In this document: one piece after another, positions 1 through 64,000 of the stretch
Layout: each line of letters starts with the position of its first letter
How positions within the stretch are numbered: the first letter of the stretch is position 1
Assembly: GCF_011684115.1 (NCBI RefSeq)
Contig: NZ_JAADJV010000006.1
Coordinates: forward strand, 108,729 to 172,728
DNA length: 64,000 nucleotides
Direction: 5' to 3'
DNA from: Rahnella aceris
GTDB lineage: Bacteria; Pseudomonadota; Gammaproteobacteria; Enterobacterales; Enterobacteriaceae
Notes under the pieces: generated by a model
What the model was told of the DNA's origin: nothing
The model's database searches: none
What the model saw: the letters and a program-made list of their open reading frames with translations, nothing else
Program-made: the position numbers and the translations under genes

Positions 1-1
1 A

Positions 2-712
2 AAAGATGAAGTTGAAAACTTGCTGTATGCTGGTTTCCTGGGGGTATTCCTCGGTGGTCGTATCGGTTACGTTTTCTTCTACAACCTGCCTTTATTCCTC
101 GATAATCCGCTTTATCTTTTCAAGGTCTGGGATGGCGGCATGTCTTTCCACGGTGGCCTGATTGGCGTAATCGTGGTCATGCTGATTTTCGCCCATCGAA
201 CCAAACGCAATTTCTTCCAGGTTTCCGACTTTATCGCTCCGCTGATCCCGTTTGGACTTGGCGCAGGTCGTTTGGGTAACTTCATTAATGGTGAACTCTG
301 GGGCCGTGTGACCACAGATGTGCCATGGGCAATGCTGTTCCCGGGATCCCGTCAGGAAGATATCGCCATTGCTGCCGCTGACCCTAAATGGCAGCCTTTG
401 TTGAACCAGTACGGCGTATTACCGCGCCATCCTTCCCAGCTGTATGAACTGCTGCTTGAAGGCATCGTGCTATTCATCATTCTGAACATATTCATCCGTA
501 AATCACGCCCGATGGGCGCGGTATCAGGCTTGTTCCTGATCGGATATGGCTTATTCCGTATTATCGTTGAACACTACCGTCAGCCGGATGCACAGCTCGG
601 TCTGTTCGACGGGATCATCAGCATGGGGCAGGTTCTGTCCATTCCAATGGTTGTCATTGGCCTGATTGTGATGGTCTGGGCATATCGCCGTCCGCAGAAA
701 CAATTGTCGTGA
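2..712 (+). CDS. lgt: Phosphatidylglycerol--prolipoprotein diacylglyceryl transferase, 5'-truncated by window edge
   Basis: Lgt is the inner-membrane enzyme that transfers diacylglycerol from phosphatidylglycerol to the lipobox cysteine of prolipoproteins, the first step of lipoprotein maturation. The reading frame is open from base 2, so the start lies outside the window; 236 residues are visible and about 50 N-terminal residues of the usual ~290 are missing. The Lgt signature [14 protein letters not shown] and the HGGLIG segment are present, with several hydrophobic membrane helices and the usual basic C-terminal tail. It ends 6 bp before thyA, the same lgt-thyA pairing as in E. coli, and is probably co-transcribed with it. 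The identification is firm. Confidence 0.97.
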
Positions 713-718
713 GGTAAC

Positions 719-1513
719 ATGAAACAGTATCTGGATTTAATGCAGAAAGTGCTCGATGAGGGCACCCCTAAAGCCGACCGTACCGGTACAGGCACGCTGT
801 CGATTTTTGGTCATCAGATGCGTTTCAACTTGCAGGAAGGTTTCCCGCTGGTCACCACCAAACGCTGTCACTTGCGCTCAATCATTCATGAACTCCTGTG
901 GTTCCTGAAAGGTGAAACTAACATCGCCTATCTGCGTGAAAATAATGTCAGCATCTGGGATGAGTGGGCAGATGAGAATGGCGACCTCGGCCCGGTTTAC
1001 GGCAAGCAATGGCGTGCCTGGGGCGCGGCTGACGGCAGGCAAATCGACCAACTGGCGAGCGTTGTTGAACAGCTGAAAAAAGACCCGGATTCACGCCGCA
1101 TTATCGTGTCGGCGTGGAATGTGGGTGAACTGGATCAGATGGCGCTGGCACCTTGCCACGCTTTCTTCCAGTTCTATGTGGCCGACGGGAAACTGTCTTG
1201 TCAGTTGTATCAGCGTTCATGCGACGTTTTCCTCGGACTGCCGTTTAACATCGCCAGCTACGCGCTGCTGGTGCATATGATGGCGCAGCAATGTGATCTG
1301 GAAGTCGGTGACTTTGTCTGGACCGGTGGTGATACACATCTGTACAGCAACCATATGGAACAGACACATCTGCAACTGACGCGTGAGCCTCGTGCATTGC
1401 CAAAACTTGTCATTAAACGCAAACCTGCCTCCCTGTTTGATTACAACTTCGAAGATTTCGAGATTGAAGGGTACGATCCGCATCCCGCAATCAAAGCGCC
1501 GGTCGCGATCTGA
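719..1513 (+). CDS. thyA: Thymidylate synthase
   Basis: This 264-residue protein has the same length as E. coli ThyA. It methylates dUMP to dTMP using methylene-tetrahydrofolate in the cytoplasm. The catalytic cysteine is at residue 146 in the motif [10 protein letters not shown], and the dUMP-binding stretch [20 protein letters not shown] follows. The ATG lies 6 bp after the lgt stop and is preceded by a GAGG ribosome-binding site that overlaps that stop, which suggests translational coupling. A GC-rich hairpin follows the gene. Several lipoproteins made downstream in this window (MltA, YgdI, NlpE, RcsF, MetQ) depend on the upstream partner Lgt, but ThyA itself is metabolically unrelated. 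Confidence 0.98.
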
Positions 1514-1526
1514 TTCCTTGTTTTTA

Positions 1527-1562
1527 CCGCCTGACAGCACTGTCAGGCGGCCATTTCCCTTT
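1527..1562 (+). terminator. Probable terminator after thyA
   Basis: A 10-11 bp GC-rich stem (CCGCCTGACAG paired with CTGTCAGGCGG, 1527-1550) with a four-base loop starts 14 bp after the thyA stop. It is followed only by a broken pyrimidine tract, so termination efficiency is uncertain. Confidence 0.65.
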
Positions 1563-1761
1563 TATCCGGCTTTCCCTCTGCTCCACTTTTTACGCCTTTT
1601 ACTGACGATTCCAATCCCGATTTACATCCCGATGCTATCCCTGCGAGACATCACGCAACTTATTTGTCGCGTGGATTTCGTTGCACCGATAGTTCTCATG
1701 ACATCCTGGAAAAAATGACTCTCCCAGTGGCGGAAAAAATCTAAATGCCTATTTTGGCCGC

Positions 1762-2256
1762 ATGAAAACATTTGAGCGGGCAGGGGAAGAGGGGATGTCG
1801 CTGATAGAAATGATGGTTGTTGTGACTTTGGTCGCCATGTGCACATTGTGGGGAATCCACACCTGGCGCGATTATCAGCAGGCATTAAAGCTTGAGCAAT
1901 CTGCGCAGCAACTGCGTTTGTATTTGTACGGGGTGCAGGCCGAAGCCAATAATTACAATCGTTCTGCTGTCTTATGGGGCATTGCCGGTGCTAATGGATG
2001 TGTGGGTAGCGGAACCCGCCCTTCAGGTTGTCATAGTGCCGTGGGTAAAATATTCGCCATCAATGAACCCGGTGTGGAGTTACTCGCTGTCAGTGAAAAA
2101 ACCATGGGTTTTTACGGCCTGCGTAATGCCGCACTTGCCGGACATATCACACTAAAAAATTCAGCGGGTAGTTTGCGAATCGTACTTTCTGTCAGAGGAC
2201 GGTTACGTACGTGTAGTGAAAATCAGCCTTTACTGAGTATCGGCTTATGCCAGTGA
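1762..2256 (+). CDS. ppdA: Prepilin peptidase-dependent protein A, type IV pilin-like
   Basis: This 164-residue protein carries a type IV prepilin N-terminus: a short basic leader ending in glycine, then MSLIEMMVVVTLVAM, with the +5 glutamate and one long hydrophobic helix. Such minor pseudopilins are cut by a prepilin peptidase and may prime pilus or pseudopilus assembly. It is the first of four overlapping genes (ppdA-ppdB-ygdB-ppdC) in the same order as E. coli downstream of thyA. The soluble part has paired cysteines (CVGSG...SGCH and a C-terminal CSENQPLLSIGLCQ) likely to form disulfides. Function in this organism is inferred; no pilus structural or assembly genes are in the window. Confidence 0.9.
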   Translation: MKTFERAGEEGMSLIEMMVVVTLVAMCTLWGIHTWRDYQQALKLEQSAQQLRLYLYGVQAEANNYNRSAVLWGIAGANGCVGSGTRPSGCHSAVGKIFAINEPGVELLAVSEKTMGFYGLRNAALAGHITLKNSAGSLRIVLSVRGRLRTCSENQPLLSIGLCQ

Positions 2257-2834
2257 ATTTAGCCCGTTGTCAGGGATTCACGCTGCCTGAAGTCATGATT
2301 GCGATGGGGATTGGCAGCATGCTGATGCTCAGTGCCGCGCAAATCTATCCGCTGATGCGCCAGAGAAGCCAGAGTCTGGGCCGACATTATCAGCTCGAGC
2401 AACTGTTGCGCCAGACTACTTTTGCCATTGGCAAAGATATTCGTCGGGCCGGTTTCTGTAACGGAACCTGCGAGGGTAAATCTGTCATCATCGGCAACGC
2501 TGCGGGTGAAGCAACCAGCTCCTGCATCCTTGTTATCTATGACCTGAACCGCAACGGAACATGGGATAAGCCCGGGACGGCGGACTCTGAATACTTTGGT
2601 TACCGTTTGCGTCAGGGCGGTATTGAGATCCAGCGCGGGGCGGGTGATTGCAGCAGCGGAGGTTGGGAAAAACTCCTCGACCCTGCTGAAGTCAGCGTGA
2701 CCCGGTTCGTGGTAACCGAGGTCGCAGCAAGTGGCTCCGGCCGCCTGTATTCTCTGCAACTTGAAGCCAGCTGGAGCAAAAATCCTTTCATCCACCGGCA
2801 GGTGACCGAGATGATTGCAGGCCACGTCTTATGA
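2247..2834 (+). CDS. ppdB: Prepilin peptidase-dependent protein B, type IV pilin-like
   Basis: This 195-residue protein has a prepilin signal GFTLPEVMIAMGIGSMLML with the +5 glutamate and a hydrophobic helix, followed by a PilW/PulJ-like globular domain containing FGYRLRQGGIEIQRG. It overlaps the end of ppdA by 10 bp and ends on the ygdB start (ATGA overlap), indicating one tightly coupled operon. It is probably a minor pseudopilin exported to the inner membrane and processed by a prepilin peptidase encoded elsewhere. The product family is clear; its physiological role is poorly defined even in E. coli. Confidence 0.9.
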   Translation: MPVNLARCQGFTLPEVMIAMGIGSMLMLSAAQIYPLMRQRSQSLGRHYQLEQLLRQTTFAIGKDIRRAGFCNGTCEGKSVIIGNAAGEATSSCILVIYDLNRNGTWDKPGTADSEYFGYRLRQGGIEIQRGAGDCSSGGWEKLLDPAEVSVTRFVVTEVAASGSGRLYSLQLEASWSKNPFIHRQVTEMIAGHVL

Positions 2835-3316
2835 CAGCAGCAAAAATGCGCGATTCGTCCAGACAGCGGGGGAGCGCCATGATCCTGAGTATTTTGGTGA
2901 TGATGGGATTAGGGCTGATTGCCCTTAACTCGCTGCAACAGCAACTTTCCGCCGGGCTTGCGCTGACGTCAAATCAGCATCGCTATGTCATTGCCCGGGA
3001 AAATGCAGCCTCAGCATTAGCATGGGGTATCCGCCAGTCATGGAAAGACAGCAGCGAACCTCTCTGGCAGTGCCGGGATATGCCCGCAGGCCTCATTGTT
3101 TCAGGAAGTGGCAGGACGTGTACCCGGCCTTCATTGCGTCAGGATATCTTTCTGGTTCGTGGTGAGGGAAGAATGGCTGAAGGCAATGAGCCGGTTATGC
3201 AGTATCAGCAAGTCAGTATTAAAAAACAGACTGGTGGAAATCTGATTTTTTCACCGCTGACACAGGGATGGCTGGATTTTTGTCCTGAGGCTGATGAGCA
3301 GATCTGCAATGAATGA
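2831..3316 (+). CDS. ygdB: YgdB family protein (DUF2509), minor pilin-associated
   Basis: This 161-residue protein lies between ppdB and ppdC as in E. coli. After a basic leader (RQRGSAMILS) it has one hydrophobic segment, LSILVMMGLGLIALNSL, resembling a PulK/PilX-type minor pilin without the canonical +5 glutamate. Cysteines at the middle and the end may form disulfides. It overlaps ppdB by 4 bp and ppdC by about 20 bp, so the four genes are likely translated from one message. No enzymatic function is recognisable. Confidence 0.85.
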   Translation: MTAAKMRDSSRQRGSAMILSILVMMGLGLIALNSLQQQLSAGLALTSNQHRYVIARENAASALAWGIRQSWKDSSEPLWQCRDMPAGLIVSGSGRTCTRPSLRQDIFLVRGEGRMAEGNEPVMQYQQVSIKKQTGGNLIFSPLTQGWLDFCPEADEQICNE

Positions 3317-3653
3317 AAGCCACTCAGCACAGCAAGGTTTCAGCCTCACGGAAGCGCTCATCGCCATGTTGTTCTTGTCAGTTTCCATTCTGGGACTCCT
3401 GAATTATTACCAATCACTGAGCAATGGGTTTATGCGTCAGTGGCAGGTTCAGCAGGCGTGGTCAGAAGCACATTCCCAGCTTGAAGCATATTCAGTGGCA
3501 GGAAAGGGGACGGAGCCTTTAGCGAAAGATTGGGAATATCGGTTTACAGGCATTTCAGATGCACAATCCTGCAAGCTGGTCACTGCGACAATTCAAACGC
3601 CGGCAAAATATCAGGCAATATTGCAGCGCTTAATATGCAATTTGGGCCCCTGA
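3294..3653 (+). CDS. ppdC: Prepilin peptidase-dependent protein C, type IV pilin-like
   Basis: This 119-residue protein has the prepilin motif GFSLTEALIAMLFLSVSILG with the +5 glutamate. Two in-frame starts are possible: ATG at 3294, with a GAGG-like site in front, and ATG at 3309, which gives a shorter 10-residue leader. The first is used here, with some doubt. In E. coli the next gene is recC; here 296 bp of non-coding DNA and then ptrA follow. A C-terminal cysteine pair resembles other minor pilins. Confidence 0.87.
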   Translation: MSRSAMNESHSAQQGFSLTEALIAMLFLSVSILGLLNYYQSLSNGFMRQWQVQQAWSEAHSQLEAYSVAGKGTEPLAKDWEYRFTGISDAQSCKLVTATIQTPAKYQAILQRLICNLGP

Positions 3654-3955
3654 AGTTGTGCCTGTAAGCCGCATATTACCGGACAAAAATACTGTTAAGC
3701 CACTTGCAATGGCGGGCTAACAGCTTAGAGTGGTTTAACAGGGTTATTTTTCCCTATAGGGAGCAATTGGCTTTATGGTTAAAACGTGACGGAACATAGG
3801 AAGAAAATCCCGATTCGATTTTTTTCACAACTATCCTGTTTCTGCGGGGTCTTAGCAGGCTTAACCGCTCAAAACAGCTTGTTGAGGTTCATCTACCGGT
3901 GAGCTGTATATTTATTGCCCGTGTGGCACGTTTAATCGATTGAGGGAGAGTGGCA
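3654..3955 (+). other. Intergenic region where recC would be expected; contains the ptrA upstream region
   Basis: No coding frame was seen in this roughly 300 bp. In E. coli and relatives the ~1100-codon recC gene lies here. An imperfect inverted repeat (CTGTTAAGCC near 3692 with GGGCTAACAG ending at 3723) may fold as a hairpin. A strong Shine-Dalgarno (GAGGGAGAG, 3942-3950) belongs to ptrA. I found no recognisable RecC N-terminal or C-terminal remnant by eye. The segment probably derives from the original recC-ptrA spacer. Confidence 0.6.
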
Positions 3956-6841
3956 ATGTTAAAACACGTTACCCGCATTTCCGGGGTACTGTTGTTATTG
4001 ACCTTTTGGGCCCCTGTTGTTTCAAGTGCAGCCGACTGGCAGCCTTTTGCACAAGCTATCAATAAAAGTCAGAACGACCCTCGCCAGTATCAGGCAATTA
4101 AACTGGCTAATGATATGACCGTCTTGCTGGTTTCTGACTCTCAAGCCCCCAAATCACTCGCCGCGCTCGCCATTCCTGTCGGTTCGCTGGAGGATCCTGA
4201 TTCTCAGCTGGGTCTTGCCCACTATACTGAGCACATGTTACTGATGGGCTCGAAGAAATATCCTCAGCCGGAAAGTCTGTCTGAATTCCTTAAGAAACAC
4301 GGTGGCAGCCACAATGGCAGCACTGCTTCTTACCGTACCGCGTTTTATCTTGAAGTAGAAAACGATGCCTTGCCAGAAGCGGTAGATCGCCTTGCAGATG
4401 CTATCGGTGAACCGTTGTTAGACCCCGCCAACGGGGACCGTGAGCGTAATGCGGTGAACGCTGAACTGACCATGGCCCGATCACGTGACGGCATGCGGAT
4501 GGCGCAAGTTCGCGCAGAGACATTAAATCCCAGGCATCCGGCGTCCCGTTTTTCAGGCGGAAACCTGGATACGTTGAAAGATAAACCGGGCAGTAAGCTT
4601 CATGATCAGCTGACGGCTTTTTATCAGCGCTACTATTCTGCCAACCTGATGGTCGGTGTGATTTACAGTAATAAACCGTTGCCTGAACTTGCTGAGCTGG
4701 CCGCCACAACCTTTGGTCAGATCGCCAATCACCACGCAGCCGTGCCGCCGATTACGGTCCCGACATTAACAGCAGACCAAAAGGGTGAGTTTATCCATTT
4801 CGTTCCTGCACAGCCGCGCAAAGAATTACGGGTTGAATTTGCAATTGATAATAATAGTGCCCATTTTCGCAGTAAAACAGACACCTATATCAGCTATCTG
4901 ATGGGTAACCGCAGCCCGAATACCTTATCAGACTGGTTACAGAAGCAAGGCTATGCCGATGGGATCAGCGCAGGTGCGGACCCGATGGTTAACCGTAATA
5001 TGGGCGTATTCAATATCTCTGTTTCCCTGACTGATAAGGGACTGGCGCAGCGCGATACGGTTATTGCAGCCATTTTCAACTATCTCAACGAAATACGCGC
5101 TCAGGGCATCAAAAAAACCTATTTTGATGAAATTGCCCACGTTATGGCGCTCGACTTCCGCTATCCGGCGCTGACGCGTGATATGGATTATGTCGAATGG
5201 CTGGTGGACACCATGTTGCGGGTTCCTGTCGAACACGTTCTAGACTCACCTTATCTGACTGACCAGTATGACCCCAAGGCGATTGAGGCACGTCTAACAG
5301 AAATGACGCCGCAAAATGCGCGTTACTGGATCATCAGTCCGAACGAGCCGCACAATAAAGTGGCCTACTTCGTTAATGCGCCTTATGAGATTGATAAAGT
5401 TCCCGCGCAAACCTACTCGCAGTGGCAGACGTTGGGGAAGGGGATTTCGCTGTCGCTGCCAGCGCTGAATCCGTACATTCCTGATTCACTTGCGCTGGTC
5501 ACTAAAGATTCGACGGCGACGAAACCTGAGCTGCTGGTTGAAGATAAAGGTTTGCGTGTGTTCTACATGCCGAGTCGTTATTTTGCTGATGAGCCTAAAG
5601 CCAATGTGACTGTTTCTTTCCGCAATGAGCAGTCGCTCAGCACGGCTAAAAATCAGGTGCTCTATGGCCTGACGGATTACCTCACCGGCGTGGCTTTTGA
5701 TCAGCTGAGTTATCAGGCATCCATTGGCGGGATCACGTTCGGGACATCTCCGGATAACGGTTTGCAGTTTACTGCCACAGGTTTTACCGAGTGTCTGCCT
5801 GATTTACTGGCCGCACTGGTTGATAACTATCCCGATTTCAAACCGACTCAGGAACAGCTTGATCAGGCGAAATCATGGTATCTCGAACGCTTAGCTTCAG
5901 CAGATAAAGGAAAAGCGTTTGAGCTGGCGCTGCAACCGGTTCAGTTACTTTCGCGGGTGCCTTACACCGAGCGCAGCGAGCGTGAAAAGCTGGTTTCTGC
6001 CATCACACTGGATGATGTGAACGCTTACCGTGAACAACTGGTTCACCATGCTGCCGTGGAAATGATGGTTGTGGGGAACATGACGGCTGATCAGGTTAAA
6101 GCGATGTCTCAGCAAATTATGCAAAAGCTGGGCGCGCATGGGACACGGTGGTGGCGCGGAAAGCAGGCTGTAGTGACTCAGCCGCTGAAAGCAAATATCC
6201 AGCGTATCGGGACAAGTTCGGACTCAGCACTGGCAGCGGTATATGTTCCCACCGGTTATGATGAAGTTCAGAGCATGGCGTACAGTGCATTGCTGGGACA
6301 GATTATTCAGCCATGGTTCTACAGCCAGCTTCGGACACAGGAACAGCTGGGTTATGCCGTGTTTGCTTTCCCTATTCCGGTAGGAAAACAGTGGGGGATT
6401 GGTTTCCTGCTGCAAAGTAACAGCAAGCAACCTGACTATCTGTATCAGCGCTATCTGGCATTTTATCAGCAGGCCGAAAAACGTCTGCGTGAAATGAAGG
6501 ATGATGAGTTTCTGCAATATAAACAGGGACTGGTGCATGAAATGCAGCAAAATCCGCAGACGCTAGATGAGGAAGCCGACCGTCTGGGGAATGATTTCAG
6601 TCGCGGAAATCCGCAATTTGATACCCGCACGAATGTGATCCGGGTTATTGCCGGGCTGACTCAAACTCAACTGGCGGATTATTTCGATCAGGCTGTAATG
6701 AAGCAGGATGGTCTGGCGATGCTTTCGCAGGTCTCAGGCAACGATAGCAAGATCCCACAATATGCGGTGCCTGAGGGCTTTAAAACCTGGCCTGACACCT
6801 CCACGTTGCAACAGGTGCTGGAACCGCACGCGGATAAATAA
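3956..6841 (+). CDS. ptrA: Pitrilysin (protease III), periplasmic zinc metalloprotease
   Basis: This 961-residue protein (E. coli 962) is an M16 family endopeptidase that degrades small peptides in the periplasm. The inverted zinc motif HxxEH is present as HYTEH in LAHYTEHMLLMGSKKYP, with the downstream glutamate in NAVNAELTMAR. The N-terminus MLKHVTRISGVLLLLTFWAP ending at SSAAD is a signal peptide. The ATG at 3956 is chosen over an in-frame GTG at 3950 because it sits 7 bp from GAGGGAG and begins a proper signal peptide. In E. coli ptrA is embedded between recC and recB; here it stands alone between ppdC and argA. Confidence 0.97.
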   Translation: MLKHVTRISGVLLLLTFWAPVVSSAADWQPFAQAINKSQNDPRQYQAIKLANDMTVLLVSDSQAPKSLAALAIPVGSLEDPDSQLGLAHYTEHMLLMGSKKYPQPESLSEFLKKHGGSHNGSTASYRTAFYLEVENDALPEAVDRLADAIGEPLLDPANGDRERNAVNAELTMARSRDGMRMAQVRAETLNPRHPASRFSGGNLDTLKDKPGSKLHDQLTAFYQRYYSANLMVGVIYSNKPLPELAELAATTFGQIANHHAAVPPITVPTLTADQKGEFIHFVPAQPRKELRVEFAIDNNSAHFRSKTDTYISYLMGNRSPNTLSDWLQKQGYADGISAGADPMVNRNMGVFNISVSLTDKGLAQRDTVIAAIFNYLNEIRAQGIKKTYFDEIAHVMALDFRYPALTRDMDYVEWLVDTMLRVPVEHVLDSPYLTDQYDPKAIEARLTEMTPQNARYWIISPNEPHNKVAYFVNAPYEIDKVPAQTYSQWQTLGKGISLSLPALNPYIPDSLALVTKDSTATKPELLVEDKGLRVFYMPSRYFADEPKANVTVSFRNEQSLSTAKNQVLYGLTDYLTGVAFDQLSYQASIGGITFGTSPDNGLQFTATGFTECLPDLLAALVDNYPDFKPTQEQLDQAKSWYLERLASADKGKAFELALQPVQLLSRVPYTERSEREKLVSAITLDDVNAYREQLVHHAAVEMMVVGNMTADQVKAMSQQIMQKLGAHGTRWWRGKQAVVTQPLKANIQRIGTSSDSALAAVYVPTGYDEVQSMAYSALLGQIIQPWFYSQLRTQEQLGYAVFAFPIPVGKQWGIGFLLQSNSKQPDYLYQRYLAFYQQAEKRLREMKDDEFLQYKQGLVHEMQQNPQTLDEEADRLGNDFSRGNPQFDTRTNVIRVIAGLTQTQLADYFDQAVMKQDGLAMLSQVSGNDSKIPQYAVPEGFKTWPDTSTLQQVLEPHADK

Positions 6842-6864
6842 CGTGCTGATGTGCAAAGCAAAAT

Positions 6865-6892
6865 AAAAAGGACGCGAGAGCGTCCTTTTTTA
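6865..6892. terminator. Bidirectional terminator between convergent ptrA and argA
   Basis: A stem AAAAAGGACGC / GCGTCCTTTTT with a GAGA loop lies 23 bp after the ptrA stop and 26 bp from the argA stop. The A and T tracts on both sides make it a rho-independent terminator in either direction. In E. coli recB and recD would come before a terminator in this position. Confidence 0.9.
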
Positions 6893-6917
6893 CCACGGAG
6901 GAAAGGTGGCGAGATTT

Positions 6918-8243
6918 TTACAGTTCGGCGATCAGTATTTTGGAGCGACGCTGGTAGTTGTACATTTCTTGTTTCTGAATCGGCAACACATCCACTTCTG
7001 CTGGCTTGAAGCCACGTTCCTGGAACCAGTGAATACTGCGGGTCGTCAGTACGAACAGCCTGTTCAGCCCCATAAGTTTCGCCTGGCTGGCAACGCGTTG
7101 CAGTAACATTTCACCGCGTGAAGAGCTGCGGTAGTCGGGGTGAACCGCCACGCAGGCCATTTCGCCAATCCCTTCATCATGGAAGGGGTAAAGCGCTGCG
7201 CAGGCAATGGTCAGGTTATCCCGCTCGATAATGGTAAATTTATCGATTTCCATTTCCAGCTGTTCGCGGGAACGACGCACCAGAATACCCTGTTGCTCCA
7301 GCGGCCGGATAAGTTCCAGAATGCCGCCGATGTCGTTGATGGTTGCACGACGCACTTGCTCGGCACTTTCCATCACGATTTGCGTACCAATACCGTCTCG
7401 CGAGAACAGTTCCTGAACCAGCGCACCGTCTTCCTGATAACTGATCAGGTGACTGCGACGTACACCACTGCGGCAGGCTTTCACCGCGCCGCGCAGGAAG
7501 CGAACGGTGCCGGAAAGATAGTCACCGCTGGATTCCATCTGATCAATTCTTTGCTGTGCATCATTAGGGAACAGTTCGGAAATAATATTACCTTCCTCGT
7601 TGATTACCCCCTGAGAAGAGCAGAAGCCGATCATTTTTTCCGCTTTCAGTTTGATTGCTAGTTGTGTCGCTACTTCCTCAGAAGTCAGGTTGAAGCTTTC
7701 ACCGGTAACCGAAACTGCCACCGGGCCAAGCAAGACAATGGCATTGCTGTCGAGCTGACGGTGAATCGCTTCTTCATCAATACGGCGGATACGGCCGCTG
7801 TGACAGTAATCAATACCGTCATCGACGCCCAGCGGTTGAGCAATGATAAAATTGCCGCTGACGACGTTGATGTGCGCACCTTGGAGTGGCGTATTATTCA
7901 GACTCATCGAAAGTCGCGCTGTGATATCGAGCTGCAGCAGACCTGCGGCTTGCTTAACCAGCTCGAGCGCGCGGGCATCGGTGACGCGGATGTTTTTATG
8001 ATAAATCGGTTCGTAATTATGCTCAGAAAGGTTCTCATCAATCTGCGGTCGGGCGCCATAAACAACCACCAGACGGATGCCTAAGCTGTGTAACAGGCCG
8101 ATATCATTGACAATATTGCTGAAATTCTCATGTTCAATGGCTTCTCCACCGAGCATGACAACGAATGTTTTGCCACGGTGAGCATTTATATAGGGAACTG
8201 AGTGGCGAAATCCCTGGACCAGTTCAGTACTACGTTCCTTCAC
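6918..8243 (-). CDS. argA: N-acetylglutamate synthase (amino-acid acetyltransferase)
   Basis: ArgA acetylates glutamate with acetyl-CoA, the first committed step of arginine synthesis. The 441-residue protein has an N-terminal amino-acid-kinase-like domain ([30 protein letters not shown]) and a C-terminal GNAT acetyltransferase domain from about residue 295 ([20 protein letters not shown]). The start is GTG (8241-8243), as E. coli-type ArgA also begins at VKER. It is convergent with ptrA and divergent from amiC. Tandem ARG boxes just upstream indicate ArgR repression, and feedback inhibition by arginine is expected from the family. Confidence 0.98.
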
Positions 8244-8255
8244 GGCAAAACCTCG

Positions 8256-8294
8256 TATGAATTTTTATTCGTAATTTTTGTATTTTTATTCTTT
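8256..8294 (-). promoter_or_regulatory. Tandem ARG boxes (ArgR operator) upstream of argA
   Basis: Two 18-bp palindrome-like boxes, 8256-8273 (TATGAATTTTTATTCGTA) and 8277-8294 (TTTGTATTTTTATTCTTT), are separated by 3 bp, the spacing known for the hexameric arginine repressor. They begin about 13 bp from the argA start codon. The assignment rests on match to the remembered consensus and on position. Confidence 0.85.
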
Positions 8295-8471
8295 TATGGC
8301 CCTGTGGCAAGTAAGAAATCTCTGTTTTTGTTTTAACCCTTATCACAAACATACAACAAATTGATAAATAGACTAAATGTTTAGGAATGACATGCAGGAT
8401 ATGATTCGTTAGAATTCGTAAATTGAGTTTTTTATCATCTTTTTTTAACTTTTGGACCTTTTTGAGACTGC

Positions 8472-9722
8472 ATGACTGACGATACTCACAATCCCGGAAG
8501 ACGACGCCTCCTGCAAACCGTAGCTGCTTCCTGGATGCTCAGCGTGAGTAAAGTAGGTTTTGCGGCCAGCTCACAGGTTATTGCCGTACGCATCTGGCCC
8601 TCGTCTACTTATACCCGAATCACCCTCGAATCCAGCACGCCCTTAAAATATAAGCAGTTTCTGCTCAGTGATCCGCCACGCGTTGTGGTGGATATCGAAG
8701 GCGTGCATCTCAACAGTGTGCTCAAGGGACTGGGTGAAAAAATCCAGCAAAGTGATCCTTACATCCGGCAGGCGCGGGTGGGGCAGTTTGATACCAAAAC
8801 GGTGCGTCTGGTGTTTGAGCTAAAGCGTACAATCAATCCGCATGTCTTCACGCTGAAACCGGTCGCTGAATTCCATAACCGGCTGGTGATCGATTTGTAT
8901 CCGCAAGAAGGTGAGATCAGTGCTCAGGATGATCCGCTGCTGGCGTTACTGGAAGATTACAACCGCGGAGATGTCGCGAGAACATTACCGCCGGAAACGA
9001 AGAAAGACGGCCAGGCGGGGCGAAGCCGGCCACTGGTGATTATGCTTGATCCCGGCCATGGCGGTGAAGATCCGGGAGCCATTGGCAAATACAAGACCCG
9101 TGAGAAAGATGTCGTGTTGCAGATTGGCCGCAGATTACAGAAGCTGATTGCGCGTGAACCCAATATGAAAGCGCATATGACCCGCAATGAAGACGTGTTT
9201 ATTCCGCTCAAAGTCCGCGTGGCAAAGGCACGAAAACTGCGGGCAGACCTTTTTATCTCTATCCACGCAGATGCCTTTACCAGTCGGGCAGCAAGAGGCT
9301 CATCGGTTTTTGCGTTGTCGACCAAAGGCGCCACCAGTTCCGCAGCACGTTTTCTCGCACAAACGCAGAATGAATCTGACCTGATAGGCGGCGTCAGTAA
9401 AAGTGGCGACCGGTATCTGGATCACACGATGTTTGATCTGGTTCAGACGGCAACCATCAGCGATAGCCTGAAATTTGGCAAAGAAGTGCTGACGCGCATG
9501 GGAAAGATTAATCATCTGCACAAAAATAAAGTGGATCAGGCCGGATTCGCGGTATTGAAAGCGCCGGATATTCCGTCGATTCTGGTCGAAACGGCGTTTA
9601 TCAGTAACATTAATGAAGAGAAAAAATTGCGGACTGCGCATTTTCAGCAGCAGGTGGCGGAGTCAATTCTGGCCGGGATCAAAGCGTATTTCGCACAAGG
9701 CGGGATGTCGACGATGGGATGA
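8472..9722 (+). CDS. amiC: N-acetylmuramoyl-L-alanine amidase AmiC
   Basis: AmiC is a zinc amidase that cleaves septal peptidoglycan stem peptides during daughter-cell separation, activated by NlpD. The 416-residue protein starts with a twin-arginine export signal ([13 protein letters not shown]), then an AMIN targeting domain (about residues 35-145), then an Amidase_3 catalytic domain (about 188-405). Zinc ligands are visible: His196 in [13 protein letters not shown], the Glu in TREKDVVL, and the His in SIHADAF; the catalytic Glu lies in [10 protein letters not shown]. It is divergent from argA, as in E. coli. Confidence 0.97.
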
Positions 9723-9771
9723 GTCGCGCGGGGGCGGGGTGATTATTCCGCGCTTCGCCGGAATTCAGATA

Positions 9772-9794
9772 CAAAAAAACACCCGTTAGGGTGC
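9772..9794 (-). terminator. Terminator of the initiator-tRNA transcript
   Basis: On the minus strand a CACCC/GGGTG stem with a four-base loop (about 9780-9793) is followed by a run of seven T (9773-9779). It lies about 30 bp beyond the last tRNA. It may also help end the converging amiC transcript. Confidence 0.75.
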
Positions 9795-9822
9795 CTGATG
9801 TTTTTCACTGATTTTTAGTAGT

Positions 9823-9899
<77 letters not shown>

Positions 9900-9972
9900 T
9901 CCGTCACTACTGTTTACTGCTTTATTTCATCACATTATTCGAACTGAGCATCTTTATGCGTCTGTCTCGAAT

Positions 9973-10049
<77 letters not shown>

Positions 10050-10111
10050 TCCGTATACTGCTTTAATTCATCGTACAATTCAACCGGGCATTTAATGCAT
10101 CGATATCGAAT

Positions 10112-10188
<77 letters not shown>

Positions 10189-10202
10189 TCCGATGGAGGC
10201 GA

Positions 10203-10230
10203 ACTATACTCCCCATGAGATTTCGTGCAA
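10203..10230 (-). promoter_or_regulatory. Promoter of the initiator-tRNA operon
   Basis: On the minus strand, -35 TTGCAC (10225-10230) and -10 TATAGT (10203-10208) are separated by 16 bp. An A/T-rich tract lies further upstream (10231-10260) and may act as an UP element. This fits a strong stable-RNA promoter. Confidence 0.8.
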
Positions 10231-10407
10231 CCCTTTTTTGAATTTATTCAAATAAAGCACTTAGTTGCTGGCTTTTTATGCACAAAATCGCCGTTTGGTG
10301 TTCAATTTGGCTCAGTACACTTTTTTCGGCTGTGGTAATTCCTTTCTGATAGGGCGTTTGTTATCGTTTCGCCAGCCATTTCCCTGAAAGTAAGAGAGCG
10401 CGGAATA

Positions 10408-11520
10408 ATGAAAGGACGTTGGAGTAAATATCTGCTGGGTGGTCTGGTGTTAGCGGTGCTGGCGGGGTGTTCTTCGCGACCGACTGACCGGGGCCAGCAG
10501 TATAAAGATGGCCGTCTGGATAATGCGCTTGAATATGTGAATGAGCCGAATGCTACAGGCAAGCCGGTAAATGCGCTGGATTACTCTAATCAGGTCGCTG
10601 CGGTACAAATTGCCTCTTCTTCTTTATATGGTCGTAATAACACGACATTCCAGGCTGTTGAACAATGGCTGCGCTCCGGGGCTGATACCCGCAATCTTAG
10701 CCAGTACGGCATCAGCGCCTATCAGATGGAAGGTGCTGACAATTTTGGTAACGTGCAACTGACCGGCTATTACACGCCAGTTGTGCAGGCGCGCTACACC
10801 CGTCAGGGCGAATTCCAGTATCCGCTGTACCGTATGCCGCCTAAACGCGGTCGTCTGCCCGATCGTGCTTCGATTTACTCCGGTGCCCTGAGTGATAACT
10901 ATGTGGTGGCCTGGACCAACTCCCTGATGGATAACTTTATGATGGAAGTACAGGGCAGCGGTTATGTCGATTACGGCGATGGTCGCCCGTTCATGTTCTT
11001 CGGTTATGCGGGCAAGAATGGTCACGCTTACCGCAGTATCGGCAAAGTGCTGATCGACCGCGGTGAAGTGGCGCGTGAGAATATGTCTATGCAGGCGATC
11101 CGCCAGTGGGCAGATACTCACAGCCCGGCAGAAGTGCGTGAATTGCTGGAACAGAATCCGTCATTCGTTTTCTTCAAGCCTGAACCTTTCGCGCCAGTTC
11201 GCGGTGCCAGCGGTGTGCCGCTGATTGCCAAAGCCTCTGTAGCTTCTGACCGTTCGCTGATCCCGGCGGGTACTACCTTGCTGGCGGAAGTGCCGGAGCT
11301 TAACGATAAAGGCAAGTTTACCGGTAAATATCATATGCGTCTGATGGTCGCACTGGATGTTGGTGGTGCGATTAAAGGACAACATTTCGATATGTATCAG
11401 GGGATTGGTCCTGACGCTGGCCACTCCGCAGGATTTTATAATCACTATGGACGCGTCTGGGTGTTAAAATCAGCGCAGAACGGCAAGCCGTTGTTCACGG
11501 CATACGCGCCATCCAACTAG
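10408..11520 (+). CDS. mltA: Membrane-bound lytic murein transglycosylase A
   Basis: MltA cleaves the glycan strands of peptidoglycan, producing 1,6-anhydromuropeptides, from the inner face of the outer membrane. The 370-residue precursor has a lipoprotein signal with lipobox LAGC (Cys20). The MltA barrel domain follows (QLTGYYTPVVQARYTRQGEFQYPLY), then the C-terminal 3D domain whose conserved aspartates lie in VALDVGGAIKGQHFDMYQG and GIGPDAGHSAG. It is divergent from the tRNA-fMet cluster and followed by tcdA 45 bp later. Confidence 0.96.
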   Translation: MKGRWSKYLLGGLVLAVLAGCSSRPTDRGQQYKDGRLDNALEYVNEPNATGKPVNALDYSNQVAAVQIASSSLYGRNNTTFQAVEQWLRSGADTRNLSQYGISAYQMEGADNFGNVQLTGYYTPVVQARYTRQGEFQYPLYRMPPKRGRLPDRASIYSGALSDNYVVAWTNSLMDNFMMEVQGSGYVDYGDGRPFMFFGYAGKNGHAYRSIGKVLIDRGEVARENMSMQAIRQWADTHSPAEVRELLEQNPSFVFFKPEPFAPVRGASGVPLIAKASVASDRSLIPAGTTLLAEVPELNDKGKFTGKYHMRLMVALDVGGAIKGQHFDMYQGIGPDAGHSAGFYNHYGRVWVLKSAQNGKPLFTAYAPSN

Positions 11521-11565
11521 ATTTCAAACGACAAAGTCTTCGAACGCACTGAGGTTTATCTTTTC

Positions 11566-12381
11566 ATGACAGCGACTTACTCCGACGCTTATCAGCAACG
11601 TTTTGGCGGAACTGCCCGGCTTTATGGTCAGCAATCGCTGGAGCTGTTCTCGCAGGCGCATATCTGTGTGATTGGTATTGGCGGAGTGGGGTCATGGGCT
11701 GCGGAAGCGCTGGCCCGCACCGGTATTGGCGCGATCACGCTGATTGATATGGATGATGTGTGTGTGACCAACACCAACCGTCAAATCCATGCGTTACGTG
11801 AAAACGTCGGGCAGGCAAAAACGGAAATTATGGCGCAGCGCATTCTGGCGATTAATCCGGAGTGCAAAGTCACCTGCATTGATGATTTTATTACGCCGGA
11901 TAACGTGGCTGAGATGCTCGATCACGGATTCAGCTATGTCATTGATGCTATCGACAGCGTCCGGCCTAAAGCCGCGCTGCTGGCCTATTGCCGTCGTTAT
12001 AAAATTCCGGTGGTGACGACGGGCGGTGCGGGTGGTCAGATTGATCCGACCCAAATTGCTGTCGTGGATCTGGCGAAAACCATTCAGGATCCGCTGGCGG
12101 CAAAACTGCGTGAACGTCTGAAAAATGATTTCAACGTGGTGAAAAACAGCAAAGGTAAGCTCGGAATTGACTGTGTGTTTTCCAGCGAGCCGTTGATGTA
12201 TCCGCAGGCTGATGGCTCGGTATGTGCTGCAAAGGCAAGCGCAGAAGGCCCTAAACGCATGGATTGCGCGTCTGGTTTTGGGGCTGCAACGATGGTTACC
12301 GCGACGTTTGGTTTTGTCGCGGTATCCCACGTACTGAAGAAGATGATGGCTAAGGCGCAGCGTCAGGCTCAGGCAGCCTGA
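11566..12381 (+). CDS. tcdA: tRNA threonylcarbamoyladenosine dehydratase
   Basis: TcdA (CsdL/YgdL) is an E1-like ATP-dependent enzyme that cyclises t6A37 to ct6A in ANN-decoding tRNAs. The 271-residue protein has the ThiF/MoeB-type nucleotide-binding loop [17 protein letters not shown], the adenylation residues [16 protein letters not shown], and a C-terminal hydrophobic helix. It converges on csdE with a 13-bp overlap of the two 3' ends. The CsdA-CsdE pair next door is known in E. coli to supply sulfur-transfer functions linked to TcdA. Confidence 0.96.
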
Positions 12382-12803
12382 CGAGCCAGGGCGATTACGC
12401 CTTCTGCCAGCGCATGAAGCCCGCTGGAGCGGCTGGTACTCAGTTGCTCACGCAACCCCAATACATCAAACAGCGCCAGCGGATCCCGCATTAAAATCTC
12501 GTCTGGCGTTTTGCCTTCCACGGCGGTCAGTAGCACTGCCAGCAAACCTTTAACGATCCTTCCTTCGCTGTCACCATAGAAATGCATTGTTCCATTCACC
12601 GCTTTTTCCGCGCCTAGCCATACCCGGTTTTCACAACCAGACAGCTCATTTTCCGGCGTTTTCAACGTCGTATCCAGCGGTGGCAAAGATTTCGCCAGCA
12701 GGATTAACTGACGGTAGCGGTCTTCCCACTGACGGAATGACGCGAATTTTTCGGTCAGTGAGGATTCAGTGATCTCATGGCCGAAAGGATGTGGCGCTAA
12801 CAT
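12369..12803 (-). CDS. csdE: Sulfur acceptor protein CsdE
   Basis: CsdE, a SufE-family protein, takes persulfide sulfur from the desulfurase CsdA. The 144-residue protein carries the acceptor cysteine in [10 protein letters not shown] and the family stretch [25 protein letters not shown]. The ATG at 12803 is chosen because GGGGA lies 5 bp upstream; an in-frame TTG at 12815 has no convincing ribosome-binding site. It follows csdA by 20 bp in the same operon and overlaps the tail of tcdA. Confidence 0.94.
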
Positions 12804-12823
12804 GGTATTCCCCAAAGAATGAA

Positions 12824-14029
12824 TTAGTCGGCTAACAGATCGAAAGCATATTTTACTGCCCTGACCAGCCGCATGACGTCCTGTTCATTATTATACGGCG
12901 CAAATGAAGCCCGTAATGTGCCGCTGATGCCCAGAGCATCCATCAATGGCTGGGCGCAATGCTGTCCGGCGCGCAAGGCAATGCCTTGTTCAGCCAGCAA
13001 TGTCACAAGGTCACTGTGATGCACACCGGCGATATCGAATGCCAGAAGTGAGGCATTCTGACAGCGGAAACTGCGGAAACCCTCAATCTGCGTAAGCTGC
13101 TCTTCAGCCAGACTCGCCAGATTTTGTGTATATTTCTCTGCCGCTTGCAGATCTACGGTTTTTAACCATTTCAGCGCTGCTGACATCCCGATCACACCGG
13201 CAATGTTAGGCGTACCCGCTTCGAAGCGGTGGGGCACGGCCTGCGGTGTAAAACCGGTCATGGAAGCCTGGGTCAGCATTTTCCCGCCGCCCTGCCACGG
13301 TGCCATATTCTCGAGCAATTTAGTTTTGCCATACAGCACGCCGATGCCTGTCGGCCCGTAAAGCTTATGGCCGGAGAAGGCATAAAAGTCGATATCGAGT
13401 TGTTGAACGTCTGGCGAACAATGAACAACGCCTTGTGCGCCATCGATCAGAACGGGCGTGTCGTTAGCGTGTGCCAGTTCAACGGCACGGGCTATATCGG
13501 GTATTCCGCCGGTAACATTCGACATTTGCGTCAGTGCCAGCAAGCGGGTTTTGTTGTTCAGCAGGACGGAAAGGGCGGTGATATCAGGAATGCCGCACTC
13601 ATCCACTGGCAGCGTGATCACCTGCGCCTGACATTGTTGTGCGACCATCAGCCACGGAATGAGGTTAGCGTGATGTTCCGCCTGACTGACAATAATCTCA
13701 TCACCCGGTTGCAGTCGAGGGCGTAGCCAGCTTTGTGCCACCAGATTTATGGACTCCGTGGTTCCCCGCGTCCAGACGATATCTGCGGAATGCGGCGCGT
13801 TGATCCACTGCGCCACCAGCCTTCTGGCCTGCTCGTAGTCATCTGTCAGGGTTTGCGCCGCATGATACTGGCTGCGGTGCACGGTGGCTCCTTCCTGAGA
13901 GTAGAAATTTACAGTGGCCTCGATCACCGCCTGCGGCTTCAGGGCGGTGGCGGCACTGTCGAGATAACATTGCCCCTGAGACAACGCAGGAAACTGTTGA
14001 CGAAAATCTGCGGGGTTAAAATCAGTCAT
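12824..14029 (-). CDS. csdA: Cysteine desulfurase CsdA
   Basis: This 401-residue PLP enzyme removes sulfur from cysteine (or selenium from selenocysteine) to form an enzyme persulfide. The PLP lysine is in [14 protein letters not shown], the class-V aminotransferase signature is intact, and the catalytic cysteine is in [12 protein letters not shown] near residue 359. Its partner CsdE lies directly downstream and the operon faces tcdA. It belongs to the SufS-like group II desulfurases rather than IscS. Confidence 0.96.
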
Positions 14030-14216
14030 ACGAAATCAGATCCTTCGGCCTGAGTTAAAAATACAGGTTTATCTGTAACACAAGCCGCTTATTCATTTTA
14101 GGAATGGTTACCTGGAAATTCATCAGAGGTTTGTTATGCTGAATTACGAAGACTAGAAGCATTAGCCTGGAGTCTAACCAGGAATTTGAAGCATATTAAT
14201 CTGCAAGGAGTCTATG

Positions 14217-14438
14217 ATGAAGAAGATCGCCGCCGTAATTTCAGCTGCACTGCTGACGACAACACTTGCCGCCTGTTCGAGCAACTACGTGATGCATACC
14301 AACGATGGCCGCACCATTGTTGCTGAAGGCAAACCTAGCACCGACAGTGATACCGGTATGATCAGTTATACCGATGCGTATGGCAATAAGCAGCAGATCA
14401 ATAAATCTGAAATCAAAGAAATGGCAGAAGGGAATTGA
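14217..14438 (+). CDS. ygdI: Small lipoprotein YgdI (DUF903 family)
   Basis: This is a 73-residue lipoprotein precursor with a basic-hydrophobic signal and lipobox LAAC, leaving a mature domain of about 54 residues with the conserved YVMHTNDGRTIV and YTDAYGNKQQINKSEI segments. It closely resembles E. coli YgdI. Two ATG codons occur in tandem at 14214 and 14217; the second is preferred because AAGGAG lies 6 bp upstream rather than 3. No enzymatic activity is recognised; it is probably anchored in the outer membrane. Confidence 0.92.
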   Translation: MKKIAAVISAALLTTTLAACSSNYVMHTNDGRTIVAEGKPSTDSDTGMISYTDAYGNKQQINKSEIKEMAEGN

Positions 14439-14492
14439 TTCCTGACGTGAACACCTTGAGTCAGTCGCTCAGGTAACCTCACATTTTGCTTT

Positions 14493-14535
14493 GTGACAAA
14501 ACCGGCTCCTCTTGCGAGGAAGCCGGTTTTGTCAC
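14493..14535 (+). terminator. Long perfect hairpin after ygdI, possible terminator
   Basis: A 15-bp perfect arm pair (GTGACAAAACCGGCT with AGCCGGTTTTGTCAC) plus an inner CCTC/GAGG stem and TTGC loop makes a very stable hairpin 54 bp after the ygdI stop. The T-run is inside the descending arm rather than after it, so it is an atypical terminator and could instead stabilise the mRNA end. Confidence 0.6.
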
Positions 14536-14599
14536 ATTATGCGCTCGTCATTCTGCTGCCTGGTGTTTCCTTTGCGTCCTTTATGCAGCAAAAAAAGCA

Positions 14600-14795
14600 A
14601 AAAAAAAGCACCGCAAATTGCGGTGCTAAAAAATCACTTTGGACAGACAGGGTAATGTACAGGAAGTGAAAAGTTTGTAGCATTCAAGCTACGCGTCTGG
14701 ATTGCCAGACAATTGCAAACACAACATCACAACCACAAGCCAAAAGTATTTCAGCATCCTCATACCAATCTACTTTTCGTTCCGGCTCAGGAAGT
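14600..14795 (-). ncRNA. gcvB: GcvB small regulatory RNA
   Basis: GcvB is an Hfq-dependent sRNA that represses many amino-acid and peptide transport mRNAs. The minus strand starts with ACTTCCTGAGCCGGAACG, matching the E. coli 5' end, and holds the G/U-rich R1 seed (about 14714-14740), the conserved CACTTCCTGTACATT segment, CCCTGTCTGTCC, and the terminal stem GCACCGCAA/TTGCGGTGC followed by nine T. It lies divergent from gcvA, its known activator, as in E. coli. The R1 seed looks shorter than in E. coli. The ends are estimated from the promoter and terminator. Confidence 0.95.
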
Positions 14796-14801
14796 GGCGC
14801 C

Positions 14802-14830
14802 ACTATAGGTTTTTGCCTGTACATCCTCAA
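14802..14830 (-). promoter_or_regulatory. Promoter of gcvB
   Basis: On the minus strand, -10 TATAGT (14802-14807) and -35 TTGAGG (14825-14830) are spaced 17 bp apart, placing the start 6-7 bp downstream at the conserved GcvB 5' end. GcvA is expected to bind just upstream between gcvB and gcvA. Confidence 0.75.
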
Positions 14831-14922
14831 CGGACAAATTATAATGTCTCGGATTAAAAAAACTAATACCTAAACCCACGGACAGGCGTTCCGCTAACCG
14901 GCGAATAAGAAGTATCCATTCT

Positions 14923-15843
14923 ATGTCAAAACGTTTACCGCCTTTGAATTCTCTGCGGGTGTTTGATGCCGCAGCGCGTCACCTTAGTTTTACTAAGGCT
15001 GCCGAGGAACTGTTCGTCACGCAGGCCGCTGTTAGCCACCAGATTAAGTCACTTGAGGACTTTTTAGGGTTAAAACTGTTTCGCCGCCGCAATCGCTCTT
15101 TGTTACTGAGCGAAGAAGGGCAGAGCTATTATCTGGATATCAAAGAGATATTCTCTGCTCTGAATGAGGCCACACGTAAACTTCAGGCACGCAGTGCCAA
15201 AGGCGCGCTGACCGTCAGTTTACCGCCCAGTTTTGCGATTCAATGGCTGGTGCCAAGATTGTCTGGCTTTAACTCAGCTTATCCGGGCATCGATGTACGC
15301 ATCCAGGCGGTAGACCGTGAAGAAGATAAATTGGCCGACGATGTCGACGTCGCCATATTCCATGGTCGGGGTAACTGGCCGGGGCTACGGGCAGAGCGAT
15401 TGTATGCGGAGTATTTACTGCCGGTTTGTTCTCCTTCGTTGCTGATGGGGGATAATCCGCTGAAGGAACCCGCCGATTTAAGTCATCACACACTGCTGCA
15501 CGATGCTTCCCGTCGGGACTGGCTGGCGTACACCAAACAGCTTGGGTTGCAGCAGGTGAATGTGCAGCAGGGGCCTATTTTCAGCCACAGTGCGATGGTG
15601 GTTCAGGCCGCCGTTCACGGGCAGGGTATTGCGCTGGTGAATAATGTCATGGCACAGACTGAGATTGAGGCCGGACGTCTGGTGTGTCCGTTCAGTGAAG
15701 TTTTAATTAGTAAAAATGCTTTTTATCTGGTTTGTCATGACAGTCAGGCAGAACTGGGTAAAATAGCCGCCTTTCGTCAGTGGATCCTCGCCCGTGCAGC
15801 CAGCGAGCAGGAAAAACTGCGCTTTCGTTTCGATCAGGCCTGA
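14923..15843 (+). CDS. gcvA: Glycine cleavage system transcriptional regulator GcvA
   Basis: This 306-residue LysR-type regulator activates the glycine cleavage operon and gcvB. The N-terminal winged helix-turn-helix (residues about 18-38, SFTKAAEELFVTQAAVSHQI) is followed by a linker helix and the substrate-binding effector domain. The sequence SKRLPPLNSLRVFDAAARHL is characteristic of GcvA. It is divergent from gcvB with about 128 bp between their starts, the shared regulatory region. Auto-repression is known in E. coli. Confidence 0.96.
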   Translation: MSKRLPPLNSLRVFDAAARHLSFTKAAEELFVTQAAVSHQIKSLEDFLGLKLFRRRNRSLLLSEEGQSYYLDIKEIFSALNEATRKLQARSAKGALTVSLPPSFAIQWLVPRLSGFNSAYPGIDVRIQAVDREEDKLADDVDVAIFHGRGNWPGLRAERLYAEYLLPVCSPSLLMGDNPLKEPADLSHHTLLHDASRRDWLAYTKQLGLQQVNVQQGPIFSHSAMVVQAAVHGQGIALVNNVMAQTEIEAGRLVCPFSEVLISKNAFYLVCHDSQAELGKIAAFRQWILARAASEQEKLRFRFDQA

Positions 15844-15930
15844 TTCCTGGGGATAGAAAGTCCTGAGTCTGCTGATGAGATTGATTAATCAGGTTTTTCA
15901 TCAGCAAATAACGATAACAGGTAACGCATA

Positions 15931-16326
15931 ATGACCAGTCGTTCAATGTTGATTTTCGCCGCTATCAGCGGTTTTATCTACGTCGCTTTCGGTGCTTTTG
16001 GCGCACATGTGTTGAGCCAGTCGCTCGGCGAAGCGGAAATGGCATGGATCCATACCGGGTTAACTTATCAAAGCATTCATACGCTGGTAGTGATGATTCT
16101 GGGTGTTGCGATGCAGCGCCAGCGCAATGTGTGGTTCTACTGGAGCAGCGCCTTTTTAGCGCTGGGAACCGTTTTATTCAGCGGCAGCCTTTATTGTCTG
16201 GCGCTGTCACATCTCCGTTTGTTCGTTTTTGTCACTCCGATTGGCGGTACCTTGTTCCTGGTCGGTTGGATTTTGTTGTTGATCGGCGCATTGCGCCTGA
16301 AGAAAAAGGCCGAACGCCATGAATAA
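15931..16326 (+). CDS. ygdD: YgdD, DUF423 inner-membrane protein
   Basis: This 131-residue protein has four hydrophobic helices, including the conserved FGAFGAHVL motif near residue 25 and [16 protein letters not shown] near the end. It is the DUF423 family protein found between gcvA and rlmM in E. coli. Its last codons overlap the rlmM start by 8 bp, indicating translational coupling. The function is unknown. Confidence 0.93.
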
Positions 16327-17425
16327 ACTTGCTCTCTACTGCCGTCAGGGTTTTGAAAAAGAATGCGCAGCAGAAATTACTGACAAAGCTGCGAAGATGG
16401 AAATCTTCGGTTTTGCCCGCGTGAAAGAAAACAGCGGTTATGTGCTGTTTGAATGCTATCAACCAGATGATGCTGACCGTATCGCCAAAGAACTGCCCTT
16501 CCGCGAGCTGATTTTTGCCCGTCAGTTGATCGTGGTGGGAGAGTTGCTGAAAGATTTGCCGCCGGAAGATCGTGTTTCTCCGATTGTCGGCATGGTTCAG
16601 AACGTGATTACCAACGGTGGTGAGCTTCGCGTTGAAGTGCCTGATACCAATGAAAGCAAAGAGCTGACCAAGTTCTGCCGCAAACTGACTGTGCCGCTGC
16701 GTTCCGCGATGCGCGAATGCAAAGTGCTGGGCAAGAAAGAGAATGCGCTGCGTCCGGTAGTGCATGTGTTCTTTATCGCCCCGGGTTGCTGCTATGTGGG
16801 GTATTCCTACAGCAATAACAATTCACCGTTCTATATGGGTATTCCGCGCCTCAAGTTTCCTTCCGAAGCGCCAAGCCGTTCAACGCTGAAACTGGAAGAA
16901 GCTTTCCATGTCTTTATTCCGGCTGATGAGTGGGATGAACGTCTGGCAAGTGGCATGTACGCGGTGGATTTAGGCGCGTGTCCTGGCGGCTGGACGTATC
17001 AGCTGACACAACGCAGCATGATGGTCACGGCTGTCGACAACGGTCCGATGGCACCCAGCCTGATGGAAACCGGTCAGGTGATTCATCTGCGTGAAGACGG
17101 CTTCCGTTACAAATCCACCAGCACTAAGAACTACTGGCTGGTGTGTGACATGGTCGAAAAACCGGCTAAAGTGGCTGCGCTGATGTGTGACTGGCTGGTC
17201 AACGGCTGGTGCCGTGAGGCGATCTTTAACCTGAAGTTGCCGATGAAAAAGCGTTACGAAGAAGTCTCTAATATTCTTGAACGCATCGACGAACGTCTGA
17301 AAGAAAATGGCGTGAATGCCGAGATCTTCGCGAAGCAGCTTTATCACGATCGCGAAGAAGTCACCGTGCATATCCGCCGTTTCTGGTCGGCTATTGGCGG
17401 ACGCCGCGACGAGCGTGATCGCTGA
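16319..17425 (+). CDS. rlmM: 23S rRNA 2'-O-ribose C2498 methyltransferase
   Basis: RlmM (YgdE) methylates the ribose of C2498 in 23S rRNA before ribosome assembly. The 368-residue protein (E. coli 366) has an N-terminal THUMP-like region and a C-terminal Rossmann methyltransferase domain whose SAM loop is [14 protein letters not shown] near residue 220. The K-D-K-E type residues lie in [15 protein letters not shown] and [11 protein letters not shown]. It overlaps ygdD by 8 bp. Confidence 0.95.
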
Positions 17426-17521
17426 TACTCGTCATACTTTGAACTGCAGGGGCGTGGGCTGCGTGCGTTCGCCCGAATCACTTACTTGCCACCTGCCTGC
17501 AATTCAAATTATTCAGAGTAT
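17425..17521. repeat. Palindromic intergenic repeat (YPAL/MITE-like)
   Basis: This 97-bp element has inverted ends: ATACTC...TTTGAACTGCAGG on the left, and on the right a strand that reads ATACTCTGAATAATTTGAATTGCAGG in reverse complement (compare in pieces). It begins on the last base of the rlmM stop codon. It resembles dispersed palindromic elements I remember from Yersinia, Serratia and Pectobacterium genomes. No second copy was noticed in the window. No ORF lies within it. Confidence 0.65.
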
Positions 17522-17529
17522 CCTTCCTG

Positions 17530-17558
17530 AACACTTGCGTTTGAGAAGTGCTTTTTTA
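17530..17558 (+). terminator. Terminator after rlmM
   Basis: A short stem (CACTT with AAGTG) followed by C and six T lies just past the palindromic repeat and abuts the convergent xni stop codon. Confidence 0.6.
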
Positions 17559-18308
17559 TGGCAAACGCAGTTGCTGCAAATTGCCATCCAGCGCGACGTC
17601 GGTTTGCAGCGTTGATACACGTTTGCAGGCATACGCCAGTTCACGGTGCTCTTCGAGTTTTTTACGCCATTTTTCCGGCACGCCTTCCAGATTGTCGTAA
17701 AGCTCATCCAGCGATCCGGTCTGCGTCAGTAACGTGACCGCCGTCTTCGGGCCTATTCCCGGCACTCCCGGGATTTTACTGCTGCTGATCCCGGCCAGAC
17801 CCCAGTAATCGGTGAGTTGCTGTGGCAATACGCCAAACGTTTCCTGAACAAACGGCATATCCAGCCAGCGTTTCTGGAAGTAATCGCGGATCTGAATATT
17901 GGGTGCCAGTAACTGACAGTACCCTTTATCGGTTGAAACGATGGTGACCTGATGGCCGCCGGATGACACTTTCGCGGCCAGTGTTGCCGCCAGGTCGTCT
18001 GCTTCATTACCTGCAGAATGCCAGCAGGCAATGCCTAGCCCTTCAAAACCGGCTTTCAGGCTGGGCATTTCCGCAACCAGATTATCTGGCATTGGTGAGC
18101 GCCCGGCTTTGTAGTCGGGCAGACACTGATGACGCCAACTGTCTGCCCGGTCATCTTCGTCAAATACGGCAACGGCATGTGTGGGCTGAGTATGCTGAAT
18201 CAGCTGACCTATGGCGTTCTGGCAGGTAATCAGACAAGGCGAACCCTGAACCGCATGGATACGGCGGATCAGGTTCAGGGCATCAATAATCAGCAGATGT
18301 ATTGCCAT
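17556..18308 (-). CDS. xni: Flap endonuclease Xni (ExoIX)
   Basis: Xni (YgdG) is a structure-specific 5' flap endonuclease related to the 5'-nuclease domain of DNA polymerase I. The 250-residue protein begins [22 protein letters not shown], has the acidic metal site in [14 protein letters not shown] and [11 protein letters not shown], and the helix-3-turn-helix segment [18 protein letters not shown]. The ATG at 18308 with GGAG 7 bp upstream is preferred over an in-frame start four codons earlier and matches the E. coli N-terminus. It converges on rlmM. Confidence 0.95.
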
Positions 18309-18386
18309 GTTAATCTCCATAATAAAGGCGACTCGCGTCGCCCTTAGATCTGCTTTAGAAGTGTGACTTGCCGTGTGATCGGTCGG

Positions 18387-19751
18387 TCAGGCACAAATCT
18401 CATAGCAAGGAATATATGCGCTGCCCGGCAATTTCATACGGTGCTGGGCGACGAAACCTTGCAGCAGGCTGTCCATTTTTTTCATTAAAGCCGGATCGCC
18501 GTGCAGCTTGAAGCGACCATGTTTTTCGATGGCGTGGATCCCAAATTCTTTCACGTTACCGGCCACAATACCGGAGAAGGCGCGGCGCAGTGCGGCGGCC
18601 AGTTCCTGCGGTGGCTGGTTAGGATAAAGATTCAGGTTCGCCATGTTTTCATGATTCGGTTCGAACGGGTGCTGCAAATCGGGCGCAATGCGAATCGACC
18701 AGTTGAAACTGTAGGCATCTCCGCTGTTACGACGGTTTTCTTTCACCAGCGGCATGGCGCGTTTCATCTGACGGGCGACTTCTGTCGGATCGTCGATGAT
18801 GATGGTGTAGAACTTACAGGCTTCTTCACCCAGCGTTTCTTTAATGAAGGCATCAAGAACGTGGAAGTAATCCGCGCTTTCTTTCGGGCCGGTGAGGATC
18901 AGCGGTAAAACCTGATCGCTGTTTTCCGGATCCATCAGAATGCCCAGCAGATACAGTAATTCTTCTGCGGTACCTACACCGCCAGGGAAGATAATGATCC
19001 CGTGCGCAATGCGCACGAACGCCTCAAGCCGTTTTTCGATATCCGGCATGATGATCAGTTCGTTGACCAGTGGATTAGGCGGCTCAGCAGCAATAATCGA
19101 CGGTTCTGTCATGCCGATAAAGCGGCCGGCTTTGTAGCGCTGTTGCGCGTGGCCGACGGCGGCGCCTTTCATCGGGGCTTCCATTGCGCCCGGGCCACAG
19201 CCGGTACAAATGTTCAGTTCACGCAGACCCAGCTGACTGCCGACGTTACGGGCATACTGATATTCAATTTCATTAATTGAATGTCCGCCCCAGCAAACCA
19301 CCATGTTCGGATCTTCATCCAGATGCAGGGCGCGGGCATTGCGTAAGATAGAGAACACCAGATTGGTCAGATGCGCTGAGTTTTTGGTATTCAGGTGCTG
19401 AAAACGACCGGCGTTGTCAATTTGCCCGCTCACGAACAGAATATCGCGCAGTACAGCAAACAGGTTGGCCTGTAATGAGCGGATAATCCGGCCATCCACA
19501 AATGCGTCTTCCGGTGGGTTTACCAGTTCCAGTTTCACGCCACGCTCTCTGCGCAGCACATTGATATCAAAGCTTTCGTAACGGTCGAGAAGCTCTTTAC
19601 TGCTGTCAGTCTGGCTGCCGCTGTTAAGCACGGCCAGTGAACAATTTCGGAAAAGACGATAGAGGTCGCTGCTCGCAGTACGTTTGAGCATGTCGACTTC
19701 CAGCTGCGACAACAAATCCATTGAGCCTAACGGGCTGATATGTGTAATCAA
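18387..19751 (-). CDS. ppnN: Pyrimidine/purine nucleotide 5'-monophosphate nucleosidase
   Basis: PpnN (YgdH) hydrolyses nucleoside monophosphates to the base and ribose 5-phosphate and is a known (p)ppGpp target. The 454-residue protein contains [20 protein letters not shown] and the Lysine-decarboxylase/LOG-fold motif [16 protein letters not shown]. The start is TTG (19749-19751) with AGGAG 6 bp upstream; it gives exactly the E. coli N-terminus [13 protein letters not shown] and length. An in-frame ATG 38 codons upstream gives an extension unlike the family. Confidence 0.95.
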
Positions 19752-19921
19752 AGTTGCTCCTTGACACCAACGGGTGCAGTGATTCTTTCTGCTACCTGAT
19801 TGCGGCGCATGATTTTTCGGATCATATTTTTTGCGCCGTACGCGATTTAACAGTAACCCCGTCATCAGGCTTTTACCAATGCTGACAGAGCGTTAGCTCA
19901 GTTCTTGAGCAACGTCTCGCA

Positions 19922-20767
19922 TTATTGTCTGACAAGTCGCGCGGTTGCAGGTTCAAACGGGAAGTTGGATCTCCATGGATTGATGTCCAGACCACCGCGG
20001 CGTGTATAGCGCGCATAAACGGCAAGCTTTTCCGGCTGGCAGAAACGCAGCAAATCATTAAAGATGCGTTCAACGCATTGTTCGTGGAATTCATTGTGAT
20101 GGCGGAAAGAAACCAGGTAACGCAGCAGCGCTTCATGGTCGATTTTCGGGCCGCGATATTGGACCTGAACGGAACCCCAGTCTGGCTGATGGGTGATCAG
20201 GCAGTTGGATTTCAGCAGATGACTGACCAGCGACTCTTCAACGATCTCAGCACCTTTAGCATTGGCCAGATAATCCGTGCTGAACTCGTAACTGTCGATC
20301 TCAATATCCTGCTCATCGATGCAAACACCGTCAAAATGCCCAACCGCTGAACCTTCAATCTCAGACAGACGGCTGACGCTCACCGTGACTTCGCCTTGCG
20401 CGCAGGCGCTTAAATCACGGGTTAATGTTTCCTTGACCGCCTGCCAGTCCGCGAAAACGGTCTGGTTGAAGCTGTTCAGATAGAGCTTGAAGCTTTTGGA
20501 TTCGATCAGATTCTGGCTGTTGGCATTCAGACTGATTTCACCCACGGCAACCTGCGGCAGGCCTTTGGCATTGAGCCACGACAGTTCATACAGCGTCCAG
20601 ATATCTGCGCCATGAAACGGTAAGTTGTCCGGATATAAACCCAGCGGTTCACGGTTCATGCTGCGCGGAACGGCCTGCAATAAAGACGCGTCGTATTGAT
20701 CGACATAAGCCGTACTTTTACCCAGCGTCAGTTGCGCCAGGGCGGGGTTATCCTGATATGAGGACAT
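19922..20767 (-). CDS. queF: NADPH-dependent 7-cyano-7-deazaguanine reductase
   Basis: QueF reduces preQ0 to preQ1 in queuosine synthesis for tRNA. This is the long bimodular form of 281 residues (E. coli 282). The active-site cysteine is in [16 protein letters not shown] near residue 190, followed by the family aspartate, and the substrate glutamate lies in [14 protein letters not shown]. The N-terminal half is the degenerate T-fold module. It is divergent from syd. Confidence 0.97.
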
Positions 20768-20843
20768 GCTGTCACCTTACGAAATAGGTACAATAGAGAA
20801 TAATCCCTAGTTTACCCCAGCCTTACCGGAAGATGAGAGAATT

Positions 20844-21395
20844 ATGGAGTCTGAAGTTTCTGTAGCATTGCGTGAATTTACTCAACGTTATGTCGATCTC
20901 TGGCAACAGGAAACCGGCATGCCGCCCGCCAGTGAAGCCCTTTTTGGTGTGGATTCGCCGTGCGTGGTCAAAACAGATGAAGACAAGGTCTTCTGGCTAA
21001 CACAGACGTTTACCCCTGATGCGACCTTGCAAAATGTAGAACGGGCGCTGGAATTACAGTTGCGTCCTGAGGCGCATGAGTTTTACACGACACAGTATGC
21101 AGGGGACATGACCGCCAGCTGGCAGGGAAATCCGCTGACGTTGTTGCAGGTCTGGAGCCAGGAAGATTTCACCCGTTTGCAGGAAAATCTGATCGGGCAT
21201 CTGGTCACGCAAAAGAGGCTGAAGCTGACACCTACCCTTTTTCTGGCGACCACAGATTCCGAGCTGGATCTGGTTTCGTTATGCAATGTGACCGGTAATG
21301 TCGTGCTGGAACAGTTCGGCAGTAAAAAACGAACTATACTCTCGCCATCGTTATCAGAATTCCTTACAATGCTGACCGCTGTTTGTCCCGCCTGA
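20844..21395 (+). CDS. syd: SecY-interacting protein Syd
   Basis: Syd is a soluble protein that binds SecY at the inner membrane and can destabilise abnormal SecYEG complexes. The 183-residue protein matches E. coli Syd in the segments [15 protein letters not shown] and [28 protein letters not shown]. It is divergent from queF and precedes the csrB region, the same neighbourhood as in E. coli. Confidence 0.94.
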
Positions 21396-21446
21396 GCAAC
21401 ATCATCTGAACGACCCATCCCGCAGAGCACAAATGGCTCACAAGCG

Positions 21447-21487
21447 TGTGAGAGATCTCTCACAAAGGCTGTAAGAGATCTCGCTAA
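21447..21487 (+). promoter_or_regulatory. Two UvrY/SirA-type binding sites upstream of csrB
   Basis: A perfect 18-bp palindrome TGTGAGAGATCTCTCACA (21447-21464) is followed 5 bp later by a half-conserved second copy, TGTAAGAGATCTCGCTAA (21470-21487). These match the remembered BarA/UvrY site at the csrB promoter. They lie about 145-185 bp upstream of the estimated CsrB start. The assignment is by motif and position only. Confidence 0.75.
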
Positions 21488-21630
21488 TTTGACTTAATTA
21501 CTTCCTGGTTAAAATAATTTTCATAAATAAAATCAATTAGTTGGTTGATTTATTGGTTGTGAGACGGCTTACGCCCGCTGAGGTTGGCTTACAGCCTGCC
21601 TTGCTCCCAAGGCCGAAATCAACGATTCTA

Positions 21631-21995
21631 GTCAGGCACTAAGGAAGCATGAAGCAGAACATCAGGATGATGGCTGATTCATAAAAAAGGGGACGGCTCA
21701 GGAAGAGTCAGGACGGCATCGGATTATGCCAGGATGTTTCAGGACGAAACCAGGGACACCTCCAGGACGGAGAAGAGAGCTCACAAAGGAAGCTGAGCGG
21801 GTCACAGATGACCAAGGGACATCAGTCAGGATGACTTAGGACAGACCGTCAGGATGAAAGTTGGACGATGCAAAGGACAGCCGGTTAGGATAACCGCAGG
21901 AAAAGTTTTCAGGGATTGAGCAGGGAGCACTCAGGTAGCTGGATTGCTATAAAACGAACCGGGGGCACTGTGAAAACAGTGCCCCCAACTTTTAT
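21631..21995 (+). ncRNA. csrB: CsrB small RNA, antagonist of CsrA
   Basis: CsrB sequesters the translational regulator CsrA through many GGA-containing loops. About 23 GGA triplets were counted by hand in about 365 nt, most as CAGGA or AGGA in hairpin-loop contexts. The 3' part (GAGCAGGGAGCA, GTAGCTGGATTGCT, AAACGAACCGGG) is close to E. coli CsrB, and the RNA ends with stem GGGGGCACTGT/ACAGTGCCCCC plus a T-rich tail. It lies after syd as in E. coli. The 5' end is an estimate; a possible promoter is TTGCTC (21601) with GATTCT (21624). Confidence 0.95.
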
Positions 21996-22052
21996 GTCTA
22001 TAAAAATTACTTCTGTAAAATCTTCCTTCCAGCCCAAAGCGCCAGCCATTCC

Positions 22053-23291
22053 TCAGCCGATCGCCCCCAAGACATCATCCTGCCCCTGCTTTTTCGGCAA
22101 CAGGAATAAAGTGGCAAAAATATCCAGCAGATAAATCGCGGCCAGCAAGGTAATTGCTGCGGTAAATGACACCTGTGCCACCAGCATTCCAATCACCAGC
22201 GGGCCAAAACCACCGACGCCACGTCCGAGATTAAATAACAGATTCTGGGCCGTCGCCCGGACACGTACCGGATAGAGATCGGAAATCAGGCCGCCGTAAC
22301 CGCCAATCATGCCATTCACGAACATCCCCATCAGCGCGCCTGCGAACAACATCAGCGCCGGGTCAGACAACTGCGCGTAACACACCACCATCACGACAGC
22401 GCCAATCTGATAAATCAGGAAGATTTTCCAGCGCGGGAAACGATCCGACAACATGCCGAACAGCCAGATGCCGAAGGTCATACCGACAACCGTCACGGCG
22501 GTCCACAGGCCAGATTTGGTCAGTGAGAAGCCAAAGTTTTTCGACAGATAACTCGGCATCCAGATCATCAGCCCGTAATAACCAAAGTTCTGAACAGAGC
22601 ACAGGATCAGAATGCCGATGCTGGCTTTGGTCGTGGCTTTATCGCGGAACAGTAACTTAATGCGGCTAAACAGTGAGCCATCATTATTGCTGGCAGTGTG
22701 TTTTACGAAGGCTTCCGGTTCGCCCATTGTGCGGCGGATAAGGAAAGAGGCCAGCGCCGGTAACAGTCCGACCAGGAACATGCCGCGCCAGCCGATAATG
22801 CCCAACAGCATCGGTGTCAGGAAGGCGGCCATTAGCACGCCGAGCTGCCAGCCCATGCCGACATAGGCCGAGGCGCGGTTACGTTTTTCCGCTGGCCACG
22901 CTTCTGCAATCAGCGCCATGCCGATACCAAATTCACCGCCCAGGCCGACACCAGCCAGAGTGCGATAGATCAGTAAATCCCAGTACCCTTGTGCGAAAGC
23001 GCATAAACCGGTGAAGAGGGAGAACATCAGAATGGTGAAGGTCAGTACCCGGATGCGGCCGAAACGATCGCTGATAGGTCCGAAAATGACGCCGCCCAGT
23101 ACGGCACCAATCAGGGTCCAGGTCACCAGCGAACCACTTTGTGAGGAAGACAAACCAAATTCGCTGGTAATAGCCGGGAGCATGAAACCGAGGATCAATA
23201 AATCAAATCCGTCCATGGCGTAGCCGGTGACGGAGGCCAGCATGGCTTTTGCCGGTGTTGCGTGTGCTTTTTGAATGTGTTGTGCGGACAT
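22053..23291 (-). CDS. MFS transporter, aromatic/organic-acid:H+ symporter-like
   Basis: This 412-residue protein has 12 hydrophobic segments and the MFS signatures DRFGRIR after TM2 and GMLSDRFPRWK in the middle loop, with GVGLGGEFGIGMALIAEAWPAEKRNR typical of the sugar-acid and aromatic-acid symporter subfamilies. The substrate cannot be assigned. It lies between csrB and yqcC, a place where E. coli K-12 has no gene, and points toward csrB. No neighbouring catabolic gene suggests a substrate. Confidence 0.85.
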   Translation of the reverse strand: MSAQHIQKAHATPAKAMLASVTGYAMDGFDLLILGFMLPAITSEFGLSSSQSGSLVTWTLIGAVLGGVIFGPISDRFGRIRVLTFTILMFSLFTGLCAFAQGYWDLLIYRTLAGVGLGGEFGIGMALIAEAWPAEKRNRASAYVGMGWQLGVLMAAFLTPMLLGIIGWRGMFLVGLLPALASFLIRRTMGEPEAFVKHTASNNDGSLFSRIKLLFRDKATTKASIGILILCSVQNFGYYGLMIWMPSYLSKNFGFSLTKSGLWTAVTVVGMTFGIWLFGMLSDRFPRWKIFLIYQIGAVVMVVCYAQLSDPALMLFAGALMGMFVNGMIGGYGGLISDLYPVRVRATAQNLLFNLGRGVGGFGPLVIGMLVAQVSFTAAITLLAAIYLLDIFATLFLLPKKQGQDDVLGAIG

Positions 23292-23481
23292 GTGGACAGA
23301 TCTGTAAAGAAAAAAGTGGCGGTAGTTTGCCCGTATCGGGCGTTTATCGCTACCACGAAAAACTTATGGTTGGATAGATAAATTGGATAGGATGCAGAGA
23401 GTTGGGGCATCAGTCCTTCAATGTTATGCTTTGCGCCCCCCGGCGGAGGCTGCCCGGGGCCATGAACGAAGAGAGTCATTG

Positions 23482-23796
23482 ATGAATATAGAAAACCAGG
23501 TTCGCCAGATTTTAGAAGATATCGAGCAGGTCATGCGTGATGAAAAATTGTGGCACGCCACGCCGCCGGAAGCGGAAGCCTTTGAAAGCAAAGAGCCGTT
23601 TTCAGTGGATACCCTGTCTGCTGAACAATGGCTCCAATGGGTGCTGGTTCCCCGTATGTACGCGTTGCTGGAGGCCCAGGCACCAATGCCAACCCGTTTT
23701 GCTATCACCCCCTATTTTGAAGTGGCGATGCCTGAAGCACTCCGTTTGCTGACTCAGCTGCAACGCCTCGACGATTTGCTGAACATAGAAGACTGA
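23482..23796 (+). CDS. yqcC: YqcC family protein (DUF446)
   Basis: This 104-residue helical protein contains the family stretch AEQWLQWVLVPRMYALLE and ITPYFEVAMPE. ATG at 23482 is preferred over longer in-frame starts; it gives the E. coli-like N-terminus. It ends 1 bp before truC, so the two are coupled. It is a small soluble protein of unknown function whose genes travel with truC. Confidence 0.93.
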   Translation: MNIENQVRQILEDIEQVMRDEKLWHATPPEAEAFESKEPFSVDTLSAEQWLQWVLVPRMYALLEAQAPMPTRFAITPYFEVAMPEALRLLTQLQRLDDLLNIED

Positions 23797-23797
23797 C

Positions 23798-24577
23798 ATG
23801 CTGGAAATTTTGTATCAGGACGAACATCTGATCGCAGTAAATAAACCTGCGGGTATGCTGGTTCACCGCAGCTGGCTGGACCGCCATGAAACGGTGTTTG
23901 TGATGCAAACATTGCGTGATCAGATTGGTCAGCATGTGTTTACGGTTCACCGGCTGGATAAGCCGACGTCGGGCGTTTTGCTGCTGGCGCTGTCCAGCGA
24001 AGTGGCGCGTTTGCTGTCGCAGCAGTTTGAAAATAACCAGATGAGCAAGGTGTATCATGCCGTGGTTCGCGGGTATGTGCCGCAAGACGGTACCCTCGAT
24101 TACGCGCTGACGGAAGAGCTTGATAAAATCGCCGATAAGTTTGCCAGTCCGGATAAAGCGCCACAGCCTGCGGTCACGCATTATCGCGTGGTGGCTCAGG
24201 TCGAGATGCCCGTGGCTGTTGGTCGTTATGATACGGCCCGTTATAGCCTGGTTGAACTGAAACCAGAAACCGGTCGTAAACATCAGCTGCGCAGGCATAT
24301 GTCGCATCTGCGTCACCCGATAATCGGAGACAGCGCGCACGGTGATTTAAAGCAAAACCGGGGTATGACGCAGCATTTCGGCTGTTCCGGGCTGATGCTG
24401 CACGCCAGTCATATGCAATTGCCTCATCCGGTTACGGGTGAGCCGTTGTCGATTCAGGCGCGCTGGGATCATCGCTGGCAAAATGTGGTGACACAGTTTG
24501 GCTGGCAGGGAAAAATCCCTGAGCTTGAAAGGGTTGAGTTTGCAGAAACTTGCCGTCAGGATAGTGCACAAATTTAG
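23798..24577 (+). CDS. truC: tRNA pseudouridine synthase C (U65)
   Basis: TruC forms pseudouridine 65 in tRNA-Ile and tRNA-Asp. The 259-residue protein is of the RluA family; the catalytic aspartate is residue 54 in VHRLDKPTSGVLLLA. Other family blocks are YQDEHLIAVNKPAGMLVHRS and ELKPETGRKHQLRRHMSHL. It is in an operon with yqcC and yqcA, as in E. coli. Confidence 0.96.
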   Translation: MLEILYQDEHLIAVNKPAGMLVHRSWLDRHETVFVMQTLRDQIGQHVFTVHRLDKPTSGVLLLALSSEVARLLSQQFENNQMSKVYHAVVRGYVPQDGTLDYALTEELDKIADKFASPDKAPQPAVTHYRVVAQVEMPVAVGRYDTARYSLVELKPETGRKHQLRRHMSHLRHPIIGDSAHGDLKQNRGMTQHFGCSGLMLHASHMQLPHPVTGEPLSIQARWDHRWQNVVTQFGWQGKIPELERVEFAETCRQDSAQI

Positions 24578-24619
24578 TCCCTTTGATTGAAATATTGGCA
24601 TCACACAGGAGTGAAACCC

Positions 24620-25069
24620 ATGGCAGAAGTCGGAATTTTTGTCGGTACGGTATACGGCAATGCGTTACTGGTGGCAGAGGAAGCGGAAACCGTGCTGAAA
24701 GGCCAGGGTCATGACGTGAAACTGTTTGAAGAAGGCACGCTTGAAGCCTGGCAATATTACCGTCATCACTTTGTGCTGATTGTGACGTCGACTACCGGTC
24801 AGGGGGATTTGCCGGACAGCATCGCGCCTTTGTATGTCGCCATCCGTGACACCGTGGGCTATCAGCCGGAGTTGCGTTACGGCATGATTGCGCTGGGTGA
24901 TATCAGCTACGATCATTTCTGTGGCGGCGGCCATAAGCTGGATGATTTATTGCAGGAACAAGGCGCATCGCGCATTGGCGAAATGCTGGAAATTGACGCC
25001 ATGGAAACTGCCGAACCGGAAACCGTTGCGATTCCGTGGGTGGAAAAATGGGGACAGTTGCTTAAATAA
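24620..25069 (+). CDS. yqcA: Flavodoxin YqcA
   Basis: This 149-residue short-chain flavodoxin binds FMN through the phosphate loop [14 protein letters not shown] and the [12 protein letters not shown] and [14 protein letters not shown] loops. The ATG at 24620 gives the E. coli YqcA N-terminus; an in-frame upstream start has no family support. It is the last gene of the yqcC-truC-yqcA group and is followed by a strong terminator. Redox partners are unknown. Confidence 0.94.
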
Positions 25070-25104
25070 CGTCACACCCTTTGCCGTTCTGCGCGCAAGA
25101 AATA

Positions 25105-25134
25105 AAAAGGTCAGGCAAACGCCTGACCTTTTTT
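25105..25134. terminator. Terminator between yqcA and yaeH
   Basis: A stem AAGGTCAGGC / GCCTGACCTT with AAAC-type loop and flanking A and T tracts (25105-25134) can act in both directions, ending yqcA on the plus strand and yaeH on the minus strand. Confidence 0.88.
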
Positions 25135-25161
25135 GTATTCACATCTTCTGACCGGAATTTA

Positions 25162-25551
25162 TCAGCGGCCGTTGGTGAGTTTTTCCAGATCAGATTCAAT
25201 CTCAGAAATTTTATTCGCCACGACAGATTCAAGATGACGTAAGTCATCCAGGATTTTACGTTTCAGATCCACTTCTACCTGATCACGCTGACAGATTTGA
25301 TCCAGCTCATCAATCACATAGCGCAGATTTGGGCTGATCTCATGAATTTCTTTATAACCCTGACCGGCATTATCGGCAACGATGGTTTTACGCTGGCGCG
25401 GGTATTTAAACTTCACGCTTTTAGCAAAAAACTCGCCTTTATCTCTGCGGAAATAGATCTTCAGAATATCGTTATTGGCCTCCTGACGCAGGCTGTAACG
25501 ATCAATATCGTCGGGATTATTAATGCCCAGGCTTTTCAGATTGTCATACAT
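25162..25551 (-). CDS. yaeH: YaeH family protein (DUF3461/UPF0325)
   Basis: This 129-residue protein is almost colinear with E. coli YaeH, starting [10 protein letters not shown] and containing [16 protein letters not shown] and [18 protein letters not shown]; the C-terminal third is helical and charged. It lies downstream of dapD as in E. coli. No function is known to me. Confidence 0.95.
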
Positions 25552-25648
25552 AGCGCCACCTTCGTTTAGGAGAAAATCAGAGTGTCATGATGAACTGAAC
25601 GGCGGCTTTAATCATTGATTAATTGCACAGTTTGCCGTTTAGAAGATA

Positions 25649-25693
25649 AAAAAATAGCGGGTTATTTTTTAAAACAATACCCGCTATTTTTAA
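25649..25693 (-). terminator. Terminator after dapD
   Basis: On the minus strand AAATAGCGGGTA pairs with AACCCGCTATTT across an A/T-rich loop, followed by a run of T. It starts just beyond the dapD stop codon. Confidence 0.85.
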
Positions 25694-25695
25694 GT

Positions 25696-26520
25696 TTAGT
25701 CGATTGTGCGCAATAACTCATTCAGGCCGGTTTTGCCCAGAGTTTTCGCATCTACTTTCTTGACGATGACAGCGCAGTACAGGCTGTATTTACCGTCTTT
25801 AGAAGGCAGGTTGCCGGAAACCACTACGGAGCCCGCTGGTACGCGGCCGTAATGCACTTCACCAGTTTCACGGTCATAGATTTTGGTGCTCTGGCCGATG
25901 TAAACACCCATGGAAATCACCGAGCCTTCTTCCACGATCACGCCTTCAACGATTTCTGAACGCGCGCCGATGAAGCAATTGTCTTCGATGATAGTCGGGT
26001 TCGCCTGAAGTGGCTCCAGAACGCCGCCGATACCTACGCCACCGGACAGATGAACGTTTTTACCGATCTGCGCACAAGAACCGACAGTCGCCCAGGTATC
26101 AACCATGGTGCCTTCATCAACGTAAGCGCCGATGTTGACATAAGAAGGCATCAGCACGGTGTTGCGTGCAATGAATGCGCCTTTACGCACGGCAGCAGGT
26201 GGCACCACGCGGAAACCTTCACGCTGGAAACGCGCTTCATCGTAGTCAGCGAATTTCATTGGCACTTTATCGAAGTAACGGCTCTCACCGCCTTCCATCA
26301 CCTGGTTGTCATTGATTCTGAACGAGAGCAGTACCGCTTTCTTCAGCCACTGATGCGTCACCCATTCGCCATCAATCTTCTCCGCAACGCGCAATTCGCC
26401 GCTGTCGATTTTGCTGATAACTTCAGTGATAGCGTCGCGCGTTACGCTGTCAACGTTAGCCGGAGTAATGTCTGCACGGCGCTCGAAGGCTTGTTCAATA
26501 ACGGTTTGTAGTTGCTGCAT
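25696..26520 (-). CDS. dapD: 2,3,4,5-tetrahydropyridine-2,6-dicarboxylate N-succinyltransferase
   Basis: DapD succinylates tetrahydrodipicolinate in the succinylase branch of diaminopimelate and lysine synthesis. The 274-residue length equals the E. coli enzyme. The C-terminal half is a left-handed beta helix built from hexapeptide repeats ([33 protein letters not shown]). It lies 46 bp downstream of glnD in the same direction. Confidence 0.98.
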
Positions 26521-26566
26521 CCTGTTCTCTTTCCTGAATTGGTTTTAAAAGATAGTGGTACTTGTA

Positions 26567-29257
26567 TCACATTTTATCGCCAGGGTTGAGTGCCTCAGTT
26601 AACCGGCGTGTGATTTCCTGGCGAGTTTGCTTATCCAGCGCACGACGCTCGCCATTTGCCAGAATAAATAAGTCCTCTACGCGTTCGCCGATGGTCGAGA
26701 TGCGCGCACCGTGCAGCGACAGGCCGAGATCAGAGAAGACTTCCCCGACGCGTGCCAGCAGGCCGGGTTGATCCAGCGACACCAGTTCCATATACGTCCG
26801 GCGGTCGGTATGCGTCGGCAGGAAACTGACTTCGGTCTGCACGCTGAAATGACGCAGTTTCGGCGAAGGACGTCGCGCACGCGGCGGCTGATAAGCCTGC
26901 GTCATCGACTGTTCCAGCGCGTAACGAATGGCTTCATGCCGGTCTTGCGCCAGCGGGCTGCCGTCCGGTTCCAGTACAATGAAAGTATCCATCGCCATGC
27001 CGTCGCGATTGGTGAAAATTTGCGCGTCATGAATGCTCAGGTTACGCCTGTCCAGCTCACCGGCGACGGTGGCAAACAGATACGGTCGGTCAGGGCTCCA
27101 GATAAATATCTCGGTCCCGCCGCGCGTTGCCTGACGGCTGACCAGCACCAGCGGTTTGGTGGAGTCATGTTCCAGCAGGTGTCTTGCGTGCCATGCCAGT
27201 TGATTGGGTGAATGGCGCAGGAAATAATCCGCCCGGCAGCGGCTCCAGATACGGTGCAGCGCTTCTTCATCAATATTATCCATACGCAGCAATGCCAGCG
27301 CCTGAAGGCGGTGATGACGCACGCGCTCGCGAAGATCCGGCGTATTTTGCATGCCGCGGCGCAATTGCTTTTCGGTGGCAAAATACAGTTCGCGTATCAG
27401 GCTTTGTTTCCAGCTGTTCCACAGGGTTTCATTGGTGGCACAGATATCCGCCACGGTCAGGCTGACCAGATAGCGAAGGCGAACTTCGGTCTGCATTTCT
27501 GCGGCGAACTGCTGGATTTCATTAGGATCCTGAATATCGCGGCGCTGTGCCGTCACTGACATCAGCAAGTGACAGCGAACCAGCCACGAGACCAACTGGG
27601 TTTCACGGGAATTCAGCCCGTGCAGTTCGGCAAATTCCAGCACATCCTGCGCGCCGAGAATCGAGTGATCACCACCGCGGCCTTTGGCAATATCGTGGAA
27701 CAGGGCAGCCATCAGCAACAGTTCAGGCTGTGGCAGCCGCGGATACAGCTCCACACAGAGTGGATGCTTCGGCCGGGTTTCTTCGTGAGCAAAGCTTTCA
27801 AGTTTTTGCAGCACGCGAATGGTATGTTCATCGACTGTGTACGCGTGGAACAAGTCGAATTGCATCTGCCCGACGATCTGCCCCCATTGCGGCATATATG
27901 CCCACAGCACGCTGTGGCGGTGCATAGGCACCAGCGCGCGTGACACGGCGCCCGGATGGCGCAGGATCGACATAAACATTTCGCGCGCCTGCGGGATCAT
28001 GCATAGCGGCTCTTTGAGATGTCGACGGGCATGGCGCAGCAGGCGGACGGTGGTGGAGTAAATCCCTTTGATTTCGCGATGGCGCACCATCAGGTGGAAC
28101 ATGCTGATGATAGTTTCCGGACGGCGGTCAAAGAGCGTGCTGTCCCGCAGATCAATCAGATCGCCACGCAGTTGGAAATCTTCATCGAGCGGCCGTGGTT
28201 TTTCATTCGGGCCGATGGCCAGAATCGCTTCATCGAACAACTGCAATAACATCTGATTCAGCTCGCCGACCCGGCGGGTCATGCGGTAGAAATCTTTCAT
28301 CATGCGTTCGACGGGCTGATTGCCTTCGCCCTGATATTGCAGCAATTGCGCCACACTTTGCTGGCGGTCGAACAGCAGACGGTTGTCGTAGCGGGGCAGC
28401 AGCAAATGCAGGGCAAAACGGATTCGCCACAGGAAACTCTGACATTCCAGCAGTTCGTTGCGCTCGGCTTTGGTCAGAAAACCAAAGGCCACCATTTCGT
28501 CCAGCGATGTGGCGCCAAAATGACGACGGGCTACCCATAAAATGGTGTGAATGTCGCGCAGGCCGCCGGGGCTGCTTTTGATATCTGGCTCAAGGTTATA
28601 ACTGGTGCCGTGATAACGCAGATGGCGTTCATTTTGTTCATCAATTTTGGCGCGGAAGAAGTTTGGCGAAGGCCAGAATCCGTCGCTGAAAATGTGTTTC
28701 TGCATACTGAGAAACAGCGCGACATCGCCGCAGATCAGGCGGGATTCGATCAGGTTGGTGGCTACGGTTAAATCAGCCAATCCTTCCAGCAGACATTCTT
28801 CCAGCGTACGCACGCTGTGTCCGACTTCCAGCTTAACGTCCCACAGCAAGGTAATCAGTTCACCGATGCGCAATGCCTGTTCATCGTTAAGCCGTTTCTG
28901 GCTGAGCACCAGAACATCGATATCCGATAAAGGATGCAATTCGCCGCGCCCGTAGCCGCCTACGGCCACCATCGCGGTTTCCGGAATATTGTCGAAGCCG
29001 TAGAAGGTCCACAAACGCTGTAACAGCTGATCGATGTAATGCGTCCGTGCGTCTACCAGTTCTTCAGCCTGTTGCCCGGCATTGAAGGCATCCGCCAGCC
29101 ATGCCTGAAACTGTTCCATATGCTGTTTCAGGCTCTGACGGTTTAAATCGTCGTCCGGATAGACAGAAGGGGAGGCCGGTTGTAGCGGAAAAGTACGGGC
29201 GAGATCCTGCGTGGTTTGCAGTAGTACGCTCTTTTCAGCCGGGAAGTTTTCAATCAT
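26567..29257 (-). CDS. glnD: Bifunctional uridylyltransferase/uridylyl-removing enzyme GlnD
   Basis: GlnD senses glutamine and uridylylates or deuridylylates PII proteins, setting nitrogen regulation. The 896-residue protein (E. coli 890) has an N-terminal nucleotidyltransferase domain ([19 protein letters not shown]), a central HD domain ([15 protein letters not shown]) for UMP removal, and two C-terminal ACT domains ([20 protein letters not shown] and [17 protein letters not shown]). It lies between map and dapD as in E. coli. Confidence 0.98.
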
Positions 29258-29301
29258 GGGTGCGCAGCCCTACACGTGAGAGACCAATAAACGTGAAAGA
29301 T

Positions 29302-29326
29302 AAAAAAAACCGGCTTTCGCCGGCTT
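29302..29326 (-). terminator. Terminator after map
   Basis: On the minus strand GCCGG/CCGGC with a GAAA loop is followed by eight T (29302-29309). It separates map from glnD transcription. Confidence 0.88.
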
Positions 29327-29367
29327 GATTCACAGATTTATACCCTCTCCGCAGAGCGGGTGACTGT

Positions 29368-30159
29368 TTAGTCGTGCGTCAGGATAGCCGGAATGGTGTC
29401 ATCCTTACGCAGCGTCATAATTTCACAACCGTTATCTGTCACCACAATAGTATGCTCGTACTGAGCCGACAAGCTGCGATCTTTAGTTTTTACTGTCCAG
29501 CCGTCTTTCATGGTGCGGATACGGTAATCGCCTGCGTTGACCATCGGTTCAACGGTAAACGCCATACCCGCCTGAAGCACAACACCGCCGTCATCCGCAT
29601 CGTAATGCAGTACCTGAGGCTCCTCGTGGAAACCCTCACCGATGCCGTGACCGCAATATTCGCGTACCACAGAGAATTTCTCGGCTTCAACGAACTTCTG
29701 GATCTCTTTACCCAACGTGCGCAGGCGGATACCAGGCTTGATCAGGCGCAGTGCGATATACAGGCTTTCCTGCGTGATACGGCAAAGACGCTCACCCAGA
29801 ATCGTCGGTTTACCCGCGATGAACATTTTGGAGGTGTCACCATGGAAACCATCCTTAATGACCGTGACATCAATGTTGACGATGTCGCCATCTTTCAAAA
29901 TTTTGTCTTCGCTCGGAATACCGTGGCACACCACTTCGTTAACGGAAATACAGACAGATTTCGGGAAGCCGTGGTAATCCAGGCAGGCAGAAACCGCCTG
30001 TTGCTTGTTCACGATGTGATCGGCGCAAATGCGATCCAGCTCGCCGGTGCTGACGCCCGGTTTAACGAAAGGCTCAATGATTTCCAGCACTTCCGCGGCC
30101 AGACGGCCAGCAACGCGCATTTTTTCGATGTCTTCAGGGGTTTTGATTGAAATAGCCAT
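29368..30159 (-). CDS. map: Methionine aminopeptidase type I
   Basis: Map removes the initiator methionine from nascent proteins with small second residues. The 263-residue protein has the five metal ligands of the family: Asp in VNIDVTVIKDGFHGDTSKMF, His in YCGHGIGEGFHEEPQV, and Glu residues in FTVEPMVNAG and QYEHTIVVT. It is divergent from rpsB, as in E. coli. Confidence 0.98.
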   Translation of the reverse strand: MAISIKTPEDIEKMRVAGRLAAEVLEIIEPFVKPGVSTGELDRICADHIVNKQQAVSACLDYHGFPKSVCISVNEVVCHGIPSEDKILKDGDIVNIDVTVIKDGFHGDTSKMFIAGKPTILGERLCRITQESLYIALRLIKPGIRLRTLGKEIQKFVEAEKFSVVREYCGHGIGEGFHEEPQVLHYDADDGGVVLQAGMAFTVEPMVNAGDYRIRTMKDGWTVKTKDRSLSAQYEHTIVVTDNGCEIMTLRKDDTIPAILTHD

Positions 30160-30300
30160 GTGTTGTCCTGCGGGTTCTGTGCATCAGGTGTGCTTTATTT
30201 CTACACCGATGTCGTCAATAATTAGCTGTGGCTTATGGTATCAGCCCTGATATTTGCTGCCAAACTATCATTTCCCGGGAAGCAATCCGGTGAACAAAAG

Positions 30301-30330
30301 TTGCTGCCGGGCCGTTATTTATGGTATAAA
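30301..30330 (+). promoter_or_regulatory. Promoter of rpsB-tsf
   Basis: TTGCTG (30301-30306) and TATAAA (30325-30330) are 18 bp apart and followed by a GC-rich GCGCGCC discriminator, as expected of a stringently controlled ribosomal protein promoter. Transcription would start near 30337. Confidence 0.7.
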
Positions 30331-30336
30331 GCGCGC

Positions 30337-31252
<916 letters not shown>

Positions 31253-31304
31253 TAAGGCAAGCTCAGCAGAGCCCTTATTAACCAGGTATTGAAATATGTT
31301 GGTT

Positions 31305-31328
31305 AGGGGGCCTTTATTGGCCCCCTTT
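31305..31328 (+). terminator. Hairpin in the rpsB-tsf spacer (partial terminator)
   Basis: An 8-bp GC stem AGGGGGCC/GGCCCCCT with a TTTATT loop lies 53 bp after rpsB. Only two or three T follow, so it probably acts as a partial terminator or processing site that lowers tsf expression relative to rpsB. Confidence 0.7.
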
Positions 31329-31399
31329 GCTTATCTTAAATGCGAGAAATATCTCACCGCAAAAACCCTTTTTGCACTGAGATAATCGAGGAAAATACA

Positions 31400-32251
31400 A
31401 TGGCTGATATTACCGCTGCCCTGGTAAAAGAACTGCGCGAACGTACTGGCGCTGGCATGATGGATTGTAAGAAAGCTCTGGTTGAAGCTAACGGCGACAT
31501 CGAGCTGGCAATTGAAAACATGCGTAAATCTGGCGCGATCAAAGCGGCGAAAAAAGCAGGCAACGTAGCTGCTGACGGCGTGATCAAAACCAAAATCGAA
31601 GGTAACTTCGGCGTGATTCTGGAAGTTAACTGCCAGACTGACTTCGTGGCTAAAGATGCTGGTTTCCAGGCTTTCGCTGACAAAGTACTGGACGCTGCTG
31701 TTGCAGGTAAAGTGACTGACGTTGAAGTCCTGAAAGCTCAGTTCGAAGAAGAACGTATTCAGCTGGTTGCTAAAATCGGTGAGAACATCAACATTCGCCG
31801 CGTTCAAATCCTTGAAGGCGACGTGTTGGGCAGCTACCTGCACGGCGCTCGTATCGGCGTTCTGATTGCTGCTAAAGGCGCTGATGAAGAACTGGTTAAG
31901 CAAATTGCTATGCACGTTGCAGCAAGCAAACCAGAATTCGTTAAGCCTGAAGATGTGTCTGCCGAAGTGGTAGAAAAAGAGTACCAGGTTCAGCTGGACA
32001 TCGCGATGCAGTCTGGCAAGCCAAAAGAGATTGCAGAGAAAATGGTTGAAGGCCGCATGAAGAAATTCACCGGCGAAGTTTCTCTGACTGGTCAGCCTTT
32101 CGTTATCGACCCAAGCAAAACTGTGGGTCAGGTTCTGAAAGAACATAGCGCTGACGTGACTAACTTCATCCGCTTCGAAGTGGGCGAAGGTATCGAGAAA
32201 GTTGAGACTGACTTTGCTGCTGAAGTTGCAGCAATGACTAAACAGTCTTAA
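31400..32251 (+). CDS. tsf: Elongation factor Ts
   Basis: EF-Ts is the guanine-nucleotide exchange factor for EF-Tu. The 283-residue length equals E. coli. The N-terminal UBA-like domain has [25 protein letters not shown], and the core has [17 protein letters not shown], whose TDF motif inserts into EF-Tu. ATG at 31400 is used; a longer in-frame start at 31340 adds 20 residues with no family match. Confidence 0.99.
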
Positions 32252-32275
32252 TCAGTATCTGATACACCCTAAAAT

Positions 32276-32306
32276 GGAACCGCTGCGAAAGGGCGGTTCC
32301 GTTTTA
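32276..32306 (+). terminator. Terminator after tsf
   Basis: An 8-bp stem GGAACCGC/GCGGTTCC is followed by GTTTTAT, 25 bp after the tsf stop. Confidence 0.88.
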
Positions 32307-32411
32307 TCCAGCCCCAAATTCCTATTACATTGTGCGTGAATGTCATTCAGACAGCGCTATGATGTAAAGACTGACTATCCATTAAGACACATTGCTTCTA
32401 GGACAGACACC

Positions 32412-33143
32412 ATGGCTACCAATGCGAAACCCGTTTATCAACGTATCCTGCTCAAACTCAGTGGCGAAGCCCTGCAGGGTAGTGAAGGTTTTGGTATCGA
32501 CGCGAGTGTATTAGATCGCATGGCTCAGGAAGTAAAAGAGCTGGTCGAACTCGGCATTCAGGTAGGTGTTGTGATCGGCGGCGGTAACTTGTTCCGTGGC
32601 GCGGGTCTGGCACAGGCGGGCATGAATCGTGTTGTAGGCGACCATATGGGTATGCTGGCGACTGTCATGAATGGCCTGGCAATGCGTGATGCATTACACC
32701 GCGCCTATGTTAACGCACGCCTGATGTCTGCAATCCCTTTGAACGGTGTTTGTGATAATTACAGCTGGGCAGAAGCCATCAGCTTGCTGCGTCATAACCG
32801 TGTGGTGATTTTCTCCGCCGGTACCGGCAATCCTTTCTTTACCACTGACTCAGCAGCGTGTCTGCGCGGGATCGAAATCGAAGCTGATGTGGTATTAAAA
32901 GCGACCAAAGTTGACGGCGTATATTCTGCCGACCCGGTGAAAAATCCGGAAGCGACACTCTACGAAACACTGACCTATCAGGAAGTGTTGGAACAGGAAT
33001 TGAAAGTGATGGATCTGGCGGCCTTCACGCTGGCCCGCGATCACAATCTGCCAATTCGCGTTTTCAACATGAATAAGCCTGGTGCACTGCGTCGCGTGGT
33101 GATGGGTGAAAATGAAGGAACGCTGATTTCTAAAGCGGAGTGA
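32412..33143 (+). CDS. pyrH: Uridylate kinase
   Basis: PyrH phosphorylates UMP to UDP, an essential step of pyrimidine synthesis; the bacterial enzyme is a hexamer of the amino-acid-kinase fold, regulated by GTP and UTP. The 243-residue protein has [11 protein letters not shown] at the N-terminus, the [11 protein letters not shown] loop, and [19 protein letters not shown] at 32412 matches the family start; an upstream in-frame ATG at 32340 was not used. Confidence 0.98.
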
Positions 33144-33251
33144 TCCTTCACAATTGAACATTACGTTCAGCCAGCCTCTGCTGGCATGAGTATTCACGGA
33201 CTATACTGATGTTATGGTCTGCCAGGTAATCAGCTTTCAAAGGTTCACAAC

Positions 33252-33809
33252 GTGATTAACGAAATCAAAAAAGACGCTGAAATTCGCATGGAAAAATGCG
33301 TTGAATCATTCAAAACGCATATCAGCAAAATCCGTACCGGCCGTGCATCTCCGGGCATCCTGGATGGCATCATGGTGGAATACTACGGTTCAGCAACGCC
33401 TCTGCGTCAGCTGGCACAGGTGACGGTGGAAGATTCCCGTACTCTGGCAATCTCTGTTTTTGACCGCTCTATCAGCGCTGCTGTTGAAAAAGCGATCATG
33501 ACCTCTGATTTGGGTCTGAACCCGTCTTCTGCAGGCGCGACAATTCGTGTTCCATTGCCAGCGCTGACCGAAGAACGTCGTAAAGACTTGATCAAAGTGG
33601 TGCGTGGCGAAGCAGAGCAGGGCCGTGTCTCTGTCCGTAACGTCCGCCGCGATGCGAACGATAAAACCAAAGCACTGTTGAAAGATAAAGAAATCAGCGA
33701 AGACGAAGATCGCCGTTCCCAGGACGATATTCAGAAACTGACTGATATTTTCATCAAGAAAATCGACGTTGCTCTGAGCGAGAAAGAAGCCGAGTTAATG
33801 GAGTTCTAA
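33252..33809 (+). CDS. frr: Ribosome recycling factor
   Basis: RRF, with EF-G, splits post-termination ribosomes. The 185-residue length is standard. The protein is a three-helix bundle with a small inserted domain; the family signature [21 protein letters not shown] and [20 protein letters not shown] are present. The start is GTG at 33252. It follows pyrH by 108 bp, which contains a likely own promoter with -10 TATACT near 33201. Confidence 0.98.
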
Positions 33810-33828
33810 TCCGGCTTGAATTTCTTCC

Positions 33829-33852
33829 AAAGCGCCGCAATTGCGGCGCTTT
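33829..33852. terminator. Palindromic terminator after frr
   Basis: A 24-bp perfect palindrome AAAGCGCCGCAA/TTGCGGCGCTTT lies 20 bp after the frr stop, followed by GTCTTTTA. It is consistent with rho-independent termination. Confidence 0.82.
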
Positions 33853-33967
33853 GTCTTTTATCGGGCTTTAAATTTTTTACCTGTTCGAACAATCTCATGG
33901 ACAAGCCAGATAAGAGGTTTCAGACTGTGCACTTTCCGAATTTACGAGCGCTATCCCGGGCATTTTC

Positions 33968-35164
33968 ATGAAACAAATGACTATTCTTGGTTCGACAGGG
34001 TCTGTCGGCACCAGCACGCTTTCCGTTGTCCGGTCTAACCCTGACGATTTCGCCGTTAAAGCACTGGTTGCAGGGCGCAATGTTGACGTTATGGCGCAGC
34101 AGTGTCTTGAGTTTCACCCTGCCTATGCTTCGATGGCGGATGAATCTTCTGCCCGTGCGCTGAGAGCCATTCTGGCTGAACAGGGAAGCCGTACCGAGGT
34201 GCTTTCCGGACCCGATGCGGCGACTGAACTGGCCGCTCTTGATGATGTGGATCAGGTGATGTCGGCTATCGTGGGGGCTGCGGGCTTGTTACCGACACTC
34301 GCTGCTGTCCGCGCCGGTAAAAAGGTACTTCTGGCTAACAAAGAATCGCTGGTGACCTGCGGGCGCATTTTTATGGACGCTGTCCGCCATAGTCAGTCTC
34401 AGCTATTGCCTATCGACAGTGAACATAACGCTATTTTCCAGAGTTTGCCTGAATCCATTCAAAAACAGCTGGGATATGCTTCCCTCGAAAGCCACGGGAT
34501 CTCCCGCATTATTTTAACCGGATCCGGTGGCCCGTTCCGCGAACTGCCGTTGGATAAATTTCGCGATGTCACTCCTGATCAGGCTTGCGCGCATCCCAAC
34601 TGGTCGATGGGGCGTAAAATTTCCGTCGACTCGGCAACCATGATGAATAAAGGGCTGGAGTATATTGAAGCCCGCTGGTTGTTTAATGCCTCTGCTGCTG
34701 AGATGGAAGTGATTATCCATCCGCAATCCGTGATCCATTCCATGGTGCGTTATTGCGATGGCAGCGTGCTGGCTCAACTTGGCTCGCCGGATATGCGTAC
34801 CCCAATTGCGCATGCCATGGCATATCCGCACAGAGTCAGAACTGACGTCGAAGCGTTGGATTTTTGTAAAATGGGTGCGATGACTTTCAGTGCACCGGAT
34901 TACGCACGTTATCCTTGTTTGCAATTGGCTATCGAAGCCAGCAACACCGGGCAGGCAGCGACGACGGCACTGAATGCCGCGAATGAAATTTCGGTGGCCG
35001 CGTTCCTCAATGGTGAGATTCGTTTTACTGACATTGCTGGCCTGAATCGTCAGGTGATGGAGCAGTTAGTGAGCGCTGAACCTGATTCTGTTGAGGAAGT
35101 GTTGGAGATCGACGCGCAGGCGAGAGCCAGTGCACGTGAGAAACTTCATACATTTGCGCTATAA
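33968..35164 (+). CDS. dxr: 1-deoxy-D-xylulose 5-phosphate reductoisomerase
   Basis: Dxr (IspC) converts DXP to MEP in the non-mevalonate isoprenoid pathway. The 398-residue length equals E. coli. The NADPH loop [11 protein letters not shown] is at the N-terminus, metal and substrate residues lie in [13 protein letters not shown] and [17 protein letters not shown], and the C-terminal four-helix region is complete. Its isoprenoid product pathway feeds uppS downstream. Confidence 0.98.
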
Positions 35165-35190
35165 GGCTGTTTTTGTACTTATGCAGCAGT

Positions 35191-35219
35191 TTGTTAGCAT
35201 CACATTGAAATGGTATAGT
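35191..35219 (+). promoter_or_regulatory. Putative promoter in the dxr-uppS gap
   Basis: TTGTTA (35191-35196) and TATAGT (35214-35219) are separated by exactly 17 bp, giving a predicted start near 35226. It would drive the structured leader and, by read-through, the long uppS-cdsA-rseP-bamA run. Confidence 0.65.
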
Positions 35220-35225
35220 CTGCGC

Positions 35226-35293
35226 CACACTGACAGTAGATTTGGCTTTTCAGGGCCTGAGTGTTAAAGGTGGAATCGGTGATCTGTCAGTGT
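35226..35293 (+). other. Paired leader RNA element upstream of uppS; possible sRNA or attenuator
   Basis: The predicted transcript starts with an ACACTGACAG block (35227-35236) that pairs perfectly with CTGTCAGTGT (35284-35293), closing a loop of about 47 nt that contains a CAGGGCCTG palindrome. A terminator hairpin follows directly. Together they would make an RNA of about 100 nt. I do not recognise it as a named RNA family. Confidence 0.4.
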
Positions 35294-35327
35294 AAGCCGT
35301 GCCTGCAAGGGGGACACGGCTTTTTTG
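35294..35327 (+). terminator. Terminator-like hairpin in the uppS leader
   Basis: AAGCCGTG pairs with CACGGCTT around a 13-base loop and is followed by a T run (35321-35326). It lies about 115-130 bp upstream of uppS and 130 bp after dxr, so it either ends dxr transcription, attenuates the uppS transcript, or ends a small RNA. Confidence 0.75.
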
Positions 35328-35440
35328 CGCGTGTAGTCGCACCAGCGACAGAAAGGTGTGCCGCCAGCTAACTGTTGTGGCGTCGTCAGCCAGAAGAATG
35401 TTATGCCAGCCAGAAAGCCGCTGTGTTCTGATAAAAGGAA

Positions 35441-35482
35441 ATGAGTACGCGTTATGTCCCTCGAAAATCAACAGATGTCTGA
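35441..35482 (+). CDS. Possible 13-codon upstream ORF overlapping the uppS start
   Basis: An ATG at 35441 directly follows AAAAGGAA and opens a 13-codon frame ([13 protein letters not shown]) out of frame with uppS. Its TGA (35480-35482) ends one base before an in-frame uppS ATG at 35484. It may couple translation to uppS from that internal start, or regulate it. This is inferred from sequence only. Confidence 0.35.
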
Positions 35483-36212
35483 TATGTATTGCTCTCAACC
35501 TCGCCATGTTGCCATTATCATGGACGGTAACGGACGCTGGGCAAAACGTCAGGGGAAAATGAGGGTATTCGGTCATAAAGCAGGAGTGAAGTCGGTGCGC
35601 AAAGCGGTAAGTTTTGCTGCCAGTCATCACCTTGATGCACTCACGCTTTATGCCTTTAGTAGTGAAAACTGGAATCGTCCGGCCCAGGAAGTCTCCGCAT
35701 TGATGGAGTTGTTCGTCCGTGCATTAGACAGTGAAGTCAAAAGCTTGCATAAACATAATGTCAGGCTTCGGGTCATTGGCGACGTCAGTCGCTTTAGTGC
35801 TCGTCTGCAGGAACGCATTCGTCGTTCAGAAACAATGACTCAAAATAACGACGGTCTTACCCTGAACATTGCCGCGAATTACGGTGGCCGATGGGATATT
35901 ATTCAAGGCGTTAAGACTCTGGCGGGTCAGGTTGAAGCCGGCACGCTGCGGGCAGAACAGATTACAGAAGAATTGCTGAATTCAGCGGTCTGTATGAGCG
36001 AACTGGCCCCCGTCGATTTGGTGATCAGAACCGGTGGGGAACATAGGATCAGTAACTTTTTGCTGTGGCAAATTGCCTACGCGGAGCTCTACTTTACCGA
36101 TGTCCTCTGGCCTGATTTTGATGAAAATACCTTTGAAGGTGCGCTGACTGCTTTTGCACAACGCGAGCGCCGCTTCGGGGGGACTACACCTATCGGCGCC
36201 AATGCGTCCTAG
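35454..36212 (+). CDS. uppS: Undecaprenyl diphosphate synthase
   Basis: UppS (IspU) condenses eight isopentenyl units onto farnesyl diphosphate to make the C55 carrier precursor for peptidoglycan and O-antigen. The 252-residue protein has [19 protein letters not shown] with the catalytic aspartate, [13 protein letters not shown], and [18 protein letters not shown] at 35454 gives a length close to E. coli (253), but its ribosome-binding site is weak; in-frame ATGs at 35475 and 35484 are alternatives. It begins an envelope-biogenesis run. Confidence 0.97.
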
Positions 36213-36221
36213 GGAGAACAT

Positions 36222-37070
36222 TTGCTGAAGTATCGCATTATCACAGCTCTGATTTTAATACCGATTGTTATTGCAGCACTCTTTTTATTACCGCCTGTCG
36301 GTTTTGCCATCGTGACGTTAGTTGTGTGCATGCTGGCAGCGTGGGAGTGGGGGCAACTGGCCGGTTTTGCAAGCCGTAATCAGCGCATCTGGCTGGCTAT
36401 ATTATGTGGTTTCCTGCTGGCAGCGATGATGTTGAGCATACCTGCTTACCAGCAAAGCGTGCATCTGTTGCAAGTCGGAGGCTCATTATGGGCTGCGCTT
36501 GCGTGGTGGTGTCTGGCATTGGTGCTGGTGGTTGGATATCCTGCTTCGGCAGCCTTCTGGCGCCATTCCCGTGTGCTGCGCTTAGTCTTTGGCATACTGA
36601 CTATTGTGCCGTTTTTCTGGGGTATGGTCGCACTGCGCCAATACGGTTATGCAGAAAATCATCATACTGGCGCATGGTGGTTGTTATATGTGATGCTACT
36701 GGTCTGGGGGGCAGACTCCGGCGCTTACCTGTTTGGTAAATTATTTGGTAAGCATAAACTGGCGCCTAAAGTATCCCCGGGGAAAACCTGGGAAGGGTTT
36801 GCTGGCGGTCTTCTGACTTCAGCCCTCATAGCCTGGTTATTTGGCCGCTATGCACCACTTGATGTGGTACCGTCGACCTTATTGATTTGTTCCGTTGTTG
36901 CCGCGCTGGCTTCTGTGCTGGGCGACCTGACGGAAAGTATGTTCAAACGCGAGGCAGGGATCAAAGACAGTGGTCATATGATCCCTGGTCACGGCGGAAT
37001 ACTGGATCGTATCGACAGCCTGACGGCTGCGGTGCCTGTATTCGCCTGTCTGATGCTGTTAGTGTATTAA
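36222..37070 (+). CDS. cdsA: Phosphatidate cytidylyltransferase
   Basis: CdsA makes CDP-diacylglycerol from phosphatidate and CTP, the branch point of phospholipid synthesis, in the inner membrane. The 282-residue protein has about eight membrane helices and the signature SMFKREAGIKDSGHMIPGHG followed by GILDRIDS. The start is TTG at 36222, 9 bp after the uppS stop, with GGGAG in front; this gives the family N-terminus LLKYRI-like. Confidence 0.97.
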   Translation: MLKYRIITALILIPIVIAALFLLPPVGFAIVTLVVCMLAAWEWGQLAGFASRNQRIWLAILCGFLLAAMMLSIPAYQQSVHLLQVGGSLWAALAWWCLALVLVVGYPASAAFWRHSRVLRLVFGILTIVPFFWGMVALRQYGYAENHHTGAWWLLYVMLLVWGADSGAYLFGKLFGKHKLAPKVSPGKTWEGFAGGLLTSALIAWLFGRYAPLDVVPSTLLICSVVAALASVLGDLTESMFKREAGIKDSGHMIPGHGGILDRIDSLTAAVPVFACLMLLVY

Positions 37071-37112
37071 TCCGTCTGTGACGGTGAAGTTTCCTAAGGA
37101 ATAGTTAGACAT

Positions 37113-38468
37113 ATGATGAACATACTCTGGAGCCTGGCCGCCTTTATCGTCGCATTGGGGGTGCTTATCACCGTGCACGAGTTCGGCCATTTCTGGGTTG
37201 CTCGTCGTTGTGGTGTGCGTGTCGAACGTTTTTCTGTCGGTTTTGGACGCGCGCTATGGCGCCGGACTGACCGTCAGGGAACAGAGTATGTTCTGGCCAT
37301 CATTCCTCTCGGAGGCTACGTTAAGATGCTCGACGAGCGCGTCGAGGCTGTAGCGCCTGAATTCCGCCACCAATCTTTCAATAACAAAAAAATCTGGCAG
37401 CGCGCTGCTATCATCAGCGCCGGGCCGATCGCCAATTTCATTTTTGCTGTTTTTGCTTACTGGCTGATCTTCGTCATCGGCGTGCCGAGCGTGCGTCCTG
37501 TCGTGGCAAATGTCACTGCAAATTCAATTGCCGCACAATCCAATATTTCACCCGGAATGGAACTAAAATCTGTTGCGGGTATCGAAACGCCTGATTGGGA
37601 TTCAGTTCGTATGGCGTTAGTCGGCGAAATTGGTGATGATCAAACGACGGTTGATGTGGCGCAATTTGGCTCGTCCCAGGTCGTTGAGAAAACTCTGGAT
37701 TTGCGTCAATGGCAGTTTGATCCTGAAAAGCAGGATCCGGTGGTGTCTCTGGGGATGATTCCCAGAGGGCCGCAGATAGAATCTGTTCTGCAGGAGGTGC
37801 AGCCAGATTCAGCCGCGCAAAAGGCGGGTTTGCAAGCCGGGGACAGGATCGTTAAAGTCGATGGTCAGATTCTGGAAAGCTGGCAGTCGTTTGTCATACA
37901 GGTACGTGACAATCCGGGTAAACCAATTGCACTGGAAGTTGAGCGGGCGGGGAATCCCGTCGCGTTAACGCTGACGCCGGACACGAAGTCCGCAGGTAAA
38001 GGCAAGATACAGGGTTTTGCTGGTGTGGTACCGAAAGTGATACCGCTGCCTGATGAATATAAAACAATCCGTCAGTATGGCCCGTTTGTGGCGTTTTATG
38101 AGGCCGGGGATAAAACCTGGCAACTGATGAAACTCACAGTGAGCATGCTGGGTAAGTTAATTACCGGAGATGTGAAGCTGAACAATCTGAGTGGCCCAAT
38201 ATCCATCGCACAGGGCGCAGGAATGTCAGCTGAATATGGTTTGGTGTCTTACCTCACGTTTTTGGCACTCATTAGTGTCAATCTGGGGATCATCAACCTC
38301 TTCCCATTACCGGTATTAGATGGTGGACACCTGCTGTTTCTCGCAATAGAAAAGCTTAAAGGTGGGCCAGTTTCCGAGCGAGTTCAGGACTTCAGTTACC
38401 GCATTGGTTCAGTTTTGCTGGTGTTGTTGATGGGGCTTGCACTTTTCAATGATTTCTCCCGTCTTTAA
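37113..38468 (+). CDS. rseP: Regulator of sigma-E protease RseP (site-2 protease)
   Basis: RseP is an intramembrane zinc metalloprotease that cuts RseA after DegS, releasing sigma-E, and also clears signal-peptide remnants. The 451-residue protein has HEFGH at residues 22-26 in the first membrane helix, two periplasmic PDZ domains ([15 protein letters not shown] and [18 protein letters not shown]), and the second active-site motif [12 protein letters not shown]. It lies between cdsA and bamA, whose product it indirectly controls. Confidence 0.97.
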
Positions 38469-38504
38469 GGCCGGAGATTAGGTTAGGAAGAACGCATAAC
38501 AACG

Positions 38505-40925
38505 ATGGCGATCAAAAAGTTGCTCATAGCGTCGCTGCTGTTTGGCAGCGCCACCGTATACGGTGCAGACGGTTTCGTAGTGAAAGATATTCATTTCGAA
38601 GGCCTGCAGCGAGTTGCCGTCGGTGCGGCGTTACTCAATATGCCGGTTCGCGTCGGTGATACGGTGACTGACGATGATATCAGTAATACCATTCGTGCAT
38701 TGTTTGCCACTGGCAACTTCGAGGATGTTCGTGTCCTGCGCGATGGAAATTCTCTGATTGTTCAGGTCAAAGAACGTCCAACTATTGCCAGCATTACTTT
38801 CTCCGGTAACAAATCGGTGAAAGATGACATGCTGAAGCAAAACCTGGAGGCCTCTGGCGTCCGTGTTGGCGAAGCCCTTGACCGTACAACCATCGGCAGC
38901 ATCGAGAAAGGTCTCGAAGACTTCTATTACAGCGTCGGTAAATACAGTGCATCGGTAAAAGCGGTTGTGACCCCTTTGCCACGTAACCGTGTTGATCTGA
39001 AGCTGGTCTTCACCGAAGGTGTTTCTGCCAAAATTCAGCAGATCAACATTGTTGGTAACCATGCCTTTACGACCGATGATCTGATTTCACGCTTCCAGCT
39101 GCGTGATGAAGTGCCATGGTGGAACGTGGTCGGTGACCGTAAATATCAGAAACAAAAACTCGCGGGTGACCTTGAAACCCTGCGTAGTTTCTATCTGGAT
39201 CGCGGTTATGCCCGTTTCAACATTGATTCGACTCAGGTCAGCCTGACGCCGGACAAAAAAGGCATCTACATTACGCTGAACATCACAGAAGGTGAGCAAT
39301 ACAAACTTTCTGGCGTTGAAGTGACTGGCAGCATGGCGGGTCACTCAGCAGAAGTTCAAAGCCTGACTAAAATTGATAAAGGCGAACTGTATAACGGCGC
39401 CAAAGTCACCAAAATGGAAAACGACATCAAGCAGATGCTGGGTCGTTATGGCTATGCCTATCCGCGTGTGACTACACAGCCAGAAATTAATGATGCAGAC
39501 AAGACCGTCAAACTGCATATCAACGTTGATGCGGGGAACCGTTTCTATGTACGTCATATCCGTTTTGAAGGTAATGACACCAGTAAGGACAGCGTACTGC
39601 GCCGTGAAATGCGTCAGATGGAAGGTGCCTGGTTGGGCAACGATCTGGTCGATAAAGGTAAAGAGCGTCTGAACCGTCTGGGTTATTTCGAAACGGTTGA
39701 TGTTGATACGCAGCGTGTTCCAGGTTCGCCTGATCAGGTTGATGTTGTCTACAAAGTGAAAGAACGTAACACCGGTAGCTTCAACTTTGGTGTGGGTTAC
39801 GGTACTGAGAGTGGTGTCAGCTTCCAGGTGGGTGTCCAGCAGGATAACTGGCTGGGTACGGGTAATTCTGTTGGCATCAGCGGTACTAAAAACGATTACC
39901 AGACATATGCAGAATTCACTATCACTGACCCTTACTTCACCGTTGATGGCGTAAGTCTGGGTGGTCGTATCTTCTATAACGACTTCAAAGCTGATGATGC
40001 GGACCTGTCCAGCTATACCAACAGAAGTTATGGTATTGGCGGTAATCTTGGTTTCCCAATCAATGAAAATAACTCATTGCGCCTGGGTCTGGATTACGTA
40101 CACAACGATCTGTCCAATATGGAACCACAGATCGCTATGTTCCGTTATCTGAACTCTGTTGGGCTGAAACCGCCGGTGACCACCAGTGACAATGCTGATG
40201 CTGACTTTAGTGCGAATGATTTCTTCGCCAACCTCGGCTGGGGTTATAACAATCTCGACCGTGGCTACTTCCCGACATCTGGGACGAAAGCCAGTCTGAA
40301 CGGTAAAGTAACCGTTCCGGGTTCTGATAACGAATATTATAAAATTACATTTGATTCAACCAGTTATATGCCGCTAAATCAGGATCGTGACTGGGTGCTG
40401 ATGGGCCGTGCGCGTGCAGGTTACGCAGACGGTCTTGGCGGTAAAGAAGTGCCGTTCTACGACAACTTCTATGCCGGTGGTTCAAGCAGTGTTCGTGGTT
40501 TCCAGTCGAACACCATTGGTCCAAAAGCGGCATACTACAAATGTACTACGGCTAACACATCTTACAGCGGCTGTCCGATTGATAACTCAAACGACGCAGT
40601 TGGCGGTAACGCAATGGCAGTATTGAGTGCTGAACTGATTGTTCCGACTCCATTTGTTAGCGAGAAATACGCTAACTCATTGCGTACTTCCCTGTTCGTG
40701 GACAGCGGTACTGTTTGGGATACAGGTTGGGAAAACACCCCGCAGACTATTGCGGCAGGCGTTCCTGATTACAGTAAACCAGGTAACATTCGTGTTTCTT
40801 CGGGTCTTGCGTTGCAGTGGATGTCTCCACTTGGACCATTGGTCTTCTCCTACGCACAACCGGTCAAGAAATATGAAGGCGATAAGGCAGAACAGTTCCA
40901 GTTTAACATTGGTAAAACCTGGTAA
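38505..40925 (+). CDS. bamA: Outer membrane protein assembly factor BamA
   Basis: BamA is the essential core of the BAM complex that folds beta-barrel proteins into the outer membrane. The 806-residue precursor (E. coli 810) has a 20-residue signal peptide ending at VYGADG, five POTRA domains (to about residue 420), and a C-terminal 16-stranded barrel with the loop-6 motif SSVRGFQS and terminal strand FNIGKTW. It precedes skp, which escorts its substrates. Confidence 0.98.
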
Positions 40926-41038
40926 CGTTCTGTCCGGGCAGAAGTTGTCCAGCAGAATCGCAATGGCCTGATGATAAATCTCATACACGGGTTTCGGCCC
41001 GTGTATTGTTTTCATGTCAGGTGTTTTGTGTAATTTAA

Positions 41039-41054
41039 TGTGCCATATGGCACA
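41039..41054. promoter_or_regulatory. 16-bp palindrome upstream of skp
   Basis: TGTGCCATATGGCACA is a perfect palindrome ending 23 bp before the skp start codon. It could be an operator or a small mRNA hairpin near the ribosome-binding site. No regulator is assigned. Confidence 0.35.
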
Positions 41055-41077
41055 ACGGGTGATGGAAGGAGTTTATA

Positions 41078-41575
41078 GTGAAAAAGTGGTTATATGCCGC
41101 AGGCCTCGGTTTAGTTATGGCTTCTTCAGCTAGCGTTCAGGCTGCTGATAAAATTGCTATCGTTAACGTAGCAAGTATTTTCCAACAAATGCCTGCTCGT
41201 GAAGCTGTAGCAAAACAGCTGGAAAACGAGTTCAAAAGCCGTGCGACAGATTTGCAATCTCAGGAACGTGATCTGCAAACCAAAATGCAACGTCTGCAAC
41301 GCGATGGCTCTACAATGAAAGCCAGCGACCGTTCTAAACTTGAAAAAGACGTAATGGCTCAGCGTGAAGCATTCTCTGCAAAAGCGCAGCAATTCGACCA
41401 GGACAACCGTCGTCGTCAGGGCGAAGAGCGCAACAAAATCCTGAGCCGTATTCAGGACGCTGTGAAAACTGTAGCAAGTAAAGAAGGTTATGACGTTGTT
41501 ATCGATGCTAATGCCATTGCATATGCTGACAATAGCAAAGACATTACTGCTGATGTGCTGAAACAGGTTAAATAA
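41078..41575 (+). CDS. skp: Periplasmic chaperone Skp (OmpH)
   Basis: Skp is a trimeric jellyfish-shaped holdase that carries unfolded outer-membrane proteins across the periplasm to BAM. The start codon is GTG. The 165-residue precursor has a signal peptide cut after VQAAD, an oligomerisation region, and a long charged coiled-coil tentacle (about residues 45-125). It sits between bamA and lpxD as in E. coli and is in the sigma-E regulon there. Confidence 0.96.
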
Positions 41576-41577
41576 AC

Positions 41578-42600
41578 ATGTCTTCAATTCGACTGGCTGA
41601 TCTCGCACAGCAGTTGGATGCACAATTGCACGGTGATGGCGAAATTGCCATCACCGGCGTTGCTTCAATGCATTCCGCACACTCTGAGCAAATCACGTTT
41701 TTATCAAACAGCCGTTACCGTGAACAGTTGGCTTCCTGCAATGCAGGCGCCGTAGTGTTGACCGAAGCGGATCTGCCATTTTGCCCTACAGCGGCATTAG
41801 TGGTTAAAAACCCTTACCTGACGTATGCGCGGATGGCGCAATTGCTGGATACCACGCCAGCACCGGCAGTGGATATCGCGGCGAGTGCGGTGATTTCAGA
41901 CAGTGCAACATTAGGTAAGAATGTCTCGGTTGGCGCAAATGCAGTCATCGAATCAGGCGTTGTATTGGGTGACAATGTTGTCATCGGTGCAGGCTGTTTT
42001 ATCGGTAAAGAGGCAAAAATAGGCGCTGGCACACGGTTGTGGGCCAATGTTTCTATTTATCACCGCGTTGAAATCGGCGAGCAGTGCTTGATTCAGTCAG
42101 GTACTGTGATCGGCGCTGATGGTTTTGGTTATGCCAATGATCGTGGTAATTGGGTTAAAATCCCACAGTTAGGTACTGTCATTATCGGTGACCGTGTTGA
42201 AATCGGTGCCTGTACCACGATTGACCGTGGCGCACTGGATGACACTATCATTAGCAATGGCGTCATCATTGATAACCAATGTCAGATTGCACACAACGTC
42301 GTGATTGGAGACAATACGGCGGTCGCTGGCGGTGTTATTATGGCCGGTAGTCTGAAAATTGGACGCTACTGCCAGATCGGCGGAGCCAGTGTTATCAATG
42401 GTCACATGGAAATCTGTGATCAGGCCGTAGTGACGGGAATGGGAATGGTAATGCGACCAATCACTGAACCTGGGGTATACTCCTCCGGTATCCCGTTACA
42501 ACCGAATAAAGTTTGGCGTAAGACGGCTGCATTGGTAATGAATATCGACGAGATGAATAAACGCCTCAAAGCTGTCGAGCGTAAAATCGAAAAAGATTAA
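41578..42600 (+). CDS. lpxD: UDP-3-O-(3-hydroxymyristoyl)glucosamine N-acyltransferase
   Basis: LpxD adds the N-linked hydroxyacyl chain in the third step of lipid A synthesis. The 340-residue protein (E. coli 341) has an N-terminal uridine-binding domain, a left-handed beta helix of hexapeptide repeats, and a C-terminal helix. The catalytic histidine lies in [18 protein letters not shown]. It starts 2 bp after the skp stop. Confidence 0.97.
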
Positions 42601-42667
42601 TTACCACCTACGGTGCTGCTTTGTGTTCCCTTCGTTGAGTGAACCTGCGACATACGTTCCTATTTGC

Positions 42668-42705
42668 GGCCTGCCTGATGACCTTCTTTTGGGGTCTGGC
42701 AGGCC
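42668..42705 (+). other. Stable hairpin upstream of fabZ
   Basis: GGCCTGCC (42668-42675) pairs with GGCAGGCC (42698-42705), with an inner GACC/GGTC stem. No T run follows, so it is unlikely to be a terminator; it may shape the lpxD-fabZ message or its processing. Confidence 0.45.
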
Positions 42706-42747
42706 GTGTTATTGATGCCATCAGTTTTTATAGACAGGAAGAGTATT

Positions 42748-43203
42748 TTGACTACTGACACTCATACTCTGCATATTGAAGAGATACTGGATTTACTGCC
42801 ACACCGTTACCCGTTCTTGCTGGTTGATCGCGTGTTGGATTTTGAGAAAGGGAAATTTTTGCGCGCTGTGAAAAACGTTTCTTTTAACGAACCGTTCTTC
42901 CAGGGCCATTTCCCGGGTAAACCGATTTTCCCGGGCGTTTTGATTCTGGAAGCAATGGCTCAGGCCACCGGCATTCTGGCATTTAAAAGCGTTGGAAAAC
43001 TGGAACCTGGCGAATTGTATTATTTTGCAGCAATCGACGATGCACGCTTTAAACGTCCGGTCCTGCCGGGTGACCAGATGGTTCTGGAAGTTGAATTCAT
43101 TAAAGAGCGTCGTGGCGTTGCTCGTTTCAAAGGTGTCGCGAAAGTCGATGGCGAGATCGCTTGCGAGGCATCAATGATGTGCGCCCGCCGCCGGGAGTCT
43201 TAA
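42748..43203 (+). CDS. fabZ: 3-hydroxyacyl-[acyl-carrier-protein] dehydratase FabZ
   Basis: FabZ dehydrates 3-hydroxyacyl-ACP in fatty acid elongation, competing with LpxA for 3-hydroxymyristoyl-ACP and so balancing phospholipid and lipid A. The 151-residue hot-dog protein has the active-site His in [16 protein letters not shown] and the Glu in LILEAMAQA. The start is TTG at 42748, giving the E. coli length; a longer in-frame ATG at 42706 has no family support. Confidence 0.97.
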
Positions 43204-43206
43204 TAC

Positions 43207-43995
43207 ATGATTGATAAAACCGCCTTTATTCATCCAAGCGCTATTGTTGAAGACGGTGCTGTTATCGGTGCCAGAGTTCATATCGGTCCTTTCTGCTACG
43301 TGGGTTCCCAGGTAGAAATTGGTGAAGGCACCGAGCTTAAATCACACGTAGTTCTTAATGGCGTGACCAAAATTGGTCGCGATAACCGCATCTTTCAGTT
43401 CGTTTCCATTGGTGAAATTAACCAGGATCTGAAATATGCCGGTGAACCAACACGCGTTGAGGTCGGCGATCGCAACAATATTCGTGAGAGCGTTACCATT
43501 CATCGTGGTACCGTTCAGGGCGGTGGTCTGACAAAAGTGGGTAGTGATAACCTGTTGATGGTTAACGCACATATTGCCCACGATTGTGTCATTGGGAATC
43601 GCTGTATTCTGGCGAACAACGCGACCCTCGGTGGTCACGTTGAGGTTGATGATTTCGCGATCATTGGCGGCATGACGGCAGTGCATCAGTTCTGTATTAT
43701 CGGTGCGCATGTGATGGTGGGTGGATGTTCCGGGGTTGCTCAGGATGTTCCTCCGTTTGTCATTGCGCAAGGTAACCATGCGACACCTTTCGGCATCAAT
43801 ATCGAAGGGCTTAAGCGACGTGGTTTCGAAAAAGCCGATCTGCACGCTATCCGCAATGCTTATAAGTTACTGTACCGCAGCGGTAAAACGCTGGAAGAAG
43901 CACAACCGGAAATCGCTGCTATCGCGGCTGAATTCCCGAAAGCTAAACCTTTCAGTGATTTCTTTGACCGCTCAACGCGCGGTATTATTCGCTGA
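43207..43995 (+). CDS. lpxA: UDP-N-acetylglucosamine acyltransferase LpxA
   Basis: LpxA performs the first step of lipid A synthesis, O-acylation of UDP-GlcNAc with 3-hydroxymyristoyl-ACP. The 262-residue length equals E. coli. It is a left-handed beta helix of hexapeptide repeats with the catalytic histidine in [13 protein letters not shown] (about residue 125) and a helical C-terminus. It begins 3 bp after the fabZ stop. Confidence 0.98.
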
Positions 43996-44013
43996 TCTGC
44001 GCTACGGAAAACA

Positions 44014-45162
44014 ATGCAAAAGCCTGTTCTGACAATTGGCCTGGTGGCCGGTGAAACGTCCGGTGACATTCTTGGCGCCGGGCTGATTCGAGCCTTGAAG
44101 AAGCATCATCCTGATGCCCGTTTTGTGGGTGTCGCGGGTCCGCTGATGCAGGCGGAAGGATGCGAAGCCTGGTACGAGATGGAAGAACTGGCGGTTATGG
44201 GCGTGGTGGAAGTTCTTGAACGGCTGCCACGCTTGTTGAAAATCCGCAAAGATCTGACCCGTCGTTTTAGCGAACTGAAGCCTGATGTGTTCGTGGGCAT
44301 TGATGCTCCTGACTTCAACATCACGCTTGAAGGTCGTTTGAAGCAGCGCGGTCTGCGTACTATTCACTATGTCAGCCCGTCTGTCTGGGCCTGGCGTCAA
44401 AAACGTGTTTTCAAAATCGGCAAGGCAACGGATCTGGTTTTGGCATTCCTGCCTTTCGAAAAAGCGTTTTATGACAAATTCAATGTTCCCTGTCGTTTCA
44501 TTGGTCATACGATGGCCGATGCGATGCCGCTGCATCCTGATAAACAGGCTGCACGTTTGTCACTCGGTATTCCTGAAGATGTGCATTGCCTTGCTTTGCT
44601 GCCGGGAAGTCGTCACGCTGAAGTGGAAATGCTCAGCGCGGATTTTCTGAAAACAGCTTTGCAGCTACGACAGACTTATCCTGATTTACATGTCGTTGTG
44701 CCCCTGGTGAATGCCAAACGTCGCGAGCAGTTTGAACGGATCAAGGCTGAAATAGCCCCTGATCTTCCTGCGCATTTGCTCGATGGGAAAGGTCGGGAAG
44801 CGATGATCGCCAGTGATGCCGCTTTACTGGCATCGGGAACGGCAGCGCTGGAATGTATGCTGGCAAAATGCCCGATGGTTGTGGGTTATCGTATGAAGCC
44901 TTTCACTTTCTGGCTGGCGGAACGTCTGGTGAAAACGCCGTATGTTTCATTGCCAAATCTGCTGGCACGGCGGGAAATTGTCACCGAATTACTGCAAACC
45001 GAATGTGTACCTGACAAACTTTCTGCTGCGTTGCTGCCTTTATTGGCTGGTGGTGAGAAAAGCCGGGAACTGCGTGAGACGTTCCTGGAACTGCATGAAA
45101 GTATCCGCCGTGACGCAGACGAACAGGCTGCTCAGGCTGTCATGGAGCTGGCAAAGCGATGA
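44014..45162 (+). CDS. lpxB: Lipid-A-disaccharide synthase LpxB
   Basis: LpxB joins UDP-2,3-diacylglucosamine and lipid X to form the lipid A disaccharide at the inner membrane. The 382-residue GT-B-like protein has the N-terminal [16 protein letters not shown], the [13 protein letters not shown] motif, and the C-terminal [20 protein letters not shown]. It overlaps rnhB by 4 bp (ATGA). Confidence 0.97.
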
Positions 45163-45755
45163 GTGATGTATTTATCTATCCACAAGCTGTCTGTATTGCA
45201 GGCGTGGATGAAGTGGGGCGTGGTCCTTTAGTGGGGGCAGTCGTCACCGCTGCTGTGATTCTTGATCCTGCTAACCCGATTGCCGGGCTGGCAGATTCCA
45301 AGAAACTCTCTGAAAAGCGCCGTGAGGCGTTATACATCGAAATCAAAGAGAAAGCGCTGGCCTGGAGTCTCGGGCGCGCTGAACCACATGAAATTGATGA
45401 ACTGAATATTTTGCATGCCACCATGCTGGCAATGCAAAGAGCCGTTGCCGGTTTGTGTATTACGCCTGATATGGTGCTGATTGACGGCAATCGCTGCCCT
45501 AAACTTCCGATGGCTTCACAGGCGATAGTGAAAGGGGACAGCAAAGTCGCTGAAATTAGCGCAGCCTCAATTTTGGCTAAAGTCACCCGCGACCGCGAAA
45601 TGGTTGAACTGGATCTTCAGTTCCCTGAATATGGTTTTGCGAAGCACAAAGGCTATCCGACGCCGGTGCATCTTGAAAGTCTTGCCCGTCTTGGAGCCAC
45701 TACACACCACCGTCGAAGTTTTTCACCGGTGAAACGCGCGCTCGGACTGGCATAA
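45159..45755 (+). CDS. rnhB: Ribonuclease HII
   Basis: RnhB cuts RNA in RNA-DNA hybrids and starts removal of single ribonucleotides from DNA. The 198-residue length equals E. coli. The catalytic acids are in [13 protein letters not shown] and VLIDGNRCP. Its ATG overlaps the lpxB stop, and dnaE follows 83 bp later. Confidence 0.97.
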
Positions 45756-45838
45756 CGCGTCATTTGTTCCTGCCCGTTTTTATTGCTAAAAAAGACGGGC
45801 ACACAAACCTTTAATTCACTCATTTCTGGACTCTGGAT

Positions 45839-48800
45839 ATGGCCGAACCTCGTTTTATTCATCTGCGTGTACATAGCGACTATTCCATGGTGGATGGGCT
45901 TGCGAAGGTCGGTCCGCTGGTGAAATGCGCAGCGTCACTCGGCATGCCTGCTCTGGCGATTACCGATTTCACTAACTTGTGCGGACTGGTTAAATTTTAC
46001 GGTGCGGCACATGGCGCAGGTGTAAAACCGATTATCGGTGCAGACCTGAATGTCCAAAGCGAAATTCTGGGTGATGAACTGGCCCAACTGACTGTTCTGG
46101 CGATGAATAATCAGGGTTACCAGAACCTGACATTATTGATTTCCAGAGCATATCAGCGCGGTTACGGCGCAGCCGGGCCGATCGTCGACCTCGAATGGCT
46201 GGCAGAACTCAATGAAGGTTTGATCCTGCTGTCCGGCGCGAGAATGGGTGATGTCGGTAAGTTTCTGACCCGCGGAAATGATTTGCAAGTCAGTCAGTGC
46301 CTGGATTTCTACCAGCAGTATTTCCCTGATCGCTATTATCTCGAATTGATCCGTACCGGTCGGGCAGAAGAAGAAAACTATCTGCATGCGGCGGTCGCAC
46401 TGGCGACAGAACGCGGTTTGCCGGTGGTGGCAACCAACGACGTGCGCTTTATGGTGCCGACCGACTTTGATGCCCATGAGATTCGTGTTGCGATCCACGA
46501 TGGCTTTACACTGGATGATCCTAAACGTCCGCGCAATTACACTTCACAGCAATATATGCGCAGTGAAGATGAAATGTGCGAGCTGTTTGAGGATTTGCCT
46601 GAAGCTCTGCAAAACAGCGTGGAAATCGCCAAACGCTGTAATGTCACCATCCGTCTGGGCGAATATTTTCTGCCGCAGTTTCCTACCGGTGATATGACCA
46701 CTGAAGATTTTCTGGTCGAAAAATCAAAAATCGGGCTGGAAGAGCGCCTTGAGTTTTTATTCCCGGATCCGGAAGTTCGTGCACAAAGACGCCCTGAATA
46801 TGACGAGCGTCTGGACATCGAACTTAAAGTTATCAACCAGATGGGTTTCCCCGGTTACTTCCTGATCGTAATGGAATTCATCCAGTGGTCGAAAGATAAC
46901 AGCGTGCCTGTCGGGCCGGGGCGTGGTTCCGGTGCGGGTTCTCTGGTGGCGTATGCCCTGAAAATCACCGATCTGGATCCGCTCGAGTTTGACCTGCTGT
47001 TCGAACGTTTCCTTAACCCTGAACGTGTTTCCATGCCCGACTTTGACGTCGACTTCTGCATGGAAAAACGCGACCGGGTTATCGATCACGTTTCAGAAAT
47101 GTATGGCCGCGAAGCGGTCTCGCAGATCATCACCTTCGGTACCATGGCGGCCAAAGCGGTGATCCGCGATGTGGGGCGTGTTCTGGGCCATCCTTACGGT
47201 TTCGTTGACCGCATTTCCAAACTGGTGCCTCCTGATCCGGGGATGACGCTTGAAAAAGCATTTGCCGCTGAGCCGCAGTTGCCAGAGATTTACGAGGCTG
47301 ACGAAGAAGTTAAGTCGCTGATCGATATGGCGCGTCAGCTGGAAGGTGTAACCCGTAATGCCGGTAAACATGCCGGTGGTGTGGTGATTGCGCCGACCAA
47401 AATCACTGATTTCGCGCCGCTTTATTGTGACGCAGAAGGTAATCACCCGGTCACGCAGTTCGATAAAAATGACGTGGAATACGCGGGTCTGGTGAAGTTC
47501 GACTTCCTCGGTCTGCGTACGCTGACCATCATCGACTGGGCGCTGGAGATGATCAACGCCCGCCGTGCGAAAGCCGGTGAGGCACCGCTGGATATTGCGG
47601 CCATCCCGCTGGATGATAAAAAAAGCTTCGACATGCTGCAACGCTCGGAAACCACGGCGGTATTCCAGCTTGAATCCCGCGGCATGAAAGATTTGATCAA
47701 ACGTCTGAAGCCCGACAGCTTCGAAGATATGATCGCACTGGTCGCGCTGTTCCGCCCTGGGCCATTGCAGTCCGGCATGGTGGATAACTTTATTGACCGT
47801 AAACATGGTCGTGAAGAGATTTCTTATCCGGATATCCAGTGGCAGCATGAATCCCTGAAACCTGTGCTGGAGCCGACATACGGCATCATCCTGTATCAGG
47901 AACAGGTTATGCAGATTGCGCAGGTTCTGGCCGGTTACTCGCTGGGTGGTGCAGACATGCTCCGCCGTGCAATGGGTAAGAAAAACCCGGTGGAGATGGC
48001 CAAGCAGCGCGGTGGTTTTGAAGAGGGGGCCAAATCTCGGGGTATTGACGGCGAACTGGCGATTAAAATCTTTGACCTGGTAGAGAAATTTGCCGGTTAC
48101 GGTTTTAACAAATCTCACTCGGCGGCTTACGCTTTAGTCTCGTATCAGACGCTGTGGCTGAAAGCGCACTATCCTGCGGAGTTCATGGCGGCGGTAATGA
48201 CGGCTGATATGGATAACACCGAGAAAGTGGTCGGGCTGGTGGATGAATGCTGGCGTATGGGGCTGAAGATTTTACCGCCTGATATCAACAGCGGTCTGTA
48301 TCATTTCCACGTGAATGATGAAGGCGAAATTGTTTACGGCATCGGCGCGATTAAAGGCGTGGGTGAAGGTCCGATTGAAGCCATTATTGAAGCGCGTAAC
48401 GAAGGCGGCTATTTCAAAGAACTGTTTGATCTCTGCGCGCGTGCTGACGTCAAAAAACTGAACAAACGTATTCTCGAGAAGCTGATCATGTCCGGGGCGT
48501 TTGACCGCCTGGGACCACACCGTGCCGCGTTGATGAGTTCCCTAAGCGACGCATTGAAAGCCGCTGATCAACATGCCAAAGCCGAGGCGATTGGTCAGGT
48601 TGATATGTTTGGTGTGCTTGCAGAAGCACCTGAGCAGGTTGAGAAATCTTACGCGAATGTGATGCCATGGCCGGAACAAACTGTTCTGGATGGCGAACGT
48701 GAGACGCTCGGCTTGTATCTGACCGGCCATCCGATCACACAATATTTGAAAGAAATTGAACGTTATGGCGGCGGCCAGCGTTTAAAAGATATGCATCCGA

Positions 48801-49321
48801 CGGAACGGGGCAAAATGACCGTCGCAGTGGGGCTGGTCCTCGCTGCGCGTGTCATGGTCACCAAGCGGGGTAACCGCATTGGGATCTGTACACTTGATGA
48901 CCGTTCCGGTCGTCTGGAAGTGATGTTGTTCACCGAAGCGTTGGAAAAATTCCAGCATTTATTGGAAAAAGACCGTATCCTTATCGCCACAGGACAGGTC
49001 AGCTTTGATGACTTCAGTGGCGGGCTTAAAATGATGGCCCGCGATGTAATGGACATCAGTGAAGCACGGGAAAAATATGCTCGCGGTCTTGCTATCTCGC
49101 TGACTGACAGGCAAATTGATGACCAGCTTTTGAACCGTCTCCGCCAATCGTTGGAACCACATCGATCGGGGACGATACCAGTGCATCTGTATTACCAACG
49201 AGAAAACGCAAGAGCCCGGCTACGATTCGGGGCGTCATGGCGTGTTACGCCAACGGACAAACTGTTGCTGGATTTGCGAGGCCTGGTCGGTACTGAGCAG
49301 GTGGAACTGGAATTTGACTAA
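45839..49321 (+). CDS. dnaE: DNA polymerase III subunit alpha
   Basis: DnaE is the replicative polymerase catalytic subunit. The 1160-residue length equals E. coli. It has an N-terminal PHP domain ([20 protein letters not shown]), palm with catalytic aspartates in [14 protein letters not shown] (about residues 400-405), fingers with [18 protein letters not shown], a tandem HhH region, an OB fold ([19 protein letters not shown]) and a C-terminal tau-binding region. It is followed 12 bp later by accA. Confidence 0.99.
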
Positions 49322-49333
49322 AATAGGAATGCT

Positions 49334-50293
49334 ATGAGTCTGAATTTTCTTGATTTTGAACAGCCGATTGCGGAACTGGAAGCGAAAATTGACTCGCTGA
49401 CTGCAGTCAGCCGTCAAGACGAAAAATTAGATATTAATCTGGACGAAGAAGTTGCACGCTTGCGCGAGAAAAGCGTTGAACTGACCCGTAAGATTTTCTC
49501 TGATCTGGGTGCCTGGCAAATTGCCCAACTGGCACGCCATCCTCGTCGTCCTTATACGCTTGATTACATCAAACATATCTTTACCGATTTTGATGAACTG
49601 GCGGGTGATCGTGCATTCGCAGACGATAAAGCTATCGTTGGTGGTATTGCTCGTTTGGGCGAACGTGCCGTGATGATCATTGGTCATCAGAAAGGCCGTG
49701 AAACGAAAGAGAAAATTCGTCGTAACTTCGGCATGCCCGCCCCGGAAGGGTATCGCAAAGCGCTACGTCTGATGGAAATGGCTGAGCGTTTCAAACTGCC
49801 AATCATCACCTTCATCGACACACCGGGCGCTTATCCGGGCGTGGGCGCTGAAGAACGTGGTCAGTCTGAAGCGATCGCCCGTAACCTGCGCGAAATGTCC
49901 CGTCTGAATGTCCCGGTTATCTGCACCGTGATCGGTGAAGGTGGTTCAGGTGGTGCACTGGCGATTGGTGTGGGTGATAAAGTTAATATGCTGCAATACA
50001 GCACCTATTCGGTTATTTCGCCGGAAGGTTGTGCATCAATTCTGTGGAAGAGTGCGGATAAAGCCCCTCTGGCCGCGGAAGCGATGGGCATCATTGCACC
50101 GCGTCTGAAAGAGCTGAAACTGATCGACTCTGTGATCCCTGAGCCTTTGGGTGGCGCTCACCGTAACGTAGAAGCGATGGCTGCTTCTCTGCGTGCACAA
50201 CTTGAAGCTGATCTGAGCGATCTGGATGTGTTGAGTACGGAAGAGCTGCGTAACCGTCGTTATCAGCGTCTGATGACTTACGGCTACTGCTGA
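49334..50293 (+). CDS. accA: Acetyl-CoA carboxylase carboxyltransferase subunit alpha
   Basis: AccA, with AccD, transfers the carboxyl group from biotin to acetyl-CoA to form malonyl-CoA for fatty acid synthesis. The 319-residue length equals E. coli. The crotonase-fold core shows [18 protein letters not shown] and [20 protein letters not shown]. It lies directly after dnaE and before a strong terminator that closes the long plus-strand run. Confidence 0.98.
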
Positions 50294-50311
50294 TCCTGAA
50301 CGTGATTTTCG

Positions 50312-50340
50312 AAAGGCCACGCATTGCGTGGCCTTTTTTA
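50312..50340 (+). terminator. Terminator after accA
   Basis: AAAGGCCACGC / GCGTGGCCTTT with an ATT loop is followed by more T, 19 bp after the accA stop. It is a strong rho-independent terminator. Confidence 0.93.
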
Positions 50341-50482
50341 TTGTCCGTTTTCATCTATCCATCTTTCCAGCATTCTTAAATTTCCCCATTTCACTTTAAA
50401 CTCAACGGTAAAGGGTACCCAGCAGGCACTAACCGTGTTTCTATAAATACCTTAGAAAATAAATAACAGAAGGATTTGTCAG

Positions 50483-52630
50483 ATGAATATTATCGCTATC
50501 ATGCGCCCGGAAGGGGCTTACTACAAAGACGAGCCGATCCGTGAACTGGATAGCGCGCTGACGCTTCTCGGATTTCAGGTCATTTATCCGCGCGATCGCG
50601 CGGATCTGCTCAAACTCATCGAAAATAATGCCCGCATTTGCGGCGCTATTTTCGACTGGGATCAGCATAGCGAAGAGCTGTGTACAGCCATTAATGAGCT
50701 GAATGAATATCTGCCGCTTTACGCTTTCATCAATACGCATTCGACGCTGGACGTCGACGTTAATGAAATGCGCATGGTGCTCTATTTCTTTGAATACGCA
50801 CTGAGTGCGGCGGAGGATATTGCCAAACGCATCCGCCAGTACACCGATGAATACATCGATACCATTACGCCGCCGCTGACTAAAGCGTTGTTCACCTACG
50901 TAGAAGAAGGAAAGTACACTTTCTGTACGCCGGGGCATATGGCCGGTACGGCGTTTTTAAAAAGCCCGGTAGGGACGTTGTTCTATGATTTTTTCGGGGC
51001 CAAAACGTTGAAAGCCGATGTGTCGATTTCTGTGACAGAACTTGGTTCCCTGTTGGATCACACTGGTCCGCATCTAGAGGCGGAGGAATATATCGCCCGT
51101 ACTTTCGGCGCCGAGCAAAGTTATATCGTCACTAATGGCACCTCGACGGCCAATAAAATTGTCGGAATGTATGCGGCACCGGCAGGGAGTACGGTGCTGA
51201 TTGACCGCAACTGTCATAAATCGCTCGCCCATCTGATGATGATGACCAATATTGTGCCGGTCTATTTGCGTCCCAATCGCAACGCGTATGGCATTCTTGG
51301 CGGGATTCCTAAGCATGAATTCACCCGCGAAAGCATCGAAGAGAAAATTGCACAGACAGAGAATGCTACCTGGCCAGTGCACGCAGTGATCACTAACTCG
51401 ACTTACGACGGCTTGCTGTACAACACGGATTACATCAAAAACACACTGGATGTTCCGTCGATTCATTTCGATTCTGCATGGGTGCCATACACTAATTTCC
51501 ATCCGATTTATGACGGTAAAAGCGGAATGAGCGGCGAGCGCATTCCCGGAAAAGTCATTTACGAAACGCAATCAACGCACAAACTACTGGCAGCTTTCTC
51601 TCAGGCATCGATGATTCACATTAAGGGTGATTACAACGAAAGTACCTTTAATGAAGCCTATATGATGCACACCACAACATCGCCAAATTACGGCATTGTG
51701 GCTTCTGCAGAAACTGCCGCGGCGATGTTGCGCGGTAACCCCGGACGGCGTCTCATTAACCGCTCGGTTGAACGCGCGCTGCATTTCCGTAAGGAGATAC
51801 AGCGGTTGCGGGAAGAAACCGAGGGCTGGTTCTTTGATATCTGGCAGCCTGAATATATTGATGAAGCCGAGTGCTGGCCGCTGAACCCCGATCAAAACTG
51901 GCACGGTTTTGCCAACGCCGATACCGATCATATGTATCTTGATCCGATCAAAGTGACGATCCTGACACCCGGAATGGATGAAACGGGTAAGCTGGAAGAA
52001 CAGGGGATCCCGGCGGCGTTAGTGGCGAAATTCCTCGATGAGCGCGGTGTGGTGGTAGAAAAAACCGGTCCGTACAATCTGCTTTTCCTGTTCAGTATCG
52101 GCATTGATAAAACCAAATCCATGAGTCTGATGCGTGGCCTGACTGATTTTAAGCGCAGTTATGATCTCAATTTGCGGGTCAAGAATATGCTGCCTGATCT
52201 GTATGCGGAAGATCCTGATTTTTATCGCAATATGCGGATTCAGGATCTGGCGCAGGGGATCCACAAACTGATCGTTCGTCACGACCTGCCGCGTTTAATG
52301 TTGGAAGCATTTGATGTGCTGCCGGAAATGAAAATGACGCCGTACGAAATGTTCCAGCATCAGGTACGCGGACATATTGATGAATGCGACATTGATGAAC
52401 TGGTCGGCAAAGTGTCTGCCAACATGATCCTGCCTTATCCGCCGGGTGTACCTGTGGTGATGCCGGGCGAGATGATCACGGAAGAAAGTCGGGCTGTGCT
52501 CGATTTCCTGATTATGCTTTGTTCAATAGGCGAGCGTTACCCTGGTTTTGAAACTGATATTCATGGAACGCGGCTCACAGAAGACGGGCGCTATCTGGTG
52601 AAGGTCTTAAAACTTCCGGAAGCGGGCTAG
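50483..52630 (+). CDS. ldcC: Lysine decarboxylase, constitutive LdcC type
   Basis: This PLP enzyme decarboxylates lysine to cadaverine. The 715-residue protein (E. coli LdcC 713) has the wing domain, the PLP lysine in STHKLLAAFSQASMIH (about residue 367), and the C-terminal domain. Placement after accA is that of ldcC rather than the acid-inducible cadA; no cadB antiporter or cadC regulator is near. The paralogues are similar enough that LdcC rather than CadA rests largely on location. Its terminator follows at 52637. Confidence 0.9.
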   Translation: MNIIAIMRPEGAYYKDEPIRELDSALTLLGFQVIYPRDRADLLKLIENNARICGAIFDWDQHSEELCTAINELNEYLPLYAFINTHSTLDVDVNEMRMVLYFFEYALSAAEDIAKRIRQYTDEYIDTITPPLTKALFTYVEEGKYTFCTPGHMAGTAFLKSPVGTLFYDFFGAKTLKADVSISVTELGSLLDHTGPHLEAEEYIARTFGAEQSYIVTNGTSTANKIVGMYAAPAGSTVLIDRNCHKSLAHLMMMTNIVPVYLRPNRNAYGILGGIPKHEFTRESIEEKIAQTENATWPVHAVITNSTYDGLLYNTDYIKNTLDVPSIHFDSAWVPYTNFHPIYDGKSGMSGERIPGKVIYETQSTHKLLAAFSQASMIHIKGDYNESTFNEAYMMHTTTSPNYGIVASAETAAAMLRGNPGRRLINRSVERALHFRKEIQRLREETEGWFFDIWQPEYIDEAECWPLNPDQNWHGFANADTDHMYLDPIKVTILTPGMDETGKLEEQGIPAALVAKFLDERGVVVEKTGPYNLLFLFSIGIDKTKSMSLMRGLTDFKRSYDLNLRVKNMLPDLYAEDPDFYRNMRIQDLAQGIHKLIVRHDLPRLMLEAFDVLPEMKMTPYEMFQHQVRGHIDECDIDELVGKVSANMILPYPPGVPVVMPGEMITEESRAVLDFLIMLCSIGERYPGFETDIHGTRLTEDGRYLVKVLKLPEAG

Positions 52631-52636
52631 CAAACT

Positions 52637-52659
52637 GCCCTCTTTAGGAGGGCTTTTTA
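52637..52659 (+). terminator. Terminator after ldcC
   Basis: GCCCTC/GAGGGC with a TTTAG loop, followed by five T, begins 7 bp after the ldcC stop. Confidence 0.9.
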
Positions 52660-52716
52660 TTGACGTGTTTGGCCGCCCTGAGTAACGTGCAGGTCAGAAA
52701 TCAACAGGACATGACT

Positions 52717-53106
52717 ATGCTTAATCTCCGCCAGATCCACCATATCGCCATCATTGGCTCTGATTATCAGGCCAGCAAACACTTCTACTGTGACATTCTC
52801 GGGTTCACGTTACTGGGGGAGTTTTACCGTGAGGAACGCGATTCCTGGAAAGCTGACCTGGCGCTTAATGGTCATTACACCATTGAATTATTCAGCTTTC
52901 CGCAACCGCCAGCCCGGCCAAGTCGTCCTGAGGCGTGCGGATTACGCCATCTGGCGTTCAGCGTTGAAGATATCGCACAGTCCATTTCCGCCCTCACTGA
53001 AGCCGGCATTGTCTGCGAACCGGTAAGAATTGATCCTTACACCGGCAAAAAATTTACTTTCTTCAACGATCCGGATGGCTTGCCGCTGGAACTGTACGAA
53101 TCCTGA
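52717..53106 (+). CDS. yaeR: VOC (glyoxalase I-like) family protein YaeR
   Basis: This 129-residue protein is a single vicinal-oxygen-chelate domain with metal-type residues in IHHIAIIGSDY, TIELFSFP, GLRHLAFSVEDI and PLELYES. It matches E. coli YaeR in length and position between ldcC and tilS. ATG at 52717 is chosen over 52711 because AGGA lies 7 bp upstream. The substrate is unknown. Confidence 0.92.
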   Translation: MLNLRQIHHIAIIGSDYQASKHFYCDILGFTLLGEFYREERDSWKADLALNGHYTIELFSFPQPPARPSRPEACGLRHLAFSVEDIAQSISALTEAGIVCEPVRIDPYTGKKFTFFNDPDGLPLELYES

Positions 53107-53113
53107 TTATCCT

Positions 53114-54457
53114 ATGAGTTCAAAACTGGCCGTGACATTTCTTTCAAAACATCTGCTCAATAAAATCGGTGATGCACGAAGACTTTGCGTTGCGTTCAGC
53201 GGTGGACTGGATTCTTCCGTACTGCTGGCCGGACTGGCTGAGTTACGCGACAAAGCGTTGCCGGATATCGAACTGCGTGCATTGCATATCCACCATGGAC
53301 TAAGCCAGTTTGCAGATGACTGGGTCGCACACTGCCAGACGTTTTGTCAGCAGCGAGATATCCCTTTCTCTGTCGCTAAAGTGCAGGTAGATGCACAGGA
53401 AGGTGGGATTGAAGCGGCGGCACGAACGGCACGTTATCAGGCATTTGCTGAAAGTCTGACTGCTGGTGAAGTGTTACTGACAGCACAACACCTGAATGAC
53501 CAATGTGAAACTTTCATGCTGGCGCTTAAACGTGGAAGCGGACCTGCCGGTCTCTCGGCGATGAGCGGGGACAGTTCAATACACGGTTATCGCTTGTTAA
53601 GGCCTTTTCTGGAGCTCAGCCGTGAGCAGCTTGAAGAATACGCGAAGCAGTTAAAGCTCAGCTGGATTGAAGATGACAGTAACCGGGATGCCCGCTTTGA
53701 TCGCAATTTTCTGCGACTGGATATTTTTCCCGCACTTTACCAGCGCTGGCCGCACTTTGCGCAAGCCACAGCCCGCAGCGCATCACTTTGCGCAGAGCAG
53801 GAGACGCTGCTGGATGAGTTGCTCAGTGAGTCTCTCACTTCATTGACCGATGAGCAGGGCAGTCTGTCGGTTGAGAGGCTGAAGGCGTTTTCAGCCGTCA
53901 GACGCTCTGCGCTATTACGTCGCTGGCTGGCATCGCGTGGCGCAAGAATGCCTTCGCGTGAACAACTGCAGAGAATATGGGATGAGGTAGCTTTGAGCCG
54001 CGAAGATGCCCAGGCGCAGTTAGTGCTGGGGAAAATGGTAGTCCGGCGTTTCCGTGGGCGTTTGTATGTATTGCCAGAACGCCGGTCGCTTAAAGATCAA
54101 ATCCTCTGCTGGGATCCGGCTGAAAAATTAACGCTACCTGACGGTCTGGGCTGTCTGATTGCCGATCATGTTCTCATCGCGCAGGGGGCTGACTGTTTGA
54201 TCCGCCAGCCACGTGCTGGCGAAAAGATCACTGTGCGTTTTCAGGTGCAGGGATATATCGAAAAAGTCGGACGGGATCGTGCGCGCCAGGCGAAAAAATT
54301 GTGGTCTGAGTTAGGTGTGCCGCCATGGGAACGGGGCCGTATCCCTTTGGTTTATTACAATGATCAATTGATGGCAGCCCCGGGTTGGTTTATTACGCGC
54401 CAGTCCCGGGCTGAAAATAATGAAGCGCAATGGCGGATCATCTGGTCGGCTGCGTAA
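53114..54457 (+). CDS. tilS: tRNA(Ile)-lysidine synthetase
   Basis: TilS converts the wobble C34 of tRNA-Ile2 to lysidine so it reads AUA. The 447-residue protein has the N-terminal PP-loop motif VAFSGGLDSSVLLAGL, the HHGLS and TAQHLNDQCETFMLALKRGSGPAG-type segments (read in parts), and two C-terminal substrate domains ending AAPGWFITRQ. ATG at 53114 lies 7 bp after the yaeR stop; an in-frame start at 53030 lies inside yaeR and was rejected. Confidence 0.96.
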   Translation: MSSKLAVTFLSKHLLNKIGDARRLCVAFSGGLDSSVLLAGLAELRDKALPDIELRALHIHHGLSQFADDWVAHCQTFCQQRDIPFSVAKVQVDAQEGGIEAAARTARYQAFAESLTAGEVLLTAQHLNDQCETFMLALKRGSGPAGLSAMSGDSSIHGYRLLRPFLELSREQLEEYAKQLKLSWIEDDSNRDARFDRNFLRLDIFPALYQRWPHFAQATARSASLCAEQETLLDELLSESLTSLTDEQGSLSVERLKAFSAVRRSALLRRWLASRGARMPSREQLQRIWDEVALSREDAQAQLVLGKMVVRRFRGRLYVLPERRSLKDQILCWDPAEKLTLPDGLGCLIADHVLIAQGADCLIRQPRAGEKITVRFQVQGYIEKVGRDRARQAKKLWSELGVPPWERGRIPLVYYNDQLMAAPGWFITRQSRAENNEAQWRIIWSAA

Positions 54458-54511
54458 TAAACGGAAAGAACGGTTTATTTGAGGCGGATGTTATTTGCCC
54501 GGGGAGTTGTG

Positions 54512-54841
54512 ATGCAAGTAATGGGAAGAACACTGGCAGGGATAGTGGCATCGATGCTGATCAATTTGCCTGCTCTGGCGGGGGGAAATGTGGTTGACGG
54601 GCAGTCTAAATCAGCCAGCTGCTCGGCATGTCACGGCGCAACGGGTAAAGCCATGAATTCGATTTATCCTAATCTGGCAGGGCAAAATGCAGATTATCTG
54701 GCGCTTTCACTGCATGCTTACAAGAAGGGTGAGAGAAGTGGCGGGCAGGCGGGTGTGATGCAGGCTTTTAGTGCGTCATTATCCGATCAGGATATCAGTG
54801 ATTTGGCAGCGTATTACGCCAGTCTGACGTCGTTGAAATGA
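54512..54841 (+). CDS. Small class I c-type cytochrome
   Basis: This 109-residue periplasmic protein has a signal peptide (MQVMGRTLAGIVASMLINLP ending at ALAGG), the heme-binding CSACHG motif, and a distal methionine in GVMQAFSASLSDQDISDLAAYYASL typical of cytochrome c4/c553-like domains. ATG at 54512 is chosen over 54479 because GGGGAG lies 5-6 bp upstream and the signal peptide is intact. E. coli has no gene here between tilS and rof. Its electron partners are unknown. Confidence 0.88.
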   Translation: MQVMGRTLAGIVASMLINLPALAGGNVVDGQSKSASCSACHGATGKAMNSIYPNLAGQNADYLALSLHAYKKGERSGGQAGVMQAFSASLSDQDISDLAAYYASLTSLK

Positions 54842-54859
54842 TATTGCCTCAGAAATGCA

Positions 54860-54885
54860 AACGGGCAATCCTGAGATTGCCCGTT
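54860..54885. terminator. Hairpin between the cytochrome c gene and rof
   Basis: AACGGGCAATC/GATTGCCCGTT with a CTGA loop lies between the convergent genes, 20-25 bp from each stop. T tracts are short, so termination may be partial. Confidence 0.65.
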
Positions 54886-54907
54886 AGGTAACTGACGTCG
54901 GTTGTCG

Positions 54908-55168
54908 CTATTCGGCACTGACGACAACGGTGCCAATTTCCGGATGGCTAAAGCTTTCAATGTGATCCAGACGCAGATCTCGTTGTTCGCCGTTCGCCTC
55001 AACCACCAGATATTCCACTTTCTTACGCATTAACAAATCGTTGGCTTTAGCCTCAACGACTTCTCCGCTACGCATCTTCAGCGTCAAAACCAGGTGATGC
55101 TGGCAGGCGAGCTCGAGATTATCGTAGTCATCACAATTGATGGGTTTGTACTCATCATTCATCGACAT
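54908..55168 (-). CDS. rof: Rho-binding antiterminator Rof
   Basis: Rof (YaeO) binds Rho and blocks its RNA loading, lowering Rho-dependent termination. The 86-residue Sm-like protein has [19 protein letters not shown] and [22 protein letters not shown] at 55168 or 55162 could be used; both give the family core. It overlaps the end of yaeP by 14 bp. Confidence 0.94.
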
Positions 55169-55355
55169 AATCGCTCACCAATAAGTTAGCGGCGGCGTAG
55201 GCCGCCTGGTCCCTAACGGAAGACGGAAGTTCAGCATTTGCTGCGACTTCGTCCAATGCTTTCAATACACAGCCCAACGCATCGGGCACATATCCGAGAT
55301 CACCGCTGGCAATTTCAGAATATCTACGGCGTACCAACTCACAGTATTGTTGCAT
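55155..55355 (-). CDS. yaeP: YaeP family protein (UPF0253)
   Basis: This 66-residue protein begins [20 protein letters not shown] and matches E. coli YaeP in size and in position directly upstream of rof, which it overlaps. The function is unknown; the coupling suggests co-expression with rof. Confidence 0.93.
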
Positions 55356-55570
55356 AAGTTCTCCCTAAAAAGCGTATCCCTCTGAGGAAAGCGCAGAAAG
55401 ATAAGCTCTCAGTATTTAACGACTATAGCACAGGAGAGTGTGAGTTATTAGCAGGCCTGTAAAGGTAAATCGTTTGCGTAAAGCCTTTATTGCGGATGAC
55501 CATCGGGGGAAAACTGGCCGCAGCAGGATGCTTTCAAGTACACTGTGCGTCTATTATCAAGGGGTTTACC

Positions 55571-56131
55571 ATGGCGTTAAAAGCAACCATTTATAAAGCA
55601 GCGGTCAATATCGCTGATATGGATCGTAATTTCTTTCATGACGCCAGCCTGACTCTGGCACAGCATCCTTCCGAAACAGAACAACGCATGATGCTGCGTC
55701 TGCTGGCATGGATTTACCATGCCGACGAACGACTGACTTTTACCCGCGGATTAAGCGCCGAAGATGAGCCGGAAATCTGGCGTAAAAACGACCATAACGG
55801 CATCGAATTATGGGTCGAATTAGGACTACCTGATGAGAAGCGTCTGAAAAAAGCCTGTAACCAATCGCGTGAGGTGGTCCTTTATGCGTATGGTGAGCGT
55901 GCTGCGAAAGTCTGGTGGTCGCAAATCGAGGGGAAAGTCAGAGGTTTTGAGAACCTGCGTATCCGTTATTTAGAAGATGAGTTGCTGAATCAATTGACTG
56001 CTTTTGGCAGCCGTACCATGAACTTACAGGCCACATTGCAGGACGGAACTATTTGGCTTTCTGATGCTCAGAGTAATTTGGAAATTCATTTTTCTGAATG
56101 GAAAGAGTCTGTCATAAAAGAAGCCAGGTAA
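55571..56131 (+). CDS. yaeQ: YaeQ family protein
   Basis: This 186-residue protein starts [20 protein letters not shown] and contains [14 protein letters not shown] and [18 protein letters not shown]. The family has a PD-(D/E)XK nuclease-like fold; E. coli YaeQ compensates for loss of RfaH in some assays, but a biochemical role is unsettled. ATG at 55571 matches the family start. arfB follows 5 bp later. Confidence 0.93.
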
Positions 56132-56136
56132 TCAGC

Positions 56137-56547
56137 GTGCTAATCCTTTCAGGAAAACTGGAAATACCTGACAGCGAAATCGAATTAACGGCGATCCGCG
56201 CTCAGGGCAACGGCGGTCAGAACGTCAATAAAACATCAACGGCTATCCATTTACGCTTTGATATTAAAGCGTCGAGTTTGCCAGAATATTACAAAGAGCG
56301 CTTACTGGCTTTTAATCATCATTCCGTTACTGCCGACGGTTGGGTCATTATCAAAGCCCAGGAATACCGGAGTCAGGAGATGAATCGCGAAGCCGCTCTG
56401 GCCCGGTTGGGGGCACTGATTTCACAGGCGATGGTAGTAGAAAAACCGCGCCGCGCGACGAAGCCGACTCGTGGGTCTAAAATTCGTCGGGTTGAAAGTA
56501 AAGTTCGCAAGGGTGCGACAAAAGCATTACGGGGCAAAATACGTTAG
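56137..56547 (+). CDS. arfB: Alternative ribosome-rescue factor B (peptidyl-tRNA hydrolase)
   Basis: ArfB (YaeJ) rescues stalled ribosomes by hydrolysing peptidyl-tRNA. The 136-residue protein has the GGQ motif in [20 protein letters not shown] and a basic C-terminal tail ([18 protein letters not shown]) that enters the mRNA channel. The start is GTG at 56137, 5 bp after yaeQ; a longer in-frame start inside yaeQ was not used. Confidence 0.95.
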
Positions 56548-56612
56548 CCCTAACTTCGTGCTGCAGGACAATTTTTATCGCGGCACTGTAGAAAAGCAGT
56601 AGGGGAGAAACT

Positions 56613-57290
56613 GTGAAAAAAATCATCATTAGTGCAGTGCTGGCGCTCGGGGCGCTGTCACTCTTCGGTTGCCATACCGCCGCCTTTAATCATGAAAAAC
56701 CTTTGCAGGCTATGCAGCAGAGTTACAGTGGCGTGTTGCCGTGCGCAGATTGCAGTGGCCTGAAGACGTCATTATTCCTGGATCAGGATGGGACTTACAT
56801 CCTTCAGGAGGAATATCAGGGCGGCAAAGAGGGCGATCAGGTGTTTGCCAGCTACGGACGCTGGGCCCGCACTGCGGATAAACTGGTGCTGACGGACAGC
56901 CAGGGCGAGAAACGTTATTTCCATCCGAAAGATGAAAATCTGGAAATGTTGGATCAAAGCGGTGAGCCGATTACGTCCACATTCAACTATACGTTGACGC
57001 CGGTGCAGCAGAATTTGCCGAAAACGCCAATGGCACTGAGCGGAATGATGCAATACAGCGCCGATGCTGCTTCCTTTAAAGATTGTGCGACAGGCAACAT
57101 ATTCCCGATGTCGGCAAATAAATCGCTGGAAGAAGGGTATCTTGCCTCGCGTAAAACCCCCAATCAGCTGGTCTTCCTTTCTATGGACGGGCATTTCATG
57201 ACAGAGCCGTCAATGGAAGAAGGGCAGGTGCAAAAGGCTGTGGTTGCAGATAAAAACGTACGGTTTGATGCAACGAAGTCCTGCCCGTAA
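56613..57290 (+). CDS. nlpE: Envelope stress lipoprotein NlpE (CutF)
   Basis: NlpE is an outer-membrane lipoprotein that activates the Cpx system on surface contact and reports lipoprotein-trafficking and redox stress. The 225-residue precursor has lipobox LFGC and the N-terminal domain motif YSGVLPCADCSGLKTSLFL with its CADC pair. The C-terminal domain has two further cysteines (FKDCATGN and the final SCP), available for the second disulfide. It lies before proS as in E. coli. Confidence 0.93.
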   Translation: MKKIIISAVLALGALSLFGCHTAAFNHEKPLQAMQQSYSGVLPCADCSGLKTSLFLDQDGTYILQEEYQGGKEGDQVFASYGRWARTADKLVLTDSQGEKRYFHPKDENLEMLDQSGEPITSTFNYTLTPVQQNLPKTPMALSGMMQYSADAASFKDCATGNIFPMSANKSLEEGYLASRKTPNQLVFLSMDGHFMTEPSMEEGQVQKAVVADKNVRFDATKSCP

Positions 57291-57322
57291 AAGCGATTAG
57301 GCTCAGGCGGAATAGCACAAAT

Positions 57323-57351
57323 AAAAATGCCCGCATTACGCGGGCATTTTT
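57323..57351. terminator. Bidirectional terminator between nlpE and proS
   Basis: AAAAATGCCCGC/GCGGGCATTTTT with a five-base loop lies 32 bp after nlpE and 25 bp from the proS stop, serving both convergent genes. Confidence 0.93.
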
Positions 57352-57376
57352 ATGGACAAATGATCATCAGCGGATC

Positions 57377-59095
57377 TTAACGCGGGATCTGGCTCAGCAG
57401 ATATTCCACGATATCGCTTTGTTTGATCATCTGTTTTTCGCCAGTGCGACGGTTTTTGTATTCCAGCTCTTCAGCATCCAGATTACGATCACCAATCACC
57501 ACCTGATGCGGCACACCGATCAGTTCCATGTCCGCGAACATGACGCCCGGACGTTCTTTACGATCGTCGAGGATCACATCGATACCGTGTGAACGCAGTT
57601 CTTTATACAGCGCTTCTGCCGCATCTTTCACACGGAAAGATTTGTGCATGTTCATTGGCAGGATAGCGACCTGGAACGGCGCGATAGCATCCGGCCAGAT
57701 AATACCGCGGTCATCGTGGTTTTGTTCAATCGCCGCAGCGACCACACGAGTCACACCAATACCGTAACAACCCATGGTCATCAACTGGTTACGGCCATCC
57801 TCGCCCTGAACGGTAGCATTCATCGCTTCGGAATATTTGGTTCCCAGCTGGAAGATATGACCAACTTCGATACCGCGTTTAATGACCAGCGTTCCCTGAC
57901 CATCAGGGCTTGGATCACCGGCTACCACATTACGGATATCGGCTACTTCTGGCAGCGCAGCATCGCGATCCCAGTTAATTCCGAAATAGTGTTTACCGTC
58001 GATGTTAGCGCCTGCGCTGAAATCGCTCATTGCAGCAACAGTACGATCCGCGACGATTGGCATTGGCAGATTAACCGGACCGAGTGAACCCGGGCCAGCC
58101 GCGACGATCTCACGAATCTCTGCTTCCGTTGCAAATGTTAGTGGTGCAGCAACTTGCGGCAGCTTCTCGGCTTTGATTTCGTTCAGCTCATGATCACCAC
58201 GAACCAGCAAAGCAACCAGTTTATGACCGCTTTCCGCTGCTGCATGAACCATCAGAGTTTTCACCGTTTTCTCAATCGGAACCTGGAACTGTTCTGTCAG
58301 TTCAGCGATAGTTTTTGCGTCCGGCGTTTCGACAATTCGCATTTCTTCTGTTGCTGCAGCACGTGGCGTTGCGGGTGCCAGCGCTTCTGCGAATTCGATA
58401 TTAGCGGCGAAATCAGAAGAATCAGAGAATACGACATCATCTTCACCGCTCTGTGCCAGCACCTGAAATTCGTGAGAGGCGCTGCCGCCGATAGAACCGG
58501 TATCCGCCAGCACGGCACGGAAATCCAGACCCATACGGTTGAAAATCTGACTGTAGGCCGCGTACATCGCGTCATAAGTTTCCTGCAAAGATTCCTGCGT
58601 CGTATGGAATGAGTAGGCATCTTTCATCAGGAATTCACGGGAACGCATTACACCAAAACGCGGGCGAACTTCGTCACGGAATTTAGTCTGGATCTGGAAG
58701 AAATTCAGTGGCAGCTGCTTGTATGAGCTGACTTCATTACGGATCAGGTCAGTGATCACTTCTTCATGGGTTGGACCCAGTACGAACGGGCGCTCGCCAC
58801 GATCAACGAAACGTAACAATTCCGGACCATATTGCTCCCAACGTCCGCTCTCCTGCCACAAATCAGCGGGCTGGACTACCGGCATCGACACTTCAATGGC
58901 GTTCGCGTTGTTCATTTCTTCGCGTACGATGTTTTCAACTTTCTTGAGAACACGTAAGCCGGTCGGCAGCCAGGTATACAGGCCTGAGGCCAGTTTACGG
59001 ATCATCCCTGCGCGCAGCATCAGCTGGTGGCTGATAACTTCCGCGTCGGCTGGCGTCTCTTTCAGTGTAGAGAGCAGATATTGAGTAGTACGCAT
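57377..59095 (-). CDS. proS: Prolyl-tRNA synthetase
   Basis: ProS charges tRNA-Pro. The 572-residue length equals E. coli. It is the bacterial type with class II motifs ([34 protein letters not shown]), an inserted YbaK-like editing domain (about residues 230-380) that clears mischarged Ala-tRNA-Pro, and an anticodon-binding domain at the C-terminus. Confidence 0.98.
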
Positions 59096-59213
59096 GATGT
59101 GTTGGTTCCGTTAGCACTGCAAATTGCAATCGGGCTGCCATGGGCAGCCAAAACGTGAAAAGTGGCTTAGTTTACCAGCGAGTTGCTATTGTCAAAAGAG
59201 AGGCAGAGGAAAT

Positions 59214-59921
59214 TTAGTCTTTGTCGAGGGACAATACCTGATTCACAGAGCCTGTGACCCGCCAGCGGACATTAAACTCGAGTAAACGAACGGCATAATC
59301 GCGCGCTGTGGCTTCACCTTTGCGATAAGCCGGACGGGGATCCTGTCCTAAAACCTGCGTGATGAAGCGGCGCAGATGCGGGTATTGCCTCGCATGCTCA
59401 GCCAGCTGCTGTTCAGCCTGTGGTAAAAATTCTACCGGCATATCGGCATCAGGTGCGTGCTGAGCAAAACCGGCGTGTGCATCAGGATGGCTTTCCGCAA
59501 AGGGAAGATACGGCTTAATGTCCACAACAGGTGTGCCATCCACTAAATCCAGACTGCCAAGCTGCAGAATGACATTCTGACCCTGACAGCGAATCCCTTT
59601 CAGTTCAACCAGAGACATCCCGAGCGGATTAGGCCGGAAGGTTGAACGGGTGGCAAATACACCGGTACGCACATTCCCGCCCAAACGTGGTGGGCGAACT
59701 GTCGGACGCCAGCCGCTTTCCATCGTCTGATGGAAAATAAACATCACCCATAAATGGCTGAAGTCTTCCAGCCCGCGAACAGCTTCGGGCTGGTTATAAG
59801 GCGGATGCAGATGTAATTCGCCGCCACCATCCTGGATCAATCCGGGCTGGCGCGGAACAGCAAACTTCTCTTTATAGGGCGAGTGAATGATCCCTATTTG
59901 CTCAAAAGAAAATGAGGTCAT
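59214..59921 (-). CDS. trmO: tRNA (adenine(37)-N6)-methyltransferase TrmO
   Basis: TrmO (YaeB/TsaA) methylates t6A37 to m6t6A in ACY-reading tRNA-Thr. The 235-residue length equals E. coli. The single-sheet beta-barrel fold shows IGIIHSPYKEKFAVPRQPG, FHQTMESGWRPTVRPPRLGG and VFATRSTFRPNPLGMS. It overlaps the end of rcsF by 4 bp (ATGA), so the two are translationally coupled. Confidence 0.96.
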   Translation of the reverse strand: MTSFSFEQIGIIHSPYKEKFAVPRQPGLIQDGGGELHLHPPYNQPEAVRGLEDFSHLWVMFIFHQTMESGWRPTVRPPRLGGNVRTGVFATRSTFRPNPLGMSLVELKGIRCQGQNVILQLGSLDLVDGTPVVDIKPYLPFAESHPDAHAGFAQHAPDADMPVEFLPQAEQQLAEHARQYPHLRRFITQVLGQDPRPAYRKGEATARDYAVRLLEFNVRWRVTGSVNQVLSLDKD

Positions 59922-60325
59922 TTAAACGTGACGTTCAGGGCGGAACCCTGACAAATCGCCTGCTGGAAGCAGCCTGGTACGCCGCTGATAATCTGGCACT
60001 GATGTAACAATACGGCATTGGCCTTCATGTAGGATGCACGGGTCAGCATTCTTTTCCGTGCAGTAGCCAGACTCGGTGGCGCATCATTTTGAGCGCTCTG
60101 GCAAGATTCGCCGGAGACTTCGCCCAGATCACGGAATGGAGTTCCGACTAAAGCTTCTGCATCTTTATAGAGCTTTACAGGAGCGGGGCGTACTGGTGCC
60201 GGCTTTGGTTTGACAGGTTTTGGTTCTTCTTTTACAACAGGCGCAGGGGGGGTTGGCTGTGTGTGTTGAGTCAGGGAACAACCCGCCAGCAAAAGTGCCG
60301 ACAAACAGAGAGGTAAAGCACGCAT
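59918..60325 (-). CDS. rcsF: Outer-membrane lipoprotein RcsF
   Basis: RcsF senses envelope damage and relays it through IgaA to the Rcs phosphorelay. The 135-residue precursor has lipobox LAGC, a proline- and lysine-rich linker (about residues 25-50) that threads through BamA-barrel complexes in E. coli, and a C-terminal domain with four cysteines (GESCQ, HQCQ, GCFQQ, AICQ) for its disulfides. Confidence 0.95.
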   Translation of the reverse strand: MRALPLCLSALLLAGCSLTQHTQPTPPAPVVKEEPKPVKPKPAPVRPAPVKLYKDAEALVGTPFRDLGEVSGESCQSAQNDAPPSLATARKRMLTRASYMKANAVLLHQCQIISGVPGCFQQAICQGSALNVTFK

Positions 60326-60395
60326 GGTATATCCTCTGCTTTTTAATATGTTTACAGGAAAGAATGTGGCGTTATTGAACCAAGGTATTGAGAAA

Positions 60396-60429
60396 ATAAC
60401 AAGGCGGGCATAAGCCCGCCTTGTTATTT
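60396..60429 (-). terminator. Terminator after metQ
   Basis: AACAAGGCGGGC/GCCCGCCTTGTT with a four-base loop and flanking A/T runs lies about 83 bp past the metQ stop on the minus strand, ahead of rcsF. Confidence 0.88.
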
Positions 60430-60511
60430 ATTTATGAAAAGATGTATTTGCGAGTCTACTATCTTAGAAACGAATACTCAGGAAAAATGTAGGGTTCCTG
60501 ATTTCGGGCAA

Positions 60512-61327
60512 TTACCAACCTTTCACTGCGCCACCGTTGAAGATTTTATTCGCTGCAGCGTTCACTTCATCAGACTGGTAAGCCTGAACGAATTTCTTCA
60601 CGTTTTCAGCATCTTTGTTATCTTCACGTGCAACGATCAGGTTCACGTATGGAGATTCTTTATCTTCTACGAAGATACCGTCTTTCTCTGGCGTCAGGTT
60701 GATCTGGCTGGCGTAAGTGGTGTTGATTACGGCCAGAGCGATTTTCGCATCATCCAGTGAACGTGGCAGTTGTGGTGCTTCGAGTTCGACCAGTTTCAGA
60801 TTTTTAGGGTTCTCAGTCACATCCAGAACTGTCGGTAACAGACCAACACCGTCTTTCAGTTTGATCAGACCTTGTTTTTGCAGCAGCAGCAGAGAACGGC
60901 CGAGATTAGTCGGGTCGTTTGGCAGCGCAACCTGGTCGCCATCTTTCAGCTCATCAATAGATTTGATTTTCTTAGAGTAACCGGCGATTGGGTAAACGAA
61001 CGTGTTACCCACCGGGACCAGTTTGTAACCGCGATCTTTGATCTGCTGATCAAGATAAGGTTTATGCTGGAAGGCGTTAACATCGATATCACCTTTGCTC
61101 AGCGCTTCGTTAGGCAATACATAATCATTGAAAGTCACCAGCTCAACATCAAGACCGTATTTCTCTTTAGCTACTTTCTGTGCAACTTCAGCGACCTGCT
61201 GTTCAGAACCTACAATCACACCTACTTTGATGTGATTTGGATCTTGTTCTTTTGGCCCGCAGCCCACTAAAGCCAGCGATCCCAGAAGCGCGCCGACAAC
61301 TGCAATGGATTTGAATTTGTTAGACAT
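60512..61327 (-). CDS. metQ: D-methionine ABC transporter substrate-binding lipoprotein
   Basis: MetQ captures L- and D-methionine for the MetNI transporter. The 271-residue precursor has lipobox LVGC (Cys23) and the NlpA family fold with VGVIVGSEQQVAEVAQ, FNDYVLPNEAL and QHKPYLDQQ. It is the last gene of the metNIQ operon, 61 bp after metI. Confidence 0.97.
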   Translation of the reverse strand: MSNKFKSIAVVGALLGSLALVGCGPKEQDPNHIKVGVIVGSEQQVAEVAQKVAKEKYGLDVELVTFNDYVLPNEALSKGDIDVNAFQHKPYLDQQIKDRGYKLVPVGNTFVYPIAGYSKKIKSIDELKDGDQVALPNDPTNLGRSLLLLQKQGLIKLKDGVGLLPTVLDVTENPKNLKLVELEAPQLPRSLDDAKIALAVINTTYASQINLTPEKDGIFVEDKESPYVNLIVAREDNKDAENVKKFVQAYQSDEVNAAANKIFNGGAVKGW

Positions 61328-61388
61328 GTCCTTTCCTCAATAAACGGATATAAATCATTCACAGGTAGCTATTACAGCTGTTGTTTCG

Positions 61389-62042
61389 TTATTTATGTGT
61401 GACTGCTTTTACGATGCGGTCGCCACAAAATTGAATTAAATACACCAAAACCACTAGCAGGACTAATACAGTATTCATGACAGTTGCGTCGTAACCGATA
61501 TAACCGTACTGATAACCGATTTGTCCCAAACCACCGGCACCGACAGCGCCACCCATAGCAGAATAGCCTACAAGAGTGATCAGCGTGATGGTGGCAGCAT
61601 TGACCAGACCTGGCAGAGCTTCCGGCAATAAGATTTTTCGGATGATCTGCATCGGTGTTGCACCCATTGCGCGGGCGGCTTCCACCAGACCGCTTGGAAT
61701 TTCCAGCAGGGCATTCTCAACCATGCGGGCAATAAACGGCGCAGCACCCACAGTCAGCGGGACAATCGCTGCCTGCAAACCGATTGAGGTGCCGACAATC
61801 ATACGCGTGAAGGGAATCATCCATACCAGCAAGATAATAAAAGGAATGGAACGGAAAATGTTAACCAGCGCCGACATCACGCGATAGACATTTTTATTCT
61901 CTGCAATCTGACCCGGACGGGTGACGTACAGCAGTACGCCGAAAGGCAAACCTAACACAAAACCAAAGAGGCCAGAGGTTAGCGTCATGATGACCGTTTC
62001 CCAGATTCCGCGGCCCATTAACCACATCATTGCCTCAGACAT
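61389..62042 (-). CDS. metI: D-methionine ABC transporter permease
   Basis: MetI forms the membrane channel of the methionine importer. The 217-residue protein has five membrane helices and the coupling-helix EAA motif in [26 protein letters not shown]. Its start overlaps the metN stop by 8 bp. Confidence 0.97.
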
Positions 62043-63066
62043 AACCCAGTACCTCTACTTTCACCTGATTCTCATGCAGGAACTGAATTGCCGCCTGAGT
62101 ATTTTCTTCTGAACCGTGCATTTCTGTCAGCATAATCCCGAACTTTACACCGCCGGCATAATCCATCTGAGCACTGATAATATTATTGTTGATGTCAAAG
62201 CGACGGACTGCTTCGGAAAGCAGCGGGGCATCAACGGACTGACCGGTAAATTCCAGGCGCAGTAAAGGAACGCGACCCGTTTCAGGCTGAGGTACCAGAC
62301 GCACGGCGTAATCTTCCGGAATATCCAGGTGCAACGTTGACTGAATAAATTGCTGTGCAAGCGGAGTCTTAGGATGTGAGAACATCTCACTTACTTTATC
62401 CTGCTCAATCAGTTTGCCATCGCTGATCACAGCAACTTGATCGCAAATGCGTTTTACGACGTCCATCTCATGGGTGATCAGCAGAATCGTGAGACCCAGA
62501 CGACGGTTGATATCTTTTAGTAATTCCAGGATTGCGCGGGTGGTAGCTGGATCCAGTGCACTGGTAGCTTCATCACACAGCAATACTTTTGGATTACTGG
62601 CCAGCGCACGGGCAATGGCTACGCGTTGTTTTTGTCCACCGGAAAGATTCGCCGGGTAGGCATCATGCTTATCTTCCAGCCCGACCAGGCTCAGCAGCTC
62701 GGAAACTCGTTTCTTAATATCGGCTGAAGAAAGATTGTCGAGTTCGAGTGGCAGGGCAACGTTGCCAAAAACGGTGCGAGAGGACAGCAGGTTAAAGTGC
62801 TGGAAAATCATGCCAATCTGGCGGCGTGCGCGGGTCAGCGCTTTCTCTGAGAAGGACATCAGATCCTGACCATCGACCAACACCTGGCCTTTAGTCGGGC
62901 GCTCCAGCAAATTGACGCAGCGTATTAAGGTACTTTTCCCCGCGCCGGAAGAACCGATTACGCCATAAATTTGTCCGGCAGGGACGTGAAGACTCACGTC
63001 AGAGAGCGCGACGATCTGGCGCGAACCCTGCAGGAAAATCTTGGTGATGTTAGAAAGTTTAATCAT
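62035..63066 (-). CDS. metN: Methionine ABC transporter ATP-binding protein
   Basis: MetN is the ATPase of the methionine importer. The 343-residue protein has Walker [10 protein letters not shown], the signature [15 protein letters not shown], Walker [14 protein letters not shown], and a C-terminal NIL domain (from about residue 265) that binds methionine and shuts down transport when it accumulates. It is the first gene of the operon and lies behind a MetJ operator. Confidence 0.98.
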
Positions 63067-63149
63067 ATTATTTTTTATTCTGTCTTTTTGCCGTGACGTG
63101 GTGAATTTAACTCTGCGGAGGTCTTCCCCGTAGCATGTCGTGGATGCTA

Positions 63150-63165
63150 AGGCGTCTAGACGTCT
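63150..63165 (-). promoter_or_regulatory. MET boxes (MetJ operator) upstream of metNIQ
   Basis: Two adjacent 8-mers, AGGCGTCT (63150-63157) and AGACGTCT (63158-63165), match the MET box consensus at 7 and 8 of 8 positions. They lie 84-100 bp from the metN start and imply repression by MetJ with S-adenosylmethionine. Confidence 0.88.
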
Positions 63166-63245
63166 AAGTCAACCAGGTTAGCATTCTCACAAGCATTGAA
63201 AACATGCGATACTGGCGCCGTTAATCAGCCATCAGGAGCAAATTC

Positions 63246-63812
63246 GTGGCACAACCTGTTTCAGCAATCTTTCTCGACCGTGATGGCACTTTGAATGTCG
63301 ATCATGGTTATGTACATGAAATCGATAACTTCCAGTTTATCGACGGTGTAATCGATGTTTGTCTTAAATTAAAAGAGATGGGCTTTTTACTGGTGCTGGT
63401 CACCAATCAGTCCGGTATAGCACGCGGCAAATTTACTGAAGATCAGTTTCTGACTCTGACCGAGTGGATGGACTGGTCGCTTGCCGATCGTGGCGTGGAT
63501 CTCGACGGTATCTATTTTTGTCCGCATCATCCTGAAGGCTTGGTTAAGGAGTTTACACAAGCCTGTGATTGCCGTAAGCCGCAACCTGGGATGTTTTTGA
63601 CGGCCAAAGAAGAACTAGGCATTGATATGGCCTCTTCTTATATGGTGGGCGACAAACTGGAAGATATGCAGGCAGCTGCTGCTGCAGGAGTGGGGCATAA
63701 GATTTTAGTTCGTACCGGCAAACCCGTAACCCCGGAAAGTGAAAGTGCTGCGGATGCGGTACTGGAAAGCCTTGCTGCATTGCCTTCCTTTATAGCAAAA
63801 GGGCAGAAATAA
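63246..63812 (+). CDS. gmhB: D-glycero-beta-D-manno-heptose 1,7-bisphosphate 7-phosphatase
   Basis: GmhB removes the 7-phosphate in ADP-heptose synthesis for the LPS core. The start is GTG at 63246. The 188-residue HAD protein has the nucleophile motif [11 protein letters not shown], the zinc cluster CPHHPEG...CDCRKPQPG, and [16 protein letters not shown]. It is divergent from metNIQ and precedes an rRNA operon, as in E. coli. Confidence 0.97.
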
Positions 63813-63862
63813 CGGCTTCTGGACAAAAAAACGGCAAACGAAATAAAACTGTATTTATTCGC

Positions 63863-63890
63863 TTGCCATTAAAATCCAACTCCCTATAAT
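63863..63890 (+). promoter_or_regulatory. rRNA operon P1 promoter
   Basis: TTGCCA (63863-63868) and TATAAT (63885-63890) are 16 bp apart, followed by the GC-rich GCCGCTCC discriminator and CATCGACAGGG, all typical of an rrn P1 promoter. An A/T-rich tract (63841-63862) is a likely UP element. The 16S gene lies beyond the window. Confidence 0.88.
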
Positions 63891-63982
63891 GCCGCTCCAT
63901 CGACAGGGAACAACGTGAACAACATCACGAAGTGACCGGGTCGGAAAGATTAAAAACAGCGGCAACCGGATAAAATAAACGG

Positions 63983-63988
63983 TTGACA
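63983..63988 (+). promoter_or_regulatory. -35 element of rRNA operon P2 promoter, cut by window edge
   Basis: TTGACA followed by CTGAATGAGGAA resembles the start of an rrn P2 promoter, about 98 bp after the P1 -10. The -10 element falls outside the window, so this is partial. Confidence 0.7.
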
Positions 63989-64000
63989 CTGAATGAGGAA

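Follow-up and report, generated by a model that had tools for sequence, protein, structure and literature searches.

The Chi biology of enterobacteria is usually told as that of a single conserved enzyme and a single conserved octamer. How lineages exchange RecBCD and AddAB was reportedly discussed by Cromie in 2009. In excerpts of Rocha et al. 2005 (PMC1193525), RecBCD and AddAB are exchanged between lineages, and recombination genes otherwise show little evidence of transfer. The excerpts available from the Chi survey of Proteobacteria by Buton and Bobay 2021 (PMC8022716) describe Dickeya as an exception (GGTGGTGG) and report no Chi for Yersinia; they do not mention Rahnella and do not tie the Dickeya deviation to a RecBCD replacement. 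According to excerpts of a further study, RecBCD of P. syringae Lz4W uses GCTGGCGC as its Chi word (PMC5959072). Among the matches listed in a search of open-licence full text, outside which most subscription journals lie, no prior report of RecBCD replacement in Rahnella or Dickeya was found.

The locus considered here lies in the window, namely the whole stretch of 64,000 nucleotides of Rahnella DNA that was analysed (Table 1). According to the original prediction, ptrA is still present, but the recC and recB-recD that should flank it are gone. This was confirmed: the order ppdC-ptrA-argA without recC, recB and recD was found in 14/14 Rahnella genomes, and the native order recC-ptrA-recB-recD at the ppdC-argA locus in none of them. 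The predicted gap sizes of 296 and 76 bases were reproduced from the ORF coordinates. The ppdC-like gene has the same position across Rahnella; in the native arrangement, recC comes next. The native order that had been assumed was indeed observed in other genera of the family, with recC before and recB after ptrA in 3/3 native-type ptrA loci read and the order ptrA-recB-recD in 5/5 other-genus genomes (G014-G017, G022). PtrA is 92-93% identical in two Rahnella and 58-63% identical to that of other genera.

Table 1. Features of the ptrA locus in the window.
Feature	Position	Strand	Description
thyA	719..1513	+	left-hand anchor of the conserved gene order; ORF of 264 aa; DNA ~81% vs E. coli thyA
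ppdC-like prepilin gene	3294..3653	+	ORF of 119 aa; NF007660 50 bits, under the cut-off of 86
ppdC-ptrA gap, place of native recC	3654..3949	no strand	296 bases to the ptrA frame
ptrA (pitrilysin)	3950..6841	+	kept; ATG at 3956; NF011681 1612 bits, cut-off 765
ptrA-argA gap, place of native recB-recD	6842..6917	no strand	76 bases; stem-loop inside
argA	6918..8243	-	ORF of 441 aa; right anchor; DNA 83% in G561

In a blastn comparison with ptrA loci only, no relic of recC was found in the ppdC-ptrA gap, which matched the corresponding Rahnella gaps at 77-87% and gave matches of 11-17 bases outside Rahnella (E at least 1.9). The same comparison revealed no relic of recC or recD in the ptrA-argA gap (matches of 10-17 bases outside Rahnella, E at least 0.4). 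At 6865-6890, the latter gap contains an 11-pair stem-loop, a minus-strand entry of a terminator scan; the scan of 3500-7000 by itself proves nothing, with 4 terminator-like sites vs 3.7 expected in shuffles. An assembly collapse had been raised earlier as a possible artefact, with recC and recBD dropped from the window by misassembly. Because the same adjacency recurs in 14/14 Rahnella genomes, this is exceedingly improbable, and nothing was found in its favour: the segment 3294-7300 is present in all of them and unbroken in 13, the exception being G010, where ptrA and argA are separated by ~1.4 kb containing a transposase frame that is IS4-like by eye. In addition, the sole RecC of the genome under study (G000) is located elsewhere. 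The absence of the three genes at the Rahnella ptrA locus is real and genus-wide.

The loss of RecBCD that had been claimed from this absence was wrong, because an intact recC-recB-recD operon without ptrA was found on a different contig of the same genome (G000:C1:103388-112577). Full-length open frames for RecC, RecB and RecD are present. A single recC was likewise found in each of the 10/10 genomes checked, and an enzyme of this type in every Rahnella genome searched. The cut-offs of the general RecB, RecC and RecD models were all exceeded (TIGR00609, 1043 bits with a cut-off of 696; TIGR01450, 1098 and 583; TIGR01447, 587 and 310). The helicase and nuclease motifs, ASAGTGKT and DYK in RecB and GGPGTGKT in RecD, are intact by eye. 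A RecB search of G000 revealed, besides RecB, only a helicase of 724 aa and no further AddA-like frame; with the AddA model TIGR02785, P0001 reached 154 bits vs a cut-off of 708. Judged by this RecB search of G000 and the AddA model, AddAB need not be invoked as a substitute. A substitute, whose existence had been asked about, is present in the form of a RecBCD of another lineage.

Rahnella RecB is 85-91% identical in 13/13 congeners. It shares 61-67% with RecB of Dickeya and Pantoea sp. A4 as well as of Jeongeupia, a betaproteobacterium (63% for the last), but only 42-45% with family members from different genera (43-44% in the five full-size genomes compared). The trees of RecB, RecC and RecD, in which many rows differ in letter composition, were concordant and grouped Rahnella with Dickeya, Pantoea A4 and beta-type sequences; the Rahnella, Dickeya and Pantoea A4 enzymes form one clade. 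The branch uniting this group with Jeongeupia and Pokkaliibacter had values of 94/96 and was unstarred in the careful tree. Vertical descent of RecB was rejected: a single clade uniting the RecBs of the whole family failed the AU test (p 6.2e-13). No clear foreign signal was found in composition among 169 local ORFs (GC 58.5-60%, 91st-96th percentile; GC3 73rd-86th), and foreign composition was dropped as evidence, GC3 being ordinary. All three subunits have a foreign phylogeny, the ptrA locus lacks the native recC, recB and recD and an intact operon lies elsewhere; the RecBCD of Rahnella is very probably a xenologous replacement by an operon from outside Enterobacterales. Transfers that replace a double-strand-end enzyme have precedents; here RecBCD was swapped for RecBCD.

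A family survey of 392 genomes from 154 genera revealed beta-type RecBCD only in 10 genomes of 2 genera; Pantoea sp. A4 was found by a separate search. Beta-type RecB was found in 9/9 Dickeya genomes. The native copies are gone from the ptrA locus in the four Dickeya places read (two of them probably one strain), and the ptrA locus of Pantoea A4 is likewise without native genes. Because Dickeya and Pantoea A4 share the type and the ptrA loci read there lack native genes, a RecBCD from outside the order has thus displaced the native one in three genera of enterobacteria, namely Rahnella, Dickeya and Pantoea. We infer that the three genera were emptied of native genes separately.

The original prediction had relocation as its fallback, in which the native operon moved, lost ptrA from its middle and then diverged fast. 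The presence of the same three genes in one copy per genome, with an empty native site, agrees with this, but the trees of the three subunits identify a different RecBCD lineage, and placing Rahnella RecB with the natives was rejected by the AU test (p 3.1e-5). Moreover, RecB is nearer to that of Jeongeupia than to those of other genera in its own family, and rapid divergence would not produce an affinity to beta-type sequences. Relocation is therefore refuted by phylogeny under the models used and is scarcely credible. The single clade of the Rahnella, Dickeya and Pantoea A4 enzymes also makes conceivable one early gain followed by many losses, with an enterobacterial ancestor that had both native and beta-type RecBCD and lineages that each lost one. 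Such ancient paralogy is very unlikely, since the beta type in 2/154 sampled genera would require very many losses, no genome was found to carry both types (one RecC in each of the 10 genomes checked, one RecB match per family genome listed) and the operon flanks differ among the three genera.

Under xenologous replacement, an ancestor of Rahnella would have acquired, apparently long ago, the whole recC-recB-recD operon. The putative donor would lie outside Enterobacterales, and its lineage is represented today chiefly in Betaproteobacteria. The operon would have settled at another chromosomal site. Native recC would have been deleted on one side of ptrA and native recB-recD on the other, whereas ptrA itself, which encodes an unrelated protease, would have been retained. 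The gain presumably preceded the loss of the native genes. The acquired enzyme is probably active: the complex is most likely RecBCD-like, entering double-strand ends, unwinding and degrading DNA, and most likely responds to a Chi-like word of its own by switching and loads RecA.

The leading-strand share of Chi (GCTGGTGG) was 79-82% in two native-type relatives (leading/lagging 100/22 in G561, the nearest non-Rahnella genome by argA, and 151/40 in G014) vs 52-66% in two Rahnella (116/61 in G000, with 64% expected, and 54/50 in G012; Fisher p = 1.6e-7). No convincing new polarised Chi word was found for Rahnella. The top candidate, AGCAGGGC (61/4), was rejected, being polarised in G014 too (82/27); it looks like the FtsK-related RRNAGGGS class. 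The candidate GCTGGCGC was weak (148/87, p 0.087). It is possible, at somewhat less than an even chance, that the RecBCD swap caused the erosion of Chi polarity in Rahnella. Slightly better than even are the chances that the weak polarity is independent of it and reflects drift, rearrangements or an earlier change in Chi use. The retained polarity of the two relatives argues against such independence, as does the fact that, among the 221 words compared, GCTGGTGG shows the widest polarity gap between G000 and G014. However, Chi still occurs in Rahnella more often than expected (1.83-fold vs 1.57-fold in G014). A maximal-order Markov test of Chi frequency was of no help, as GCTGGTGG scored only 0.2 even in the native-type G014. 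Dickeya is not clearly depolarised (66/33, expected 60%, p 0.11), and the G000 sample is uneven, one half giving 63/37 and the other 53/24. Excerpts of PMC8022716 also report Yersinia and several Serratia as lacking polarised Chi.

A broader history appears doubtful: a foreign RecBCD that prefers a different Chi would have left the old Chi with its frequency and without its polarity, and three separate replacements with native loss around ptrA would have come about through escape from phage RecBCD inhibitors. If true, Rahnella and Dickeya would be natural enzyme-swap experiments. The upkeep of Chi frequency and polarity by RecBCD recognition, the rate of decay after a swap and phage inhibitors of RecBCD as drivers of replacement are now testable. 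Throughout Rahnella, whose members are ordinary enterobacteria, and in the genus Dickeya, RecBCD is of a different lineage, so RecB, RecC and RecD are unsafe as vertically inherited markers in Enterobacterales. RecBCD replacement may explain why Dickeya is an outlier in the excerpted Chi survey (PMC8022716).

A comparison with known systems indicated that the Rahnella operon resembles that of Betaproteobacteria and Pseudomonas in the order recC-recB-recD without ptrA and in tree position. RecCs of this type have N at E. coli position 40 (19/19 aligned), and Rahnella is alike; the Rahnella operon differs in being found inside Enterobacterales, and the P. syringae word is not clearly polarised in Rahnella. 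The E. coli enzyme (PDB 1w36) likewise has three subunits, with which Rahnella RecB, RecC and RecD align nearly end to end, and 11/12 listed Chi-affecting positions of RecC are identical. In contrast to native enterobacterial RecBCD, the Rahnella enzyme has a RecB of only 42-45% identity, stays under the PRK model cut-off for each of RecB, RecC and RecD and is encoded at a different site, ptrA lying between recC and recB in the natives. The cases in the excerpts of Rocha et al. differ from that of Rahnella in that here RecBCD replaces RecBCD, in the order where Chi was defined and in three genera.

In the Rahnella aceris genome (G000; 5.23 Mb in 10 contigs, with the window at C6:108729–172728), ptrA lies directly between ppdC and argA, and recC, recB and recD are absent around it, as the original prediction had stated. 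The stretch at 3294–7300 of the window was present in 14/14 Rahnella genomes and unbroken in 13; in the other one (G010, locus L168), an insertion of about 1.4 kb, with a frame identified by eye as an IS4-like transposase, separates ptrA and argA. In family genomes with the usual enterobacterial (native-type) RecBCD, recC was located before ptrA and recB after it at all three loci read (L287, L293, L294), and the order ptrA-recB-recD was found in five of five genomes (G014–G017, G022). RecB was 1.9–4.6 kb from argA (counted by eye) in the 20 native-type family genomes with both places among the matches listed. Three tandem tRNA-Met genes are located on the minus strand of the window (9823–10188), and a spurious 89-aa ORF spans the first two.

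The further reading, namely the loss of RecBCD, was wrong: the G000 genome contains a recC-recB-recD operon without ptrA on contig C1 (C1:103388–112577). The genes overlap by 4 bases at both junctions. The proteins align nearly end to end with their E. coli counterparts in PDB 1w36. They exceed the cut-offs of the general curated RecC, RecB and RecD models and stay below those of all three corresponding PRK models; the helicase and nuclease motifs appear intact by eye. The RecC model PF04257 had a single place in the whole genome. A RecB search (E <= 1e-3) yielded only the operon RecB and one 724-aa helicase; thus, no AddA was indicated.

Genes of the ppdC-argA locus and of the recC-recB-recD operon in R. 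aceris
Gene	Position	Characteristics
ppdC	window 3294–3653	adjoins ptrA across a 296-base gap
ptrA	window 3950–6841	adjoins argA across a 76-base gap
argA	window 6918–8243	minus strand
recC	C1:103388–106846	1152 aa, GTG start
recB	C1:106843–110526	1227 aa
recD	C1:110523–112577	684 aa

The Rahnella RecB was 85–91% identical in 13/13 congeners, with the same range for ten Rahnella species of the named scan. Identity to other genera of the family was 43–44% (five full-size genomes) and 42–45% for the family genomes with an identity among the matches listed. Among 392 family genomes of 154 genera, E <= 1e-270 was reached in 10 genomes of two genera, six Rahnella and four of a genus (g196) taken to be Dickeya, since PtrA of G497 has a contig number and coordinates identical to those in the Dickeya undicola genome G414. 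A RecB of the beta type, the lineage now seen mainly in Betaproteobacteria, was found in 9/9 Dickeya genomes (62–68% identical). The named scan, in which the best 80 of 408 matches were retained, revealed RecBs of Jeongeupia at 63% and of Pantoea sp. A4, a Burkholderiaceae MAG and Pokkaliibacter at 61% each; another 64 loci, mostly beta- and gammaproteobacterial, were 50–58% identical. A single recC was present in all ten genomes checked (two Dickeya, Pantoea sp. A4, Jeongeupia, the MAG, Pokkaliibacter and four Rahnella).

Phylogenetic analysis included RecB (59 rows, and 27 rows in a careful tree), RecD (31 rows) and RecC (24 rows, just two of native type); several native rows of the RecC and RecD trees were partial. 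In all trees, Rahnella, Dickeya and Pantoea sp. A4 were united (support 99–100) among beta-type sequences, apart from the native enterobacterial RecB. Many rows were flagged for unlike letter make-up, and the agreement of the three subunits argues against an artefact. In the 27-row tree, keeping all family RecBs together cost 510 log-likelihood units (AU p 6.2e-13), and placing the Rahnella RecB with the natives cost 521 (AU p 3.1e-5). One step further out, the branch joining this group to Jeongeupia, the MAG and Pokkaliibacter was starred in the 59-row tree (99) and unstarred in the 27-row tree (94/96). The clade nearest the Rahnella-type RecB in the 59-row tree is a mix of Chitinibacteraceae, the Burkholderiaceae MAG and the gammaproteobacterium Pokkaliibacter with one recC each, so this lineage may have moved repeatedly, also outside Enterobacterales.

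Rahnella has likely undergone a xenologous replacement of RecBCD, paralleled in Dickeya and Pantoea sp. A4. Dickeya shows the Rahnella arrangement, with ppdC, ptrA and argA side by side (four ptrA places read, two of them, in G497 and G414, probably from one strain); in Pantoea sp. A4, ptrA adjoins argA, and the frames upstream of it resemble pilin genes and include a short match to ppdC. The ppdC-ptrA gap, approximated from match ends, is about 300 bases in Rahnella, 26–33 in Dickeya and about 153 in Pantoea, and the ptrA-argA gap is 76–83, 98–121 and 111 bases, respectively. When the 15 genes flanking the Rahnella operon were compared with up to 10 kb on each side of five loci from Dickeya, Pantoea, Jeongeupia and Pokkaliibacter, only three matches (24–35%) emerged. 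Within Rahnella, the downstream MFS and LysR genes were found at 10/10 named loci and the upstream alkene reductase, at the same threshold, at 5/10. In two Dickeya loci (L073, L074), the 6 kb before recC contain an ORF of about 1650 aa and then one of 140–155 aa directly upstream of recC. The differing scars at the ptrA locus and the differing operon sites suggest separate insertions and deletions in the three genera; one event with later divergence is the less likely alternative.

Replacement most likely proceeded as follows. Once a complete second RecBCD was present, the native one would have become dispensable, and its genes would then have been deleted on either side of ptrA, a protease gene tied to them only by neighbourhood. 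The presence of the operon in every Rahnella genome searched, the divergence to 85% within the genus and the ordinary GC3 point to an old event. One guess is that the foreign enzyme was favoured through escape from phage inhibitors of RecBCD.

The available text of PMC5959072 lists 12 RecC residues affecting Chi recognition, and the Rahnella RecC has the letter of the E. coli chain at 11 of them. T40 is replaced by N in Rahnella and in 19/19 Rahnella-, beta- and Pseudomonas-type RecCs aligned; this includes three Pseudomonas RecCs, at odds with that text, according to which P. syringae conserves the residues on the list. The listed D137 is Q in the E. coli chain used.

The polarity of the Chi octamer GCTGGTGG was compared in six genomes, a small set with one or two independent swaps. 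Leading/lagging counts in 800 kb were 116/61 in G000 (65.5%; expected 64.2%) and 151/40 in the native-type G014 (79.1%; expected 62.2%), with expectations from a strand-specific order-3 model. Ranked jointly by polarity and enrichment, GCTGGTGG was 1 of 3642 words in G014 and 1649 of 3894 in G000, and its polarity difference between them was the largest among 221 words compared. The halves of the G000 sample were unequal (63/37 and 53/24). Counts were 66/33 in 400 kb of Dickeya G726 (66.7%; expected 60.3%; p 0.11) and 10/3 in 100 kb of the native-type G022. From motif positions, with replichores inferred from gene positions and shares standing without a composition expectation, Rahnella G012 had 54/50 in 664 kb (maximum 63.5% with the origin freely placed) and G561 100/22 in 606 kb. 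G561, the top-scoring non-Rahnella genome by argA DNA (83%), is probably of native type, given no beta-type match and a genus-mate (G296) with a 42% RecB beside argA. Rahnella (170/111) differed from the native types (261/65; Fisher p 1.6e-7). GCTGGTGG was still over-represented in G000 (1.83 times expectation), as it was in G014 (1.57) and Dickeya (1.34). Another word, AGCAGGGC, has extreme polarity in Rahnella (61/4, G000:C1:1–800000) and also in G014 (82/27, C1:1–800000); it presumably fits the FtsK-linked RRNAGGGS class.

The swap could hypothetically have caused the weak Chi polarity in Rahnella. This is kept as a hypothesis because polarity can change without a swap: the available text of PMC8022716 describes Chi as absent in Yersinia and lost in several Serratia, and GGTGGTGG, reported there for Dickeya and Edwardsiella, was over-represented 2.18 times in Dickeya G726 with no polarity beyond expectation (60/30). 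This instance and its repetition inside a single order are worth following, as is the opportunity to see what becomes of Chi once its enzyme has been exchanged; replacement of this type is itself an already known kind of event.
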